64,000 bases of DNA from Bacteroidota bacterium (GTDB lineage Bacteria; Bacteroidota; Bacteroidia; Bacteroidales; SKPS01). Below, in pieces: positions 1 to 64,000 of the stretch (position 1 is its first letter; each line of letters starts with the position of its first letter). The stretch is from NCBI GenBank assembly GCA_022709695.1, contig JAKLII010000002.1, positions 278,955-342,954 of the forward strand. Reading direction: 5' to 3'. A program made the position numbers and the translations under genes. The notes under the pieces are model-generated. The model worked only from the letters and a program-made list of their open reading frames with translations. It was not told where the DNA came from and made no database searches.

Positions 1-1
1 T

Positions 2-1648
2 TCCAACCCTGCGGCAGGGTATCAGATGCTTCTAAGGAATGCTCAGGATATCATCTCCAACACCGCAATTGCACTCACATCACCGGTATCGGTTTCCAAC
101 ATCACCGGTACCGGATTTGATCTTACATGGACCACCAATATCAACGGCAGCACCCAGGTGTTTTACGGAAATTCATCTGCACTCGGATCACACCAGATGA
201 ATACCGGTACAGGGACCAGCCATACGATAACCCTTGCTGGTCTTTCACCCGGTACCATCACCTGGGTGAAGGCATTTTCGGTAGCAGGAACGGATACGGC
301 CTTTTCAGGGGTGAATGTATATGCCACACGCTCTCTTTCATCAGGTGATATCAAGGTCTATTTTACCAGCACTGTGGATAACAGTGTCAGTACCGGAGTG
401 AATGCCATGCAGATGGATGACCTCCTTGACGATACCCTGATAGCTTATATCGACCGGGCTGACAGCACCATCGACCTGGCGATCTATAATTTCGGGGCTC
501 AGAATATTTCTGCCATCTATGCAGCGCTGAATCAGGCGTATAACCGCGGTGTAAAGGTTCGGGTGGTACATGACGGTACTACCCAGAATCAGGGTATCAA
601 CAGCCTTTTGCCCGCGATTGGCAAGATTGCCAGTCCTGCCTCCTCGGAATATGGGATCATGCACAACAAGTTCATGATTTTCGATGCCAATCACAGCAAC
701 CCGTTGAAGCCCATCGTATGGACAGGCTCCATGAACTGGACCGAAACCTGTGTGAATCAATATGCAAATAATGTGGTAATTATTCAGGATCAGAGCCTTG
801 CAAAGGCATATACCCTTGAATTTGAGGAGATGTTCGGGTCCACCGGAGCCCAGCCTGACTCCGGAAATGCAAAATTCGGCCCCTATAAAACCAACAACAC
901 CCCGCATGAATTTATCATCGGAGGCAAACGGGTAAAATCGTTCTTCAGCCCAAGCGACGGAGTGAATGGTCAGATTATCAGCCATATTCAGGGTGCCCAG
1001 AACCAGGTATATGTAAGTACGATGCTGATCACCAGATCTGACATAGCCTACGCCCTGAGGGATCAGAAGACTGCCGGAAGAGATGTGAAGGTAATTGTGA
1101 ATGATCAGGGGGAGTGTACCCAGCTGGTGGTGGATGAGTTGAAAGCAGCCCTTGGGGCACAGTTCCGTGAGTTCGGTGAATCCTATATCCTCCACAACAA
1201 ACTGATGATCATCGACCCGGGGTACCCCGGGGCTGATCCCCTGGTCTGGACAGGATCCCACAACTGGAGCAACGCGGCCGACCAGCGTAATGATGAAAAC
1301 ACCCTGGTGATCCATGACGATACCATCGCCAACATCTACCTGCAGGAATTCACACAACGATATGCCCTCGGGGTGCCACTCTCCATTACATCCTCTCATG
1401 CATCTAAAATACAACCTGTTATCTTTCCAAACCCTTCAGATGGTAACTTCAATATCATGCTGCCTTCCGGCCTGTCAACTCCGGCAGACATCATGATGTT
1501 CAGTAGTGACGGGAAACTGGTATACCGCAGGGAGACAGTGCCAGCCGGAAGTACCGTTTCGATTCAGCCGGATCTGAAACCGGGAGTTTACCTGATCAGG
1601 GTACTGGCAGGGAATACTGTAATAAATTCAAAGTTAGTGATCCGATAG
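2..1648 (+). CDS. Secreted phospholipase D-like protein with FN3 domain and T9SS type A sorting domain (5' partial)
   Basis: The frame is open to the left window edge and no signal peptide follows the first internal ATG at 26, so the gene almost certainly begins outside the window. Counting from that ATG, residues 20-105 look like a fibronectin type III domain. Two phospholipase D-type modules follow, each with an HxK motif and a downstream Gly-Ser and Asn: H213/K215 with WTGSMNW, and H390/K392 with WTGSHNW. Two HKD half-sites normally make one phosphodiesterase active site, so cleavage of phosphodiesters (lipid or nucleic acid) is plausible; the substrate is not visible. The last 80 or so residues, starting near VIFPNPSDGNF and ending in SKLVIR, form a T9SS type A sorting domain, implying export and surface anchoring or release. 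A 43-bp gap separates it from the next gene. Confidence 0.85.
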   Translation, partial: SNPAAGYQMLLRNAQDIISNTAIALTSPVSVSNITGTGFDLTWTTNINGSTQVFYGNSSALGSHQMNTGTGTSHTITLAGLSPGTITWVKAFSVAGTDTAFSGVNVYATRSLSSGDIKVYFTSTVDNSVSTGVNAMQMDDLLDDTLIAYIDRADSTIDLAIYNFGAQNISAIYAALNQAYNRGVKVRVVHDGTTQNQGINSLLPAIGKIASPASSEYGIMHNKFMIFDANHSNPLKPIVWTGSMNWTETCVNQYANNVVIIQDQSLAKAYTLEFEEMFGSTGAQPDSGNAKFGPYKTNNTPHEFIIGGKRVKSFFSPSDGVNGQIISHIQGAQNQVYVSTMLITRSDIAYALRDQKTAGRDVKVIVNDQGECTQLVVDELKAALGAQFREFGESYILHNKLMIIDPGYPGADPLVWTGSHNWSNAADQRNDENTLVIHDDTIANIYLQEFTQRYALGVPLSITSSHASKIQPVIFPNPSDGNFNIMLPSGLSTPADIMMFSSDGKLVYRRETVPAGSTVSIQPDLKPGVYLIRVLAGNTVINSKLVIR

Positions 1649-1671
1649 GCAGATTTCCGTTGTACTTTTAC

Positions 1672-1691
1672 CCCCGTAAAAAAACACGGGG
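1672..1691 (+). promoter_or_regulatory. Hairpin directly upstream of the HAMP-protein start codon
   Basis: CCCCGT (1672-1677) and ACGGGG (1686-1691) form a six-pair stem around an A-rich loop that ends on the base before the ATG at 1692. It could occlude ribosome loading or be part of a weak terminator for the upstream gene. A TACTTTTA box just upstream, around 1662-1669, resembles the Bacteroidota -7 element. The function is inferred from position only. Confidence 0.3.
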
Positions 1692-2444
1692 ATGAGAAAG
1701 CGTTTAAAAACCAAGATTCTGCTGGGTTTTCTGGTGGTCATCTGCATGCTGGCTGCAGCAGGCGGAATGTCAATCTATGAATTTATCCGGATTTCAGGGC
1801 TGGTGAAATCCCTGATTAAAGACAACTATAATACGATCCAGGCAGGAAAATCGATGCTGGAAGCTCTTGAGCGAAAAGACAGCGGTGTATTATTATTGCT
1901 TCTGGGTGAGTACCAGCAGGGTTCAGAAATCCTGCATCAGTCTGACAGTTCCTTCATCGTTGCATTGCATGTAGCCGAAGGGAATATTACTGAACCAGGG
2001 GAGGACACAATTCTCCGGGCCATCAGAAAGCAATATGAAGTCTACTCCCACTCGGTTAACACGGTTCCGGTTTCCGACACTTCAGGAGTCCTGAAGCATT
2101 ATCAGCAGGTAATCCACACCTCATTCATCGATGTAAAAAATCGTGTGCACACCCTGATCAATCTGAATCAGAAGGCGATGTTTGATGAATCATCCCAATT
2201 GGAACAGCAGTCGCGGCGTGCCCTGATGCCCGGTATTGTTGCCATTGTGGCTGCCCTGGTATTTCTTTTAATGCTGAATTTCTTCATCTCCAGATTCTTT
2301 GTCAGGCCCATTGTGCAGTTAACGCATACCATCAATAAATACCAGCAGAACCCAAGAGGTGCACTGGTTGCCAATATAGATTCAGAGGATGAGATCGGGA
2401 AGCTGGCAACCGCTGTGGAAAAACTGGCAGAAAAACTCAGCTAA
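1692..2444 (+). CDS. Membrane-anchored HAMP-domain protein (four-helix-bundle sensor fragment)
   Basis: The 250-residue protein has an N-terminal membrane helix (about residues 9-30), a mostly helical extracytoplasmic region of about 145 residues, and a second membrane helix (about 178-202). It ends in a HAMP linker with the conserved PI..L pattern and the late DEIG motif, stopping about ten residues after DEIGKL. This is the sensory half of a chemoreceptor or histidine kinase with no methyl-accepting, kinase or cyclase domain attached. It may modulate a partner; the gene starts 14 bp upstream of trkH, so co-transcription is likely. No frameshift remnant of a kinase is seen downstream, so it seems to be naturally short. 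Confidence 0.7.
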   Translation: MRKRLKTKILLGFLVVICMLAAAGGMSIYEFIRISGLVKSLIKDNYNTIQAGKSMLEALERKDSGVLLLLLGEYQQGSEILHQSDSSFIVALHVAEGNITEPGEDTILRAIRKQYEVYSHSVNTVPVSDTSGVLKHYQQVIHTSFIDVKNRVHTLINLNQKAMFDESSQLEQQSRRALMPGIVAIVAALVFLLMLNFFISRFFVRPIVQLTHTINKYQQNPRGALVANIDSEDEIGKLATAVEKLAEKLS

Positions 2445-2458
2445 TAAGGAAAAGACGC

Positions 2459-3901
2459 ATGAGAACGGAAATCGTTTTGCGGTATATCGGCCATGTTTTA
2501 CTGTTCTGTGCAGCCTTCATGGGGATTTCTGCCCTCATTTCCCTGTATAATGGTGAGAACTCCTTTTTACCCCTGCTTTTCAGTGCCGTAATCACCGCCC
2601 TGCTCGGAGCTTTTCCGGCCATCTTTGTCAGACGGGCAGATTCAGTGAATTCAACTGAAGGGCTGCTGATCGTCGTATTTGGCTGGATGATCTCATGCCT
2701 CACTGGCATGCTCCCTTTCCTGATGTGGGGTGGTGAATTCTCCCTGGCCGATGCATGGTTCGAAAGTGTTTCAGGGTTCACAACCACAGGGGCAACCATC
2801 CTTGCCGATGTGGAGGCACTGCCAGACGGTCTCCTTTTCTGGCGATCAGCCACCCACTGGATTGGTGGTATAGGGGTAATTGTTTTCGCATTGCTTATTC
2901 TGCCCCAGGCCCATGTGATGAAGGTTGTGCTGCTGAATACCGATATCTCGAGTATTGCCAAAATGAATTTCGCCTACAGGGCCAGGAAGACCCTTCAGGT
3001 GCTTGCCTATGTTTACATAGGGCTCACAGTCACAGAAATACTGCTGCTTACGATTTTCGGGATGCCTTTTTTCGATTCGGTAAACCATGCCTTTGCCACC
3101 ATTGCCACCGGAGGATTTTCGACGAAAAACAGCAGCGTTGCCTGGTTCAATTCACTCCCGTCAGAGATTATTATTATGGTGTTCATGGTGCTGTCAGGGA
3201 TTCATTTCGGGCTGATATACCAAACCTTTACATTTAAACGCGGCATCAATATCTTCCGGTCGGTAATTGCCAGAAACTACCTGTTTTTCCTCATCGCAGG
3301 AATCTGTATCGTTGCATGGAAGCTTTGGGAATCAGGGATTTATGGAATAGGGGACGCTTTCCGGTACGGTTCCTTTCAGGTGATTTCTTTAGGTACAACC
3401 ACAGGATTTGCAACTGCCGAATCATCCGTCTGGCCTTTCTTCACCCAGATAATCCTGCTCTATTTTACGATCCAGTGCGCCATGGCCGGCTCAACATCCG
3501 GAGGATTGAAATTCGACAGAGTATTCATCCTTTTGAAGTCTATCAGCAGGCAAATCAAGCAGATGCAACACCCAAGGGCTGTTTTTACCACCAAAATCAA
3601 CGGTGTGGTTATTGACCCGACGATGGAATCGATGGTGGCCATCTTTATCGGAACCTATATCCTGATACTGCTTGTGAGCACGGTGGCAATATCCTTCTTT
3701 GAGGTAGACCTGATGTCAGCATTTTCGGCATCTGCAGCCTGTCTGGGCAATGTAGGGCCCGGCTTCAACAGGGTAAGCTCCATGGGCAACTACAGCAACC
3801 TTCCCGAATTTGTGAAATACATCCTGTCGGGGGATATGCTTTTAGGCAGGCTTGAAATTTTCGGGATTTTCTCGGTATTTTATTTCAGGTCCTGGAAGTA
3901 A
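2459..3901 (+). CDS. trkH: Potassium uptake protein TrkH family
   Basis: The 480-residue polytopic membrane protein shows the four pore-loop signatures of the TrkH/KtrB potassium-translocating family: TTTGAT near residue 108, TGGFST near 218, TTTGFAT near 317, and a degenerate fourth loop, LGNVGPGF, near the C-terminus. The length fits the family. An AAGGA sequence nine bases before the ATG is a good ribosome site. The regulatory NAD-binding partner TrkA is not in this window downstream, where the next gene is on the other strand; in many Bacteroidota trkA lies elsewhere or just upstream. The HAMP protein 14 bp upstream is an unusual neighbour. Confidence 0.92.
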   Translation: MRTEIVLRYIGHVLLFCAAFMGISALISLYNGENSFLPLLFSAVITALLGAFPAIFVRRADSVNSTEGLLIVVFGWMISCLTGMLPFLMWGGEFSLADAWFESVSGFTTTGATILADVEALPDGLLFWRSATHWIGGIGVIVFALLILPQAHVMKVVLLNTDISSIAKMNFAYRARKTLQVLAYVYIGLTVTEILLLTIFGMPFFDSVNHAFATIATGGFSTKNSSVAWFNSLPSEIIIMVFMVLSGIHFGLIYQTFTFKRGINIFRSVIARNYLFFLIAGICIVAWKLWESGIYGIGDAFRYGSFQVISLGTTTGFATAESSVWPFFTQIILLYFTIQCAMAGSTSGGLKFDRVFILLKSISRQIKQMQHPRAVFTTKINGVVIDPTMESMVAIFIGTYILILLVSTVAISFFEVDLMSAFSASAACLGNVGPGFNRVSSMGNYSNLPEFVKYILSGDMLLGRLEIFGIFSVFYFRSWK

Positions 3902-3903
3902 AC

Positions 3904-3935
3904 AAAAAAGGCTGCCATTCAGGGGAAAGGCAGCC
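3904..3935 (-). terminator. Intrinsic terminator downstream of the ferredoxin gene
   Basis: GGCTGCC (3910-3916) and GGCAGCC (3929-3935) form a seven-pair stem with a 12-base loop. Read on the minus strand it is followed by a T run (3909-3904). It ends ferredoxin transcription and, lying just after the trkH stop, may partly stop rightward transcription too. Confidence 0.75.
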
Positions 3936-3960
3936 CGTTTAAAGGATTGCGTTCCGGTAA

Positions 3961-4128
3961 TTATTCCGGGAAGATTGCTTCCACAGGACAAACATCGGCG
4001 CAGGAGCCACAATCGGTACAAACATCCGGATCGATTTTATAGATGTCACCTTCCGAAATTGCATCTACCGGACATTCGTCGATACAGGTTCCGCATGCGG
4101 TACAATCTTCAGTGATTTTGTAAGCCAT
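3961..4128 (-). CDS. Small 2[4Fe-4S] ferredoxin
   Basis: This 55-residue protein is shorter than many gene finders' cut-offs. It begins MAYKITEDC and carries two classic CxxCxxCxxxCP cluster motifs: C9, C12, C15, C19-Pro and C37, C40, C43, C47-Pro. That is the bacterial clostridial-type ferredoxin pattern, a soluble low-potential electron carrier. It is divergent from korAB, whose product reduces ferredoxin, so it is a natural electron acceptor for that enzyme; this pairing is inferred from position and known chemistry. A TATGTTTG box lies about 43 bases upstream and an intrinsic terminator lies 25 bases after the stop codon. Confidence 0.93.
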   Translation of the reverse strand: MAYKITEDCTACGTCIDECPVDAISEGDIYKIDPDVCTDCGSCADVCPVEAIFPE

Positions 4129-4170
4129 AGCTGAAAGATTTTAATTTGACGATTTAATCAGATTGGACTG

Positions 4171-4198
4171 CAAACATACAGAGATTTTCTGAAATCAA
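4171..4198 (-). promoter_or_regulatory. Bacteroidota-type promoter for ferredoxin
   Basis: On the minus strand a TTG (4198-4196) is followed after 17 bases by TATGTTTG (4178-4171), matching the TTTG / TAnnTTTG promoter of this phylum. It leaves a leader of roughly 35-40 bases before the ATG at 4128. Confidence 0.5.
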
Positions 4199-4519
4199 GG
4201 TATTCACATAATCGTTTTCAGATATTTAGAACGAATCTGAACAAAAAAGTGCGAATACAACCAAAGGTGAAAACTGGTGGTTCTGGTTGCTCCGGATTGA
4301 TCCATGTCAATGCCAATGGGTTGCATTTCGGGTTAAAAAAATGTTTCCTTTAAGATAAATGGCGTAATTTCGCAGCGTAAAAACAGAAGGGCAAGCAATG
4401 CCGGAAATAAATCCGGGTACCGGAAAAAACGCCAGCAAGGGATCCTGATGACGGGCAACACCGAAGGGGCAAACATTCCGGTTGCCAGTAACTGATCAAA
4501 TAGATTAACCAACAATACT
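4199..4519 (+). promoter_or_regulatory. korA upstream region with possible promoter and long leader
   Basis: With the ferredoxin promoter this makes a 391-base gap without a gene. A TAATTTCG box at 4365-4372, with TTT 18 bases upstream, is a weak candidate promoter for korA and would give a leader of about 140 bases. Within that leader CCGGA/TCCGG (4401-4405 and 4412-4416) can form a short hairpin. No small open frame with a convincing start and no recognisable riboswitch class was found. Confidence 0.3.
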
Positions 4520-6370
4520 ATGAAAAAGAAAAGCACCAAGGTTGTTCAGCTTGAAGAGGTGGTAGTGAAGTTTGCCGGCGATTCAGGGGATGGGATGCAG
4601 CTCACCGGATCTCAGTTTTCGGACACTTCGGCCGTTGCCGGTCATGATCTGGCAACTTTTCCTGATTATCCGGCCGAAATCAGGGCTCCTCAGGGTACCG
4701 TTGCAGGGGTTTCCGGTTTTCAGGTACACATCGGGCATAAGGATGTGCACACCTCCGGCGACCTTGCCGATGTGCTCGTAGCCATGAATCCGGCAGCCCT
4801 GATGGCCAATATGCGCTGGGTAAAACCCGGGGCAACCATCATCATCGACATCGACAACTTTGATAACAAGAGCTACAAGAAAGCCGGATATACCGAAGAT
4901 CCGCTCGGAGATGGCAGCCTGGAAGGATATAATGTGGTAAAGGCTCCCATCACTGCCCTTACCCGTGCCACCCTCGCAGATATGGATCTGAATATCAAAA
5001 CAGTAGATAAAACCAAAAACCAGTTTGCCCTGGGCCTGCTTTACTGGCTGTTCAACCGCGAACTTGATGTGGCCTTTGATTTTCTGGCCAAGAAATTCAA
5101 GGACAAACCCGATCTGATCATTGCCAATCAGAAAGTTCTGAAGGCCGGTTACCATTATGCCGAAACCATTGAGGCACTTGAAACCACCTATTACATCCCT
5201 CCTACATCCGACAAAAAGGGTAAGTTCCGCAATATCACGGGTAATCAGGCTGTTGCCTGGGGTTTGATGGCAGCTGCAGAAAAGGCCAACCTCGATCTTT
5301 TCCTTGGCTCCTACCCCATCACCCCAGCCAGTGAAATACTGCAGGAGCTTTCGAAAAGGAAGCATATGCGGGTAAAGACCTTTCAGGCCGAAGATGAAAT
5401 TGCCGGGATTTGTTCTGCCATCGGTGCCAGTTATACCGGAGTGCTGGCAGCTACCTCCACATCGGGCCCCGGCCTTGCCCTCAAGGGTGAAGCCATCGGA
5501 CTTGCGGTAATGACAGAACTGCCGCTGGTGATTGTAAATGTGCAGCGGGGCGGTCCTGCCACCGGATTGCCCACCAAGCCGGAACAGAGCGACCTGATGC
5601 AGGCACTTTACGGGCGTAACGGAGAGAGCCCCGTAGTGGTGATGGCTGCAAGCAGCCCTGCCAACTGCTTCGACTACGCTTTCATGGCTTCAAAAATTGC
5701 ACTGGAACGGATGGTACCGGTAATCCTTCTCACTGACGGATATCTGGCCAACGGATCTGAATTGTGGCCTGTACCTGCGATGAAAGATCTGCCGGAAATC
5801 AAAGTGCCGTTTGCCACACCCAACGACCCCGATTATCAACCTTACAAAAGAGACCCGAAAACCCTCGCCCGCCAGTGGGCTATCCCGGGTATGGAAGGGC
5901 TGCGCCACAGGGTAGGAGGACTGGAGAAAGCTGACATCACCGGCGAGGTATCCCATAACGCCATCAACCACGAGAAGATGTCGCACTACCGTGAAGAAAA
6001 AGTACAACGGGTGGCAGACATGATCCCAGAACTGACCGTTTACGGAGACCCCGAGGCCGACCTTCTGGTGGTGGGTTGGGGTGGTACCCACGGCGCCATC
6101 CTGTCGGCAGTGGAAGACCTGCAGGACGATGGAAAAAGTATCGCCATGACCCACTTCAATTACATCAAACCCCTCCCGAAGAACACAGCAGAGGTGTTCA
6201 GCAAATACAAGAAAATTGTAGTCTGTGAAAATAACCTGGGGCAGTTTGCCAATTACCTCAGATCGCAGCATCCGCAATTCAACTACATCCAGTTTAACAA
6301 GATCCAGGGACTCCCCTTCATGGTGTTTGAACTCAAGGAAAAATTCATCCAAATCTTACAGGAGAACTAA
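4520..6370 (+). CDS. korA: 2-oxoglutarate:ferredoxin oxidoreductase, fused gamma-alpha subunit
   Basis: With KorB this enzyme oxidatively decarboxylates 2-oxoglutarate (or a related 2-oxoacid) with CoA and ferredoxin, or runs the reverse reductive carboxylation. The 616-residue chain has the gamma domain first (residues 10-200, opening with VVKFAGDSGDGMQLTG and containing FPDYPAEIRAPQGT) and then the alpha pyrimidine-binding domain, with YPITPASEILQEL near residue 265 and TSTSGPGLALKGE near 310. This gamma-alpha fusion is the usual two-subunit form in Bacteroidota. No ferredoxin domain is fused, in keeping with the separate small ferredoxin next door. The stop is two bases before korB, so the two genes are co-transcribed. 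Exact 2-oxoacid preference cannot be read from motifs alone. Confidence 0.93.
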   Translation: MKKKSTKVVQLEEVVVKFAGDSGDGMQLTGSQFSDTSAVAGHDLATFPDYPAEIRAPQGTVAGVSGFQVHIGHKDVHTSGDLADVLVAMNPAALMANMRWVKPGATIIIDIDNFDNKSYKKAGYTEDPLGDGSLEGYNVVKAPITALTRATLADMDLNIKTVDKTKNQFALGLLYWLFNRELDVAFDFLAKKFKDKPDLIIANQKVLKAGYHYAETIEALETTYYIPPTSDKKGKFRNITGNQAVAWGLMAAAEKANLDLFLGSYPITPASEILQELSKRKHMRVKTFQAEDEIAGICSAIGASYTGVLAATSTSGPGLALKGEAIGLAVMTELPLVIVNVQRGGPATGLPTKPEQSDLMQALYGRNGESPVVVMAASSPANCFDYAFMASKIALERMVPVILLTDGYLANGSELWPVPAMKDLPEIKVPFATPNDPDYQPYKRDPKTLARQWAIPGMEGLRHRVGGLEKADITGEVSHNAINHEKMSHYREEKVQRVADMIPELTVYGDPEADLLVVGWGGTHGAILSAVEDLQDDGKSIAMTHFNYIKPLPKNTAEVFSKYKKIVVCENNLGQFANYLRSQHPQFNYIQFNKIQGLPFMVFELKEKFIQILQEN

Positions 6371-6372
6371 TC

Positions 6373-7398
6373 ATGGCAACAGATAACCTCAACATTCCCG
6401 AAATTACCAAGAAAGACTTCCAGGTCGATAACGAGATCAAATGGTGCGCTGGCTGCGGCAGTTTCGCCATCCTCAACTCCGTGATCAATGTATTACCGAA
6501 ACTCGGTGTAAAAAAGGAAGATGTATGCTTCGTTTCCGGTATCGGCTGTTCCTCAAGGTTCCCTTACTATATCAAAACTTACGGTTTCCACGGACTGCAC
6601 GGCCGAGCCGCTGCGATTGCCAGCGGGGTTAAGGTAGCCAATCCCAACCTCAACGTCTGGCAGATTACCGGTGACGGCGATTGCATGGCCATCGGCGGAA
6701 ACCATTTCATCCATTTGCTGCGCCGAAATATCAATATCAACATTCTGCTGCTGAACAACAAGATCTACGGCCTCACCAAAGGACAGTACTCTCCTACTAC
6801 CCCAAAAGGATCCAAAACCAAAACCTCCCCCGACGGCACTATCGAAGAAGCCTTTAAACCGGGAGAGCTCGCTATCGGTGCAGGCGCCCATTTTTTTGCC
6901 AGGGTTACCGATACCGACCAAAAACTCATGCAGGACGCTTTCTATCAGGGAGCCATGCATAAAGGAGCCTCCTTTACTGAAATCCTTGAGAACTGTGTAA
7001 TCTTCAATAATGCTGCACATGCTGATATCACCGAAAAGGATTTGAAGGATGACCATACCATCTATCTGCAGCATGGGGAAAAGATGATATTCGGAAGTGA
7101 GCGCGACAAGGGACTCGTACTCGACGGACTGAAACTCAAAGTGGTGAAGATTGGTGAAGACGGCTATACCATGGAGGATGTTCTTGTCCACGACGCTACC
7201 TGCGAGGATACCACCCTGCATTACATGCTGGCCCGTATGGCACGCCCCGAATTCCCTCTGGCTCTTGGGGTCATCAGGAACTATCAGGGAACCTCTTACG
7301 ATGAACTGCTGCAGGCACAATTCGACGACGCCCGTAAAAACTCCCCCATCAAAACCATGGACCAGCTGATGAACAGCGGGGCGGTATTTGAGAATTAG
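6373..7398 (+). CDS. korB: 2-oxoglutarate:ferredoxin oxidoreductase, beta subunit
   Basis: The 341-residue TPP-binding subunit carries WCAGCGSFAILN near residue 22, with cysteines expected to take part in binding the [4Fe-4S] cluster, then GIGCSSRFPYY and HGLHGRAAAIASGVK. The thiamine diphosphate motif is GDGDCMAIGGNH followed by LLLNNKIYGLTKGQYSPT. The length and order of motifs match the family. It follows korA by two bases and is therefore translated from the same message. A strong GC-rich hairpin begins directly after the stop codon and may end the transcript, although no T run follows. Confidence 0.93.
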   Translation: MATDNLNIPEITKKDFQVDNEIKWCAGCGSFAILNSVINVLPKLGVKKEDVCFVSGIGCSSRFPYYIKTYGFHGLHGRAAAIASGVKVANPNLNVWQITGDGDCMAIGGNHFIHLLRRNININILLLNNKIYGLTKGQYSPTTPKGSKTKTSPDGTIEEAFKPGELAIGAGAHFFARVTDTDQKLMQDAFYQGAMHKGASFTEILENCVIFNNAAHADITEKDLKDDHTIYLQHGEKMIFGSERDKGLVLDGLKLKVVKIGEDGYTMEDVLVHDATCEDTTLHYMLARMARPEFPLALGVIRNYQGTSYDELLQAQFDDARKNSPIKTMDQLMNSGAVFEN

Positions 7399-7630
7399 GC
7401 GCTCGCTGGCGCGAGCGAGTTCAAAGTTCAGGGATCAAAGTTCAAAGCGCTTGCTCCGCTCGCACATGTAAAAGGTTCAGGTGCTCAAATGTTTCAGGAT
7501 CCACGTTCCAGGTTCCAGGCGCCGCTGGCGGGAGCGCGGTTCAATGTTCAAAGAATTTTCCGCTCCGAAGGAGCGTAATATCGGTAGCAACGAGGGCGCC
7601 CCCCAACAACCCCAGAGCTCCGTAGGAGCG
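7399..7630. repeat. Mosaic of GC-rich palindromic intergenic repeats
   Basis: The 304-base korB-serpin gap has no gene. It starts with a hairpin (CGCTCGC 7400-7406 / GCGAGCG 7411-7417). Short blocks of the form 'gttcaaagttcaggg' and 'gttccaggttccagg' follow, with a second GC-rich block around 7530-7550. Two near-identical palindromes of the form GCTCCGNAGGAGCG lie at 7562-7575 and 7617-7630, joined by a segment beginning TAATATCGGTAGCAACG. I recall blocks like the last one as widespread dispersed repeats in Bacteroidota, but that is memory, not a search. No coding or RNA gene is apparent, and no clear promoter for the serpin was found. Confidence 0.6.
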
Positions 7631-7702
7631 AAACCTTTGGTCGATACCACGCAACCTTTTGGGATGGAGTGTTGTCTATAGTGTGAACAAACCTGCTGAC
7701 CC

Positions 7703-8932
7703 ATGAAAAGAGCAAAAGTTTTTGCGCTTCTGGCGATCATTGCCATGCTGATTCCCTTTGTATCCTGCACAAAAGACCATCTTGCTGATACAACTCCCGC
7801 CCATTTCGATCTCAGCCCGCAGGGAAGAGCCCTGGTAACGGCATCCAACGATTTTGCCTTCAGGATGTTTAAGGAGACCGATGCCGGTACCGCCCCGGGA
7901 AAAAACATGATGGTATCGCCCCTGAGCATCTCCTACGCCCTGGGTATGGCCCTCAACGGTGCAGGGACCATTACGTACGACAGCATTCGCAATACTCTGG
8001 GGTTCAATCTGCTTACCCTGCAGGATATCAACTCCAGCTACAAAGCCCTGATCCCGTTCCTGCTGAATGCCGATCCCTCCACCACCCTGAAGATTGCCAA
8101 CTCGGTATGGTATACCACCGGTTTCAACCCGAAACAGACTTTTCTCGACACCGTGGGCTATTATTTCAATGCCTACCTTTCGCAGATCGACTTTTCCAGC
8201 CCCGGGGCAAAAAATACCATCAACGACTGGGTAGCCAACAACACCGGAGGCAAAATAAAGAATATGCTGAGCTCCATCAACCCGCAGGATGTGATGTACC
8301 TGATCAATGCCGTGTATTTCAAGGGGAACTGGACCATAAAATTCGACAAGTCGAAAACTGCCGATAAACCATTCCAGAAAGCCAGTGGTACAGTGAATGT
8401 GCCCACAATGCACAACAAGCAGAATTTCAGGTATTTCTACCATTCCGACTTTGCAATGCTGGAGCTGGACTATGGCCAGACCAACTACGCCATGGACCTG
8501 ATGCTTCCCCACTCCGGAAAGACCCCCGCTGACATTGTCCAGCAGCTGGATGCTGCCTCGTTCGACCAATGGGCACAACAGCTGGACACCGTACACGACA
8601 TGGATATTGCCATTCCGAAATTTAAATTCGAATTCGAAACCTCCCTCAAAGATGCCCTGAGCTCCATGGGAATGGGTATCGCTTTTTCAGATTTTGCCGA
8701 TTTCAGCGATATTTCCAGCGATTACCAGTTGCTGATCACCGATGTGAAACACAAGACTTTCATTGATGTGAACGAAGAGGGCACCGAGGCAGCGGCAGCC
8801 ACCAGCATAGGCATCGGGGTTACCAGCATGCCCCCCTCCTTTATCGCCGATCGCCCTTTCCTGTTTGTGATCAGGGAAAAGGATACCAATACCATCCTGT
8901 TTATCGGGAAAGTATGTGACCCGGCGTACTGA
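7703..8932 (+). CDS. Serpin-family serine/cysteine protease inhibitor, lipoprotein
   Basis: The 409-residue protein starts with a lipoprotein signal peptide whose lipobox ends at C22 (FVSC), so it should be anchored at the outer membrane or surface. The remainder is a full-length serpin fold. The hinge E358-E359-G360-T361-E362 followed by four alanines fits an inhibitory serpin, because small residues are needed for loop insertion. Aligning the loop with alpha-1-antitrypsin (both end in a Pro-Pro pair after P2') puts the scissile bond at T374-S375. A threonine P1 points away from trypsin-like targets and towards elastase-like or cysteine proteases; the target is inferred, not shown. Likely roles are protection from host, competitor or its own secreted proteases. 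Confidence 0.9.
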   Translation: MKRAKVFALLAIIAMLIPFVSCTKDHLADTTPAHFDLSPQGRALVTASNDFAFRMFKETDAGTAPGKNMMVSPLSISYALGMALNGAGTITYDSIRNTLGFNLLTLQDINSSYKALIPFLLNADPSTTLKIANSVWYTTGFNPKQTFLDTVGYYFNAYLSQIDFSSPGAKNTINDWVANNTGGKIKNMLSSINPQDVMYLINAVYFKGNWTIKFDKSKTADKPFQKASGTVNVPTMHNKQNFRYFYHSDFAMLELDYGQTNYAMDLMLPHSGKTPADIVQQLDAASFDQWAQQLDTVHDMDIAIPKFKFEFETSLKDALSSMGMGIAFSDFADFSDISSDYQLLITDVKHKTFIDVNEEGTEAAAATSIGIGVTSMPPSFIADRPFLFVIREKDTNTILFIGKVCDPAY

Positions 8933-8960
8933 AAGTAGAAAGTAGTAAGTAGTAAGTTTT

Positions 8961-10331
8961 CTATTTGCTGAGTTCTGCGAAGTGCTTGTAGAAGTATGGA
9001 ATGGTTCTGATTCCATTGAAGAACTGCTCCAGCGGATAGTTTTCGTTGGGTGAGTGGATGGCATCGGCCTCCAGGCCAAAGCCCATCAGAATCGACTTGA
9101 TTCCCAGAATTTTTTCAAACGTAGAAATGATCGGGATGCTGCCTCCGCTCCTCACCGGAACAGGCTTTTTGCCGTAGGTCTGCTCGTAGGCATACGCTGC
9201 AGCCTGATAGGCCGGGGTAGTAATAGGCGATACGTAAGCCTGTCCGCCATGCAGGGCAGTAACCTTCACCTTGACATAAGGGGGTGCAATGGCTTTGAAG
9301 TGCGCTTCGAATAGGCGGCTGATTTTTTCGTGATCCTGATTGGGCACCAGTCGCATCGAAATCTTGGCCCATGCTTTTGAGGGGAGCACGGTTTTGGCAC
9401 CTTCACCGGTATATCCGCTCCACATCCCGTTCACATCCAGCGATGGGCGTATGCCGGTCCGTTCCATGGTTACATACCCCTCTTCGCCGCAGACCTCCTC
9501 AATATCCAATGCTTTTTTGTAGTTGGCGAGATTGAAGGGCGCTTTCGCCATTTCTGCCCGCTCCTCAAGCGATACAATTTCCACATCATCATAAAACCCT
9601 TTCACGGTAATCCGGTTGTGGTCATCGGTAAGGGAGGCAACCATTTTCGCCAGCACGTTGGCAGGATTGGCCACTGCCCCTCCGAACAATCCGGAATGGA
9701 GGTCGCGGTTGGGACCTGTAACCTCTACTTCCATGTAGGCCAGTCCACGCAAACCGGTTGTAACAGAAGGGATATCAGGGGCAATCATCGATGTATCTGA
9801 TACCAGGATCACATCCGCCTTCAGCATCTCCTTGTGCTGCTCACAGAATTTTCCAAGGTTCGGGGAACCGATCTCCTCTTCCCCTTCGATCATGAATTTC
9901 ACATTACAGGGTAAGCAGTTCTCCTTTACCATAAATTCAAAGGCTTTGGCATGCATGAAGGCCTGCCCCTTGTCGTCGTCGGCTCCTCGACCCCAGATTT
10001 TTCCATCGCGTATCTCCGGTTCAAATGGGGGGGATTTCCACAATTCCAGCGGATCCACCGGCATCACATCGTAATGGCCATACACCAGCACCGTTGGCAA
10101 TGCAGGGTCGATGATTTTTTCACCATACACCACCGGATTGCCATCCGAAGGCATCACTTCAGCTTTACCGGCACCGGCTTTCAGTATGGCATCCCGCCAA
10201 TACTCAGCTGCCCTGACCATATCCTCCTTGCGGGCACTTTCTGAACTGACAGAGGGAATGCGTAACAATCCGAACAACTCCTCCAGGAACCTTTCCTGGT
10301 TCTTTTCAATATAACTGTTGATTTTTTTCAT
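8961..10331 (-). CDS. M20 family metallo-dipeptidase
   Basis: The 456-residue protein matches the M20 peptidase family of cytosolic zinc dipeptidases. Visible catalytic elements are H86-Y-D88 in GHYDVMPVDP, the bridging aspartate region GRGADDDKGQ near residue 118, E151/E152 in IEGEEEIGS, and D179 in VSDTSM. A lid/dimerisation domain with HSGLFGG near residue 214 follows, and the C-terminal IPIISTFEKILG segment completes the family pattern. It converges on the serpin gene, with a 28-base spacer made of GTAGTAAG-like tandem units. It is probably monocistronic from the promoter at 10372-10379. Confidence 0.92.
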   Translation of the reverse strand: MKKINSYIEKNQERFLEELFGLLRIPSVSSESARKEDMVRAAEYWRDAILKAGAGKAEVMPSDGNPVVYGEKIIDPALPTVLVYGHYDVMPVDPLELWKSPPFEPEIRDGKIWGRGADDDKGQAFMHAKAFEFMVKENCLPCNVKFMIEGEEEIGSPNLGKFCEQHKEMLKADVILVSDTSMIAPDIPSVTTGLRGLAYMEVEVTGPNRDLHSGLFGGAVANPANVLAKMVASLTDDHNRITVKGFYDDVEIVSLEERAEMAKAPFNLANYKKALDIEEVCGEEGYVTMERTGIRPSLDVNGMWSGYTGEGAKTVLPSKAWAKISMRLVPNQDHEKISRLFEAHFKAIAPPYVKVKVTALHGGQAYVSPITTPAYQAAAYAYEQTYGKKPVPVRSGGSIPIISTFEKILGIKSILMGFGLEADAIHSPNENYPLEQFFNGIRTIPYFYKHFAELSK

Positions 10332-10337
10332 TTGAAA

Positions 10338-10366
10338 TTTGATGTTTTATGATTTGATTATCTTTG
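10338..10366 (+). promoter_or_regulatory. Promoter for the 763-residue T9SS protein
   Basis: TTTG (10338-10341), a 17-base spacer and TATCTTTG (10359-10366) match the Bacteroidota promoter. The leader to the ATG at 10485 would be about 110 bases. Confidence 0.5.
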
Positions 10367-10371
10367 CATTG

Positions 10372-10379
10372 CAAAAGTA
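10372..10379 (-). promoter_or_regulatory. Minus-strand -7 element for the M20 dipeptidase
   Basis: CAAAAGTA on the plus strand reads TACTTTTG on the minus strand, an exact TAnnTTTG match, placed about 40 bases before the dipeptidase ATG. It is back to back with the rightward box, the two sharing a TTTGCATTGCAAA near-palindrome. The -33 element (CAAA at 10395-10398) is closer than usual. Confidence 0.4.
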
Positions 10380-10484
10380 TGGGGAGCTAAGGTACAAATT
10401 TTTCCTTATTTCGGATTGGCAAGGCAACCTGTTGGCCTTAATTATTGTCTTTAAACATGCATTAATCAATCCAGACAGAGGCTT

Positions 10485-12776
10485 ATGCGACTAACTTATA
10501 TACCCTTATTACTGGCGTTCGCGGCACTCACATCCAACACTGCAAGCGGACAATTGCTGGTGAATCCGGGCGGTAATCCCACCCTGATGGTGCAGAACAC
10601 CCTGATAGGTTCAGGGGTAACAGTATCCAATGTCACCTTCACCGGCGGTGCCAATGCCATCGGCACATTCAGCACGGGAGCCATGGCTACCAACCTTGGA
10701 TTTCCTGCAGGAATCATCCTGGCGAGTGGCAATGTATCCACCGCCATTGGACCCAACACCCAGTCAGGGGCAGGCACTGCCCTAGGGACTCCGGGAGATG
10801 CTCTGCTCAACAGCCTGATTACTACCCTCACCTATGATGCATCCATTCTGCAGTTCAACTTTGTACCCTTGTCAGACACCATTAAATTCCGCTATGTTTT
10901 TGGCTCTGATGAGTATCCGGAGTATGTTAACAGCTCTTTTAATGATGTATTCGGGTTTTTCGTGAGTGGAGGTTATGACCCCGTGACATGGACTCCCTTC
11001 AACAACCGAAATATTGCCATCATCCCCAATACGGTAAGCACCCCTGTGTCCATCAATAATGTGAATAACGGCAATTCCAATGCAGGACCATGCATGAACT
11101 GCGCATATTATGTGAACAACAATGGAGGGATGTGGCTGCAGTACGACGGGATAACCACTGTACTGACCGCATGGCTTAAAGTAGTGCCCTGTGTTTCCTA
11201 TTCCATTAAAATTGCCATTGCAGATGCCGGCGACCAGATTCTGGACTCCGGGGTGTTTCTGGAAGCCAACAGCTTTATCAGCAACAATGTGCAACTTTCT
11301 ACTTTCACTACCTCTCCGGGTATTGACACCGTTGCCGTTGAAGGATGCAACAGCGCCGTGGTGAGATTCAAGCTGCCTTCCATAACTTCAGTGGCAAAAA
11401 CGGTTTATTACAGTGTTAGTGGCAGCGCTACCAACGGCACCGACTATGTTACCATCCCTACAAGCATCGTTATCCCTGCAGGCTCTGATTCAGCACTGCT
11501 TTACATCAATCCCATCAACGACAGCATTACTGAAGGGCTTGAGTATATCCGCATTATTGCCAATACTTCATTCTGTACAACTGATACCGTTTACATTTAC
11601 ATCAAAGACTACCATCCCCTCAACCCTGTAACCTCAAACGATACCGTTCTTTGTGCTACCGCAAGCACCCTGTGGTCGAACGATACGTTGGGCGTACAGC
11701 CTTACATCTGGAACTGGAGTACGGGTGATACCACTTCTGTGATCAGTATTTTTCCGGCAGCCACCACATTGTATACGGTTACCATCACCGACAAATGCCA
11801 GATGAGTCATACCGATTCGGTACTGGTGACTGTCAGCAAACCTGTGATTACCACAGTGGATGATACGATATGTGTGGGAGATATCGGTACCATCTCTGCC
11901 AGTGCGGTGGGTGCAACAGGTTTTTCGTGGAACACCGGAGACGTAACGGCTACCATCAACGCAAGTCCGCTTACCACCACCATCTATACGGTTGTGGTAA
12001 CAGATACCCTGGGTTGCCTTGACACGGCCGAAGCCACAGTGTGGGTCAATAACCTGCCGCAGGCCATTATCACCGGGGACACAACCATTTGCCGCAACGA
12101 CAGCATTACCCTGGGGGCAGACGGGGGAACCAGCTACGAATGGAGTACCGGAGACCTCCAGCAATACATCACGGTAAGCCCTGCCGCAGGGCAATCCTAT
12201 ACCGTTACCGTTACCGATCAGAATAACTGCCAGAGCACGGTAACCATGTTTCTTGAAGTAATCCAGCTTCCCACAACCTTCATCAGTGCCCTGGCTGATA
12301 CCATATGCCGTGGCGCCAGTATCATGCTCACGGCAACCGGCGCCACCGATTACCTGTGGAATGATAACTCCACCCTCCCCATCCTTACCGTTGGGCCGGC
12401 CGAGAATACAACCTATTGGGTTACAGGATCCAACAACCAGAACGGCGTTTACTGCTATTCCACTGATACATTTAATCTTGGTGTTAAACGGTGCAACCGG
12501 TTTTTTGTACCCAATGCCTTTACCCCTGATGGCGACGGTCTGAACGACGATTTCGGCCCGGAGGGGGTTTTCGAAGGAGTGGAACAATTTGAAGTGTACA
12601 TTTTTGACCGGTTTGGCCGTATGGTATTCAAATCCACCGATCCGACCGTCAGGTGGAACGGTAAACTTCCCGGCGGCGAATACGGCCCCGACGGAACCTA
12701 CACCTACCGTATGATTATCAAGGAAGCGTATTCTGATGAGTATCAGATGACCGGCACAGTAACCTTGCTGCGCTGA
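10485..12776 (+). CDS. Large secreted protein: choice-of-anchor L domain, Ig/PKD-like repeats, T9SS type B sorting domain
   Basis: The 763-residue protein has a Sec signal peptide (residues 1-22, ending NTASGQ). Residues 25-265 show the choice-of-anchor L pattern, including SNVTFTGGANAIGTFS and FRYVFGSDEYPEYVN. A Calx-beta-like segment follows (about 275-375), with TNGTDYVTIPTSIVIPAG. Four repeated beta modules of about 75 residues then carry the signature C..D..T..A.G...W.TG, typical of adhesin-like repeats. The C-terminal 90 residues begin FFVPNAFTPDGDGLNDDF, the type B (gliding-motility-associated) sorting domain used by T9SS. It is therefore probably a surface adhesin or matrix protein. 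It resembles the protein at 20119-22068, which shares the repeats and the sorting domain. Confidence 0.88.
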   Translation: MRLTYIPLLLAFAALTSNTASGQLLVNPGGNPTLMVQNTLIGSGVTVSNVTFTGGANAIGTFSTGAMATNLGFPAGIILASGNVSTAIGPNTQSGAGTALGTPGDALLNSLITTLTYDASILQFNFVPLSDTIKFRYVFGSDEYPEYVNSSFNDVFGFFVSGGYDPVTWTPFNNRNIAIIPNTVSTPVSINNVNNGNSNAGPCMNCAYYVNNNGGMWLQYDGITTVLTAWLKVVPCVSYSIKIAIADAGDQILDSGVFLEANSFISNNVQLSTFTTSPGIDTVAVEGCNSAVVRFKLPSITSVAKTVYYSVSGSATNGTDYVTIPTSIVIPAGSDSALLYINPINDSITEGLEYIRIIANTSFCTTDTVYIYIKDYHPLNPVTSNDTVLCATASTLWSNDTLGVQPYIWNWSTGDTTSVISIFPAATTLYTVTITDKCQMSHTDSVLVTVSKPVITTVDDTICVGDIGTISASAVGATGFSWNTGDVTATINASPLTTTIYTVVVTDTLGCLDTAEATVWVNNLPQAIITGDTTICRNDSITLGADGGTSYEWSTGDLQQYITVSPAAGQSYTVTVTDQNNCQSTVTMFLEVIQLPTTFISALADTICRGASIMLTATGATDYLWNDNSTLPILTVGPAENTTYWVTGSNNQNGVYCYSTDTFNLGVKRCNRFFVPNAFTPDGDGLNDDFGPEGVFEGVEQFEVYIFDRFGRMVFKSTDPTVRWNGKLPGGEYGPDGTYTYRMIIKEAYSDEYQMTGTVTLLR

Positions 12777-12783
12777 TCATTGA

Positions 12784-13218
12784 TCACTTACCAGAAGGGG
12801 TGTATACCATTTTGTAGTGGCGGATGCCTGCTTCCTCAAACTCTTTCCCTACCGGCACAAAACCCGCCCGCAGATAGTAATTCACTGCGGTAGTCTGGGC
12901 ATGCAGGTAGATAGGTTTCCCCAAAGGACGTACATCCTTCATTACCCGCTCCAGTAATACGGTTCCCAGTCCAAGATTCCGGAAGGGCGAAGGGACCGCA
13001 AAACGCTCGAGCTTGATCCCGGCTGGTGTTTCCCGCCATCGGGCGGTAGCCCGTGGTTCGCCATCTTCGAGTAACAGGTAATGCACCGCAGATTCTTCAT
13101 GCTCATATTCAAGCGACTCAGGCACTTTCTGTTCCTCAATGAAGACCTCGTAACGGATCTTCCGGGCAAGCGCAAACAGGGTTGAATCGGAAAATTCAAA
13201 TTGCCTGATCTCGATCAT
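12784..13218 (-). CDS. GNAT family N-acetyltransferase
   Basis: The protein is 144 residues from the ATG at 13218. A longer frame from a TTG at 13236 would add six residues and overlap the upstream gene. The acetyl-CoA binding loop is RNLGLGTVLLERV, preceded by the beta strand KLERFAVPSPF and followed by an aromatic PIYLHAQTTAVNYYLRAGF segment. This is the ElaA-like arrangement of a small GNAT acting on an unidentified amine. It lies directly downstream of the Dabb gene (nine bases between that stop and this ATG) and probably shares its message. It converges on the 763-residue T9SS gene across seven bases. Confidence 0.85.
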   Translation of the reverse strand: MIEIRQFEFSDSTLFALARKIRYEVFIEEQKVPESLEYEHEESAVHYLLLEDGEPRATARWRETPAGIKLERFAVPSPFRNLGLGTVLLERVMKDVRPLGKPIYLHAQTTAVNYYLRAGFVPVGKEFEEAGIRHYKMVYTPSGK

Positions 13219-13226
13219 AGGACAAT

Positions 13227-13526
13227 CTATAACCAAAAATCCACCACGTGCACTTTTTCGATGAATTCGCTGATCACATCCATCACCTTCTGATGCTGAG
13301 GATGATTTCTGTATTTCTCCAGGTCCTCTTCCGTTTCGAAATCAGAGATCAGCACCAGGTCAAACGCCTGGGGGTAGGTATTGAAATTGATACCGGTTTG
13401 CAGGAACTTCACCTGTGGAACTTCTGTCTGCAAGGCATCGATTGCGTCTTTTAATCGCAGAATTCCTGTTTCCTTTTCAGCTGCCGGCATAGGCCTGGCC
13501 TTGAACATCACAACATGTCGCAACAT
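13227..13526 (-). CDS. Dabb (stress-responsive alpha/beta barrel) domain protein
   Basis: The 99-residue protein begins MLRHVVMFK, the hallmark first strand of dimeric alpha-beta barrel (Dabb) proteins. It has the DLVLISDFETEEDLEKY strand-helix and the YRNHPQHQKV motif before a final strand. Members are small homodimers related to heme-degrading and polyketide-cyclising enzymes, and most have no known substrate. It is the first gene of a likely two-gene unit with the GNAT. Confidence 0.85.
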   Translation of the reverse strand: MLRHVVMFKARPMPAAEKETGILRLKDAIDALQTEVPQVKFLQTGINFNTYPQAFDLVLISDFETEEDLEKYRNHPQHQKVMDVISEFIEKVHVVDFWL

Positions 13527-13673
13527 CTCTTCAGGGGTATTAATTAATGGTGAGGATGAGTGCAGTTAGAAAGAATCGGTTCATCGATATGCATTTCAGC
13601 GAACAAACTGAATGAAAGATTTTACTAGGCCAAAATACAAAAAAACCATACTGGTGAATACCTTCGCAAGAAT

Positions 13674-15539
13674 TTACTTCGCCAGCACGATCCTGAAGGT
13701 TGTACCTCTGTCGGGGATAGACGATTTCACAAAGATTTTTCCTTTGTGATACTTGCGTATAATCCGGTCTGAGAGGGAGAGGCCAAGTCCCCAGCCCCGC
13801 TTCTTGGTTGTGTAACCGGGGGTAAACACGATTTTCAGCTTTGATTTGGGGATCCCTTTGCCGGTATCCTCCACATCGATCAGAATGTTCTTTCCACCAT
13901 CCATCAGCGAAATGGCGATGACCCCTTCGGTACCCATTGCATCCACCGCATTGCGCAGCAGATTTTCAATCACCCACTGAAACAGGTTTTTGTTCAGGGG
14001 GATCAGGATGCTTCTGAGCTGTTCTTCGGCATAGAGGGTATAGGTGATTTTTCTGGAGGTTCGCACGCGCATGTAATCCACAGATTCACAAACCACATCG
14101 TACAAACACTCCTGCTGAAGCTCGGGGGTGCTGCCAATCTTAGAAAACCTTTCGGCGATGGCTTCCAGCCGATCGATATCCTTTGTGATCTCAACTGTGG
14201 TTTCTGCAGAGGTAACCCCGCTGCGCAGGAGCTCAATCCAAGCCATGAGGGAGGAAATCGGGGTACCAAGCTGATGTGCTGCCTCACGCGCCATCCCGGC
14301 CCAAACCTGGTCCTGTTCCGATCTGCGGGTAAGGTTCAGCAGGATATAGATGGCAAAGATGAAAAGCCCGATGATCAGGAACTGGATCACCGGATAGTAA
14401 CGGATCTGGGTGAGCAGGAATGAGTCCTCGTAAAGGATAAAACGCTTTCCCTGAACGGGCAGATTGATCTCGATGGGAGGATTGTGAGACGTCATATTCT
14501 TTACGAGGGCTTGCAGCTTATCAGGGGTATCAAATTCTGCAGCACTCACACCTCCGCCAAATGCCACCACCTTCGATCGGGTGCTGTCGGTAATGATTAC
14601 AGGAATGGCAGAAGCATCGGAAACCACTTCCTCCAGGAATTTCTGCACATGGTTGTCGATGATCTCCTTGAGAGTATTGTAGAATCTTGAATTCTCGTAA
14701 AACACCAGACTCGGGGTCCGGCCACCCAGGGTGATTGCAATCGGGGGATTTTCCTGCTCCATGCCTGCGATCAGCCCGGGCAGATTACTTTGGCTCAGCA
14801 GGCTGGTATCGATGTTGCCTGATGTGATAACCTTAGTGCGGGAGGTATCGGTTACCAGCACCGGAACGGAGGCTGCATTGGCCACAATATCGGAGATAAA
14901 CGACTCGGTGAGTTCATCGAGCATGGTTCTCAGCTCAGTGTACAGCTTAGACTCCCGGTAATAAATCACGTTGATCAGGCCGAAATTATCAGAGACAATG
15001 GGGGCAAAACCTGAGAATTCCTTCTTCAGGGCACCCGAAAGCTTTTTCACCTTTGCAGGGTCGAAATCGACGTTTGCTGCAGTTCGTATGTTGCCCTCTT
15101 CGTCGGTAATCACGATGGGGATGGTAGTGTTTCCGGCAAGAATTTGCAGGTAAAATGAGAGCTCCTGGCCGGTATCTGCCTTTGACACAATGCGGTTGGC
15201 CTCAGCCCAGAGCTCAACCCTTTTGCGCTCCTCATTGCTGATTTTTTCGAAGAAATCGTTGGTATAGGTTACCACAGTGGATTTCTGCCGGATCGCCTCG
15301 GTCCACAGCCTTACCCGTTCGCGCTCCACCCTTTTGAGCTTTTCGAAATAGTCATCGGTATAATTCACCAATCCCACCCTTCTTTCAATCGCCTCTGCCC
15401 AGATCCTTACTTTTCTCTCCTCTTCGAGTTTGATCTTACTGACCAGCAAATTGGTATACCAAAGTGAGGCCAGCACGATCACCACCGCCAGACCCAACAG
15501 GATCCACCGCCACTTCCGTATATTGGTGTAGAGTTTCAT
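13674..15539 (-). CDS. Membrane sensor histidine kinase with triplicated extracytoplasmic module
   Basis: The 621-residue kinase has a membrane helix at 12-32, then three coiled repeats related to ERKRVELWAEA (starting near residues 41, 73 and 104). Three tandem copies of a module follow, each opening with a (I/V)PV(I/L)(I/V)TD strand (residues 140, 225, 312) and closing with (I/L)(V/I)(F/L)YE.S (near 192, 279, 368). A second membrane helix (382-402) precedes the dimerisation domain with phospho-acceptor H422 in AREAAHQLGTP. The ATPase domain has the N box LLRNAVDAM (528), G1 DTGKGIP (558) and G2 GWGLGLSL (582). No response regulator is adjacent, so it is an orphan here. It starts nine bases after the AsmA-like gene and is probably in its operon. 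Confidence 0.92.
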   Translation of the reverse strand: MKLYTNIRKWRWILLGLAVVIVLASLWYTNLLVSKIKLEEERKVRIWAEAIERRVGLVNYTDDYFEKLKRVERERVRLWTEAIRQKSTVVTYTNDFFEKISNEERKRVELWAEANRIVSKADTGQELSFYLQILAGNTTIPIVITDEEGNIRTAANVDFDPAKVKKLSGALKKEFSGFAPIVSDNFGLINVIYYRESKLYTELRTMLDELTESFISDIVANAASVPVLVTDTSRTKVITSGNIDTSLLSQSNLPGLIAGMEQENPPIAITLGGRTPSLVFYENSRFYNTLKEIIDNHVQKFLEEVVSDASAIPVIITDSTRSKVVAFGGGVSAAEFDTPDKLQALVKNMTSHNPPIEINLPVQGKRFILYEDSFLLTQIRYYPVIQFLIIGLFIFAIYILLNLTRRSEQDQVWAGMAREAAHQLGTPISSLMAWIELLRSGVTSAETTVEITKDIDRLEAIAERFSKIGSTPELQQECLYDVVCESVDYMRVRTSRKITYTLYAEEQLRSILIPLNKNLFQWVIENLLRNAVDAMGTEGVIAISLMDGGKNILIDVEDTGKGIPKSKLKIVFTPGYTTKKRGWGLGLSLSDRIIRKYHKGKIFVKSSIPDRGTTFRIVLAK

Positions 15540-15548
15540 GAATCTGAC

Positions 15549-18089
15549 CTATTCGTCTTCCCACTCAATCAGTATCTCCTGTTCCGGATTCCTGTGTAAT
15601 GTATCGGAACCATCCGGGTTTTGGCGGATAAAGGTACCAAATTCCTTCTTAAACAATCCTTTTACAGTCTCTTTCTCGGTTTTGAGTTCCTGCTTTACAA
15701 TTTTTCTTTGCGCTCTTCGGTCATACTTCACTACGGATTTTGAGGAGGTCCCGGAGATGGAGAGGTATAAAGTCAGCCTCCCCCTGGTATCAGGTTCTTC
15801 CAGCAGATCCTCCTTATCCTGGTTTCGCTGCTTTGCTTTTCGTGACAGTACTTCCGACAGCAGTATGCTCAGGTGGTAATCAATGGTGTCGTTGAAGGAG
15901 TGGGTGCCGGAAATGGTAAAATCCGCCGCATCGGAACGGATGAACATTCCGGGTATGATCACCTTATTACCGGATATCCGAAGCTGGTTTTCGAGGGTGT
16001 GAAACCTGATCACAGAGAGGTCTTCGATTCGGGTATATTTTGACAACTCCATCACCGGGGCATATCCGCTCAGGACCCCCTCCTCCACTTTCAGATCAGC
16101 AATGGCCTCCACCAACGGCCATTCCGGGTTACCATCCGGATTCAGAGGTGCGGAAAACCTGATTTTCCCGGTGAGGAATCCGCTAAGCTCCTTCCAGGTA
16201 AGGTCATCCTGTCCGAAGTTGTCGAACTGCCGGAACAGTGAAGAGATATTGGTTTTTTCGGTTTCGAGGTCTGCTTCCAGGATAAACCTTTTGCTGCCCT
16301 TCTGTGCAAGCGCCAATGTCCCTGAGACAATCCCATCACAGGTTTTCATCCGCAGTTGATCCACGCGTACGATTCCGGGCGACAGAGACACCGACGCCCT
16401 GATCCCCGAGGCACTGAAGGCCCCGCTTCTGAACGCATCACATTGAAGTGTTACAATGCCTCTGAGCCATTCCGGGATCGCCACCATCGGTTGATCAGCA
16501 GTTTTGTTTTTCGGTGATGCCTTCTTTTGCAGGCTACCTGTATCAAAAGCGGAAATCTTCAGATCCCCCTGTAAATCAAGACCATTCCGGGGATTTACGA
16601 GAAACGGAACAAGGTTGCTCAGGGTTGCGGATACCAGGAACGGATCAGAGCCGAATTTTCCGGAAATCTGCTGCGCCCTGATTTTATTGTTGTCAAGCAC
16701 AATGGTTCCCCGGATACCTGACACCTCAGGGTATCCGGGAAATTGACCTGTCACTTCTGAAAGCGTGACCGTCCCCGAGGTTTTACAATGCTGAATCTGT
16801 TGGATATCAAATCCACTGCTGAAGGAAACTGTTCCTTCCACACGCAGGTCTGCGCTAATCCTTCCGGAAGCCCCCTCAACATCCCGTATGGCAAAAAAAT
16901 CGAGCAACTGGGAAATTCCTGCCTCAACGACCAGGGAAGTTTTAATTTCCGGATTTTCCGGATTCCGGAGGGAAAAATCGCCCTGCAGGGAACCATCAGG
17001 AAGTTTGGCGGAAAAGCCGGTTAGGGTAAATTCGTATATCCCGATGCCGGTGGAAAAATCACCCTTGCATTTTATCTCCTTCAGCGCCACATGATTGCCC
17101 TTATGCTCCACTTGCCCGTTGTCGACGGTAAATCCAAATTTCAGTGCCGGAGTATTGCCATTTGAATAGCCACCGGTAATGGTACCCCTGAAGGCAATAT
17201 CTCCGTCAAAATCATACTGCTCTTTAATATGATCCAGCGACCCGGGCAGCAGGCCGGAGAGGTGCCTGAGGTTCATCTTTCTTCCTTCCAGCACCAGATC
17301 CAGCAGGCCATTGCGGGGCTGGTCGGTAACCGTTCCGGTTAGGGTAAAAGGAAGACCTTCAATGTCGAGATCACCCTTCTGAAAGGTATACCTGTCGTGT
17401 GTATTGTCGATGTTCAGGTGCAGGTTGAGATCGGCCTCCTGGCCGGTGAAGTAATGATACCCGGCAATGAGGCACGGGTCCAGCCTGAGCTTTCCGGAAG
17501 CCCTGAGGATATATTCATCCGAAGAAAACTGCCCTTTCAGTGTATTTTTCCTGCAGAAAAATCGTAGCACCATGGCATCAGGTACACTCCTGTACTGCAC
17601 CTTGAGGTTTCTGACGGAGACCCTTCGGAGATCGAGTGAAAACTGGCTGGTACTGCTGCCATCTCCGGATTTCAGGATCAGATAATTGGGATCTCCCTTT
17701 TCCGGTATCAGAAGGTTCAGGTTCCCATCCGCCAGTTCGATATGCTTCAGGGTATAATTTCCGCGAATCAGCCGGAGGAGGTTAAACCTCAGGAGAAGGT
17801 GCCTTGCTTTGAGCAGCGGTGCCGTATCTCCGGGCAGGCTTTCGATATGCACATCCGACAGATGGAGGCTCACCTGCGGGAATCTGCGGATAAGGCTCAG
17901 ATCGATTTTTCCAACCTTTACTTCTGCGGTCAGCTGCTTGTTGATCTCCCTGACCAGCAGTGTTTTCATCTTTTTCTCAAGGATATAGGATGAAAGCAGC
18001 AAGAGAGCGGTCAAAGACGCCAGTACGATAAGGGTAATCCTGAGGCTCTTGAAAAGCCGGTTTCGGGAAAATCTTTTTTTGGAATTCAT
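15549..18089 (-). CDS. AsmA-like inner-membrane-anchored protein
   Basis: The 846-residue protein has a short basic N-terminus, one membrane helix (about residues 16-36) and then a long beta-rich body. It opens with the AsmA pattern VKVGKIDLSLIRRFPQVSLHLSDVHIES, a 28-residue stretch given here only as its leading and closing parts VKVGKIDLSL and HLSDVHIES. The C-terminal half repeats short GNKVIIPGMFIRSDAADFTISGT-like strand pairs typical of AsmA C-terminal regions, summarised by its SDAADFTISG core. Such proteins form long grooves bridging the envelope and are linked to lipid transport. The gene lies between the pseudouridine synthase (44-base gap) and the kinase (nine-base gap). Confidence 0.8.
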   Translation of the reverse strand: MNSKKRFSRNRLFKSLRITLIVLASLTALLLLSSYILEKKMKTLLVREINKQLTAEVKVGKIDLSLIRRFPQVSLHLSDVHIESLPGDTAPLLKARHLLLRFNLLRLIRGNYTLKHIELADGNLNLLIPEKGDPNYLILKSGDGSSTSQFSLDLRRVSVRNLKVQYRSVPDAMVLRFFCRKNTLKGQFSSDEYILRASGKLRLDPCLIAGYHYFTGQEADLNLHLNIDNTHDRYTFQKGDLDIEGLPFTLTGTVTDQPRNGLLDLVLEGRKMNLRHLSGLLPGSLDHIKEQYDFDGDIAFRGTITGGYSNGNTPALKFGFTVDNGQVEHKGNHVALKEIKCKGDFSTGIGIYEFTLTGFSAKLPDGSLQGDFSLRNPENPEIKTSLVVEAGISQLLDFFAIRDVEGASGRISADLRVEGTVSFSSGFDIQQIQHCKTSGTVTLSEVTGQFPGYPEVSGIRGTIVLDNNKIRAQQISGKFGSDPFLVSATLSNLVPFLVNPRNGLDLQGDLKISAFDTGSLQKKASPKNKTADQPMVAIPEWLRGIVTLQCDAFRSGAFSASGIRASVSLSPGIVRVDQLRMKTCDGIVSGTLALAQKGSKRFILEADLETEKTNISSLFRQFDNFGQDDLTWKELSGFLTGKIRFSAPLNPDGNPEWPLVEAIADLKVEEGVLSGYAPVMELSKYTRIEDLSVIRFHTLENQLRISGNKVIIPGMFIRSDAADFTISGTHSFNDTIDYHLSILLSEVLSRKAKQRNQDKEDLLEEPDTRGRLTLYLSISGTSSKSVVKYDRRAQRKIVKQELKTEKETVKGLFKKEFGTFIRQNPDGSDTLHRNPEQEILIEWEDE

Positions 18090-18133
18090 CAGGGATCAGC
18101 TATGAGTTCCCAACGTAATAACCCTCCGTTTCC

Positions 18134-19333
18134 TTATAGCATTTTAAGAAAATTCAGCTCCTCCTGGGTCAGTGGCCTCCATTTTCCCCTGCGCAGATCT
18201 TTTTTGGTAAGTCCGGCAAACATCACACGGTCGAGTTTTGTGACCTCATACCCCATTGATTCGAAAATCCGGCGCACGATGCGGTTCTTGCCCGAATGTA
18301 TTTCCATTCCGATTTCGGTACCATCATCAACTGTTCCCACATAAGAGATCTCGTCGGGTTTAACCCAGCCATCCTCAAGTTTGACGCCTTTGGTGATTTT
18401 TATCAGATGCTCCCGTGTAAGGGGTTTGTCGAGGCGCACATGGTAGAGTTTTTTCACCAGGTTTCTGGGGTGCATCAGTTTCTCGGCCAAGAGGCCGTCG
18501 TTGGTAAACAGCAGCAGACCGGTGGTATTTTTGTCCAGGCGGCCCACCGGAAACAGTCGTTCGGGGCATGCCTCCGCAATCAGGTCTATTACGGTAGCTC
18601 TTCCCTCGGGATCGTCGGCGGTAGTGATGTAGCCTTTGGGTTTGTTCAGCAGGATGTAACGCAGTTTTTCACCTTTGATCGGCACTCCTTTCCATGCGAC
18701 AACATCTCCCGGGTCAATGCGGGTTCCCAGTGTAGTAACCACCTTTCCGTTCACACTGATCTCTCCGGCCTCCACGAGCTTATCTGCATCGCGGCGGCTG
18801 CAGATGCCGGCATTGGAAATATACCGGTTAATACGTATTCCCTCGGGGTGTGGCGGGGGGGTGAACATCATCCCCGGACCAAGCAGTTGCACCCTGGGAG
18901 GTGATTTTCTGGGATTTCCGGATCTGCGGTTTCCGCCATCCTGTTTTCTGGTATAAATTCCATGCATCCCGGGTTCCCGTACCTGCTGAGGCCTGCGCGG
19001 ATTTCCCGGATAAGGGGAGACAGCGTCATCCCTGCGATCTCCTGAACCGGGCCGTGAATTCACATATCTTTGTGAATACCGCGGACGCTCCTCCTGTCCC
19101 TGGTACCGTTGCGTTCCGTATTCCTGCCTTCCGGCTGGCCTGTTGCCCGGGTCGGGTCGAGGACTAAAACGCTGTGGCTCGTTCCGGGGTTGGACAGGCC
19201 GCCCGGAACCCTCCTGCGAAGGTTTTCTGATGAGAATTTTTCTTCCTGATCCGGTATTTCCTTCACCGGGTTTTCCTTGTTCGGAGTGGCTTCCCTCCTT
19301 CGGAAAACGTTGGCCAACGTTCTTCCTTTCCAT
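18134..19333 (-). CDS. rluB: 23S rRNA-type pseudouridine synthase (RluB/RsuA family) with long disordered N-terminal extension
   Basis: The last 240 or so residues are a complete RsuA-family enzyme. An S4 RNA-binding domain near residue 165 (INRYISNAGICSRRDADKL) is followed by the catalytic domain with GRLDKNTTGLLLF near residue 262, where the aspartate is the catalytic nucleophile. Residues 1-155 are very rich in Arg, Gly, Pro, Gln and Ser with no hydrophobic core, so they are predicted to be disordered and RNA-binding. This extension is frequent in Bacteroidota homologues. The expected product is pseudouridine in 23S rRNA; the exact site is not readable. TATCTTTG on the minus strand at 19392-19385 is a good promoter 50 bases upstream. 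Confidence 0.88.
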   Translation of the reverse strand: MERKNVGQRFPKEGSHSEQGKPGEGNTGSGRKILIRKPSQEGSGRPVQPRNEPQRFSPRPDPGNRPAGRQEYGTQRYQGQEERPRYSQRYVNSRPGSGDRRDDAVSPYPGNPRRPQQVREPGMHGIYTRKQDGGNRRSGNPRKSPPRVQLLGPGMMFTPPPHPEGIRINRYISNAGICSRRDADKLVEAGEISVNGKVVTTLGTRIDPGDVVAWKGVPIKGEKLRYILLNKPKGYITTADDPEGRATVIDLIAEACPERLFPVGRLDKNTTGLLLFTNDGLLAEKLMHPRNLVKKLYHVRLDKPLTREHLIKITKGVKLEDGWVKPDEISYVGTVDDGTEIGMEIHSGKNRIVRRIFESMGYEVTKLDRVMFAGLTKKDLRRGKWRPLTQEELNFLKML

Positions 19334-19384
19334 AATACATGTGTTTAAATTGATACCTCCTGTTGCCTAACTCATTTGAGGATG

Positions 19385-19392
19385 CAAAGATA
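19385..19392 (-). promoter_or_regulatory. Minus-strand -7 element before rluB
   Basis: CAAAGATA on the plus strand reads TATCTTTG followed by GC on the minus strand, an exact TAnnTTTG match, about 50 bases before the rluB ATG. No clean TTTG lies at the expected -33 distance. Confidence 0.4.
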
Positions 19393-19475
19393 CGTAAAAA
19401 TTTCATGAGGTAAATGGCTGATAAACAATTTATTTTGATCAGACACCCCCTTCAGGAAGCTCATTATTCCATCCC

Positions 19476-19838
19476 TTACATCATCGGATAAAACGCATCA
19501 CGGATATGGTGGATAAAGTGCTGCTCCCCCCTGATGACCACCGAGATGATATCAAACCTTACGGGCAGATTGATGCCATAATGCATCACATAGGCATTTG
19601 CTGCCCGGATCAGGGTCTTTTGCTTCATACGTGTCACCGAAACCTCCGGCTCACCTCCATACAGGCTGGTACGGGTTTTTACCTCGGTAATTACGATAGT
19701 ATCCCCCTCCCGGGCTACCAGATCCAGCTCATAATGGCCAATCCGCCAGTTGCGGTTCAGAATTTTAATGCCCTTGCCGGTTAAGAACTGAGCGGCCAGT
19801 TCTTCGCCCTGCTTCCCTGTTTCGTTGTGTGTTGCCAT
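19476..19838 (-). CDS. YraN family (UPF0102) endonuclease-like protein
   Basis: The protein is 120 residues from the ATG at 19838 (MATHNETGKQGEELAAQFL). An upstream ATG at 19868 adds ten residues but would start inside an inverted repeat. The order GKQGEELAAQFL, RNWRIGHYELDLVAREG and IVITEVKTR is the Holliday-junction-resolvase-like fold of YraN, with the putative metal-binding E, D and ExK residues all present. Biochemical function is uncertain in the family. It is separated from rluB by about 140 bases. Confidence 0.88.
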   Translation of the reverse strand: MATHNETGKQGEELAAQFLTGKGIKILNRNWRIGHYELDLVAREGDTIVITEVKTRTSLYGGEPEVSVTRMKQKTLIRAANAYVMHYGINLPVRFDIISVVIRGEQHFIHHIRDAFYPMM

Positions 19839-19860
19839 AGTTTGTATCAGTGTTATGTTA

Positions 19861-19942
19861 TTTCCCACAGATTTTACAGATAAATAATAATCTCACAGAA
19901 ATTTTGTGAAATCTGTTATCAATCAGAGTTATCTGTGGGAAA
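19861..19942. repeat. Inverted repeat upstream of yraN
   Basis: TTTCCCACAGAT (19861-19872) is repeated in perfect inversion as ATCTGTGGGAAA (19931-19942). Between them lie further CACAGA/TCTGT and TCACA/TGTGA pairs, so the whole 82 bases can fold into a branched hairpin. It sits in the divergent spacer between yraN and the T9SS gene at 20119. It looks like a dispersed palindromic repeat rather than an operator. Confidence 0.5.
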
Positions 19943-20084
19943 CATATCATTCATTTTCGTTCATAGTATTCGGGAAATTGTTCTATTGAAAGCATTTTTG
20001 AAATCCTGATATGATCATATAGATGATTGAAACTCCGAAAAAGGATATGACAAGCTATTTTTTTCAAATCAAACGCAAATGATG

Positions 20085-20092
20085 TATCTTTG
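20085..20092 (+). promoter_or_regulatory. -7 element for the 650-residue T9SS protein
   Basis: TATCTTTG matches TAnnTTTG exactly. A run of T lies about 20 bases upstream at the -33 position, without a clean TTTG. Transcription would start near 20098-20100, which favours the ATG at 20119 over the one at 20107. Confidence 0.45.
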
Positions 20093-20118
20093 TAGCAGTA
20101 TCCTAAATGGTTTTAGGG

Positions 20119-22068
20119 ATGACAAAATATATTTGTACGTGGATTCTTAAAGGAATATTGATTTGTATTTCTCTGGTCTGTTATGCAATCAAGGTTTCAG
20201 GGAATCCAATCCCAATACCACCACCTCCCGATACGATCTGTAAAGGGGATACCGTGCAGTTGCTTGCCACAAATCCTTTGGCAACCTCCTATTCCTGGAC
20301 ACCCAATTACAACATCACCAGTACTACCATCGCCAACCCGAAAGCTTTTCCGGCCACCACAACCACCTATGTGGTAACCATCAACGGGATTACCAACAAC
20401 CTGATTGTCAACGGCAATTTCTCTGCAGGAAACACCGGGTTCACCTCTGCCTACACCTATACCACCAACCTCTGGCCAGAAGCTACGTATTGTGTCGGAA
20501 CCAATCCCCAGACTTTCCATTCCAACTTTTCCCCCTGTGGCGACCACACGACAGGAACCGGCAATATGATGGTTGTTAATGCCGCAGGCACACCTAATGT
20601 GGTGGTTTGGCAGCAAACTGTTCCGGTACTGCCCGGTGCCAATTATGTGTTTTCGTGCTGGCTTACGAGTGTGCATCCCACGTCTCCGGCTCAGCTGCAG
20701 TTCTTTGTGAACGGGGTGCAGATCGGACCGGTCTTCGGAGCCTCAGCCACTACCTGCCAGTGGAATATGTTTTTTAATACCTGGTTTTCAGGAACAGCCA
20801 CATCTGCCGTGATCTCTATCCGCAACCAGAACACATTGCTCAGCGGTAACGACTTTGCCATCGACGACCTGTATTTTGCCCAGCTTGTGCAGATCATCGA
20901 CTCCACCAAAATTGTGGTGGAAAATCCATCGGTTGATCTGGGCAATGATACTGCCATCTGCCCCTATGATTCTGTTACCCTAAATGCCGGATCTGGTTTT
21001 GCCCAGTACCAGTGGTCGAATAGCGCTGCAACCCCCTCTGTCACGGTAAATACCCCGGGAAGCTACTGGGTAAAGGTAACCACCCCCAACGGATGCAAGG
21101 CTGCTGACACCCTCATGGTAACCAATCTGCCGGTACCTCTGATCGTTACCACCAGCGACACTGCCTGCATCGGGGATACGGCCAACCTTTCTGCCTTCGC
21201 AGGACCGGGATGTATCTACCAATGGAACAACGGGGTCAGCACACCGGCAAATCCGGTTTCGCCCGCCGGAACTACCACTTATCAGGTTCTTGTAACGGAC
21301 AGCCTTGGCTGCCGTGATTCTGCCCAGGCCACAGCGGTCATCAACCCATTGCCCCAGATTTCCATTTCCCCCGATACCACCATATGCCTCGGAACACAGG
21401 CAACACTCACTGCCACAGGTGGCCAGCAATACCAGTGGGCCCCCACCGGATCTGTAACCCCGACCATTCAGGTATCGCCAGCAGCTCCCACTGAAACGTA
21501 CCATGTTACCGTTACCGATGCAAACGGTTGTTCCTCAACGGCCTCCGTTACTGTGGAGACTGTTCCGTATCCTGCTGTTGACATCTATAGCGATTCCGAC
21601 ACCATTTGCAGGGGAGACATGGCAGAACTTACCGCTTCAGGCGGCACCCTGTACAACTGGAGTACCGGGGCTACGGCTCCTTCCATCCAGGTTAAACCCA
21701 CAGAAAACACCGTATACACGGTAACGGTAAGCAATTCAGCAAGTGGCGCCGTATGTTCCAGCGATACCATGATCATGCAGTATGTGAAAAACTGCAATGT
21801 GGTGTTTATCCCCAATGCCATGTCGTTGTCAGGTATCAATAATATTTTCAAGCCTGCAGGCGAGAGCATATATGCTGATTTCTATCGTTTTGCCATCTAC
21901 AACCGGTTTGGACAACTCCTGTTTGAAACCGATGATTTCAACGAAGGTTGGGACGGAACCTTTAAAGGGAATTATGTACCGGAAGGGGTGTATGTGTATG
22001 ATCTGGAGATCACTACCGGACCGGGTGAAACATTCCGCAGGCAGGGCACTGTAACAGTAATCCGGTAG
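20119..22068 (+). CDS. Secreted adhesin-like protein with Ig-like repeats and T9SS type B sorting domain
   Basis: From the ATG at 20119 the protein has 649 residues. The signal peptide spans roughly residues 1-30, ending near VSGNP. A C..GDTV..L.A module comes first, then a carbohydrate-binding-like or choice-of-anchor beta-sandwich beginning NLIVNGNFSAGNTGF (about 95-255) and containing FAIDDLYFAQ. Three more Ig/PKD-like modules follow, with the D.A.C.GD...L.A..G..Y.W pattern. The final 90 residues start VVFIPNAMSLSGINNIF and form a type B sorting domain; its usual TPDGDG motif is degenerate. It is likely displayed on the surface after T9SS export and is related in design to the protein at 10485-12776. 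Confidence 0.85.
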   Translation: MTKYICTWILKGILICISLVCYAIKVSGNPIPIPPPPDTICKGDTVQLLATNPLATSYSWTPNYNITSTTIANPKAFPATTTTYVVTINGITNNLIVNGNFSAGNTGFTSAYTYTTNLWPEATYCVGTNPQTFHSNFSPCGDHTTGTGNMMVVNAAGTPNVVVWQQTVPVLPGANYVFSCWLTSVHPTSPAQLQFFVNGVQIGPVFGASATTCQWNMFFNTWFSGTATSAVISIRNQNTLLSGNDFAIDDLYFAQLVQIIDSTKIVVENPSVDLGNDTAICPYDSVTLNAGSGFAQYQWSNSAATPSVTVNTPGSYWVKVTTPNGCKAADTLMVTNLPVPLIVTTSDTACIGDTANLSAFAGPGCIYQWNNGVSTPANPVSPAGTTTYQVLVTDSLGCRDSAQATAVINPLPQISISPDTTICLGTQATLTATGGQQYQWAPTGSVTPTIQVSPAAPTETYHVTVTDANGCSSTASVTVETVPYPAVDIYSDSDTICRGDMAELTASGGTLYNWSTGATAPSIQVKPTENTVYTVTVSNSASGAVCSSDTMIMQYVKNCNVVFIPNAMSLSGINNIFKPAGESIYADFYRFAIYNRFGQLLFETDDFNEGWDGTFKGNYVPEGVYVYDLEITTGPGETFRRQGTVTVIR

Positions 22069-22088
22069 GGTTTCAATCTGAATTTCGC

Positions 22089-22096
22089 TACATTTG
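22089..22096 (+). promoter_or_regulatory. -7 element for the multidomain flavoprotein
   Basis: TACATTTG followed by CGGG matches TAnnTTTG exactly, about 45 bases before the ATG at 22143. No good TTTG lies at the -33 distance. Confidence 0.4.
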
Positions 22097-22142
22097 CGGG
22101 CGTTTTAACAACGTTGTTTTATCCATCTTACCTTCCTGTATT

Positions 22143-25100
22143 ATGAAAAAGATATTGTCCCATCCCATTCTGGATGTACCACATCCTGAACAGGTTACAT
22201 TTACTTTCAATGGCAATCCTGTTACCGGTGATCAGGGTTTTACCATCGCTGCGGCACTTCATCAGGCAGGATATCCTGTACACAGCCACAGCCTCGACAA
22301 CCGGGAACGGAGCCTGGAGTGCGGCATTGGCAAATGTGGCGCCTGTGAAATGCTGGTCGACGGTCAGATACGCCGTATCTGCATTACCCGGGTCGACGGA
22401 GTGAAGGAGGTAGCCGAAATCCCCAAATCCCACACCCCGGAAGCCCGCCCCGTGAAGCCTGATGTGCCCACCCGCATTTTCCGGACCCGCGTGGCCATCA
22501 TCGGCGCCGGGCCTGCAGGGCTGGCTGCCCGTGAACTGCTGAACCAGCACGGAATCGACAACATCGTCATCGACAACAACGACAAAATCGGCGGGCAGTT
22601 TCTGATGCAGACCCACCAGTTTTTCTTCTTTGAGAAGGAGAAAAAATTCGGCGGGATGCGGGGTTTCGACATTGCCACCACTCTGGCCGGTGACGACCAC
22701 ACGGGCATTTTCCTCAACGGCACCGTTTGGGATATCCTGGATGGGAAGCGGATTGCCATAAAAGACATCGTTACGGAGGAGATCTACTATGTGGATGCCG
22801 AATACCTGGTGGTTGCCACAGGGGCAGTACCCTTTATGCCCGCATTTGAAAACGACGATCTGCCGGGGGTATATACCGCTGCCGTGGTGCAGAAAATGAT
22901 GAACAACGAGTTTACCCTGCTGGGAAAAAACATCCTGACGGTGGGCGCAGGAAACATCGGATACCTCACTTCTTACCAGCTGATGCAGGCCGGTGCCAGG
23001 GTAAAGGCCATTGTGGAGGCGATGCCCCGTGAAGGGGGATTCCCCGTGCAGGCAAACCGTGTGCGCAGGCTGGGTATCCCTATTATGCTGTCGCACATCC
23101 TGGTAAAGGCCATCCCGAACGAAGACCACACCGGTATCATCGGAGCCGTGGTAGCCGAGTGTGAAAACTTCAAGCCCATTCCCGGCACCGAAAGGATGAT
23201 CGACGGCATTGACGCCATCAACATCTGCACCGGCCTGGTACCGGACGACCAGCTCCTGATCAAGGGGAACGAGATCTTCGGGCGCAACTGCTTCGGTGCA
23301 GGCGATGCCATCCGCATCGGCGAAGGGACCAGCGCAGTGCTGCGGGGCAAACAGGTTTCCTATGAGATCATCCAGGAGATCGGTGCCAACTTCAATTACG
23401 ACCACTTCCTCGAAGTGTCAAAGGAGTATATCGACTCTCAGCAACATCCTGTACGGATCATCGAAGATCCTTACCTCCCGTCATCAGAGCGAATGGATCA
23501 GAAGCCGTTCGTTGTGATCGACTGCCTGTACGGTTTCGCCTGCAATCCCTGCGCTTTTGCCTGTCCGCATGGGGCCATCACCAAAAGCTCCACCAGCACA
23601 GTGCCCGCCATCGACTTCGACAAATGCATCGGGTGTATGGACTGTGTGTACCAGTGCCCCGGACTGGCCATTTTCGGATATGCCCCAAAGAAGGACTGGT
23701 TCTACCTGCCGGTGGAATATGAGGTGCAGGAACAGTCGGAAGTGTGGCTTGTGGACAACAATGGCCAAAAGCTTGGCGAAGGGGTTGTGGAGCGGGTACT
23801 CCGCAAACCCAACAAAACCCACATCGCCAGGGTGAAGGCGACCCATCTCACCGGGGAAAATTTTACCGATGTACGCGGATTCATCATCAAGGAAAACTAT
23901 CCTGAACCTGTTGCCCTTAAACCGGCCCCCGAGGTGGAATCGAAGAGCTATATCTGCCATTGCGATGATGTGCGGCTGGATGAGATTCTGGAGGTGGTGG
24001 GCGAAAGGCAGTTTATCAGCGTGGATGAAGTGAAGCACACCACCCGTCTGGGGATGGGTGCCTGCCGCGGAAAGCGGTGCATCAAGCGCCTCAACCAGGT
24101 GATCAGGCCTTACGGCATTACCATGGTGGGTGATGCCACGCCGCGTGGCCCGATGTCGAACCAGCTGGCCATGGGTGAGCTGTACCCCAAAACGGTTCCC
24201 GATCTCTATATCACCAATACCAAAGGGGAACCTGTGAGGAAAGTGGAGGTGAAGGCCCTGGTGGCCGGAGGTGGCATCGGAGGGAGCGCCCTGTTCCGCT
24301 ACCTGGCAGAAAACCATTTCGAACCGGTGCTCATCAACTATGGCAGAGGCGCCTCATGGCGCAACATTGCCGGAGGGAGGCCCAATTTCAGCGTGCCGGA
24401 GCTCTCTGACATCGCCAGGCATAATCTGGAGATTTTTAAAGAACTGCAGCAGCTCCGCAACATCGACTTCCGCACCATCCAGTATGTCACCTTCGCCCAT
24501 GACGATGAGATGCACCGTGCCCTGGAAGCCTCCATGGCCTGGTCGGATGCCGTGCTGATAGGTCCGGAGGATTTCAGAAAGAAAATTTCACCCTTCATCA
24601 ACCCCAGTCTCAAAACCTACCAATCGGCTCTCGTAACCGAAAACTGCTGGCAGGCCACCCCCGGCAGGGTCATTGACCTGATACGGCAGATCGGGAAAAA
24701 GCACGGCGGAAAAATCGAAGAGGACTGCCGGATCATCCATGTGGAAAAACATCAGGATAGATATAAAGTACTGGTAAAGAACCACAACCGGGAATATATC
24801 GAATACCATACCCCCGTATTCATCAATGCCCTGGGCCCCGAAAGCGAGCAGTTTTCGAAACAGCTGGGCATCGAAACAGGGCTGTATCCCGTCAAGCATC
24901 AGGCTTTCATCACGCGGCGCCTCCCCTGGATGGGGATCAACGGTACCCCGCTGCCCATGATCATCGACCGCCGCAGGTACAAGGGCTTCACGGCCGTGTA
25001 TGGTCAGCAGCTTGCCGAAACCGGACAGGTGATCGGCTGTGCTTCTCCGGCAGTGGAACCCATGGAAACGGATAAAAACCTGAAAATCAACAGCAAGGAG

Positions 25101-25373
25101 TTCATCGAAATCGTATCCGAAGTGTTTGTAAACTGGCTGCCTGAACTTTCAACGGTGGGGTTCCAGGCGGTATGGTCGGGTTACTACGTGGAACCCAGAA
25201 TGGTGATAGATCCGGAGCATGGGTTGTTTGCCGGGTTACGCGGACAGGGATTCATGCTGGGGCAGTATCTTGCTAAGGTTTATGTGGATGCCCTGTGCGG
25301 GAAACCGGTCCCTGCGTGGTTCAGCCGCCTGAGCCTGAGTGGCGACGGGATGCCGGAGAAGGCGTTCAAATAG
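22143..25373 (+). CDS. Five-module iron-sulfur flavoprotein dehydrogenase (HcnABC/opine-oxidase-like fusion)
   Basis: The 1076-residue chain fuses parts that are usually separate subunits. In order: (1) a [2Fe-2S] HcnA-like domain, residues 15-95, with ECGIGKCGACEMLVDG; (2) an FAD/NAD-disulfide-reductase fold (HcnB-like), with GAGPAGLAARELL near 121 and a second dinucleotide site GAGNIGYLTS near 267; (3) a ferredoxin-like 4Fe-4S segment near 465-510, with CNPCAFACP and CIGCMDCVYQCP; (4) a BFD-like [2Fe-2S] domain near 603-655, with CHCDD and GACRGKRC; (5) a C-terminal DAO-type FAD domain from about residue 700, with AGGGIGGSALFRYL. The subunit set is known from hydrogen cyanide synthase, opine oxidase and D-hydroxyproline dehydrogenase, so oxidation of an amino acid or secondary amine with electrons passed to ferredoxin or quinone is plausible. 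The substrate is unknown. Confidence 0.85.
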   Translation: MKKILSHPILDVPHPEQVTFTFNGNPVTGDQGFTIAAALHQAGYPVHSHSLDNRERSLECGIGKCGACEMLVDGQIRRICITRVDGVKEVAEIPKSHTPEARPVKPDVPTRIFRTRVAIIGAGPAGLAARELLNQHGIDNIVIDNNDKIGGQFLMQTHQFFFFEKEKKFGGMRGFDIATTLAGDDHTGIFLNGTVWDILDGKRIAIKDIVTEEIYYVDAEYLVVATGAVPFMPAFENDDLPGVYTAAVVQKMMNNEFTLLGKNILTVGAGNIGYLTSYQLMQAGARVKAIVEAMPREGGFPVQANRVRRLGIPIMLSHILVKAIPNEDHTGIIGAVVAECENFKPIPGTERMIDGIDAINICTGLVPDDQLLIKGNEIFGRNCFGAGDAIRIGEGTSAVLRGKQVSYEIIQEIGANFNYDHFLEVSKEYIDSQQHPVRIIEDPYLPSSERMDQKPFVVIDCLYGFACNPCAFACPHGAITKSSTSTVPAIDFDKCIGCMDCVYQCPGLAIFGYAPKKDWFYLPVEYEVQEQSEVWLVDNNGQKLGEGVVERVLRKPNKTHIARVKATHLTGENFTDVRGFIIKENYPEPVALKPAPEVESKSYICHCDDVRLDEILEVVGERQFISVDEVKHTTRLGMGACRGKRCIKRLNQVIRPYGITMVGDATPRGPMSNQLAMGELYPKTVPDLYITNTKGEPVRKVEVKALVAGGGIGGSALFRYLAENHFEPVLINYGRGASWRNIAGGRPNFSVPELSDIARHNLEIFKELQQLRNIDFRTIQYVTFAHDDEMHRALEASMAWSDAVLIGPEDFRKKISPFINPSLKTYQSALVTENCWQATPGRVIDLIRQIGKKHGGKIEEDCRIIHVEKHQDRYKVLVKNHNREYIEYHTPVFINALGPESEQFSKQLGIETGLYPVKHQAFITRRLPWMGINGTPLPMIIDRRRYKGFTAVYGQQLAETGQVIGCASPAVEPMETDKNLKINSKEFIEIVSEVFVNWLPELSTVGFQAVWSGYYVEPRMVIDPEHGLFAGLRGQGFMLGQYLAKVYVDALCGKPVPAWFSRLSLSGDGMPEKAFK

Positions 25374-25455
25374 GAGACAGGGAACAGTTCTAAGGGGACA
25401 GGCAAATAGTTATGAGTTATCAGTTATGAGTGAATAGCAGCGTAGCTGTGTAACC
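25374..25455. repeat. Short AT-rich tandem motif between convergent genes
   Basis: The spacer contains GTTATGAGTTATCAGTTATGAGTG-like tandem units (core GTTATGAGTTATCAGTTAT), a simple repeat seen between convergent genes. No hairpin with a T run is obvious. Confidence 0.35.
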
Positions 25456-27057
25456 TTATCTGGTAATCCCATCCGCCATCTTCACGGCATCGTACGCATT
25501 GAGAACTCCGCCTGAAACGCAGAGATTTTTCATGCGGGTTTTCTTTTTCGAACCGGGGATCACAACCCTCTTTTTGCCGTAGGGGGTGACCGATTTCATC
25601 AGGATATCCCTTATTTGGGCCGGAGTAAGCTGGGGGTAGTACGACAGCAGGAGGGCAGCCACACCGGTTACTACGGGAGCTGCCACGCTGGTGCCGTCGG
25701 ATGCGCCGTATGTGTTTCCGGGATCCAGGGTCATGATGTCGGCCCCGGGGGCGAAGAGGTCGACGGTGGTTTTGCCGTAGTTCGAGAAACCGGCGGGCAG
25801 CTTTTCCCCAATCTCCTTTGTACTGGCACCCACCTCCACCCAGTTGGTGGCACGTTTGCCATCATCGAGCAAGGGGGTGGGAAAGTTACCCGATTGGTCG
25901 TTGTTCTGCCCTTCGTTGCCCGAGGCGTGTACAATCAGAACCCCGTGCTGTTCCGCATATTTCACGGCTTCGTCTACCATCTGTTTCTGCGGCGAGAACT
26001 CCTTGCCGAAGCTGCAGTTGATGATCTGCGCACCCTGATTGACGGCGTATCTGATAGCCAGAGCCACATCCTTGTCCCTCTCATCACCCCCGGGTACGAT
26101 GCGCACCAGCATGATCTCCACCTGCGGTGCGATGCCGTTGATGCCGATGCCGTTGTCGCGGAGGGCCGCCACCAGACCGGCCACTGCGGTGCCATGCCCC
26201 GGCGTGCCACCATTCAGGTTGTGGTTGCCATAGAGGGTGTCGAGGATATCCAGCGGATTGTCGCCGGTGACATACCGCGGGTCGTTCTGCACGTTCAGCT
26301 TGGTATCCATCACCGACTGGAAGTGATCCAGTGTCTCCTTTATCCCCTTCCGGTCTATCCCCAGCTTGTCGTATAACAGGTATACCTGTTTTGCCCTGGC
26401 CAGGTTCTGATCATCCGTATTTATTCCCTGTACGTCGGCATTGGTGTAGGTGCTGTCGTCAAAGTGGCGTGTGAGGACCATATGCACATCCTCCATGGAG
26501 CGGTATAACTTTTTATAGGTATCGAGCATCTTTCGGGTATCGTTGAACTCCTTTTCGTAGGATTCTTTGGCAGCCAGGTAGAGTTCCCAGGCGGCTTTCT
26601 CCTCTGCCGGGATCTGGGCGGCGGATTTTTTACCGTATTTTTTATGTAACTCCCTGTAGATCCGTGTTTTTTCGAGAGTCTCTCCGGCGATTACCTCCCC
26701 TTTGGCGTTGCCCAGGAAGTTCCAGCCATGGTAATCGTCTACATACCCGTTGCCGTCGTTGTCGATGCCGTCGTTGGGGATCTCTCCTGGGTTTGTCCAC
26801 AGGTTGGCAGCGATGTCCACATGGGAGGTATCTATGCCGCTGTCGAGGATGGCCACCACCACCTTCCGGGAAGGCTTTCCGGCAAGGTACCCGTAGGCCC
26901 GATCCAGGCTGATTCCTGCCACCCCGTCCTTTGCCGGATCCTGCAGATACCATTGTTTTGCGGTAAAATCCTTCTGCAGGGTATCGGTTTGGGATACAGA
27001 GGTGAAAGATACCACCATCAAAATAAAGCAAACTGCAATACGTCTGAGTTGTGTCAT
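25456..27057 (-). CDS. Secreted S8 (subtilisin-like) serine peptidase
   Basis: The ATG at 27057 gives a 533-residue protein with a signal peptide (MTQLRRIAVCFIL... ending SVSQ). The open frame extends to 27258, but that would read through the tRNA-Arg gene and is rejected. The catalytic triad is D72 in AILDSGID, H288 in GTPGHGTAVAG and S457 in GTSVAAP; the oxyanion asparagine lies in SGNEGQ near 381. An insertion of about 160 charged, helical residues between the Asp and His motifs is larger than in classic subtilisins and is common in Bacteroidota S8 enzymes. No T9SS domain is present, so a periplasmic location is likely. It is divergent from tRNA-Arg. Confidence 0.92.
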   Translation of the reverse strand: MTQLRRIAVCFILMVVSFTSVSQTDTLQKDFTAKQWYLQDPAKDGVAGISLDRAYGYLAGKPSRKVVVAILDSGIDTSHVDIAANLWTNPGEIPNDGIDNDGNGYVDDYHGWNFLGNAKGEVIAGETLEKTRIYRELHKKYGKKSAAQIPAEEKAAWELYLAAKESYEKEFNDTRKMLDTYKKLYRSMEDVHMVLTRHFDDSTYTNADVQGINTDDQNLARAKQVYLLYDKLGIDRKGIKETLDHFQSVMDTKLNVQNDPRYVTGDNPLDILDTLYGNHNLNGGTPGHGTAVAGLVAALRDNGIGINGIAPQVEIMLVRIVPGGDERDKDVALAIRYAVNQGAQIINCSFGKEFSPQKQMVDEAVKYAEQHGVLIVHASGNEGQNNDQSGNFPTPLLDDGKRATNWVEVGASTKEIGEKLPAGFSNYGKTTVDLFAPGADIMTLDPGNTYGASDGTSVAAPVVTGVAALLLSYYPQLTPAQIRDILMKSVTPYGKKRVVIPGSKKKTRMKNLCVSGGVLNAYDAVKMADGITR

Positions 27058-27155
27058 TCTGAACCGATTGGATTGATTGGGATGTAAAAGTAGGATCTTT
27101 TTCAACCCGGAGAAGGATTTTACCCTGCACCTGTGTATATTTTGCCGAAGTGTGT

Positions 27156-27163
27156 TATCTTTG
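27156..27163 (+). promoter_or_regulatory. -7 element for tRNA-Arg
   Basis: TATCTTTG followed by CACCC is an exact match ten bases before the tRNA 5' end, as expected for a tRNA promoter in this phylum. Confidence 0.5.
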
Positions 27164-27173
27164 CACCCGCATC

Positions 27174-27247
27174 GGCTCAGTAGTTCAGCTGGATAGAACG
27201 TCAGATTCCGGTTCTGAAGGTCGGGGGTTCGAATCCTCCCTGAGTCA
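27174..27247 (+). tRNA. tRNA-Arg (anticodon CCG)
   Basis: The 74-base cloverleaf has acceptor GGCTCAG/CTGAGTC, an anticodon stem TCAGA/TCTGA with loop TTCCGGT (anticodon CCG at 27208-27210), and a T arm around TTCGAAT. The discriminator is A and no CCA is encoded. It reads CGG. The inverted repeat of the four-helix-bundle element begins on the last base of this gene. Confidence 0.95.
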
Positions 27248-27309
27248 CAAAACAGCAAGAGCGTGAGTATTGAGCAACAGCGAAAATACCTGCGCTCTTG
27301 CTGTTTTGT
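27247..27309 (+). repeat. 17-bp inverted repeat at the left end of the four-helix-bundle element
   Basis: The 17 bases at 27247-27263 (core CAAAACAGCAAGAGCG) are perfectly inverted at 27293-27309. The second half lies inside the left 72-bp direct repeat; the first half lies outside it, directly after tRNA-Arg. The same partner sequence recurs in the right repeat at 27727-27743. Confidence 0.85.
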
Positions 27310-27330
27310 ACCTCAATACTCACACTCAAA
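27259..27330 (+). repeat. Left copy of a 72-bp direct repeat
   Basis: It is identical over 72 bases to 27693-27764. Inside, GTGAGTATTGAG (27263-27274) is inverted as CTCAATACTCAC (27312-27323), extendable to 16 positions with one mismatch (27259-27274 / 27312-27327). It ends 12 bases before the start codon of the four-helix-bundle gene. Confidence 0.95.
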
Positions 27331-27342
27331 CTCAAACTGCCA

Positions 27343-27690
27343 ATGTTTAATTTCGAAAAACTTGATGTATATGCGAAGGCAAAGTCTTTCAACATTTCTG
27401 TTGCTACCTTTCTTGAGAAAAACCCATCCATTGACAGATCCACCAAAGATCAGCTCAAACGGGCCGCATTCAGTATCATGCTAAACATTGCTGAAGGCTC
27501 CGGCAGGTTTACTGCCAGGGACAAGAAAAACTTCTATGTGATTTCCAGAGGATCTGTCTTTGAATGTGTTGCAATATTGGACTTTCTAAAGACCACTGGG
27601 CAGTTGGATGAGGTTTCATTCAAACAGTATTATGCATGGTTGGAAGAACTCTCCATGATGCTTTTTGCCATGATTAAAGGCCTTTCCTAA
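27343..27690 (+). CDS. Four-helix-bundle protein (S23 / 23S rRNA intervening-sequence protein family)
   Basis: The ATG at 27343 gives MFNFEKLDVYAKAKSFN and 115 residues. A longer frame from 27298 starts inside the repeat and adds unrelated residues. The family signature is clear: an F..L.VY..AK opening, then RAAFSIMLNIAEGSGRF, then KNFYVISRGSVFECVAIL and a final helix. The fold is the same as the intervening-sequence protein encoded in some 23S rRNA genes and as the accessory protein Avd of diversity-generating retroelements, which bind nucleic acid as pentamers. No reverse transcriptase or rRNA is present. The gene lies exactly between two identical 72-bp repeats; its stop codon is two bases from the right copy. 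Function is unknown; a link to mobility of the element is inference. Confidence 0.9.
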   Translation: MFNFEKLDVYAKAKSFNISVATFLEKNPSIDRSTKDQLKRAAFSIMLNIAEGSGRFTARDKKNFYVISRGSVFECVAILDFLKTTGQLDEVSFKQYYAWLEELSMMLFAMIKGLS

Positions 27691-27692
27691 TT

Positions 27693-27764
27693 GAGCGTGA
27701 GTATTGAGCAACAGCGAAAATACCTGCGCTCTTGCTGTTTTGTACCTCAATACTCACACTCAAA
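27693..27764 (+). repeat. Right copy of the 72-bp direct repeat
   Basis: It is identical to 27259-27330. The internal inverted pair is at 27693-27708 / 27746-27761. The outer A half of the 17-bp inverted repeat is missing here: the base before the copy is the second base after the four-helix-bundle stop codon. Confidence 0.95.
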
Positions 27765-27905
27765 TTCACCTACAGCTTTATCCATAACAGCTGAAGCATA
27801 AAGATCAATACACCATCCTTGTTTTTTCACTGTTGTGATTGTTTCGGGTTGTTTAATCAAAGGTTTTGCATTTCTGTAGGATGATTCATAATTTGGCAGA
27901 ATATT
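27747..27905 (-). pseudogene. Possible C-terminal remnant of an unknown protein
   Basis: On the minus strand from about 27905 to the stop at 27747-27749 the frame reads like a genuine protein end (for example ITTVKKQGWCIDLYASAVMD), with balanced amino-acid use. Upstream it runs into the antisense of the restriction-modification gene, and its last residues and stop codon come from the right 72-bp repeat. This fits a gene truncated at both ends by insertion. I do not recognise the family, and chance is not excluded. Confidence 0.3.
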
Positions 27906-27918
27906 TAAACGGCCGGTT

Positions 27919-30900
27919 ATGAATAAGCTTATTCTTGGCGACAACCTGGAGATACAAAAATACATCACCTCGATCAACAGCCGGTACAAGACCGGGCAGT
28001 CCACGGAACATACCTTTAGGGGAGATCTGCAGCAGCTGGTTGAAACGCTTTTGCCAGGGATTAAGGCTACCAATGAGCCAAAGCGCCAGCAGTGCGGTGC
28101 GCCGGATTTCATTCTGACCAAGAAGGATGTACCAGTAACCTACATCGAAACCAAGGACATTGGCGATGGTGACTTGCAAGGCGTGAAGAAACAAGGGAAC
28201 AAGGAGCAGTTTGACCGGTACAAGTCCGCACTAAACAGCGTTATTTTTACTGACTATCTGGATTTCTACTTCTACCGCGGGAACCAGCTTTTGAATAAGG
28301 TGGCCATTGGGCACGTTACCGTCAAAGGGATTAAACCCTTCCCGGAGAACTTTGCCACCTTTACCAGAATGCTCACCGATTTCTGCCAGCAGACATCCAT
28401 AAGCATCAGGAGCCCAAAACAGCTTGCCCGGATGATGGCCAATAAAGCCCGGATGCTGGCTGATATTATTGAGCAGGCGATCGTTAAGGATTCGGACGAT
28501 AACGAGGATAGCACGCTGAAAGATCAAATGACCGCGTTCAGGGAGATTCTGATTCACGACATTACCCCCAGAGGATTTGCCGATGTGTATGCTCAGACCA
28601 TTGCCTATGGAATGTTTGCCGCCAGGTTGCATGACCCATCACTAGACTCCTTCACCAGGCAGGAAGCGGCAGAACTGATTCCCAGGAGTAATCCGTTCCT
28701 CCGCAGATTGTTTGGGTACATTGCCGGTCCTGATATCGATGATCGGATCAAATGGGTTGTGGATGATCTCTTAGATGTGTTTCTGGCGTGTAACGTGGAA
28801 GAAATTTTGAAGGATTACGGCAAAGAGACGCAGATGGAGGATCCCATCATTCACTTCTATGAAACCTTTTTAAGTGAATATGATCCAAAGCTGCGGAAAG
28901 CGCGTGGCGTTTGGTACACACCACAGCCGGTGGTGAGTTTTATTGTGCGTGCCGTAGACGAGATCCTGAAAACTGAGTTTGGACTCACCCAGGGTCTGGC
29001 CGACAACAGCAAAACAAAGATCAATGTAAACGTACAAGGCAAAATGGTAGAGCAGGAGGTTCACAGGGTGCAGATCCTGGATCCTGCCACCGGAACCGGC
29101 ACCTTTCTGGCAGAAACCATCCGGCACATCCACAAGCAATTTGATGGCCAGCAGGGAGGTTGGAGCGATTATGTGGAGCGGCACCTGATTCCCAGACTCA
29201 ATGGGTTTGAGCTGCTGATGGCCAGTTACGCCATGGCACACCTGAAGCTGGATCTTTTGCTGGCAGAAACCGGATTTAAGCCAACAAAGAACCAACGCCT
29301 GCGGGTATACCTGACAAACAGCCTGGAAGAGAGCCACCCTGACACCGGCACACTCTTCGCCAATTGGCTCAGCGCCGAGGCCAATGAAGCCAACACTATC
29401 AAGCGGGATACACCGGTAATGTGTGTAATAGGGAACCCTCCATATGCAATTAGTAGTTCAAATAAGAATTCTTGGATTGAGGACTTACTGAATGATTACA
29501 AAAGAAACTTGAAAGAAAAGAGTTATAATTCACTTTCTGATGATTATGTGAAATTTATTAGGTACGGACAGTATTATATTGAAAAAAATGGCAGTGGAGT
29601 TTTAGCATATATTTCTAATAATAGCTTTATTGATGGTCTAATACACCGACAAATGCGGATGAACTTATTACATTGTTTTGATAAGTTGTATATATTAGAT
29701 TTGCATGGCGATGCAAAAAAAATGGAGATTTGTCCTGATGGTTCAAAAGACCAAAATGTTTTTGATATTATGCAAGGTGTTTCAATTAATATATTTGTGA
29801 AAGGTGGTAATAGAAAGAAAAATGAGTTTGGAACAGTCCTCCATTTTGATTTACAAGGCAATAGAGAATTTAAATATGCATTTCTACAGGGGAACGCATT
29901 GCCAATGGTTAATTGGAATCGATTAGAAACAGTATCGCCATATTTTTATTTTGTAAAGAAGGATTTTGAAGGATTTCCAAAATATCAGAAAAGCATTAAA
30001 ATCGATGAACTATTTGTGAATTATAATAATGGGATTGAGACTGGAAAAGATGGGTTCTTTTATTCTACTTCTTATAATGAACTAGTTATCAAGATACAAT
30101 TATCATTTTCTGATAAAACTGAGGCCATTTCGAGATATAATATTACCAATACAGATGATTATAAGTTCTTGGAAAAGTTTTCTACTGCAAAATTTTCAGA
30201 AAATTACATACGCAAAGTTTGTTATAGGCCATTTGACATCGTATCATGCTATTACGATATAGCTTTACAAAGAAGACCTGCTTATAATACAATGAGAAAT
30301 GTATTTTTTAACAACCTCGGACTATTGACCCCAAGACAAGTATCGGGAGACTTTAAACATGTGTTTATATCCCAATTCCCAACGGATTCTAATTTAACAA
30401 GTACCGCTAAAAAATTTGGAAGCGCCCCTCTTTTCCCTTTATATATATATCCCGAAACCACTGGCCAGCAAACCATCGCCCATTCACCAGAAAGAACCCC
30501 AAACCTTAACTTAGAAATTATAGACCAGATCGCTGAAAAGCTCGGATTATCCTTTACCCCCGAAAAAGAGTCTACCCCCAACACCTTCGCACCCATTGAC
30601 ATCCTGGATTACATCTATGCCGTGCTTCATTCGCCCAGCTACCGTGAGAAGTACAAGGAGTTTTTGAAGATAGACTTCCCCAGGGTGCCGTACCCAACAG
30701 ACAAAAACCAGTTCTGGAAACTGGTTGAGCTTGGCGGTGAAATCCGGCAGCTACATCTGATGGAGAGCCCGTTGCTAGATTGCCTGATCACCCACTATCC
30801 GGTTGAAGGGGATAATGTAGTTGGTAAAGTTCTCTATAAGGATACCAGGGTGTACATCAACGATACCCAGTATTTCGATGGAGTGCCGGAACTGGCCTGG

Positions 30901-31062
30901 AATTTTTACATTGGCGGCTACCAACCAGCCCAAAAGTGGCTCAAAGACCGGAAAGGCCTCACCTTGAACTTCGACGATATAAGGCATTACCAGAGAATTG
31001 TGGTGGCACTGGTGGAGACGGAAAGGTTGATGAGGGAAGTTGATGCTGTATTGGTCTTATAA
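27919..31062 (+). CDS. Single-chain restriction-modification enzyme (Type IIG/ISP-like, no helicase)
   Basis: The 1047-residue protein carries cleavage, methylation and target recognition in one chain. Residues 20-120 hold a PD-(D/E)xK nuclease: G60-A-P-D63 and E77-T-K79 in TYIETKDIG. A helical spacer precedes the N6-adenine methyltransferase, with a motif X-like VWYTPQPVV (331), motif I DPATGTGTF (388-396) and motif IV NPPY (506-509). Residues of about 515-850 are the likely target recognition domain, followed by a conserved C-terminal region with FPRVPYPT. The helicase of true Type ISP enzymes (about 1500 residues) is absent, so Type IIG-like behaviour is expected. The recognition region (about nt 29440-30450) is strikingly AT-rich against both flanks, suggesting domain replacement. 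It should cut unmodified foreign DNA at an unknown site. Confidence 0.88.
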   Translation: MNKLILGDNLEIQKYITSINSRYKTGQSTEHTFRGDLQQLVETLLPGIKATNEPKRQQCGAPDFILTKKDVPVTYIETKDIGDGDLQGVKKQGNKEQFDRYKSALNSVIFTDYLDFYFYRGNQLLNKVAIGHVTVKGIKPFPENFATFTRMLTDFCQQTSISIRSPKQLARMMANKARMLADIIEQAIVKDSDDNEDSTLKDQMTAFREILIHDITPRGFADVYAQTIAYGMFAARLHDPSLDSFTRQEAAELIPRSNPFLRRLFGYIAGPDIDDRIKWVVDDLLDVFLACNVEEILKDYGKETQMEDPIIHFYETFLSEYDPKLRKARGVWYTPQPVVSFIVRAVDEILKTEFGLTQGLADNSKTKINVNVQGKMVEQEVHRVQILDPATGTGTFLAETIRHIHKQFDGQQGGWSDYVERHLIPRLNGFELLMASYAMAHLKLDLLLAETGFKPTKNQRLRVYLTNSLEESHPDTGTLFANWLSAEANEANTIKRDTPVMCVIGNPPYAISSSNKNSWIEDLLNDYKRNLKEKSYNSLSDDYVKFIRYGQYYIEKNGSGVLAYISNNSFIDGLIHRQMRMNLLHCFDKLYILDLHGDAKKMEICPDGSKDQNVFDIMQGVSINIFVKGGNRKKNEFGTVLHFDLQGNREFKYAFLQGNALPMVNWNRLETVSPYFYFVKKDFEGFPKYQKSIKIDELFVNYNNGIETGKDGFFYSTSYNELVIKIQLSFSDKTEAISRYNITNTDDYKFLEKFSTAKFSENYIRKVCYRPFDIVSCYYDIALQRRPAYNTMRNVFFNNLGLLTPRQVSGDFKHVFISQFPTDSNLTSTAKKFGSAPLFPLYIYPETTGQQTIAHSPERTPNLNLEIIDQIAEKLGLSFTPEKESTPNTFAPIDILDYIYAVLHSPSYREKYKEFLKIDFPRVPYPTDKNQFWKLVELGGEIRQLHLMESPLLDCLITHYPVEGDNVVGKVLYKDTRVYINDTQYFDGVPELAWNFYIGGYQPAQKWLKDRKGLTLNFDDIRHYQRIVVALVETERLMREVDAVLVL

Positions 31063-31127
31063 ATCAATTGATTATAAGGCAGATAGATCAAGTGTAAGTA
31101 AATTTAGCGTTTGTTGGTAATTATTTC

Positions 31128-31158
31128 TTGACAGATAGTAGGTCTGTTTGTACTTTCG
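31128..31158 (+). promoter_or_regulatory. Promoter for the 91-residue orphan gene
   Basis: TTG (31128-31130), a 20-base spacer and TACTTTCG (31151-31158) approximate the Bacteroidota promoter. An A-rich stretch just before the ATG at 31201 would serve for initiation. Confidence 0.45.
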
Positions 31159-31200
31159 TATTGAATGAAATTCTTTCAATAATTTACAAACAAACAAAAA

Positions 31201-31476
31201 ATGTTGATGGTTATGTGTAAAATTCAAAACGAAATTCTGCATCTGGTTAGACAGGATACCGCAGCATGGCCTATGCATAAACAAAGAACAGATAAAGAGA
31301 AGAAAGCCTATAATGAATTGCTTAGGTACGAGCTTATTGTAAAATCAGGGCAGGGAGCTCATTTATTAACAAGAAAAGGAGCAATAGCAGCCAGGGTTGG
31401 TTATTTCACCTGGCATATATTGAATCAGCTACGGGATATTCTTAAGTTCGCATTCAAGCTTATTAAATTTGGATGA
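31201..31476 (+). CDS. Small hypothetical protein
   Basis: This 91-residue basic protein starts MLMVMCKIQNEIL; initiation at the second or third Met is also possible. It has a helical N-terminus, a K-rich middle (RTDKEKKAYNELLRYELI) and the phrase LLTRKGAIAARVG, which resembles the recognition helix and wing of a small winged helix. The C-terminal 30 residues are hydrophobic or amphipathic. I do not recognise the family. It has its own promoter and sits between the restriction-modification gene and an alkD-like gene, in the accessory region. Confidence 0.6.
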   Translation: MLMVMCKIQNEILHLVRQDTAAWPMHKQRTDKEKKAYNELLRYELIVKSGQGAHLLTRKGAIAARVGYFTWHILNQLRDILKFAFKLIKFG

Positions 31477-31565
31477 AATTTATACCGAACTAAAACCATA
31501 TTGAAGTACAATGATGCCGGTGAAAAATCAATGTTTGTTTTTACAGAGGATTGCCAATCAATGGA

Positions 31566-31649
31566 TTAGACCAAGGACCTTGCCATTTCAATTATGGTTT
31601 TTGCCAGGATCATCCCCAGAATAGTCAAAATCACATTCATATAATCCAT
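31566..31649 (-). CDS. Possible 27-residue hydrophobic peptide
   Basis: The minus strand encodes MDYMNVILTILGMILAKTII followed by EMARSLV and a stop: a single predicted membrane helix with a short charged tail. Size and composition resemble type I toxin or small membrane peptides. No clear ribosome site or promoter was found. It lies in the 226-base gap before the alkD-like gene, where nothing else was seen. Confidence 0.2.
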   Translation of the reverse strand: MDYMNVILTILGMILAKTIIEMARSLV

Positions 31650-31702
31650 ATAAGAATCAAACTGCAAGCAAACTGAATTGAACAACTAAATATCCTGAAA
31701 AG

Positions 31703-32413
31703 ATGTCAGCAACCATCCTATCCGAATTACGCACCGCCCTAACATCCCTCGCCGACGAGCAAACCCGCCTTTCGGGCGAGCGGTTTTTCAGGGAGCCCGT
31801 AAAGCTTTATGGCATCAAAGCTTCCACTGTTACCGAAACCGGAAAATCGTTTCTGAAAGCATTGAAACCCCTCCCAAAGAACGAGGTATTTGCCCTGTGC
31901 GAAGCGCTGTGGAAATCGGAGATGATGGAGGAGTCGTTCATTGCCTGCCAGTGGGCCTACAGCCGGAAGAAGCAGTTTGAATCTGCTGATTTCGGGGTGT
32001 TTGAAGGCTGGGTGCACTGCTATTTAAACAACTGGGCGTCGTGCGATTCGCTGTGCAACCATACCATCGGAACGGTGGTGGAAATGTACCCGCAGTTTCT
32101 GGCCAGCCTGAAGCAATGGACCGCCTGCGAAAACCGGTGGGTAAAGCGTGCGGCAGCGGTAACGCTGATTGTGCCGGCACGCAGGGGGCTGTTTCTGCCC
32201 GATATCTTCGAAATTGCCACCCTGCTGCTGCACGACCGCGACGATATGGTGCAGAAAGGATACGGCTGGATGCTGAAGGTGGCCAGCCAGAGCCACCTGC
32301 CCGAGGTTTTTGATTTCGTGATGCGGAACAAGGCAACCATGCCCCGCACCGCTTTGCGGTATGCCATCGAAAAGATGCCGGAGGAAATGCGGAAACAGGC
32401 GATGGAGAAATAA
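31703..32413 (+). CDS. DNA alkylation repair protein, AlkD-like (HEAT-repeat glycosylase)
   Basis: The 236-residue all-helical protein matches the AlkD family of DNA glycosylases that release N3- and N7-alkylated bases without flipping them. Typical segments are REPVKLYGIKASTV near residue 31, VFALCEALWKSEMMEESF, the SCDSLCNHTIG stretch near 113, WVKRAAAVTLIVPARRG near 150 and DMVQKGYGWMLKVAS near 200. The W...D and RR residues that line the DNA-binding concave face are present. The gene appears monocistronic and is followed by a repeat-rich gap. Confidence 0.88.
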   Translation: MSATILSELRTALTSLADEQTRLSGERFFREPVKLYGIKASTVTETGKSFLKALKPLPKNEVFALCEALWKSEMMEESFIACQWAYSRKKQFESADFGVFEGWVHCYLNNWASCDSLCNHTIGTVVEMYPQFLASLKQWTACENRWVKRAAAVTLIVPARRGLFLPDIFEIATLLLHDRDDMVQKGYGWMLKVASQSHLPEVFDFVMRNKATMPRTALRYAIEKMPEEMRKQAMEK

Positions 32414-32718
32414 TTCCGAAGTATCATTTTCTTTTACCACTCAGGCACTGAGGGCACTAAGAAACACAGAGATAACTCTCAAATGGCTTCTTAAATCAGT
32501 GAAAATCACAAAAAATCCGCGTCATCAGCGTTCTATTTTCTTTACCCGCAGATCGCGCTAATTTTCGCAGATCATTACAGAGAAAAAAACCTGAAAATCC
32601 TGAAAACCTGTTAAAAACCTACTGGTCCCGGTACCAGGGTGCCTTCAAAAGTCATCATAAATCATAAAAAATCCGCGTCACTTGTACTGAGCGAAGTCGA
32701 AGTATCCGCGTTCTATTT
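32414..32718. repeat. Intergenic region with a nested dispersed repeat
   Basis: This 305-base stretch has no gene. Two copies of a unit AAAAAATCCGCGTCA followed by TC(A/C)GCGTTCTATTTT occur at 32510-32539 and 32666-32719. The second copy is split after GTCA by a 24-base insert, CTTGTACTGAGCGAAGTCGA plus AGTA (32681-32704). Other CACAGAGA and CGCAGATC fragments resemble decayed copies of the same repeat family. Confidence 0.65.
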
Positions 32719-33969
32719 TTATAGCCCCAACAACTCTTTCTCCGGATCGGAAGGCATCACCATGCGCAACGGGTTTTCAATCAGCTCTTTCACCTTCACC
32801 AGAAAGCCAACGCTCTCCCTGCCGTCGATGATGCGGTGGTCGTAAGATAACGCCACATACATAATGGGCCTGATCTCCACTTTGCCGTTTACCGCCACCG
32901 GCCGCTCCACGATGTTGTGCATCCCCAGAATGGCACTCTGCGGCGGGTTGAGGATAGGGGTGGAAAGCATGCTGCCGAACACCCCGCCGTTGGTAATCGT
33001 AAAGGTGCCGCCGGTCATCTCCTCCAGGGTGAGCTTATTTTGCCGTGCTTTATCCGCCAATCGCCTGATTTCCTGCTCGATGTCGGCCAGACTCATCCGG
33101 TGGGCATTGCGTACCACCGGCACCACCAACCCTTTGGGAGTGCTAACGGCAATGCTCAGGTCCACAAAATCGTGGTACACCACCTCATCCACATCGATGA
33201 AGGCATTCACAGCAGGGAATGACTGCAGGGCCAATGCTGCTGCACGGGCGAAAAACGCCATCAGCCCCAGCTTCACGCCGTGCTTCTGTTCGAACACATT
33301 GCCAAACTCCGACCGCAGCCGCATCACTTCCGACATATCCACCTCGTTGAAGGTGGTGAGCATGGCGGTTTCGTTTTTTACCCCTACCAGCCTTTGGGAG
33401 AGTTTCAGGCGCAGCGGCGACATCTTCTCACGCTGCTCAATCCGTTCGTTCTGATGCATTTCATTTGATTCTGAATGACTTTCGGCTTGTCCCTGCCGGA
33501 GGTTTTGCAGGTCTGAGCGTTTGATTTTTCCCCCTTTCAGCATCCGGGCGATATCATCCACCGTGAGGTTTTCGGAAGACATCCACGCCCGGGCCAGAGG
33601 GGTCAGATGCATTGCCGCGGCTTTCTCCTCACCGGAAACCGCTGTAACCTGCTCATTCTGAAAAATATCCGCAGTGGCTGGCTTGCTTTCCTTCACCACA
33701 GGTTCCGCTTTTTTTCCGGTTGGTTTGTCGCCGGCTGAACCCGGGGCAATGGTGGCAATCACCTCCCCTACCTTCACCTGGTCTCCTGCCGGAAATAAAA
33801 TCCTGATAATACCCGTTTCCGGCGCACTGATGCTGAGCGTGGCCTTGTCGGAATCCACCTCCGCCACCTCCTGGTCACGCTCTACAAAATCGCCGTCTGC
33901 TACCAGCCACGATGCAAGGGTAACGGTCAGCACCGATTCTCCCGGACTAGGAACCTTGATTTCCACCAT
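32719..33969 (-). CDS. sucB: 2-oxoglutarate dehydrogenase E2, dihydrolipoyllysine succinyltransferase
   Basis: The 416-residue E2 core of the 2-oxoglutarate dehydrogenase complex transfers succinyl from the lipoyl arm to CoA. Domains in order: a lipoyl domain (1-75, lipoyl lysine in [11 protein letters not shown] near residue 44), a Pro/Lys/Ala linker, an E3-binding domain (about 123-157, [14 protein letters not shown]), and a catalytic domain with the terminal [11 protein letters not shown] motif supplying the active-site His and Asp. It lies 196 bases downstream of sucA, the gap being mostly repeats, so co-transcription is likely. The E3 gene (lpd) is not in the window. Confidence 0.93.
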
Positions 33970-33984
33970 TTTTTTATGTTTAGT

Positions 33985-34175
33985 ATGTTGAGGAAGTTTA
34001 GGAAGTTGAGATTTAGTAATTGTAAAGGTTTTAAACGCTCAGAGGTTTTTTTTGTTTGTCCTGAAAGATTTTAATCTAAACTTTCTAAACATCCTCAGCT
34101 TCCTCAGCTTTCTGTCAATAATGAAATGATTCATAATCTAAACTTTCTAAACATCCTCAACTTCCTCAGCTTTCT
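33985..34175. repeat. GGAAGTTGAGGA-type purine-rich repeats and a 42-bp direct repeat between sucA and sucB
   Basis: A 42-base unit occurs at 34072-34113 and 34134-34175 with one mismatch; on the minus strand it reads AGAAAGCTGAGGAAG then TTTAGAAAGTTTAGATTA. A related TTGAGGAAGTTTAGGAAGTTG block lies just upstream of sucB (about 33990-34011). The right copy supplies the last codons and the TGA stop of sucA. Confidence 0.75.
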
Positions 34176-36928
34176 CTCTGGGAGCAAATCATCCGGCACT
34201 CTTCCTTCACCCGCTCGCAGTGGCAGTCGCCGAAGGTTTTCTCGATCACTTTGGCCTGCCTGATTTTATGGAACCTGGAGGATCCTGTGGCGGGGCTTCC
34301 GCTGTCGGGGCGGGCCACCATGCGCAAAGGTACCTCTTTGAAGTTACGGGAGATGTAGGTCCACGGCCCCATGTTACCCGGTTCTTCCTGGGTCCACAGC
34401 CATGCCTCAGCCTTCGGGTATCTTGCCACTACGGCTTTCAGCTGCTGTACAGGTAACGGGTACAGCTGTTCCAGGCGCACCAGGGCCACATCGGTCCGGT
34501 TCTGATTTCTTCTTGCTTCATCGAGTTCGTACCAGATTTTGCCGGTACAGAACACCACTTTGTGCACCTGCATGGGATCCACCGTGGTATCGTCGATCAC
34601 CTCCCGGAACCCACCTGAAGTGAACTCCCCGACGCCCGAAACGCAGGCCGGGTGCCTCAGGAGGCTCTTGGGGGTGAACACTACCAGGGGTTTCCTGAAA
34701 TCGCGGTGCAATTGGCGGCGCAGCAGATGGAATAAATTGGCGGGGGTACTGCAGTTGGCCACCTGCATATTGAGGTCGGCACACAGGGTAAGAAACCGCT
34801 CCACCCGTGCACTGGAGTGCTCAGGGCCCTGCCCCTCGTATCCATGCGGGAGCAGTACCACCAGACCGTTCATCACGTTCCATTTCTCCTCGGCACTGCT
34901 CAGGAACTGGTCGAAGATGATCTGGGCGCCGTTGCCGAAATCGCCGAACTGCGCTTCCCACACGGTAAGGGTGTTGGGGGCGGCCAGGGCATAGCCGTAT
35001 TCAAAACCCAGAACACCATACTCAGACAACAGCGAGTTATAGATTTCAAATCGACCCTGATTCTCAGCTATATGCTTCAGGGGTGTATATTGCTCCTCCG
35101 AGTCCTCCACCCGCAGCACGGCATGGCGATGCGAGAAAGTGCCCCGTTCTACGTCCTGGCCGGAGATGCGCACATGGCGCTTTTCGGTAACCAGCGTTCC
35201 GTAGGCCAGCAGTTCCGCCATACCCCAGTCGATTTTTCCGGTTTGCATCACCATGGCCAGCCGCTCCTCCTGCAGCTTTTCGATCTTCCTGAAGAACTTT
35301 CTGTCGGGGGGCAATGCGACAATCCCACGGGCTACCTGTTCCAGCAGCTCCCGGGAAACTGCTGTTTCCGGCGACTGGCAGAAATCGGCAGGCACGGCAC
35401 GGCGGATCCCCTCCCAGGTGGATTCGAGAAACGAGCGAATATGCGATTTTTCAATCTTCCGGGCACTGTCGAGTTCATGCTCCATCCGTTCCAGCAGGGC
35501 AGCTTCATCTGCCTCCGTATCTTTCGGTGAAACCACCCCTTCGCCGAGAAGCCGGTTTTTATAGAGGGTGTAGGGGTCGGGGTGCTTTTCGATGATTTTG
35601 TAGAGGATGGGCTGGGTATAGCGGGGTTCGTCGCTCTCGTTGTGGCCGTACTTACGGTAGCATAGGATATCCACAAACACGTCCTTCTGGAACCGCTCGC
35701 GGAACTCCATGGCCAGGCGCATGGTAAACACCACTGCCTCCGCGTCGTCGCCGTTTACATGGAAGATGGGCGACTGGATCACCTTGGCCACGTCGGTGCA
35801 GTACACGCTGCTGCGGGCGTCGAGATAGTTGGTGGTAAAGCCGATCTGGTTATTGATGACCAGATGGATGGTGCCACCGGTTTGGTAAGCGGGCAATGCC
35901 GACATCTGAAGCACTTCGTACACAATGCCCTGTCCGGCGATGGAGCCGTCGCCGTGGATCAGGATCGGGGCAATTTTATGGTGGTCGCCGCGGTATTTCC
36001 GGTCGGTGCGGGCACGGGCGATCCCCTCCACCACAGGATTCACCGCTTCGAGGTGCGATGGGTTGGGTGCGATAGTGATCCGCACCTCCTTACCCCCCCT
36101 GGTGTTGGAATAGGTGGTATAGCCCAGGTGGTACTTCACATCCCCCAGCAGGTCGCGGTCGTCGTACTCCAGTCCGCCGAACTCGCTGAGCATCTGATGG
36201 AGCGGCTTGCTGAGGATGTTGGCCAGCACGTTGAGCCTGCCCCGGTGGGCCATGCCGATGATGAATTCTTCGGTCCCCATGCCGGCGCCCAGCTCGATCA
36301 CGGCATCCAGCGCCGGGATGAGCGACTCGGCCCCTTCGAGTGAAAAACGCTTTTGCCCCGGGAATTTCCGGTGGATGAATTTTTCAAGGAACACAGCTTC
36401 CCGCAGTTTGCTCAGAATCACCTTCCGGATGGGTGCCGGATAATCGGGCCTGTTTCTGGATCCCTCCATCCGCTGCCTGAGCCACCCTTCTATTTCCAGG
36501 TTGCGGATAAACTGGTACTCGGCACCTATACTCTGGCAATAGGTTTCTTCGAGGTGGGCGATGATGTCGCGGAGGGTTGCTCTCCCGATGCCGATCTCCT
36601 GTCCGGCATCGAACATCTGATCCAGATGGTGCTCCTCCAGCCCGAAATTCGAAATGTCGAGGGTAGGTGTATATTTCCGGCGGGTGCGCACCGGGTTGGT
36701 ACGGGTAAACAGGTGGCCCCGTTTGCGGTATTCTCCGATGAGGCTGATCACCTTGAACTCTTCTGTTGTGATGGTGTCAGATCCCCCCTTCAGATAGCGG
36801 CTGTACCCCAGCTCAAAGCCCTGGAAAAAGCTCCGCATCCCCTCATCCACACTGCCCGGATCCTGCAGGTATTGCCGGTACATATCCTCCAGTGCCCTGT
36901 CGTTCAAACTGCCCAACGATGGTATCAT
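34166..36928 (-). CDS. sucA: 2-oxoglutarate dehydrogenase E1 component
   Basis: The ATG at 36928 gives MIPSLGSLNDRALEDMYRQY and 920 residues; a longer frame begins 36 bases upstream but adds atypical sequence. The protein decarboxylates 2-oxoglutarate on thiamine diphosphate and passes the succinyl group to the SucB lipoyl arm. Family marks are the N-terminal E2-binding segment, the HRGRLNVLANIL motif, the TPP/Mg site NGDDAEAVVFTMRLA, the paired RKYGHNESDEPRYTQP, and the pyrimidine-domain segment EFGYALAAP-like FEYGYALAAPNTL. The C-terminus (ECRMICSQRES) runs into a repeat that provides the stop codon. Both this route and KorAB are encoded in the window, so the organism can oxidise 2-oxoglutarate with NAD or with ferredoxin. 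Confidence 0.94.
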   Translation of the reverse strand: MIPSLGSLNDRALEDMYRQYLQDPGSVDEGMRSFFQGFELGYSRYLKGGSDTITTEEFKVISLIGEYRKRGHLFTRTNPVRTRRKYTPTLDISNFGLEEHHLDQMFDAGQEIGIGRATLRDIIAHLEETYCQSIGAEYQFIRNLEIEGWLRQRMEGSRNRPDYPAPIRKVILSKLREAVFLEKFIHRKFPGQKRFSLEGAESLIPALDAVIELGAGMGTEEFIIGMAHRGRLNVLANILSKPLHQMLSEFGGLEYDDRDLLGDVKYHLGYTTYSNTRGGKEVRITIAPNPSHLEAVNPVVEGIARARTDRKYRGDHHKIAPILIHGDGSIAGQGIVYEVLQMSALPAYQTGGTIHLVINNQIGFTTNYLDARSSVYCTDVAKVIQSPIFHVNGDDAEAVVFTMRLAMEFRERFQKDVFVDILCYRKYGHNESDEPRYTQPILYKIIEKHPDPYTLYKNRLLGEGVVSPKDTEADEAALLERMEHELDSARKIEKSHIRSFLESTWEGIRRAVPADFCQSPETAVSRELLEQVARGIVALPPDRKFFRKIEKLQEERLAMVMQTGKIDWGMAELLAYGTLVTEKRHVRISGQDVERGTFSHRHAVLRVEDSEEQYTPLKHIAENQGRFEIYNSLLSEYGVLGFEYGYALAAPNTLTVWEAQFGDFGNGAQIIFDQFLSSAEEKWNVMNGLVVLLPHGYEGQGPEHSSARVERFLTLCADLNMQVANCSTPANLFHLLRRQLHRDFRKPLVVFTPKSLLRHPACVSGVGEFTSGGFREVIDDTTVDPMQVHKVVFCTGKIWYELDEARRNQNRTDVALVRLEQLYPLPVQQLKAVVARYPKAEAWLWTQEEPGNMGPWTYISRNFKEVPLRMVARPDSGSPATGSSRFHKIRQAKVIEKTFGDCHCERVKEECRMICSQRES

Positions 36929-36946
36929 AATGTTTCCTGTCAGTTC

Positions 36947-36966
36947 AAGTGGTGAAAATACCACTT
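36947..36966. promoter_or_regulatory. Hairpin in the sucA upstream region
   Basis: AAGTGGT (36947-36953) and ACCACTT (36960-36966) form a seven-pair stem with a six-base loop, 19 bases upstream of the sucA ATG. It may be an operator or a leader structure. No TAnnTTTG box for sucA was found; a TACCTTAG box near 37068 could serve corA. Confidence 0.3.
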
Positions 36967-37122
36967 CAAAAGAACAAAATCAATAGTTTGGATAACAACC
37001 GTAACCGATCAAGGTTTGAAAAACTGAAAAAAAAGTGGCCTCCATATAAAAAAGCATTACCTTAGCCCGCCCTAAACAGCCATAAGGAATGTAGAATCTT
37101 TTAATATTCAGGAGGAAAGCCT

Positions 37123-38031
37123 ATGATTGAAACCATTCAATTAGGATCCATCAAATGGTATCACATTCTGTATCCTTCTGAAGAGAACCTCAACTTCCTG
37201 AGCGAGAATTTCGATTTTCACCCCCTTGACATAGAAGACTGCCGCAGCCGCGTACAGCGACCCAAAATCGACGTATACGAGGATTATTACTTCATGATCC
37301 TCCATTTCCCGTATGCCGACAAGGCCAACAAGTTCGTGAAAACCAAGGAGGTAAAGATTTTTTGGGGGAAGGACTATGTGATCACCATCGGTAAGTCGCA
37401 CTGGGTGGTAAAGAACCTCTTCAACGAGGTGAAGGAGAACCCCGATACGGCACTCGGGAACCTGCCGAACACCAGCGATATCCTCCTCTATTCGATCCTG
37501 GAGGCGTTGATGAAGGAGACCATGTCGCTGCTTACCCGGATCGATGAGGAGCTGGACCTGATCAACCGTGAGATTTTCAATATCAGGGCCGAAAAGACCA
37601 TCGAAAGGATCTCGGTAACCCGAAAAAACCTGATCCTTATCAATACCATTTTCAGGCCCCAGTTACGGGTGTTCCAGAAATTTGAGTCGGGCGCCATTGA
37701 GGGGTTTGCCGAGGAGATGGAGGAGTACTGGGGCAATATCCTCGACTACTACCAGAAGATGTGGGATATGATCGAGGACTACGAAGAGCTGATCGAGGGG
37801 TTCTCCAAAACCTTCGACTCGCTGCAGGCCAACCGCACCAACCAAATCATGAAGATCCTCACGTTCATCAGCACCATCATGCTTCCGTTGAGCGTAATTA
37901 CCGGGATGTACGGGATGAACGTAGCGCTGCCCATGGGGAAAAACCCCGTTGCATTTTATGTTATCCTCTCGGGGATGGTGTTGATTATGGGGGGTATGAT
38001 GCTGTTTTTCAAACGGAAAAAGTGGATGTAG
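37123..38031 (+). CDS. corA: Magnesium/cobalt transporter CorA
   Basis: The 302-residue protein has the acidic cytoplasmic alpha/beta funnel (residues 1-235) and two C-terminal membrane helices. The first ends in the invariant selectivity motif GMYGMN near residue 263. The basic C-terminal tail KRKKW is typical. It forms a pentameric channel for Mg2+ (and Co2+/Ni2+). It is divergent from sucA and appears monocistronic. Confidence 0.94.
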   Translation: MIETIQLGSIKWYHILYPSEENLNFLSENFDFHPLDIEDCRSRVQRPKIDVYEDYYFMILHFPYADKANKFVKTKEVKIFWGKDYVITIGKSHWVVKNLFNEVKENPDTALGNLPNTSDILLYSILEALMKETMSLLTRIDEELDLINREIFNIRAEKTIERISVTRKNLILINTIFRPQLRVFQKFESGAIEGFAEEMEEYWGNILDYYQKMWDMIEDYEELIEGFSKTFDSLQANRTNQIMKILTFISTIMLPLSVITGMYGMNVALPMGKNPVAFYVILSGMVLIMGGMMLFFKRKKWM

Positions 38032-38091
38032 GTAACTCAGTTCTTTTGTATTTCTCTTTGTGCATCATTCAAGCTCATTCTAAATCTCAAA

Positions 38092-39165
38092 TCACAGCAG
38101 AATAATCTTCCCGGATTTAAAAATGGTGCCGTCGTGTTCCCGGATAGAGTAGAGGTAAACCCCTGCTTTCAGGAACGCCAGGTTAAGGTCGCACATAACA
38201 TCCATATCATACGTGGGCTGCGAAAATACCAACCGCCCGCTGGGGTCATATACATCTATAAAGCCGGTTAACAGCTGGCCATCCCCTCTTAAAAACCTGA
38301 TGTGCCTGCTGTTCGATGGTACCGGGTACACCCAAATGTCAAAGGGAGGATATGGCTCGATGGTGTCGATGGCATACAAGGAGACATCATCGAAAAATAG
38401 ATAGGTGAAATAGTGTTTAAAAAGGGTGTCGGGGAGTTCCTTAAAACTACCAATAGTAAGGTGCTTTTCACCCCCTTTGGCGGTAAAGGTTCCGCTCACC
38501 TTTATCCAGTTCACGGTATCGATACCGGGACCCATCATCTGTGAAACCTGTGGGGTAATGTATATGTTGGCGGGTTGATTATTGGCGGTGTCCAGGATTC
38601 TCTTAATGGGGGTATTGGTAAACAACATGCCGAGATCTACAAAAAAGAGGCTTTTTAGAAAATATCCTGGATCTGGATTTGAATATAACTCCGCCAAAGA
38701 ATAGTGAAATTCAGCATAATAGGTTTGACCCGATTTAAGCGCATTTTCTAATTCTATGCTGATATAATTGAAACTTCGTCTTTTGATATCAATCGTATGA
38801 GTATTTACAAAGATTAGCATACCTGCATAGGCATCACCTGACTTTGCATCCTGAACCCCTGAAACATTAATTGGAACACCAACAGTTGTATTATTACATC
38901 TGTGGTAGTAGGTGGCTGTACCCCAGTTCTTATAAGTGTAAAAAATACCTGGTAAGGTATCCATAATGGATATGGGATCATACCAGTATCTGCAGGTTGG
39001 TGTGATTTCATATTGACCAATAGGACAACTGTCATTCTCTTCAAAACTGGGGTTTGGCACCAGGTTGAGCTGAGAGAAGGCAACTGAATATAAAAGCATA
39101 AATACATTGAATAACAAGAGCTTAATTATATATTGAAAGGATGAATATAAAATATTATTCTTCAT
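38092..39165 (-). CDS. Secreted T9SS type A protein, unknown function
   Basis: The 357-residue protein has a signal peptide (about residues 1-31, cleaved near AFSQ) and then a mature N-terminus LNLVPNPSFEENDSCP. This N-terminal motif and the central IKVSGTFTAKGGEKHLTIGSF-type beta-sandwich (core GTFTAKGGEKHLTIGSF) resemble carbohydrate-binding-like modules found in OmpA-linked Bacteroidota proteins. The C-terminal 80 residues form a type A sorting domain ending KSGKIILL. It lies ten bases downstream of the large gene at 39176 and shares its AT-rich composition, so the two are probably one unit. Confidence 0.8.
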   Translation of the reverse strand: MKNNILYSSFQYIIKLLLFNVFMLLYSVAFSQLNLVPNPSFEENDSCPIGQYEITPTCRYWYDPISIMDTLPGIFYTYKNWGTATYYHRCNNTTVGVPINVSGVQDAKSGDAYAGMLIFVNTHTIDIKRRSFNYISIELENALKSGQTYYAEFHYSLAELYSNPDPGYFLKSLFFVDLGMLFTNTPIKRILDTANNQPANIYITPQVSQMMGPGIDTVNWIKVSGTFTAKGGEKHLTIGSFKELPDTLFKHYFTYLFFDDVSLYAIDTIEPYPPFDIWVYPVPSNSRHIRFLRGDGQLLTGFIDVYDPSGRLVFSQPTYDMDVMCDLNLAFLKAGVYLYSIREHDGTIFKSGKIILL

Positions 39166-39175
39166 ATGAGTTGTT

Positions 39176-42100
39176 TTATCTCAGAATTACCAGTTTTCCA
39201 TTGGCTTTAAACACAGTTCCTTCTTCATCTGAATAGTGCAGACAATAATGATATACACTGTTAGAAAGTTTGGATACGTCCACTGAAAGGTTTTCTTCAG
39301 ATGCAGAAGAAAAAGATTGTCCTATAACTTTCTTCCCATCAATGGTATAGATAGTTAAAGATCCAATCTTTGAATGTTCATGATCAGAAAATTCAAAGGC
39401 GATTTGATTTTGTGCTGGGGAAGGGTATAAGGTTATAAAAGTTTCCTTATGCCAGGATGGTTTTGGTGAGGATCGATAAGCAACATCATAGTCATCGGGG
39501 TTGTAATTGATCATGATTCTGGCGAGGTATACCCCACTCCCCCCTTCATAAGGGGTTTGGTTGGCAATATCAAACAGGGTGGTGTATTCGTCTTCTGTTA
39601 AGGTAAAAATGCCCTTACACCAGGTTTTGAGGTAAATTGCTAGTGCTGACTTTAATTGGACAAACACTTCTTCTTCCGGCTGAAGCAGGTCGAGCAGATA
39701 GATGGATGCTTCAATACTGTCTTTTTCAATGTAATTGATCACCTCTGCAAAAGCACCAATTGAACTTTGGCTGATGCTATCAAAAAAGTTTTGGTAATCA
39801 GAATCACTGGTTCCACCCAGGTAGATCAAAGAAGTGTCTGCTGTGAGCAACTGGTAAAGAAAATCAGCATCATAGGTTCTGAATTCATCCAACAAATTCA
39901 GGTATTCAATACCTTCAATGATATCATTTAACAGATAATCTCTGATTTCCGGGGTTATGTTTTCGTCTTCCAGTATATTTAGGGTTCCTGTATTAACGAT
40001 AGAACCAGAGGTTCCACTGCCACCTCCGGTTGAAATTCCTCCTCCACCTGGACTGTAACTGCAATAATTATGAGGTGAGTTTGAAGATGTAGCTTGGATA
40101 CTTCTATTTGGGAAATTCAAAGAATTTGGTATGTAGGAACTTGAATACCCTGGGTAATAATACCAGAACTTATCGCCTTGCCAATTTATGTTATTTCCTA
40201 ATGGATCAGTCGAAATTTTTTGAAAACCGTTAATATTGGTAGCATTGTACCATCTATTCATGGTATTCCAGGTATTTAATACACCCTGGTCAGAGATGTA
40301 GGAGAGATCGCCCAAGAAGACACCATGTTTGTTCAGCACGAAATCATTGCACACAAATTGGGTTAAATCGCATTCGCCATTGGTATAGATACTGGATCCC
40401 ATCGAAAATAGATAATTATCCACGATCTGACACCCTTTGCTCTTGGCCACCTTGATCCCTATCATCTTATCCCAATCATTCTCAATATCAACAGTGGTTA
40501 CCCCACCTCTCATAATATTGTTGCTTGCCGCTTTTATTCCATTGCAATTCTGCATTAAGATGCCATACCGGTTTGTGCTTTCAGTTCCCAAAAACCGAAT
40601 GGTATTGTTGGAAATTAGCCCAATATCACCAAAGGAGGAATTCACGTTAATGATATTGATTCCGGTTCTAAGGCTGTTAGAATAGGGCATGACATTTTCT
40701 CTGATTTTGATATTTCTCCGACCCCCAACAGGCTTTGTTAAAGCAATAGCTTCCTGGTTGTTATTGAAAGTGTTGGAGTCGATTCTGGAGTGGTCTGTAA
40801 AATCAAAAACCCGTATGCCCGTTTGACAATCATTGAATTCATTGCCCGAAATTTCAAATTTTGCTCCAAATACTAACACACCAGTATGACAGGAATTAAA
40901 CACATTAGAACGATTTCCATATCTGCCAACGATCAATTTTTTCACCTTAGTATGATCCCGGTTGTTAAAGGTATAAGAAGCAACAATAGTGCCCTGATTG
41001 AATCGATTTAAGGCTAGATTACCCTGGTAATTAATAATATTTGTGAAAGTATTGTTATATATCTCAACGCCAGAATTCCTAATCAAAAAAGCATGGCTCA
41101 TATTGTTAATCAGGTTTTCAGTTTTATCAGGATCACCAATTTGTATAGATTCAACCTTTTCAATTCGAATCGCTGCAACGGATGATCCGTTATTGTAAGG
41201 ATGCGTTAAACCATGAAAAGATGCATTTGTATTAAAACTATTTTCAACGATTTGTCCATTAAAAACAACCGGAGGATCATTTGAAGCAACTCTCCAGTAA
41301 TCTGTTATCTGAATTGCATATAAATTGTTATTAAATAACGAATTGTTGATATCGGCACTCACTCTGTTTTTAAGATTTATTCCATTAACGGATTGCGACA
41401 AGCTGGAGTGGTCGAATATAATTGAGCTGTTCTGACCTTCCAGATAAATTCCATCGCTCATATATTCACAAGTTGAAAAGGTGGTATAATATGCTTTAAA
41501 ATCCCCGCCACTACTCACAAGAATCTTCGCCATAGGCCCCAAAATGATATCGCAATTATTGAATGTCACATCATCATTGAATTGGATAACACCGTTAAAT
41601 ACCAATTTATCCTGGCTGGTAAAGGTTGTGGCACTGTTGTATATGCGATCTGCAACAGTTGTATAGCCAACTATATCACAACATGCATAGATATTATGTT
41701 CTGTGGTGACAAGGCAACTGCCATCAGGGTTTTCGCAGGTGATGGCAACTGATGCAAACAAAGGCAAGATTGGAATACTTAACCATTCAATGGTAATGCT
41801 GTTACCAACCTGTGAAAGCACATTGCCAGTACCGGAAGTAATTGCCCAAGTGTAGACTTTTGATGGATCATAGTTGGCTATACTATAAGTCTTGATGTTA
41901 CTTCCACAGGCTGAGTGTCCTCCAGTAATTACAGGAGGTTCATTTGCGGCTGTAAGGTTGATTGTAATATCCTCTGATTTATAGCATCCAAATGCATCTG
42001 TAACCATCAATGAGAAGTAATAAGTGCCAGGAACCTGTAATGTTACACTCGGATTTGACGTTGTGGATACGATAGTTGACATACCTGCAATTGGAAGGTT

Positions 42101-43663
42101 TTGTACCCACTGATAGGTATATGGAGGTTGGCCTCCCTGTACCGTTGGATTGCCGCCAAGAGATATGGTGGCGAAATTATCAGATATGCAATCGTCGATA
42201 TTTCCGCATGTTGCAATGAACATATTGCTTACCTCAATAACAACCGTTTGAGTGATAGTACAACTGCCCTCCGTCATCACCACAGTATAGGTGGTAGTGA
42301 TGGTTGGCGTAACAGTTATTTGGTTTACTGAAGTAGTTGCAATTAAGCTGGTTCCATCATACCATTGATAAGTAGAAAACCCGTTGTTGGCCTCAAGAAT
42401 AGTTTGATCTCCAAGGCAAATTTGATTGAGTGTAGCTGTTAATCTTGGGATGATTTTAACACTTACGTGATCAATGTAATATACCGCATATGTAGGATAT
42501 CCATTTGTTATAGATGGAGTAGTCACAGGTGAAAAATAGTTTGGATTACTTATATTACCAAACCCTCCGATATAAATGGCATTTTCATTTCCTGTGGCTG
42601 TAATTGTTCCTGTAATAGGTGTCCAGTTATAAATATTTGTGAGAATACCTGCATACATTGCATGCGGTGTAATCTGTTGGGGAATTCCCAGGTTGTTTTT
42701 TTTCATTATCGTATAGCCCTTATAGCCATAAACAAAAGGGGAAGTAGACCAATTTGAATAATATGCATCGACATAAGCCCCAAGATCATTAAAACCACGT
42801 CCAGCATCATCAGCATAATTTGCATAAAAAGAGATTTCGTATTGTTCGCCTGCAATTAGTTGATCATTAAACAATCCAATAAGATAGCTTCTGGCGTTGA
42901 TGTCATAATAAGTATTTGTCTCCTCTGCAGTAATAAAAGCATAGGATTTGTCACTGTTAAGAGCATTGTCTTTGGGGTATTGCTCACCATATTCGCACAT
43001 GGGCATACAACATCCGAAGGAGTATATAGGGTTGATATTACAATCTGGTGATAAAGGTGAAGTGAAACCTGAACCAGGATGGAGTCCAAACCCTGTATAG
43101 GGATTTATATACGAACCTCCTGTTCCTGTTTGAACTGGGTGATGATTTACTTGATCAATCCATCCATACATATAATCTGGTATCATGGTAAAAAAACTAC
43201 TATTTCCAACCCATGTTGGTGGACTACTAAAATCTTCAAAACTGCCATTGATAACCATTTCACAAGGTGTACTGACCCAAGCTATATTCATAGCATTTTG
43301 CCTTGGATAGACCGGGACTAAAGTTTGAAGGGTATCGATGTTTCCGGTGGAATCAAACGCAATCAGAGCAATGGGAACAATAAAACTATTCCATGCTGGA
43401 ATCCTAATTGAATCGTTATTGTGTATGTATGTTGATGCAATCGATGTGTCATTGTATGATCCAGTGGAGGCAGGAACCTCCCAGTAAAAACTTACAGCCG
43501 ATCCAAACCCACTTGAGGTGTTGAGGACTCGAATGGTGTCCCCAACGAAAACACTATCATTTAAAACACTAAAACCTAGCGTCTGGGATTGTGTACGTGG
43601 AATCATAATGGAAATAAACACGAAAAACAGCCCTACTGTAAAAAAAGACTTTTTCATTTTCAT
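39176..43663 (-). CDS. Large secreted protein with parallel beta-helix region and T9SS type A sorting domain
   Basis: From the ATG at 43663 (MKMKKSFFTVGLFFVFIS) the protein has about 1495 residues and a good signal peptide; a longer frame from 43723 puts 20 non-hydrophobic residues before it. The N-terminal third includes a sandwich like that of the neighbouring gene (INGSFEDFSSPPTW; YAVYYIDHVSVK). One or two PKD/Ig-like modules follow (NQICLGDQTILEANNGFSTY; GGNPTVQGGQPPYTYQWVQ). Residues of about 700-1200 are rich in NN, DN and SN turns and look like a right-handed parallel beta-helix (IRENVMPYSNSLRTGINI). A helical stretch and a type A sorting domain finish it. No lyase catalytic site could be identified. 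It is notably AT-rich beside its neighbours. Confidence 0.82.
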   Translation of the reverse strand: MKMKKSFFTVGLFFVFISIMIPRTQSQTLGFSVLNDSVFVGDTIRVLNTSSGFGSAVSFYWEVPASTGSYNDTSIASTYIHNNDSIRIPAWNSFIVPIALIAFDSTGNIDTLQTLVPVYPRQNAMNIAWVSTPCEMVINGSFEDFSSPPTWVGNSSFFTMIPDYMYGWIDQVNHHPVQTGTGGSYINPYTGFGLHPGSGFTSPLSPDCNINPIYSFGCCMPMCEYGEQYPKDNALNSDKSYAFITAEETNTYYDINARSYLIGLFNDQLIAGEQYEISFYANYADDAGRGFNDLGAYVDAYYSNWSTSPFVYGYKGYTIMKKNNLGIPQQITPHAMYAGILTNIYNWTPITGTITATGNENAIYIGGFGNISNPNYFSPVTTPSITNGYPTYAVYYIDHVSVKIIPRLTATLNQICLGDQTILEANNGFSTYQWYDGTSLIATTSVNQITVTPTITTTYTVVMTEGSCTITQTVVIEVSNMFIATCGNIDDCISDNFATISLGGNPTVQGGQPPYTYQWVQNLPIAGMSTIVSTTSNPSVTLQVPGTYYFSLMVTDAFGCYKSEDITINLTAANEPPVITGGHSACGSNIKTYSIANYDPSKVYTWAITSGTGNVLSQVGNSITIEWLSIPILPLFASVAITCENPDGSCLVTTEHNIYACCDIVGYTTVADRIYNSATTFTSQDKLVFNGVIQFNDDVTFNNCDIILGPMAKILVSSGGDFKAYYTTFSTCEYMSDGIYLEGQNSSIIFDHSSLSQSVNGINLKNRVSADINNSLFNNNLYAIQITDYWRVASNDPPVVFNGQIVENSFNTNASFHGLTHPYNNGSSVAAIRIEKVESIQIGDPDKTENLINNMSHAFLIRNSGVEIYNNTFTNIINYQGNLALNRFNQGTIVASYTFNNRDHTKVKKLIVGRYGNRSNVFNSCHTGVLVFGAKFEISGNEFNDCQTGIRVFDFTDHSRIDSNTFNNNQEAIALTKPVGGRRNIKIRENVMPYSNSLRTGINIINVNSSFGDIGLISNNTIRFLGTESTNRYGILMQNCNGIKAASNNIMRGGVTTVDIENDWDKMIGIKVAKSKGCQIVDNYLFSMGSSIYTNGECDLTQFVCNDFVLNKHGVFLGDLSYISDQGVLNTWNTMNRWYNATNINGFQKISTDPLGNNINWQGDKFWYYYPGYSSSYIPNSLNFPNRSIQATSSNSPHNYCSYSPGGGGISTGGGSGTSGSIVNTGTLNILEDENITPEIRDYLLNDIIEGIEYLNLLDEFRTYDADFLYQLLTADTSLIYLGGTSDSDYQNFFDSISQSSIGAFAEVINYIEKDSIEASIYLLDLLQPEEEVFVQLKSALAIYLKTWCKGIFTLTEDEYTTLFDIANQTPYEGGSGVYLARIMINYNPDDYDVAYRSSPKPSWHKETFITLYPSPAQNQIAFEFSDHEHSKIGSLTIYTIDGKKVIGQSFSSASEENLSVDVSKLSNSVYHYCLHYSDEEGTVFKANGKLVILR

Positions 43664-43925
43664 TAGTGTTTTTGGGATCAAAGCAATTTCAGTTGAATCT
43701 TTCAGGTCTTTGATTTTTCTCACTTTTGTGTGGATAAAGATACAACAAACTTCACAACAGTGTTTTTTTTGCTGTTATCTGGGAAAAATACACATATATC
43801 AAGAAATTCCAGTTATGCACCTCATTATTTGGTTTTGCTTGATGTAGCATTCATTGCATCCAAAATAAGTGAGGATGATACAGGATGTATTAAACATGAC
43901 ATTTCCAGACAGAATAATCTGTTGT

Positions 43926-44210
43926 TCATGAGTTTGCTGTTCCCAGTTGGATTCCGACCGACAACTCATGGATCTCGTGGAAGACCTGCATTACTTCGCT
44001 GCTGAAAGGATTTTCCTCCAGATGAGCCGAAAGAAATTCGACTTTCTTCTGCCACTCCGCCTCCTGCAACACCTCCATCTTCAGTTGCCGCTTGATGGTT
44101 CCCATCTCCGAAACCAGCCTGAACCGTTCTGACACCAGCAAAAGCACTTGTAAATCAAGCTCCTGCAGTTCCCTGCGGTACAACTCCAGTTTTTTCGATG
44201 GCGTTTTCAT
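43926..44210 (-). CDS. Chorismate mutase (AroQ type)
   Basis: This 94-residue all-helical protein resembles free-standing AroQ mutases that convert chorismate to prephenate for Phe and Tyr synthesis. It has the first-helix pattern YRRELQELDLQVLLLVSERF, then MGTIKRQLKMEV with the conserved lysine, and a third helix ending VFHEIHELSVGIQ. It is short but of normal length for a monofunctional AroQ. Its neighbours are unrelated. The region 43664-43925 upstream of the T9SS gene shows no other gene. Confidence 0.8.
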   Translation of the reverse strand: MKTPSKKLELYRRELQELDLQVLLLVSERFRLVSEMGTIKRQLKMEVLQEAEWQKKVEFLSAHLEENPFSSEVMQVFHEIHELSVGIQLGTANS

Positions 44211-44270
44211 GTGGTTTCAGGTTGATTCTTTGGCCAAAATAGCTAATTTTACCTCACAAACAGAGTAGCC

Positions 44271-45059
44271 ATGGAAAAAACGATCACCGTTGTGGAGGGT
44301 GTGCCCCTGGCATACAGCGAGCGCGGTACAGGCAAGCCACTGGTGCTGCTGCACGGATTTATGGAATCGTCGGAGATCTGGGACGATTATGCGGCCGTCC
44401 TTTCAGAAACATCGCGGGTAATTACGCCCGATCTTCCGGGGCATGGATCATCGGGAATGGCGGGGCCGGTACACCGGATGGACGAAATGGCATTGCTGAT
44501 ATACAGGCTTTTGCATCAGCTCAAGGCACTTCCCTGCACCCTTGTGGGGCACAGCATGGGGGGCTATGTGGCGCTGGAGCTGGCCTCCCTGCACCCTGAG
44601 GCCATCCGTGCCCTCTGCCTGTTCCACTCCAACGCCCATGAGGACAGCCCCGAAGCACGCCTCAACCGCAACCGTGCCATCGAACTGGTTAAGCAGGACC
44701 GCCTCAGGTTCATTACCCACTTCATCCCGGATCTGTTTGCCATTACCAACCGCAGTCGCCTGGCATCCGAGATCAAAACCCTGCAGAAAAGGGCTTCCTC
44801 CATCACGGCCGAATCGGTAATCGCCGCCCTGGAGGGGATGAAGATCCGCAGAAACCATTACGACACCCTACGTGATCTGAAGGTTCCGGTGCATTTTATT
44901 GTAGGGCAGAAAGATACACGGGTTGATATGGCCAGGATGCAGGAGCAGATCCTGCTGCCGCAGCAGTCGCACGTGCTGTTCCTGCGCCACTGCGGCCACA
45001 TGGGGTACCTGGAGGCCAGGGAGGAGTGCCTGGGTGTTTTGAAGAGTTTAGGAAGTTGA
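44271..45059 (+). CDS. Alpha/beta-fold hydrolase
   Basis: The 262-residue hydrolase has the oxyanion strand VLLHGFMESSEIW, nucleophile S95 in GHSMGGYVALE, an acid in VGQKDTRVD and the catalytic His in RHCGHMGYLEA. There is no signal peptide, so it is cytosolic. The substrate is unknown; the lid region (about 120-190) is helical and basic. Its last residues (LKSLGS) and TGA stop are read from a GTTTAGGAAGTTGAGG-type repeat, as also happens at the end of sucA. Confidence 0.88.
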   Translation: MEKTITVVEGVPLAYSERGTGKPLVLLHGFMESSEIWDDYAAVLSETSRVITPDLPGHGSSGMAGPVHRMDEMALLIYRLLHQLKALPCTLVGHSMGGYVALELASLHPEAIRALCLFHSNAHEDSPEARLNRNRAIELVKQDRLRFITHFIPDLFAITNRSRLASEIKTLQKRASSITAESVIAALEGMKIRRNHYDTLRDLKVPVHFIVGQKDTRVDMARMQEQILLPQQSHVLFLRHCGHMGYLEAREECLGVLKSLGS

Positions 45060-45106
45060 GGAGGTTGAGGAGGTTGAGTTGTTTGTTGTTTGTTGTTTGT
45101 TGTTTA
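45046..45106 (+). repeat. Tandem purine-rich repeat at the hydrolase stop codon
   Basis: GTTTAGGAAGTTGAGG is followed by AGGTTGAGG copies, then four GTTTGTT units. It contains the hydrolase stop codon. The rest of the gap to 45237 shows a short open frame (ending NRQLPDFKTINLNY) without a start codon or recognisable family. Confidence 0.6.
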
Positions 45107-45237
45107 AAGTCATGCTTTCAGTGGACGAGCAGGTATTCATGGGCTGGCAACATGGATAGGTGTCTTTCGCCATGCTGATGTTGGTTCAATCCCAATACGA
45201 GCCAACCGACAACTGCCAGACTTCAAAACGATTAACC

Positions 45238-46818
45238 TCAATTATTAAATTCGATACCTGCGGCAGGTAGTCCTTTGAGAGATGAGCCTGTCAGCTTCGC
45301 CAGAAAACGGGCAAAAGGTTTAATGTTGTGATTCGTACTTGCCTGTTCAAGAGAGTCCATGTAGATGTTCCGCTCCTGTACAGGGATCACTGTCCAGGGG
45401 TACCCTCCGGAGGATAACATAACATTCATCAAAAACCTTCCCAGACGTCCGTTTCCGTCCATATAGGGATGAATGTACACGAAGAAAAAGTGCCCCAATA
45501 CCGCTCTCACTGATGCATTTTGCTCTTCCTTCAGTAAGTCAAACAGCAATGGCATGGTATCCCTCACACCAATCACCCCCAATGGAGTATGTCTCGATTG
45601 GCTGATATAAACCTGATGGTTTCTGTACCCTGCCAGATCAGTGGCCTTCAATAAACCGGCAGCAACAGAAGGGGCGAAAAGTTCCGTATACCAGCTCCCA
45701 TGGTCAGTCTCAGCAACCCTCCCCGGGTTTTCCCCTGCCAGAACTTTTCGTATGCTTCCCTTCACGGCATTGAACGACTGCCAGTATCCCCGCGCAGCCA
45801 AAGCGTCCCTATGCTTTTTGTCAGCTTCATTACCCAATACATCCCACTCTCCTGTTCGTACACGTTCAATAAGTTCCGGGGTAACTGAATACCTCTCAAT
45901 AGACAACGAATGGTAGGCATCTGTGGTGTACAGTCTTTCTATCTGCTCAATATATTCGCCCGGGTGTATGGGTATTCCGGGACTTGCAGGGAACTCATTG
46001 ATTACATCCAATCTCATCGAATGCCACATCAGTCTGATTCGGTTTACATAAGGGGATGGTTCCCGGAAATTAAATATTAAACCTGTAACCTCCCCGAACG
46101 GATCATGCTCTCTTACATCGTAACCGGCTGACTTCATGGTTTTCATGATTGCTTCTGCCATGGAATTGTTACCCATATTTCTGTATGCCCCAGCGAGCTT
46201 TCCGGCGATGACGGAATTCCCCCCTTCAAGCAGTACATGAAGCAAATCAGACGCATCGCTTATCATCAGAAGTGCCGAACGGGCATCGGTTGGCTGCTCC
46301 GTAAAAAGCGAAGGGGAACTGTGAACAAGAGCAAAAGGAAGACTAACCAACCGTAATCCATTCCACTCCTTAATCACCACTTTTTTGTCCAGAGGAGAGC
46401 GGAGCACAAAAAGCGAGGTACCAAAAAGTAATGGTGTTGGCAGATTATTCCCTTTCGTGCTTCTGACCATCAGCTGTGATGGAACTGTTTGATTTCCAAT
46501 ATGCAGCAAAAGTGACTGCTCCGGAGACAGACAGTAGTCTTCGGCGTAACGATCCCGCAGATATCTTGCGCAAAATCTCCAATAGGACAGATGCCACGAG
46601 GTGCTGTCACCCTGCTGTTCAAATGGAGATATCGGCACATACCATCCTTTCAGCACCTCACGAAGAAAACCATTTTTTATCAATCGCTCCCGGTGCACCC
46701 GGGAAAGATCCCCCGATTTGATTCCAAAATAATCCTTCTCCTGAAGTTCCTTCAGTTTTTCCAATGATTCTGCCAGTTTTTCTATCTGCCTTGCCATATC
46801 TTTATGATTATTAATCAT
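45238..46818 (-). CDS. Fic-family AMP-transferase fused to an AbiEi-like N-terminal domain
   Basis: The 526-residue protein ends in a Fic domain with the active-site loop H450-P-Y-M-D-G-N-G-R-L-G-R461, all residues needed for AMP transfer being present. A preceding SxxxE segment (S304-E308, followed by Arg) is placed like the inhibitory helix of class II Fic proteins, which blocks the ATP gamma-phosphate. Residues 20-65 (KDYFGIKSGDLSRVHRERLI) look like a winged-helix, and 180-235 (MISDASDLLHVLLEG) resemble the rest of an AbiEi-type antitoxin domain. The combination suggests a self-controlled AMPylator that also binds its own promoter: a 26-bp palindrome covers its -7 box. The protein targets are unknown. 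Confidence 0.88.
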   Translation of the reverse strand: MINNHKDMARQIEKLAESLEKLKELQEKDYFGIKSGDLSRVHRERLIKNGFLREVLKGWYVPISPFEQQGDSTSWHLSYWRFCARYLRDRYAEDYCLSPEQSLLLHIGNQTVPSQLMVRSTKGNNLPTPLLFGTSLFVLRSPLDKKVVIKEWNGLRLVSLPFALVHSSPSLFTEQPTDARSALLMISDASDLLHVLLEGGNSVIAGKLAGAYRNMGNNSMAEAIMKTMKSAGYDVREHDPFGEVTGLIFNFREPSPYVNRIRLMWHSMRLDVINEFPASPGIPIHPGEYIEQIERLYTTDAYHSLSIERYSVTPELIERVRTGEWDVLGNEADKKHRDALAARGYWQSFNAVKGSIRKVLAGENPGRVAETDHGSWYTELFAPSVAAGLLKATDLAGYRNHQVYISQSRHTPLGVIGVRDTMPLLFDLLKEEQNASVRAVLGHFFFVYIHPYMDGNGRLGRFLMNVMLSSGGYPWTVIPVQERNIYMDSLEQASTNHNIKPFARFLAKLTGSSLKGLPAAGIEFNN

Positions 46819-46950
46819 TTAAAGTTGGGCCCTGTTGTTCTTATCAATGGTTATTTCCACTTCATTGATGATGACAGATCAATTCAGCCTTGTACTAAAC
46901 CTATTAGTAAGTGCACTATTAATGCTATTAATTGATGCAGCATGAATACT

Positions 46951-46976
46951 ATTGAATTATGCAAAGATAATTCAAT
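46951..46976 (-). promoter_or_regulatory. Fic promoter -7 box inside a 26-bp palindrome (candidate operator)
   Basis: ATTGAATTAT (46951-46960) and ATAATTCAAT (46967-46976) are a perfect 10-base inverted repeat around GCAAAG. On the minus strand the centre and right arm read TATCTTTG (46969-46962), an exact TAnnTTTG -7 element. The start codon lies about 140 bases downstream. Binding by the winged-helix N-terminus of the Fic protein is inferred. Confidence 0.55.
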
Positions 46977-47131
46977 GTTCATTCATCGCATAACAATCAG
47001 ACGTTTTTTTTCCATTTGCAGTTTTGTTGCAACCCTGATTATTCGAAAACCACATTTTTAAACTCTCAACACATTCACAGCTTCTCAAACATAGTGGGAG
47101 GGTCAACACCTCCACCATTGCGCATTTCTTG

Positions 47132-47139
47132 TACCTTTG
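47132..47139 (+). promoter_or_regulatory. -7 element for the psd lipid cluster
   Basis: TACCTTTG followed by TGG matches TAnnTTTG exactly. Transcription would begin near 47146, about 16 bases before the ATG at 47162, which excludes the in-frame ATG at 47129. With the Fic palindrome this accounts for the 343-base gap 46819-47161; no gene was seen there. Confidence 0.5.
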
Positions 47140-47161
47140 TGGTAACAAACACCAGCAGAGC

Positions 47162-47968
47162 ATGGGAATGGTTTACCGCCTGGCAACATCGGATTTCTTT
47201 CAGCACGCAGGCCTGGCGCGGGGGCTGAACACCGGAGCGGGGCGACTGGCTGACCGCCGGTTGCCGGGTTGGCTGCTGCAGGCTATCATCCGGAAATACA
47301 TCCGGATGAACCAGGTAGATATGTCTGATTTTGAAGATGATCTGTCAAAATACGCCACGTTCAACCAGTTCTTTACCCGCAGGCTCCGGCCGGGAAGCCG
47401 ACTCCAGGAAGAAGGGATCACTGCACCGGCCGATGGTACAGTAACCGCGGCCGGAACATTTCACGCGGCACAGCTCTTCCATGTGAAAGGGAGCGCGTAC
47501 CCGCTGGAGGAGCTATTGCAAAAACCCGGCTTCGAACAGGGCTCTTTCGCCACCATCTACCTCTCGCCTGCCGACTACCACAGGGTGCATGCCCCCCTCG
47601 ATGGCATTGTGACAGCGATCCATCATCTGGATGGCGCCGTGCGAACCGTAAATCCGGCTCATCTGCACAAACACCCGCAACTCTATTGCACCAACGAACG
47701 GGTGGTGCTGGAGGGGGACTGCGATGCCGGCAGATTTTTCCTGGTGCTGGTGGGAGCGCTGGTGGTGGGGCGCATCGGCATCAGCCTGGTGGATGATTTC
47801 CGCAAGGGATTCTCACAGGAAAACCTCTCCATTTCCATTTCCAAAGGGGATGAAATCGGCCGGTTCCAAATGGGATCCACCGTGATTCTGGTGCTGGATA
47901 CCAGCACCCTGCAACCCGCTGAACGCCTTACCGGCCACCCCATCAAACTCGGAAATTCTTTATGCTGA
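47162..47968 (+). CDS. psd: Phosphatidylserine decarboxylase
   Basis: The ATG at 47162 gives MGMVYRLATSDFF and 268 residues. The enzyme makes phosphatidylethanolamine from phosphatidylserine at the membrane. The family order is seen: FNQFFTRRLRPGSR, APADGTVTAAG, a substrate/active-site YLSPADYHRVHAPLDG and the autocleavage motif MGST (usually LGST) near residue 238, where the serine becomes the pyruvoyl group. It overlaps the next gene by seven bases and leads a cluster running to 56371. Confidence 0.93.
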   Translation: MGMVYRLATSDFFQHAGLARGLNTGAGRLADRRLPGWLLQAIIRKYIRMNQVDMSDFEDDLSKYATFNQFFTRRLRPGSRLQEEGITAPADGTVTAAGTFHAAQLFHVKGSAYPLEELLQKPGFEQGSFATIYLSPADYHRVHAPLDGIVTAIHHLDGAVRTVNPAHLHKHPQLYCTNERVVLEGDCDAGRFFLVLVGALVVGRIGISLVDDFRKGFSQENLSISISKGDEIGRFQMGSTVILVLDTSTLQPAERLTGHPIKLGNSLC

Positions 47969-48522
47969 TCCTGAAACTACTGGTGTTTGCCCTTCCGGTA
48001 ACTTTTGCCGCAATCCTCCACATGGTCGTGGTACGGTTTAATCTGTTTGCCTGGCTAAACCATCCGCTGGATCTTGGAAAAACTTTTCATGGCAAAAGGA
48101 TCTTCGGTAACAGCAAAACCTTCAGGGGGGTTGTGATGATGGTGGTGCTGAGCATGGCCGGAACGGCAGTATTGTTCTGGATTACCGTTTGGTTTCCGGG
48201 CGTTGAGAAGTATCATATACTTGATTTCCAGCGCTATTCAACAGCCTTCTACGGGTTGTTGTATGGCCTCGGTTATACCCTGGCAGAACTGCCCAACAGC
48301 TTTGCCAAACGGCAGAGGGGGATTGCCGAAGGGAAGCGGGGGTCATGGCTTAATATCCTCATCGATCAGGCAGACTCGCCCATCGGATGTTTGCTTTTTC
48401 TCTGGCCATTCTCATCGATGGATTGTACTTTTTTCCTGGCCGGCGCCCTCTTTTTCCTGCTCCTCCACCTCTTTTTCAACGTAACTTTGTACCTTGCGGG
48501 GCTCAGAAAGCAGCCGCTGTAG
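47962..48522 (+). CDS. CDP-archaeol synthase-like (CarS/DUF46) membrane CTP transferase
   Basis: The 186-residue protein has about five membrane helices. It shows the signature of the CarS family, which makes CDP-activated archaeal ether lipid and is distantly related to CdsA: LGKTFHGKRIFGNSKTFRG near residue 37, ELPNSFAKRQRGIAEG near 115 and ILIDQADSPIG near 138. Similar genes occur in some bacteria with unclear substrates. Here it lies between psd and the phosphatidylserine synthase gene, so it may supply a CDP-activated lipid (CDP-diacylglycerol or an unusual lipid) to that enzyme; this is inference. It overlaps psd by seven bases. Confidence 0.75.
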   Translation: MLILKLLVFALPVTFAAILHMVVVRFNLFAWLNHPLDLGKTFHGKRIFGNSKTFRGVVMMVVLSMAGTAVLFWITVWFPGVEKYHILDFQRYSTAFYGLLYGLGYTLAELPNSFAKRQRGIAEGKRGSWLNILIDQADSPIGCLLFLWPFSSMDCTFFLAGALFFLLLHLFFNVTLYLAGLRKQPL

Positions 48523-48549
48523 ATACTGCCTTCAAAACAGAAAAGCCTG

Positions 48550-49230
48550 ATGATCAAATTTATACCCTCTGTCCTGACCCTGGCGAACCTGCTGTGCGGA
48601 TTTGCTGCCATTGCGCTGGCCGACCCCTGGTACAGCATGCTGCTGATTGTAACCGGTGCCATTCTCGACAGCGTCGACGGGCTGGTGGCCAGAGCCCTGC
48701 ATGCCGAATCGGAGTTTGGCAAACAGGCCGACTCCCTGGCCGACCTGGTGACCTTCGGGGTGGCACCTGCCCTCCTGATCTTTCAGATGCTCTTTGCCAA
48801 CCCCCTGTGGATCAGCCTCTCCGTGGCAGCCCTGATCCCATTGGGCGCCGCCATCCGCCTGGCTACATTCAATACCGATACCCGGCAGAAAACCTCCTTC
48901 AGAGGGCTCCCCACCCCTGCTGCCGGACTTTTTCTGGCACCCCTGCCGTGGCTTGAATATTCGGGTCAGATAGACCTTTTCTTCCGCCCGGTCTCCCTTA
49001 TCCTCTTCGTGCTGATCGCCCTGCTGATGGTACTGCCGGTGCCCATGTTTTCATTCAAAGCGCTGAAAAACAAGGGCATCGACCGGATTTTCCCGCTGGC
49101 GCTGCTGGCAGGCTCCCTCCTGCTGGTGATCTTCTTCGGATGGGGCGGCCTCCCGCTGGGGGTGGTGCTGTACATCCTGCTGAGCATCCTCTACGGACTG
49201 ATCCGGAAGAATAACCTGCCCACCGGATGA
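48550..49230 (+). CDS. pssA: CDP-diacylglycerol-serine O-phosphatidyltransferase
   Basis: The 226-residue membrane protein contains a complete CDP-alcohol phosphotransferase motif: D-x-x-D-G-x-x-A-R near residue 38 (DSVDGLVAR), then G-x-x-x-D-x-x-x-D (GKQADSLAD). The SxFG and VTFG context is that of PssA. It converts CDP-diacylglycerol and serine to phosphatidylserine, the substrate of the Psd encoded two genes upstream. Its stop overlaps the start of the next gene (ATGA), so translation is coupled. Confidence 0.9.
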   Translation: MIKFIPSVLTLANLLCGFAAIALADPWYSMLLIVTGAILDSVDGLVARALHAESEFGKQADSLADLVTFGVAPALLIFQMLFANPLWISLSVAALIPLGAAIRLATFNTDTRQKTSFRGLPTPAAGLFLAPLPWLEYSGQIDLFFRPVSLILFVLIALLMVLPVPMFSFKALKNKGIDRIFPLALLAGSLLLVIFFGWGGLPLGVVLYILLSILYGLIRKNNLPTG

Positions 49231-51767
49231 AACCCGTGCTCCATGGTTTTTCGTCGGACCTTCCGGCAGGGAGTGCCGGCAGCAAGGCCGAACGGCTGGC
49301 ACAGATGTACCGTGAAGGGTTTGAGGTGCCCTTCGGAGTAGTCCTGCTTCCCGATGCCTGGGAGGATTTTCTGGCCTTTCATCCCGAAAAGGGAAAGGAG
49401 ATTTCCGATTGGATGCAAGAAGCACAAGACCCTTCAGGGGTTTCATTGCCTGCTCCGTCCCTGCCGGGGTGCGAACTTCCGCCGGCACTGGAAGAGCAGC
49501 TGGACGAAGCGTTTGAATTGCTCACCCAACAGGGTTTCGGGAAGCTTGCCGTACGCAGTTCGGGGACCCTGGAAGATGGTGGCAAGACCTCCTTTGCCGG
49601 CCAGTTTGATACCCTGCTGGGGATCGAAAACAGTGTACAGCTTCATGAGGCGGTACTCCGTTGCTGGGAGTCGCGCTTTGGCGAAAGGCTGGTCTTTTAC
49701 TGCCGGCACAACGCAATTCCCATTTCCGAAGTGAAAATGGCGGTGATCCTGCAGGGGCAGGTGGATGCCGACTTCTCCGGGGTGGTTTTTACCGCCAACC
49801 CCATGACCGGCAACGACAGGGAGATGGTGATAGAAGCGGTGTGCGGCATGGGCGAGCAGATGGTGCAGGGAAGCGTTACCCCGTTCAGGTTTCATTACGA
49901 CTGGTACCACAACCTTTTTCAAACCATACACGAAGGCACCAACTGCCGGAAGGAAACGCAGGAACCGGCAGCCCGGATGCTGCCGGAGGACCGGATCAGG
50001 CAGCTGGGGGATATCTGCCTTGAGATCCAGCAGTTTTTTGGTGAACCGCTCGACATCGAATGGGCTTATGCCAACGGCCGGTTTCACATCCTGCAGGCAC
50101 GGCCACTTACGGCAATTCATTATGAAACCCCGTATGAATGGACCAACGCCGATCTGAAGGACGGGGGCATCTCCTCCACGGTAACCACCCCCATGATGTA
50201 CTCTTTGTACAAAATGACCTTTGAACACACCATGCCCAAATACCTGAGGGACATCAGGGTTCTTACAGAAAAAATTACAGACCAGTGGTTTACCTGGTGG
50301 TTTGGGTACTGCTACTGGAACATAACCGGAGCGAAGGAGAGCCTGAAAAAACTCCCGAACTTCGAGGAACGTGCCTTTGATGAAGGGCTGGGCATCGACC
50401 CTGCCTATGAGGGGAAAGGCTATGTGTCGAAGCTTACCCCGGCCACCCTTTTCCGCGGACTCAGGGCGCTGATGGCCACAAACCGCTCCATCCGCAGAAG
50501 ACCTGCCCTCTGCCGTGAGAACAGCCGGAAAGTCCGTGAAATGCTGCTGACACTGGAAGGTACCGACCTGCACAGCCTTCCCCTGAAAGACCTTTTGCTC
50601 CATTTCAACCAATTGATACGGGAGCAGTATGTATTTGCGGAAGGGAGTTACTTCTACACCATTTATGACAACAGCAATGCCGCCACCTTTTTCCAGGAAG
50701 CGCTGGCAAAGTACAACCGCAAAAACCCTCCCGGCGTTAACTACCTGAACCTGATCACCGGGCTGTCGAACCTGTCGCACCTCCGTCCGGTTTACGACCT
50801 GTGGGATATCAGCAGAAAAGCCCTCAAAGAGCCTTTTTACCAATCCGTTACGTCTGAAAAACTGACCCGGATGTGGCTGCACCGGGAGGCATTCCCCATG
50901 AGTGATGACCTCGGTATGTATCTGCAAAAACACGGTCACCACTCGTACCGGGAACTTGATATTTCGATCCCCAACTGGGCAGAAGACCCGCACCAGGTGA
51001 TGGAGCTGCTGCTGCAAATGGCTTCCCAGCCCAACGAAGCAGACCCCCGGAAAGCTTCATCCATCCAGCAGCAAAAATTTCAGGAGGAGAGAAGCCGGAT
51101 CCGCTCCCCAAAACTGCTGAAGAAGCTTGCCTTGCACAGGCACCTGCTGTGGTGGCGCGAGGAGATGCGTGATCTCTCCTCACGCATGTACCACCAGATC
51201 AGACGCACTTTGCTGGTTCTGGGAGAAAAAATGGTGCTGGAGGGGATCCTGCAGCAACCCGGCGATATCTTCTTTCTGACCTTTGAGGAATGGATGGCAA
51301 CTGGTCTGATTGCCCGACAGGAAGCCTTACGCAGTACCATTGGGCTGAATCGGTGTTTTTACACAAGTTTCCGCAACTTCGACAAGCCCAATGAGATACT
51401 GAAGCGGCACCGCGAAGAAAAGCGGCTTACAAAGCCTGCGGACGGAAAAATCCTGCAGGGTATTGCCGGCTCTCCGGGGCAGGTACGCGGCGTAGCCCGG
51501 GTCATAGGAACCGTATACGAGGCAGCCGCACTGCAACCAGGGGAGATCCTCGTGACGCAGTTCACCGATCCGGCCTGGACTGCCTATTTCAACCTGATTT
51601 CGGGTCTGGTAACCGAAACCGGAGGGATCCTCTCCCATGGTGCAGTCGTATCCCGGGAGTACGGCATACCGGCGGTGCTGGGGATGACCGGGGCCACCCG
51701 GCTTATCCGGACCGGTGATGTGATTGAGGTGGATGGTAATCAGGGAATTGTTACTTTTATCCAATGA
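49227..51767 (+). CDS. PEP-synthase/rifampin-phosphotransferase-like dikinase (copy 1)
   Basis: The 846-residue protein has the three-part build of rifampin phosphotransferase rather than of true PEP synthase. An ATP-grasp domain occupies residues 1-300 (LAVRSSGTLEDGGKTSFAGQ, shown here as its RSSGTLEDGGKTSFAGQ core, then FSGVVFTANPMTGN and DIEWAYANGRFHILQARPL). A long helical middle domain (about 300-730) has no recognisable enzyme motif. The C-terminal swivelling domain carries catalytic H804 in GGILSHGAVVSREYGIPAV. The PEP/pyruvate TIM barrel is missing. Such enzymes split ATP to AMP and Pi and move the beta-phosphate to a small molecule through phosphohistidine. The acceptor is unknown; the lipid-gene context suggests an alcohol such as a lipid or polyprenol. 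It is coupled to both neighbours by ATGA overlaps. Confidence 0.85.
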   Translation: MKPVLHGFSSDLPAGSAGSKAERLAQMYREGFEVPFGVVLLPDAWEDFLAFHPEKGKEISDWMQEAQDPSGVSLPAPSLPGCELPPALEEQLDEAFELLTQQGFGKLAVRSSGTLEDGGKTSFAGQFDTLLGIENSVQLHEAVLRCWESRFGERLVFYCRHNAIPISEVKMAVILQGQVDADFSGVVFTANPMTGNDREMVIEAVCGMGEQMVQGSVTPFRFHYDWYHNLFQTIHEGTNCRKETQEPAARMLPEDRIRQLGDICLEIQQFFGEPLDIEWAYANGRFHILQARPLTAIHYETPYEWTNADLKDGGISSTVTTPMMYSLYKMTFEHTMPKYLRDIRVLTEKITDQWFTWWFGYCYWNITGAKESLKKLPNFEERAFDEGLGIDPAYEGKGYVSKLTPATLFRGLRALMATNRSIRRRPALCRENSRKVREMLLTLEGTDLHSLPLKDLLLHFNQLIREQYVFAEGSYFYTIYDNSNAATFFQEALAKYNRKNPPGVNYLNLITGLSNLSHLRPVYDLWDISRKALKEPFYQSVTSEKLTRMWLHREAFPMSDDLGMYLQKHGHHSYRELDISIPNWAEDPHQVMELLLQMASQPNEADPRKASSIQQQKFQEERSRIRSPKLLKKLALHRHLLWWREEMRDLSSRMYHQIRRTLLVLGEKMVLEGILQQPGDIFFLTFEEWMATGLIARQEALRSTIGLNRCFYTSFRNFDKPNEILKRHREEKRLTKPADGKILQGIAGSPGQVRGVARVIGTVYEAAALQPGEILVTQFTDPAWTAYFNLISGLVTETGGILSHGAVVSREYGIPAVLGMTGATRLIRTGDVIEVDGNQGIVTFIQ

Positions 51768-52915
51768 AAATCGTTCGTGTAAGTACCCGCGATGACCTGC
51801 AGAGCTTTGCCCGGTGCGGAAGCGACTTTGCACAGCATTACGGGGAGTCGTTCCCGAAGTCGGTGGGGTCAGAACTTCGCCTCTGGGATCCTGCCTGCAA
51901 TTTCTTTTTCGGGCAGCAGAGTGAAGCGATTGCCCTACTGGCAGTGGATGGCGATGTGGTACTGGGGAGAATTGCCGTATTCAGGCATCCGATGCTTACG
52001 GATTCCGAGCCTGGAACCGGATTGCTTGGGATGTTCGAATCGGCTGAACGCGACGACGTTGCCACTGCACTGCTTACCGAAGGATGCACCATCCTGAGAG
52101 GGTGGGGATGCAATAGGGTTGCAGGCCCGGTGGATTTTTCCATCTGGCACCAATACCGTTTCATGACCAAAGGGTTTGGCAGTTATGTGCTGATGGGTGA
52201 ACCCCGTAACCCCGAATGGTATCCGCTGTTCTGGCAGCAGTTTGGGTTTACGGCAGCCCATCACTGGACCACTTTCATCTACGACCATACAGCATTGCAG
52301 CCTCTGCCGGAAACCCTCCGGACGCATGAAGCGCTCTTCCGCAGGCTCGGCTATCACAGTGTGCTGCTCACCGGAATGGACGACCAGATCCTGATGCACC
52401 AGGTACATGCACTGCTGATGCCATCGTACCGCACTTTCCCGTTCTATACACCCTTAACGGCAGAGGAGTTTGTAAAGCATTACCATTACATGCCTTCCCT
52501 GATCAGCAAAAACACTTCGTTCCTCCTGAAAAACCAGCTGGGCGAGATCATGGGATTCAGTCTCCAGTACAGGGATCTCAACCGTGCCTTCAAGGCCATG
52601 GGGACAGGAACGGGATTTACCTCCAAACTCAGGTTCTGGCTTAACCGGAACAAAGAGGAGGTGGCTATCATTGCCCAGGGAGGGACCACCACCCACCATT
52701 CACGTGAAGCGGTGGAACTGGGACTGGAGAAAGAGGGCACCCCGCTGTCGCTCGGGAAGGTTGGACTTGCCCGCTCCATCCAGCTCTCGGTGGATGTGGA
52801 AAAATACTCGGCTTATGCCATCACCCTGGTGCGCGATGAGGCCCTGCACCGGAAAAATATCCCGCAAAATACGGTAGAAACCAGGGAATATGCCCTGTTT
52901 GCCATGGCGCTCTGA
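51764..52915 (+). CDS. GNAT-superfamily acyltransferase-like protein (YghO type)
   Basis: The 383-residue protein begins MKIVRVSTRDDLQSF and shows the long-GNAT pattern I associate with YghO-type proteins: a cap, LLGMFESAERDDVATALL near residue 88, VAGPVDFSIWHQYRFMTKG-type loop (core GPVDFSIWHQYR) near 120, and NPEWYPLFWQQFGF near 145. The C-terminal half repeats a GNAT-like fold (FLLKNQLGEIMGFSLQYRDL; IIAQGGTTTHHSREAVELGL). Related proteins include bacterial ceramide synthase candidates, but the likeness is from memory. An N-acyltransfer on a lipid backbone is one possibility. It is coupled to the upstream dikinase by ATGA. Confidence 0.65.
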   Translation: MKIVRVSTRDDLQSFARCGSDFAQHYGESFPKSVGSELRLWDPACNFFFGQQSEAIALLAVDGDVVLGRIAVFRHPMLTDSEPGTGLLGMFESAERDDVATALLTEGCTILRGWGCNRVAGPVDFSIWHQYRFMTKGFGSYVLMGEPRNPEWYPLFWQQFGFTAAHHWTTFIYDHTALQPLPETLRTHEALFRRLGYHSVLLTGMDDQILMHQVHALLMPSYRTFPFYTPLTAEEFVKHYHYMPSLISKNTSFLLKNQLGEIMGFSLQYRDLNRAFKAMGTGTGFTSKLRFWLNRNKEEVAIIAQGGTTTHHSREAVELGLEKEGTPLSLGKVGLARSIQLSVDVEKYSAYAITLVRDEALHRKNIPQNTVETREYALFAMAL

Positions 52916-52916
52916 C

Positions 52917-53822
52917 ATGAAACAAACCCTCCGATACTTTCGATTGCGGTTCCCCCCGGGACAAAACCTGCTGTTTGCCACCCTCATCGGGGTGGCGCTT
53001 CAGGGCACCATACAGCTTGCGCATGGAGCTGAACAGCTGCAACCGGGGTTCCCGGCGATCGTCATCCTCCTCACCATCACAGCCTTTATGCTGCTGATGC
53101 GCCTTTTCGACGACCTGAAGGATGCAGAGACTGACCACCGATTGTTTCCTGAGCGGCCCCTGCCGGCCGGTGGGATCACCACACGGCAATTGTGGCGTAT
53201 GATCCTGGGGGTGCACCTTTTCCTGATGATACCCCTGCTCATGTTTCCGGATACCATCCCGTGGCTGCTGGCCGCACTGGGTTTCGCCTGGTTAACCTTC
53301 AGATGGTTCTTTGCCCCCCGGTTCATCAGCACCAGGCTCCTGCTTGCTTTCATCACCCACCAGCCGGCCGGCTTTCTGGTGAACCTGTGGGTGGCTGCAG
53401 CAACCCTTTCGATGATGGGGATCAGCCCGGATGCCCAGGTGCTGACACCTTGTTTCGTATTCATCACCCCGGTAATGTTATGGGAACTGAGCCGTAAGAT
53501 CAAGCCACAGGGTGAGGAGAACGACTACACCACCTATTCAAAAATTCTGGGACCCCGGACCGCCGCAGCACTGCTGCTCCTGCCCGGGTCGGTACTCACC
53601 GCCGGCCTGGTGACATTTGCTGAGCAATCGGGCATTCCCACCCTGCACACCTGGCTTCAGGCATCACTGTTTGTGGTATATGCCATGGTGATTTACAGGT
53701 TTATCCTGAAGCCGGTGCGAAAAAATCTCATCCTTTTTCAAAGTTCCTTACTCCTGAGTCTGAGCAGCCTGATCATCTATCTGCTGTTCCTCTTGCTATC
53801 CCATCCCATTGTATGGCAATAA
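52917..53822 (+). CDS. UbiA-family prenyltransferase-like membrane protein
   Basis: The ATG at 52917, one base after the previous stop, gives MKQTLRYFRLRFPPG and 301 residues. A longer frame from 52890 lies in the previous gene. About eight membrane helices are visible. The first Asp-rich motif is RLFDDLKDAETDHRLFPERP (near residue 67), and the second is ELSRKIKPQGEENDYTTYSK (near residue 190). These are the Mg-diphosphate sites of the UbiA superfamily, which condenses an isoprenyl diphosphate with an aromatic or lipid acceptor. Acceptor and chain length cannot be read. The stop overlaps the next start (TAATG). Confidence 0.82.
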   Translation: MKQTLRYFRLRFPPGQNLLFATLIGVALQGTIQLAHGAEQLQPGFPAIVILLTITAFMLLMRLFDDLKDAETDHRLFPERPLPAGGITTRQLWRMILGVHLFLMIPLLMFPDTIPWLLAALGFAWLTFRWFFAPRFISTRLLLAFITHQPAGFLVNLWVAAATLSMMGISPDAQVLTPCFVFITPVMLWELSRKIKPQGEENDYTTYSKILGPRTAAALLLLPGSVLTAGLVTFAEQSGIPTLHTWLQASLFVVYAMVIYRFILKPVRKNLILFQSSLLLSLSSLIIYLLFLLLSHPIVWQ

Positions 53823-56371
53823 TGTCAAGACCAAAAGAGGGATCTGTAGCTCCTGCTCCCCTGCACCCGGGCGGCAAAGGGGAGAATCTGATCAGACTGA
53901 TGCAGGGGGGATTTCCAGTGCCCCCGTTTATGGTGATTCCGGCAGCTGTATTTGAGGGAATGATCAAGGAGCAGAAATCCCGGATCAGGGAGTGCCTGAC
54001 CGGCATCCCGCTTCATGATCCCGAAGCGGTGCAACACGCTGCAGATACCATTGCCTCATTCCTCAAAGGGCTTACCCTCCCGTCTGAAATCACAACCCGC
54101 CTCAGCCATTTTGCTGCCCTGGTTCAAAAGCCTGCGGCAACCTTTGCCGTGCGCTCCTCGGCTTCGGCAGAAGACCGCCTCCAAACCAGTTTTGCAGGCC
54201 TGTTCAAAACCAGGCTGCAGGTAGAAACCAATGAACTCCATGCGGCTGTGACCGAAGTTTTTCAATCGCTCTGGTCCCCGCAGGTAATCGCATACTGCCT
54301 GCGTAAAAATCTGGATATGAACGGATTGGAAATGTCGGTCATTGTGCAGCAGATGGCAGAAGCCGAAACCTCCGGCATTGTGTTCACGGTGAATCCCACC
54401 GGTAACCTTGCCCACATGCCGGTGACCACAGGAAAAGGATATGGCGATGCGGTGGTGGAAGACAAAGCCGATACCCTCACCCAGTACATCGACCGCCAGA
54501 ACGGGATGGTGTACCGGCAGAAATCCCGGGCGCTGCTTCACCTCACCCCGGATCAGTTCAGAGAGCTGCATGCATGTGCCCTGAAAATCGAAGCACATTT
54601 CGGGTATCCCCAGGATATCGAATTCAGCTTCGACCACTCCGGAAAGCTGTGGATCCTGCAGTCGCGCAACATCACCACCCTGCCCGACGGGGAACTGAAG
54701 ATCCTGGACAACACCAACATTGCCGAGTCGTATCCCGGCATCACCCTGCCGCTGTCGTTTTCGTTTGCCAGACAGATGTATGGCAGGATATTCGGCGGCA
54801 CGGTACGGTACTTCTGGCCCTCAGGCGCTACCATGAAAACCCTTGAGGAGCCCCTGTCGGAAATGATAGCCCTGGTACAGGGAAGGGTGTATTACCAGCT
54901 GCACCACTGGTACAAAATTATTTCGGTGGTTACCCCTTCCGGCAACCGGTTGCAGGAGTGGGAACAGTTTATCGGTATCCGCTCGAAAACAACCCGTGCT
55001 GGTAGCAAAAACCGCTGGGGAGTCCTGCGCATGACATTCATAACCCTGGGGCTGGTGTTTCGGTACCACGCCATTATGCGGAGGTTTTACCGTGACTTTG
55101 AAAAAGCATACGAAGGTGGCCGGGAGGTAACGGATAAGTTCTATCGGCGTGAACCTGACCGAAAAACCCTCCTGAAGGTGTATCGTGAAGTGGAGCAGGG
55201 TTTAACCGCATGCTGGCCCGCCACCCTGCTCAACGACTTCTTCGTTTTCAGGGCGTATGCCGGCTGCTCCCGGATGGTTGACAGGATTACCGGTACCACC
55301 GATGGCAGCATCATGCGGGGGTTGCTGTGTGGCATCAGGGGGGTGGAGAGCGAATGGCCGGTGATGGAGGCGTTGCGCATCAAGGGGATCATCAACGAAA
55401 ATCTGGCCTATCGGGCATTGTTCCGGAAGCCGGCAAATGAGATCATGGCAGATATCCAAAAGCCTGAATATTTGCCACTTAAGCAGATGCTGGATGCGTA
55501 TGCCCATCTCTACGGCGATCGCACTCTGGAGGAGTTGAAGCTGGAGGTTCCCAACTTCAGGCAGGATCCTGAGGGGTTGATCCGGTTGATCCAGTCGCAG
55601 CTGGAGGGGGATGCCACACCGGAAACCTTCAGGGAGCAGCAGGGGCAGATCCGGGGGGCAGCGGAGGCAACCATGGAGCGCAGTCTGTGGGGGAAACCCG
55701 TCCGCAGGCTGGCATTCGGGCTGATGCTGCGTTTTACCAAAGCCACCGTGCGCAACCGGGAGAACATGCGGCTGCGCCGGAGCCGCGCCTACGGGGTGGT
55801 GAAAGAGATTTTTGCCTTTGCCGGGCAACTGATGGCCAATGAAGGTTTGATCGAAGGGGAAAAGGATGTGTTTTACCTGGACCTGGAGGATATGCTTTCG
55901 TTTCTGGAAGGGGTACCCATTGTGCCTCTGCACGGGAAAGTTGCCCAACGAAAGGAAGGTTACGATGGGTACCGCAAGCTTGATCTGCCCGACCGGCTGA
56001 TGCACCGCGGAGATGAGATTCCGGCTTCATCCGGAGCCATGGATTTTGCAGCCCCGGCAGGAACGCTTACCGGACTTGGGATTTCGAAGGGGGTGGTAAC
56101 GGCTCCTGCGCTGGTTTTAACCACCCCCGACTATGATGCCCTGGTGGATGGGAAAATTCTGGTTACCCGCAGCACCGATCCGGGCTGGGTATTTCTGATG
56201 ACCCGTGCTGCCGGTATCATCAGCGAAAAAGGGTCACCCCTTTCGCACACCGCCATCGTGGGGCGCGAGCTGGGCATCCCGGTAATTGTTGCAGTGCCCG
56301 GAGCCACGCAACACATTCGCAGCGGGGAGATGATTACTATGGATGGGGAGCGGGGGGAGGTAGTGGTCTGA
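53822..56371 (+). CDS. PEP-synthase/rifampin-phosphotransferase-like dikinase (copy 2)
   Basis: The start at 53822 overlaps the UbiA-like stop (TAATG) and gives 849 residues; an ATG nine bases upstream is less likely. The architecture equals copy 1: an ATP-grasp domain (FAVRSSASAEDRLQTSFAG; IVFTVNPTGN; KLWILQSRNITTL), a different middle domain (about 300-720) and a His domain with H809 in SPLSHTAIVGRELGIPVIV. No TIM barrel is present, so it should not make PEP. Identity to copy 1 is low outside the motifs, arguing for two different acceptors or two successive phosphorylations. It is the last gene of the cluster; no terminator hairpin was seen after it. Confidence 0.85.
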   Translation: MSRPKEGSVAPAPLHPGGKGENLIRLMQGGFPVPPFMVIPAAVFEGMIKEQKSRIRECLTGIPLHDPEAVQHAADTIASFLKGLTLPSEITTRLSHFAALVQKPAATFAVRSSASAEDRLQTSFAGLFKTRLQVETNELHAAVTEVFQSLWSPQVIAYCLRKNLDMNGLEMSVIVQQMAEAETSGIVFTVNPTGNLAHMPVTTGKGYGDAVVEDKADTLTQYIDRQNGMVYRQKSRALLHLTPDQFRELHACALKIEAHFGYPQDIEFSFDHSGKLWILQSRNITTLPDGELKILDNTNIAESYPGITLPLSFSFARQMYGRIFGGTVRYFWPSGATMKTLEEPLSEMIALVQGRVYYQLHHWYKIISVVTPSGNRLQEWEQFIGIRSKTTRAGSKNRWGVLRMTFITLGLVFRYHAIMRRFYRDFEKAYEGGREVTDKFYRREPDRKTLLKVYREVEQGLTACWPATLLNDFFVFRAYAGCSRMVDRITGTTDGSIMRGLLCGIRGVESEWPVMEALRIKGIINENLAYRALFRKPANEIMADIQKPEYLPLKQMLDAYAHLYGDRTLEELKLEVPNFRQDPEGLIRLIQSQLEGDATPETFREQQGQIRGAAEATMERSLWGKPVRRLAFGLMLRFTKATVRNRENMRLRRSRAYGVVKEIFAFAGQLMANEGLIEGEKDVFYLDLEDMLSFLEGVPIVPLHGKVAQRKEGYDGYRKLDLPDRLMHRGDEIPASSGAMDFAAPAGTLTGLGISKGVVTAPALVLTTPDYDALVDGKILVTRSTDPGWVFLMTRAAGIISEKGSPLSHTAIVGRELGIPVIVAVPGATQHIRSGEMITMDGERGEVVV

Positions 56372-56447
56372 CTCCTAAATAATTTGATACCTTGCCTTAT
56401 TGTTTGATGTTTCTGGAATCCCGTTCCAAAAACCTTCAAATTCCCTG

Positions 56448-57665
56448 TCATTTCCCGAAAAACCCGATCAGGATATCATCGAGCAGGGCCGACCAGTTGC
56501 CCCAGGAATGTCCTTCATTCACCTTGATATATTGATAGTCTGTCTGTTTACTCTTCAGCGTCTGCGCCATCTGGTTTGCATCGTCTTCAGTATCGTAATA
56601 AACACCGGTGGTTATGAAAACCTTGTTTATGGCCAGACTGCTGCATTGCTTATAGAGCGAAAGGACATTGCTGTGAAAAGCCGGCGACTGGAGGGCCAGC
56701 AACTTAAAAGTCTCAGGTATTTTATACCCGAACCAGGCTGCACAATTGCCACCATACGAGGTGCCAAGGATCGCCCTTTTAGCTGGATCAGGTGCTGTTT
56801 TGTAGACTGAATCGATGAACGGAACCAGCTCTTCTCTGAAGAAACCGGCATAAAGGGTATTGTTCAGGAAGAGCTCTTCCCGCTGGTTCTTCCCTGTTCC
56901 GGGGTCCATGGGATCAACAAAAACAGCAATTACCGGTTCGGTTAGGTTTTCAGCCATTACATTATCCAAAATGTTGATCATGCAACCCATCCCATCTGTT
57001 TTATAATCCTGTCCATCAAGCACATAGATGGAAGACAGGCTGTCCAGATTTGCGTAATCCCAGGGTGTGTAAACCCAAAACCTGACATCCCGTGATAATT
57101 TACTGCTGGCGAGGATTTGTGCCGGACTCAGCACCCCCTTGCGGATGCTCTGGACCGGCATGATATACGTTGACGAGTCGTAATCAGGCATGGAAAAAGC
57201 GGAATTATATCCAAAACCTGACAACTGTTTTTTGGGATTTTCGGGATCAGTTTTCCAGTTCGATTTGTCTTCCACGATCTTGTAATCAAGCCGGGCATCT
57301 TTGGGGAAGGTTTTCACCAGATACCATACATCAGAAGTGCCCAGTCTGGTACACTGGTAATCGGATTTAACGGACCAGCCTGTCATGTCACCTGCAATGT
57401 GCACCCCGGAGGCGCTGCTTTTGCAAACAAAAACGATGGTGTCACCTGATATCCAGGGAATTCTGCCACTGACCCTCAACGTATCCCATAAATCAGATAT
57501 CCTTTCCAACTGCGAAGCGGGGTTCTTGATCTGTTCAATGACTCTGATTTCAGCCACCAAATCAGTCATGTCCAATGGCTTATCGGGGTAACGGCTGTTA
57601 TTTGCCCACCCCTGGATGCATAAGGTGTTTGCTGTCAATACGATCAAATGAATCAATCTAATCAT
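56448..57665 (-). CDS. Secreted esterase (enterochelin-esterase-like) with N-terminal E-set domain
   Basis: The 405-residue protein has a signal peptide (about 1-21), then an early-set/CBM48-like beta-sandwich (about 75-165, GDTIVFVCKSSASGVHIAGD, recognisable from VHIAGDMTGWS). The esterase-D domain has YVLDGQDYKTDG, nucleophile serine in ILGTSYGGNCAA near residue 293 and the catalytic His in NEGHSWGNW near the end. The layout matches IroE/Fes-like esterases and feruloyl-esterase-like hydrolases of Bacteroidota. The natural ester is unknown. It converges on the lipid cluster. Confidence 0.86.
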   Translation of the reverse strand: MIRLIHLIVLTANTLCIQGWANNSRYPDKPLDMTDLVAEIRVIEQIKNPASQLERISDLWDTLRVSGRIPWISGDTIVFVCKSSASGVHIAGDMTGWSVKSDYQCTRLGTSDVWYLVKTFPKDARLDYKIVEDKSNWKTDPENPKKQLSGFGYNSAFSMPDYDSSTYIMPVQSIRKGVLSPAQILASSKLSRDVRFWVYTPWDYANLDSLSSIYVLDGQDYKTDGMGCMINILDNVMAENLTEPVIAVFVDPMDPGTGKNQREELFLNNTLYAGFFREELVPFIDSVYKTAPDPAKRAILGTSYGGNCAAWFGYKIPETFKLLALQSPAFHSNVLSLYKQCSSLAINKVFITTGVYYDTEDDANQMAQTLKSKQTDYQYIKVNEGHSWGNWSALLDDILIGFFGK

Positions 57666-57726
57666 ATCGAGTTGAGGTTTTATTCCGATGTATCAAATGC
57701 CCGGCATGGCCTTATACCGGGTATCT

Positions 57727-58995
57727 CTAGCCCTTCACCACCATCTGCACGGTATTGCGGCTGCGCTGCTCGAGCAGCACATTGGCATCCCTGTGAAAAC
57801 GGGTGATGATTTCTTCGGTGAAATGGCGGATGGTAATGAGGGTAAGATGCTTGTTGTAGCGGATGCGGAACCGGTCGCGCAGGGAAGCGGCAATTCGTTC
57901 CAGCCGCTCGTCGTGGTCGTCGATGCACACCGAAAAACTGATGGCGGAGTTCTGCATCAGGTTAACCCTGATGTTGTGCCCCGAAAGTGCCGCGAAGATC
58001 TCCGAGAGGTTCTTCTCGTCCATAAAGGAGAAATCGCGTGGGGAAAAAGAGAGGAGGGTCTGGTTCTCCTTGATGATATAACTCGGGATCTCCTGGTCGT
58101 ACCTTTCCAGCTCATGGATTAGGCTGCCGGGAGCTGCCGGGGCTTTGAACGACATGACCCTGAGCGGGATATTTTTGTTTTGCAGCGGCTTGATGGTTCT
58201 GGGATGGATTACCTTGGCTCCGTAAAAGGCCAGCTCGATGGCTTCGTGAAACGAGATATTCTCCAGCATCACTGCATCCGGGAACAGGGCCGGGTCGGCA
58301 TTCATCAGCCCCGGTACGTCTTTCCAGATCACCACCTCCTCTGCATCGAGGGCATAGGCGATGATGGCCGCGGTAAAGTCGGAGCCCTCCCTGCCCAGGG
58401 TGGTGGTATGGCCATCCAGGGTGCTGCCGATAAACCCCTGGATGATGGCGATGGCTGATCCGGCATGGCGCCTTTTATCAAGGTTTTGCTGTAGTTGTTC
58501 AACGGTCAGATCCCAGCGGATCCGGGCGTCCCGCAAGGTATCATCGGTAATGATGAGCTCCCTTGCATCGAGCCAGTCGAGCTTAATGTCTCTGTCCGTG
58601 AGATAGTTCCAGATAATAAGACTGGAGGCAAGTTCACCGTAGGGCACCACCATTTCATACGCACGGTCGTCATCTGCCGGGGGTTCCTGGCTGATGATCT
58701 GATAAAGGCTTGTGAACAGTTTTGTCAGGGCTTCGGCAGCACCGGGGTTATCGGGCAGGAGGTCCTCAAGTATCCCTAAATGATAATCCCTGATTTTCGC
58801 AAAGGCAGCCTCCCGTTTTTCGGGCATGTTGCGAACCCAGGCTGTGGTAAGCTCTTCGAGCCGGTTGGTGGTTTTATCCATGGCCGACACCACAATCATC
58901 AGCTCTCCGGTGCCATACGCCCCCACGATGCCCGCCATGTTCCGCACCGATTCAGCATCTTTAACCGATGCCCCGCCAAACTTGAAAACCTTCAT
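57727..58995 (-). CDS. lysC: Aspartate kinase
   Basis: The 422-residue kinase phosphorylates aspartate in the first step of Lys, Thr and Met synthesis. It opens with the KFGGASVKDAESVRN substrate and ATP-binding motif; GFIGSTLDGHTTTLGREGSD provides the catalytic centre near residue 205, here given only by its parts GFIGST and LGREGSD. Two ACT domains follow (about 290-422), the expected place for feedback control. It is a stand-alone kinase without a homoserine dehydrogenase fusion. Upstream lie TTTGTAAAG tandem repeats rather than a clear promoter. Confidence 0.93.
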   Translation of the reverse strand: MKVFKFGGASVKDAESVRNMAGIVGAYGTGELMIVVSAMDKTTNRLEELTTAWVRNMPEKREAAFAKIRDYHLGILEDLLPDNPGAAEALTKLFTSLYQIISQEPPADDDRAYEMVVPYGELASSLIIWNYLTDRDIKLDWLDARELIITDDTLRDARIRWDLTVEQLQQNLDKRRHAGSAIAIIQGFIGSTLDGHTTTLGREGSDFTAAIIAYALDAEEVVIWKDVPGLMNADPALFPDAVMLENISFHEAIELAFYGAKVIHPRTIKPLQNKNIPLRVMSFKAPAAPGSLIHELERYDQEIPSYIIKENQTLLSFSPRDFSFMDEKNLSEIFAALSGHNIRVNLMQNSAISFSVCIDDHDERLERIAASLRDRFRIRYNKHLTLITIRHFTEEIITRFHRDANVLLEQRSRNTVQMVVKG

Positions 58996-58998
58996 AGA

Positions 58999-59110
58999 GT
59001 TTGTAAAGTTTTTAAAGTTTGTAAAGTTAGTAAAGTTTGTAAAGCTGAGCGAAGCCGAGCGTAGCGAGTCCCATGAGCGCAGCGATGCGGGATTTGTAAA
59101 ACTGAACTAA
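58999..59110. repeat. Tandem TTTGTAAAG units and GAGCGAAGCCGAGC element upstream of lysC
   Basis: Four to five copies of a GTTTGTAAAGTT-like unit span 58999-59045. They are followed by TGAGCGAAGCCGAGCGTAGC, similar to the 24-base insert at 32681-32704, and by two GCGATNCGGGATTTG units near 59082-59125. No gene is present between lysC and tRNA-Thr. Confidence 0.55.
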
Positions 59111-59220
59111 GCGATACGGGATTTGTTGGGTTGTACAACTCAGAAAGCACCTGAATCCTCAAGCTACAGGGAAATACTTTTAACTTTAGCCTTTTGCCTT
59201 TTAACTTTCTGCTTCCCCCG

Positions 59221-59293
59221 AGCCTCTCACCGGACTCGAACCGGCGACCTGCTCATTACGAGTGAGCTGCTCTACCAACTGAGCTAAAGAGGC
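59221..59293 (-). tRNA. tRNA-Thr (anticodon CGT)
   Basis: On the minus strand the acceptor GCCTCTT pairs with GAGAGGC. The D arm is GCTC...GAGC, the anticodon stem GCTCA/TGAGC with loop CTCGTAA (anticodon CGT, plus-strand 59258-59260), and the T arm surrounds TTCGAGT. No CCA is encoded. It reads ACG. Confidence 0.95.
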
Positions 59294-59305
59294 TTGATGG
59301 TGCGG

Positions 59306-59313
59306 CAAAAATA
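59306..59313 (-). promoter_or_regulatory. -7 element for tRNA-Thr
   Basis: CAAAAATA on the plus strand reads TATTTTTG on the minus strand, an exact TAnnTTTG match 12 bases before the tRNA 5' end. It touches the last bases of the EEP-family gene. Confidence 0.4.
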
Positions 59314-60477
59314 CTACTTTTTCCGAAAGCGGAACAGACACCGCTTTGTGGTTTTACCAGAAGGGATTCCATCGGGCAGTCCACCGGTAAGGATCTGTAC
59401 ATCAGAGTTTAGCTTGTTCAAAGAATCTGTGCGAAGGGTAACTCGCATCGGCAAATGGTCGCTGAACCCCCCTTCGTAGTCCCTGGCAAAGGAGGCCAGC
59501 GGGATCATCATCCCGTTCTCCTCCTTCAGCATCCAGGGTTCCTTCACTGCCCCGAAACTTCCGGGCACCATATGCAGCGCGCTGCCGGTATCGAGTAAGG
59601 GAGCGGTTACGATGATATGATCGAGCACATTCCATTTTTTATCGCGCCAGTAGTAATAGCTCCCTTCGCCGGCGGGAAAGGTGGCCGACAGGTTAAACAG
59701 GCAGGCATGAGAGCCTTCGGGGCAGGGTGTGCCGGGGATACGGGCATTAAGCACTTCCTTCACGCTCCGGTTATCGGGCTCGTCGTTCAGATCGCCCATC
59801 ACAATGGCATTGAACTGGGTGAAATGAGCCGACACGGAATCGATATGGGATCTGAGCACTCCGGCAGCCAGCAACCTGAAGGGCTCTGATGCCTCCATCC
59901 CGCCCCGCCGGCTGGGCCAGTGGCTGATGTACAGATGCAGGGTATCGGTACCCAGCAGTCCCTGCACATACAGGATATCGCGGGAGCGGAACTCCAGATC
60001 CCACGGAGGCTTTACAGCCAGTGGCCTGGAATACAACACCCTGAACAGATCCGCACGGTAGAGCAGCGCCACATCAATGCCCCGCTCATCGGGACTGTCG
60101 TACTGCACAATGCCATACCGCCCGCTTTTGAGCCAGTCGGTATTCGTCAGATCCTTCAGTACCCGGCAGTTTTCAATTTCTGCCAGCCCAACCAGTGCCG
60201 GCAGAGGCACCTTCCCATCTCCCGAAATCACCCGTCCAAGCTGATCCAGTTTGGTGAGGTACCTTTCAGGGCTCCATTTGTATTTCCCCTCCGGTAAAAA
60301 CTCTGCGTCATCGGTCTTTGGGTCGTCGATGGTATCGAAGAGGTTTTCGACATTGTAGAACAGTACTTCTACAGACTGAACCTGGGCATACACTATTCCG
60401 GGGCCCAGTATGACATGAGCACTCAAGAGTAAAATAAACCGGCGCAACCTGAGTAATTGCATTGCAGCTGACTTCAT
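59314..60477 (-). CDS. Secreted endonuclease/exonuclease/phosphatase (EEP) family protein
   Basis: The 387-residue protein has a signal peptide (about 1-31, ending VYAQ). EEP-fold motifs follow in order: FYNVENLFDTIDD (metal-binding Asn and acidic region), VGLAEIENCRVLKDL with the catalytic Glu, HWPSRRGG, GDLNDEPDNRSV and a final SDHLPMRV with Asp-His. All are present, so it should be an active Mg-dependent phosphodiesterase or nuclease in the periplasm or outside the cell. The segment is widely seen in Bacteroidota. It is divergent from queA across a compact promoter region. Confidence 0.9.
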   Translation of the reverse strand: MKSAAMQLLRLRRFILLLSAHVILGPGIVYAQVQSVEVLFYNVENLFDTIDDPKTDDAEFLPEGKYKWSPERYLTKLDQLGRVISGDGKVPLPALVGLAEIENCRVLKDLTNTDWLKSGRYGIVQYDSPDERGIDVALLYRADLFRVLYSRPLAVKPPWDLEFRSRDILYVQGLLGTDTLHLYISHWPSRRGGMEASEPFRLLAAGVLRSHIDSVSAHFTQFNAIVMGDLNDEPDNRSVKEVLNARIPGTPCPEGSHACLFNLSATFPAGEGSYYYWRDKKWNVLDHIIVTAPLLDTGSALHMVPGSFGAVKEPWMLKEENGMMIPLASFARDYEGGFSDHLPMRVTLRTDSLNKLNSDVQILTGGLPDGIPSGKTTKRCLFRFRKK

Positions 60478-60503
60478 TTAATTGCTTTTCTGTTAACCAT
60501 GGC

Positions 60504-60511
60504 CAAAAGTA
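60504..60511 (-). promoter_or_regulatory. -7 element for the EEP-family gene
   Basis: CAAAAGTA on the plus strand reads TACTTTTG on the minus strand, an exact match about 27 bases before the EEP start codon. Confidence 0.45.
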
Positions 60512-60532
60512 GAAAAGTTTTAGATAGACCCT

Positions 60533-60540
60533 TACCTTTG
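60533..60540 (+). promoter_or_regulatory. -7 element for queA
   Basis: TACCTTTG followed by CACTCC is an exact TAnnTTTG match ending six bases before the ATG at 60547, so the message would be leaderless or nearly so. A clean -33 TTTG is lacking. Confidence 0.45.
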
Positions 60541-60546
60541 CACTCC

Positions 60547-61770
60547 ATGATTCGACAAGAATTGATCAACCCAAACGACTACCAATACGACCTCCCGAAG
60601 GAGCGGATTGCCCAATATCCGCTGGAGCAACGCGACCTGTCGAAACTGCTGGTAATGAGGAACGGAGAGATTTCAGAGGAGGTTTTTCGGAACCTGCCTG
60701 AAATGTTGCCCGGCAATGCGTTGCTGCTGTTCAACAACACCCGGGTGATCAGGGCGAGGGTGCTTTTCACCAAACCCACCGGAGCGCAAATCGAAATATT
60801 CTTTCTGAACCCGCTGCTCCCTTCGCACGACCATGAGATTGCCTTTGGGAGCGGCTCGCCGGTAGTATGGGAATGCATCATCGGCAATGCCAAAAAGTGG
60901 AAAACTGGCGACCTCACCCTTTGCTTTCCGTGCGAAGGTCATGACACTACGCTGGTGGCCCGTTTGGTCAACCGTGGAGATGAAAGTTCGCAGGTTGAGC
61001 TTTCGTGGGAACCTGCCCACCTTACCCTGGCATCGGTTTTTGAGGCTGTAGGGCATGTGCCGTTGCCCCCTTACATTCAACGGGCGGATGAACCCGAAGA
61101 TGCCGGACGGTACCAAACGGTGTACGCCCGGCACGATGGCTCCGTAGCCGCTCCCACCGCCGGACTTCATTTCACCGAGGAGGTGCTTGAACAACTGAAT
61201 GTCAAAGGGATACGGCAGGAAAAAATTACGCTGCATGTGGGAGCCGGCACCTTTAAGCCGGTAAGCACCGAAACCATTGCCAACCATGTGATGCACCGCG
61301 AGGAGATCATTGCCTCACGTCAACTGCTGGAATCCCTTTCGCATCATGAGGGGCCGGTGATTCCGGTGGGAACCACTTCGGTGAGGTCGGTAGAAAGCCT
61401 TTACTGGTTTGGAGTGGGGCTAATGAGATCGCGGGAGGCGATTCCGGAGCATTTTTCGGTACAGCAATGGGAGCCATACCGTTATGATGCAGAACAACTC
61501 CCACAAGTACAGGAGGTTTTCGGATACCTTGCCGCTGAAATGGCTACCCAAAAGATCGAATATCTCCGCGGCGATACCAGCCTGATGATTGTTCCCGGGT
61601 ATCGTTTTGCCGTAACCAAAGGGCTCATCACCAACTTCCACCAGCCCGGAAGCACCCTGTTGCTTCTGGTTTCAGCACTGGTAGGTGGCGCCTGGAAAAA
61701 AGCCTATCAGTATGCCCTGGAACACGATTTCCGTTTCCTGAGCTACGGGGATGCCTGTTTGTTTATATGA
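60547..61770 (+). CDS. queA: S-adenosylmethionine:tRNA ribosyltransferase-isomerase
   Basis: The ATG at 60547 (MIRQELINPNDYQYDLPKER) gives 407 residues. An in-frame ATG at 60499 would place two promoter boxes inside the coding region and adds a basic tail not typical of the family. QueA makes epoxyqueuosine in tRNA from the preQ1-modified wobble base. Conserved pieces are DYQYDLPKERIAQYP, NNTRVIRARVLF, TAGLHFT with EEVLEQL, LHVGAGTFKPV and the C-terminal TNFHQPGSTLLLLVSA. Other queuosine genes are not in the window. It overlaps the convergent ATPase gene by eight bases. Confidence 0.92.
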   Translation: MIRQELINPNDYQYDLPKERIAQYPLEQRDLSKLLVMRNGEISEEVFRNLPEMLPGNALLLFNNTRVIRARVLFTKPTGAQIEIFFLNPLLPSHDHEIAFGSGSPVVWECIIGNAKKWKTGDLTLCFPCEGHDTTLVARLVNRGDESSQVELSWEPAHLTLASVFEAVGHVPLPPYIQRADEPEDAGRYQTVYARHDGSVAAPTAGLHFTEEVLEQLNVKGIRQEKITLHVGAGTFKPVSTETIANHVMHREEIIASRQLLESLSHHEGPVIPVGTTSVRSVESLYWFGVGLMRSREAIPEHFSVQQWEPYRYDAEQLPQVQEVFGYLAAEMATQKIEYLRGDTSLMIVPGYRFAVTKGLITNFHQPGSTLLLLVSALVGGAWKKAYQYALEHDFRFLSYGDACLFI

Positions 61771-63115
61771 CATCCAAAATTCCGGGGTCTTCAAACAGGA
61801 ACAGTGAATCGAGCAACTTTTGGGTTTGATCTGCCATGAACAATGGAATGTTAAGCACCCCCTGATCGAATTTCAGATTACGCAATGAGTATCTGATGCT
61901 TATTGCAGGATTCCATTGCTTTCGATACTGAGCAAGACTTTGACTTTTCACATGCTGGTCGGACTTAACCTCAACAGGGATGATCTGGTTTCTGTACTGT
62001 ATCAGAAAATCAACCTCGGCTTCATTGCCCGATTTCCAGAATCCGGGGAATCCCTCGAATTGCTGCAGTAAAACCGTCAGAATATAGTTTTCCGTCAGTG
62101 CTCCTTTAAACTCCGTAAAAATCCTGCTCCCTTCCGAAAATACCAATGGGTGCAATGCTGCCATTTTTCTTAATAAACCCACATCAGAAAAATAGAGTTT
62201 AAAGGATGTAAGGTCATGATAACCAGATAGTGGCAGATTTGGCTTCTGGCATAACGACACCCTGTATGCCAGTCCTGCCTGAATAAGCCACAGTAAAGCA
62301 TCTTCATATTCTCTTGCCCTGGCTCCTTTTTTTACGGCAGAATAGAGGAATTTCCTGTTCTCCCTTGCTAATTGTGAGGGCATGGATGTCCATAGGTACT
62401 GAACACGTGCAATATTCCGCGATTCGATATGCTTTGAGAAATCAAGCATATACGTTTGAATGATGGCATCCAGTACCTCCTGCGTTTTTTCCACATCCTG
62501 GTCACCCAACAATGCACAGACAGCTTCAGGCATTCCTCCGGAAATGAAATAGACTTTGAGTTTATCCTGCAAGGCATGGAAAAAAATGTCGGGGATAGGA
62601 CTAACTTCGTTAATACTGCTGATAAACGCATAAAGAGCCGGGTCAGAGGCTGAAAGAAATTCATTGAAAGTAAGTGGATATAAATGCATCAGATCCACCT
62701 TGCCCACCGGGAAGGAAGCACCCCTTGACAAAGCTACTCCCAGCAAAGATCCGGCACCTGTAATCACATATTCCGGAGCCTCTTCGCAAAAATACTTTAA
62801 GGCATTGAGGGCATCATTGCACTCCTGAATTTCATCAAAAATAATAAGCGTTTCCTCTGGTTTTATTTTTCGGCCATGAACCAGGATTAATTTTTCCAGC
62901 AGAATATTTGGATCCTTTGTCTGTGCAAAAAATTGTTTCAGCCCGGGCTGTTTTTCAAAATTAAAGTAGGCACAATCGGCAAAATGGCTTGCTCCGAACT
63001 GCTTCAGCAAAAAGGTTTTGCCCACCTGTCTGGCACCCTGAAGTATCAGAGGTTTTCTTCCCTGCTTGTTTCTCCAGAGCTCAAGTTTTGGAATAATCTG
63101 CCTCTCAATATTCAT
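61763..63115 (-). CDS. AAA-type ATPase with DUF4143 domain
   Basis: The ATG at 63115 (MNIERQIIPKLELW) is preferred over a GTG nine bases upstream and gives 450 residues. The Walker A motif is LQGARQVGKTFLLKQF near residue 30 and Walker B is TLIIFDEIQE near 92; the C-terminal DUF4143 part has a PD-(D/E)xK-like core, EVDFLIQYRNQIIPVEVKSD (E, D, ExK). Such proteins are abundant in Bacteroidota and Archaea, vary greatly in number, and have no settled function, though nucleic-acid processing or toxin-like roles are proposed. It appears to be transcribed alone. Confidence 0.9.
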   Translation of the reverse strand: MNIERQIIPKLELWRNKQGRKPLILQGARQVGKTFLLKQFGASHFADCAYFNFEKQPGLKQFFAQTKDPNILLEKLILVHGRKIKPEETLIIFDEIQECNDALNALKYFCEEAPEYVITGAGSLLGVALSRGASFPVGKVDLMHLYPLTFNEFLSASDPALYAFISSINEVSPIPDIFFHALQDKLKVYFISGGMPEAVCALLGDQDVEKTQEVLDAIIQTYMLDFSKHIESRNIARVQYLWTSMPSQLARENRKFLYSAVKKGARAREYEDALLWLIQAGLAYRVSLCQKPNLPLSGYHDLTSFKLYFSDVGLLRKMAALHPLVFSEGSRIFTEFKGALTENYILTVLLQQFEGFPGFWKSGNEAEVDFLIQYRNQIIPVEVKSDQHVKSQSLAQYRKQWNPAISIRYSLRNLKFDQGVLNIPLFMADQTQKLLDSLFLFEDPGILDVI

Positions 63116-63189
63116 ACTAATCACGTTTTAAGTGCCAATTATGTGATAAATATCACATTTTTGGTACTTATTTCTGGCAAAGATACGGA

Positions 63190-63957
63190 TTATCCAAGAA
63201 ATTCCAGCAGCCTCTGCATGAATTTTTCCGGCTGGTCAGCATGGACCCAATGGCCGGCATCCGGGATGGTCATCATCTGATGGTGTGGAAACATCATCCG
63301 GATCACCGGCAGATCTTCCCCTGTGATATAGTCCGAATCTCCTCCGCGGATAAACAGGGTGGGCTGATCGAACCCTGAACCGGCCGGGATTCCCTCCATG
63401 ATCTCATCGATATTACGCTCAATGGCTCCCAGGTTGATCCGCCATGCAAACCTCTGCCGGTCGATCCGCACCAGATTCTTCATCACAAAAAGTCTGTGAG
63501 CTTTAGAATCCATGTGATTTTTCAGAAGGGTTTCCACCTCCTGTCGAGAGGTGATCTGATCGAAGTCAATTGCATTCATAGCCTGCAGCATCCGCAGATG
63601 GGTCTGCCTGACGCGGGTCTGCCGGGGTGAAATATCCACCACAATCAGTTTCTGCACCATTTCGGGATACTGCACAGCAAAATGCATCGCCAGTTTGCCC
63701 CCCAGGCTGTGACCCAGCAGCACCACCGATGTAAGATCATGCTCCTCCACCAATTCCAGCAGGTCTTCCATCATCGGGAAGAAACCGAATGCTTCGGCAT
63801 GGGGGGAACGTCCGTGGTTACGGAGGTCGGGGATGATGACGCGGTAGTGTTGCGAAAGCGCCTTGCCGATGGTCATCCAGTTATCGGAAATACCAAACAG
63901 TCCATGCAGGATTACCAGTGGAGGGCCACTGCCCAGGGTATGGCAGAAGAGCTTCAC
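63190..63957 (-). CDS. Alpha/beta-fold hydrolase (YbfF-like esterase)
   Basis: The 255-residue protein starts at a GTG (63957), four bases after the stop of the preceding gene. It has the oxyanion strand VILHGLFGISDNW, nucleophile S84 in LLGHSLGGKLAMHF, and the catalytic His in PDAGHWVHADQPEKF; the RNHGRSPH motif after the second strand is typical of YbfF/EPHX-like esterases. There is no signal peptide. It is co-transcribed with the upstream gene at the window edge. Confidence 0.9.
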   Translation of the reverse strand: MKLFCHTLGSGPPLVILHGLFGISDNWMTIGKALSQHYRVIIPDLRNHGRSPHAEAFGFFPMMEDLLELVEEHDLTSVVLLGHSLGGKLAMHFAVQYPEMVQKLIVVDISPRQTRVRQTHLRMLQAMNAIDFDQITSRQEVETLLKNHMDSKAHRLFVMKNLVRIDRQRFAWRINLGAIERNIDEIMEGIPAGSGFDQPTLFIRGGDSDYITGEDLPVIRMMFPHHQMMTIPDAGHWVHADQPEKFMQRLLEFLG

Positions 63958-63961
63958 GGGG

Positions 63962-64000
63962 TCAGCGTAATTGTTCCAGGTATCTGCGGATGGTCTCCTC
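63962..64000 (-). CDS. C-terminal end of an upstream gene (partial)
   Basis: Only the last twelve codons are in the window (EETIRRYLEQLR, stop at 63964-63962). They lie four bases before the hydrolase start, so the genes are in one operon. The ending is compatible with pyridoxine 5'-phosphate synthase PdxJ, which often sits here in Bacteroidota, but twelve residues cannot establish it. Confidence 0.5.
   Translation of the reverse strand, partial: EETIRRYLEQLR

Follow-up and report, generated by a model that had tools for sequence, protein, structure and literature searches.

For decades S23 genes have been recognised in rRNA intervening sequences, and to our knowledge the proteins that they encode have no known function. 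Regularly spaced binding sites are familiar from the TRAP-bound trp leader, in which NAG triplets overlap a hairpin and are bound by a ring protein of matching subunit number. The S23-encoding intervening sequences (IVSs) of 23S rRNA in Coxiella burnetii and Leptospira have been described as a selfish element of unclear origin (PMC4990558), and in our best reading they are the closest known kind to the module analysed here. Both hold one S23 gene of similar size, are enclosed by complementary ends and lie in or beside a stable RNA gene (PMC4990558). However, modules of the present type lie behind a tRNA or tmRNA gene and not inside 23S rRNA, the unit takes the form of a hairpin with spaced triplets, they have direct second copies that carry RNA 3′ ends, their sites are found occupied, solo and empty, and their S23 gene is under purifying selection.

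Avd of diversity-generating retroelements (DGRs) has the same four-helix fold and was the next match, after the solved S23 structures, to the structure model of our S23 protein (Avd, 4dwl; DGR ribonucleoprotein, 8ub7; TM ~0.7). Yet the genome to which the window belongs, 98% complete, gave no match to a reverse transcriptase (PF00078), and a retroelement acting in cis was rejected on this ground. RAYT/REP systems also combine a single protein gene with mirrored palindromic repeats around it and solo repeats elsewhere, but the protein flanked here is S23 rather than a Y1 (HUH) transposase and, among seven Y1-transposase matches in the same genome, the four that were examined carry repeats other than S23 units; identity with RAYT/REP was thus rejected. 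Integrative elements at tRNA sites differ from the module, which holds no integrase; an RNA 3′ end duplicated at the far end is seen in several relatives but not in the window. Integron gene cassettes are similar in their gene-plus-repeat order (arrays in L060), the one feature that was compared. TRAP is a protein unrelated to S23 and has 11 sites at steps of ~5 nt, as opposed to five sites at steps of 6–7 nt in the S23 module, for which binding is putative. Cyanobacterial STRR sequences, according to the papers that cite Vioque 1997 (PMC2858038, PMC4748335), are tandem heptamer repeats that also occur inside the structural RNA gene rnpB; we found no publication in the searchable literature that links them to S23. 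Similarly, no paper in the open-licence literature that was searched describes an S23 module beside a tRNA gene.

The window, a stretch of 64,000 nucleotides from a Bacteroidota genome, contains the order tRNA-Arg, 72-bp repeat, S23 gene and second repeat copy, which the initial annotation had described and which proved exact when the coordinates were rechecked on the sequence (Table 1). The annotation was also right to set this locus apart from 23S rRNA IVSs and from DGRs, as the Rfam matches in the window are tRNAs only, with no rRNA, and reverse transcriptase is absent from the genome as stated above. Its account of the unit, comprising the repeats, the inverted pairs and the A segment missing from the right copy, stands; it had overlooked the triplets at 6–7-nt steps and, more widely, the mirrored arrays around S23 genes in general and the S23 clade tied to tRNA and tmRNA genes.

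Table 1. Features of the S23 module in the window (positions are those of the window).
Feature	Position	Strand	Basis or remark
tRNA-Arg(CCG)	27174-27247 (or 27248)	+	ARAGORN, Rfam RF00005; module adjoins its 3′ end
Left unit A-B-A′-B′	27248-27342	+	tRNA 3′ end to S23 start codon; sequence, repeats, fold
A, 17 nt	27247-27263	+	perfect complement of A′ (27293-27309)
B, 12 nt	27263-27274	+	perfect complement of B′ (27312-27323); B:B′ is an alternative to A:A′
A′	27293-27309	+	sequence, repeat search
B′	27312-27323	+	sequence, repeat search
Five [CG]AG triplets	27253, 27259, 27265, 27272, 27278 (span 27253-27280)	+	steps 6, 6, 7, 6
Five triplets, minus strand	27312, 27319, 27325, 27331, 27337 (span 27312-27339)	-	plus strand reads CTC (four times), CTG; steps 7, 6, 6, 6
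S23 four-helix-bundle gene, 115 aa	27343-27690	+	PF05635, TIGR02436, structure model
Right unit copy without A	27693-27768	+	72/72, then 75/76 identical; outer triplets decayed

The direct repeat (27259-27330 and 27693-27764) is identical at 72/72 positions in the assembly, and at 75/76 when extended to 76 nt. The left copy ends 12 nt before the S23 start and the right copy begins 2 nt after the S23 end. S23 is the sole gene between them, with no integrase; the right copy lacks both A and the tRNA end. Complementarity spanning the gene is formed by B′ before S23 and B after it (23 nt, 87%). Outside the module, a 19-nt inverted pair (89%; 26962-26980 and 27106-27124) is found ahead of the tRNA, around the point where a minus-strand ORF (25456-27258) begins, and a 1047-aa ORF with an NPPY motif (27919-31062), restriction-modification-like by eye, follows the module.

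The left unit is predicted to fold far better than chance, both as RNA (z -6.1) and as DNA (z -5.5), and no shuffle equals it. In this copy the A:A′ fold has an energy of -35.3 kcal/mol against -23.8 kcal/mol for B:B′, and the right copy folds as B:B′ (-30.3 kcal/mol). Since the linker between A and B is 0 nt and that between A′ and B′ is 2 nt, each helix must span the other, and the two are mutually exclusive within a copy; the left copy would thus adopt A:A′, with B:B′ as its weaker alternative. A pseudoknot, as which the interleaved order A-B-A′-B′ had been read, fails on this geometry and on energy and was rejected, whereas the competition between the two folds, suggested at the same time, is borne out by the linkers and the fold energies.

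The protein is a clear member of its family, matching PF05635 (E 3e-23, 82.4 bits, curated cut-off 33.8) and TIGR02436 (E 6e-21, 74.7 bits, cut-off 24). Its AlphaFold2 model is a four-helix bundle (pLDDT 96) which in Foldseek aligns with the chains of the solved S23 structures 2gsc and 2rld at TM 0.81–0.93. Both structures have five chains, the Xanthomonas S23 protein is a toroidal homopentamer (PMC4990558), and the window protein is very probably a five-subunit ring. Nucleic-acid binding by such a protein is plausible, because Avd, of the same fold, belongs to a ribonucleoprotein. The protein is under selection, dN/dS being 0.04–0.16 in 14 pairs of S23 genes, which indicates purifying selection.

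S23 genes were found in 45 of 61 sampled Bacteroidota genomes, often in several copies, and the genome of the window has eleven. When the flanks of these eleven were read, ten had a tandem array of short units before the gene and reverse-complement repeats after it (L008 is less regular), the unit being different for each gene. An inverted-repeat score was defined by taking the 250 nt on either side of a gene and aligning the upstream stretch locally, for the best match, with the reverse complement of the downstream one; it was also computed for 194 control ORFs, whose 99th percentile was 29, and for 459 random slots. This percentile was exceeded by 8 of 9 S23 genes of the window genome, 36 of 68 in the phylum sample and 14 of 24 in a second sample. 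As the scores exceed the controls in three gene sets, mirrored short-unit arrays, with a unit of ~6–9 nt, are a common companion of Bacteroidota S23 genes, many of which sit between protein genes. In the same genome, the Y1-transposase genes L281–L284 have long mirrored repeats (scores 48–104) that are RAYT/REP-like and unrelated to S23 units.

Outside Bacteroidota the flanks considered are those of three cyanobacterial plasmid loci only, with scores of 29 and 52, at or above the line of 29, and 19. Two of the three S23 genes stand between mirrored 7-nt-like arrays, a likeness to the STRR heptamers, as these are described in the citing papers, that rests on three loci. One of them (L232), on a plasmid of Picosynechococcus sp. 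PCC 7003, is placed within a type III-B CRISPR operon, with cas10/cmr2 on one side and cmr3 on the other, and has mirrored short-repeat flanks (score 29). Phage or plasmid cargo as a general account of S23 modules was rejected, there being no phage match and only the three cyanobacterial plasmids and one viral contig.

The window gene, whose protein has its closest relatives behind RNA genes, belongs to a clade of S23 genes that, in our best reading, is specialised on tRNA and tmRNA 3′ ends, and modules built alike stand behind such RNA genes across Bacteroidota. A co-directional tRNA or tmRNA gene ends within 300 bp upstream of S23 in 49 of 79 loci from named genomes and lies within 600 bp in 72 of all loci, a sample that came from pattern-based scans, is biased toward close relatives and includes many loci from metagenome assemblies. 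The linked RNA genes are tRNA-Leu (26), tmRNA (16), tRNA-Ser (12), tRNA-Arg (9), tRNA-Lys (2), tRNA-Met (2) and one each of tRNA-Val, -Thr, -His, -Gly and -Pro, and the unit usually starts directly at the RNA 3′ end. None of 92 family-sampled S23 genes has such an RNA gene. In a tree of 182 S23 proteins (FastTree, 120 columns) the linked genes fall into one clade, weakly resolved inside, with 20 changes of RNA type. The unit might be taken for the native terminator of the RNA gene, a reading that was rejected for tmRNA as 28 of 30 tmRNAs of the order have unrelated 3′ flanks, one being followed by a unit with S23 and one by a solo unit. Directly behind tmRNA in L216 and L223 we noted AATTGAC-like and TTAGACC-like arrays (mirrored in L223) without S23 in the first 150 nt, possibly relics or solo arrays. 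Locus L110 (CP034120.1, titled Glaciecola amylolytica) was rejected as a case from another phylum, since a class search on its genome gave Bacteroidota-identical matches; the name of the record looks wrong.

Within the first 55 nt after the RNA gene, the longest chain of [CG]AG triplets at 6- or 7-nt steps has five members in 23 of 72 linked loci and four in 12, and in none of the 72 does it have six or more, while a chain of five appeared in none of 1440 dinucleotide shuffles and a chain of four in 0.2% of them. The loci are related and these counts are therefore not independent, though there is wide variation in both spacers and stems. In the RNA-linked clade 62 of 96 flanks have a chain of at least four, as compared with 5 of 85 in other S23 genes, so that the unit follows the protein. 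The hairpin is conserved as well, with fold z below -2 in 55 of 65 unit sequences, a constant apex (GAGC-N4-GCGA) and stems that vary yet stay paired; 61% of stem cells are paired, against a mean of 41% and a maximum of 57% in 500 reshuffles, which marks covariation. Considering the five chains of 2gsc and 2rld and the reported homopentamer (PMC4990558), a natural reading of five triplets would be one triplet per subunit of the S23 ring. Outside the RNA-linked clade the array length is not fixed at five, and this idea is thus not general.

Modules of this kind are present at some fixed sites and absent from the same sites in relatives. In L161 (genome G320) an S23 gene with mirrored arrays fills the whole space from the stop codon of one gene to the start codon of the gene that follows, and in L182 (G336) the same two genes are ~27 bp apart with no S23, a clean empty site. 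In G116 the order is tRNA-Gly(CCC), array, S23, array, tRNA-Ser and tRNA-Pro, and in G214, from the same genus, it is tRNA-Gly(CCC), solo unit, tRNA-Ser and tRNA-Pro. Where one species has a module and its relative lacks it, this difference does not by itself distinguish gain from loss. At two intergenic sites the flanks are colinear between species and S23 lies in opposite orientation (the second gene of L161 against L182; L155 against L172 and L174). Such pairs of occupied and empty sites are the sort of test that the initial annotation had named for its reading of the locus as a mobile unit, a reading which they favour, and related elements share tRNA and tmRNA 3′ ends. It had also proposed a search for the unit elsewhere in the genome of the window, and this turned up further copies. 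The one in L005 follows tRNA-Met and has no S23 gene, that in L004 comes behind a tRNA-like 3′ fragment, and that in L003 stands behind a short tRNA-like 3′ end and is accompanied by an S23 gene that is broken. Another genome of the same genus (G001) has no match to the window region, and hence no empty site was found for the window's own tRNA-Arg. In a different setting, L161, L147, L152, L156 and L182 place S23 modules of different species at different junctions of one conserved fatty-acid-type cluster with thiolase and acyl-CoA dehydrogenase neighbours, in a hot-spot-like manner.

A second copy of the RNA–unit junction downstream of S23 was found in 24 of 71 linked loci at a score cut-off of at least 34 (control 99th percentile 31, maximum 38). 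Several of these copies include part of the RNA 3′ end, namely 10 nt in L053 (Labilibacter sediminis), 18 nt of tmRNA (L063), an alignment of 39 nt that takes in the T-arm (L073) and 16–17 nt in L085, L087, L094 and L108, and in the isolate Crocinitomix catalasitica ATCC 23190 (L056) the repeat pair is identical over 56 nt. In Fluviicola chungangensis, contig9 has paralogous modules behind tRNA-Leu GAG and CAG (L083 and L085; S23 dN/dS 0.04), and behind L085 comes an RNA 3′ end that resembles the one of the other tRNA-Leu gene. As to gene content, no neighbouring gene recurs across 76 linked loci (379 ORFs; the largest cluster covers five loci), which argues for a one-gene module and led us to reject a larger operon or island, and the module encodes no recognisable recombinase or transposase; nor was it seen in an excised or a circular form.

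We place at roughly 0.6 the probability that the feature is a single-gene mobile module that lies between mirrored arrays and is recognised by its own S23 ring. In the mechanism that we propose, the S23 ring would recognise the array unit, most likely as single-stranded RNA or DNA, and in the RNA-linked branch this unit is the hairpin that directly follows the RNA 3′ end; in the window, the five [CG]AG triplets at 6–7-nt steps on each strand of the unit would offer one to each ring subunit. Putative binding of S23 to the unit may then drive or guide movement, and RNA 3′ ends may be favoured because insertion there leaves the RNA intact. Recombination could also account for the solo units, if it takes place between direct copies, and for the opposite orientations, if it takes place between mirrored arrays. 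Possible candidates for cutting and joining are a recombinase of the host or of an island acting on hairpins, or the repair of folded single strands during replication. A much bolder version is doubtful, if still conceivable: S23 proteins would serve in recognition, and perhaps also in strand processing, for single-gene mobile modules that form a categorically new class; their five-subunit ring would read the five evenly spaced triplets of the mirrored arrays that end the module, with one branch on tRNA and tmRNA 3′ ends and with S23-encoding rRNA intervening sequences and cyanobacterial STRR heptamers as relatives or relics.

The module could instead be a resident regulatory cassette, in which S23 is expressed by read-through from the tRNA or tmRNA promoter and its ring binds the triplets to control the A:A′ hairpin in a TRAP-like manner, B:B′ acting as the switch. 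The linked genes are almost always co-directional with the RNA gene, the one exception found in the clade being L106, which is convergent to tmRNA; the two folds exclude each other, the triplet chains resemble TRAP sites, and many tRNA-Leu loci have a run of T at the end of A′, like that of an intrinsic terminator. In addition, no sigma-70-like promoter match was found between the window's tRNA and S23, which is weak evidence as Bacteroidota promoters differ. However, a terminator scan of the window unit found none, and a cassette of this kind leaves unexplained the presence and absence of modules, their opposite orientations, the second copies with RNA 3′ ends and the mirrored arrays of S23 genes that have no RNA gene nearby. 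We consider it unlikely as the whole explanation, although regulation and mobility may coexist.

Equally improbable in our view is that the modules are passive passengers of tyrosine-integrase islands at tRNA and tmRNA 3′ ends, which would transport them, detach them from the RNA gene and leave the RNA ends duplicated, homologous recombination between repeats then giving solo units and inversions. Integrase genes are present in L060, L101 and L118, and at 72 bp the repeats have sufficient length for homologous recombination. In L100 a GIY-YIG nuclease gene (PF01541; 2416-2853) separates tRNA-Leu(CAA) from the S23 unit and is followed by a repeat of the tRNA 3′ end, which is perhaps another small element using tRNA 3′ ends; L077 and L103 have similarly duplicated RNA ends with short inserts. 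Moreover, an orphan RNA 3′ end without its RNA gene precedes the unit in several loci (tmRNA-like in L060, L065 and L109; tRNA-Leu-like in L069, L075 and L088), and in G028 a distance of ~7.4 kb separates an intact tmRNA from a downstream array that bears the tmRNA 3′ end as a tag, the S23 locus holding an integrase gene. Since G028 shows that an integrase island can make such tags, they are ambiguous, and we downgraded them as proof of S23 mobility. Nevertheless, neither an integrase nor any other neighbour is common to the 76 linked loci, the distance from the S23 gene is no more than ~130 bp for most junction copies, which leaves no room for an island between the two, and mirrored arrays with presence and absence also occur at sites without RNA genes.

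Somewhat less likely again is an IVS-like RNA element, whose arrays would pair in the tRNA co-transcript and let RNase III excise the S23 part as a neutral insertion, as in 23S rRNA IVSs: an S23 ORF within complementary ends beside a stable RNA gene recalls the Coxiella IVS (PMC4990558), and tRNA-Ser–S23–tRNA-Pro loci have G-rich and C-rich mirrored flanks, but the module lies behind the RNA gene and not inside it, the gene-spanning complement of the RNA-linked clade is usually weak (23 of 100 above control) where the upstream hairpin is strong, and many array-flanked S23 genes sit between protein genes. Such an element, too, could coexist with mobility.

The mobile-module reading has consequences for the S23 family as a whole. 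The arrays, a unit that tracks the protein clade and a triplet count equal to that of a pentamer give this family a directly testable substrate. Single-gene modules that occupy the 3′ ends of tRNA and tmRNA genes and have no known recombinase would also represent a new way in which DNA exploits such sites, and S23 modules may show what the long-puzzling S23 proteins do.
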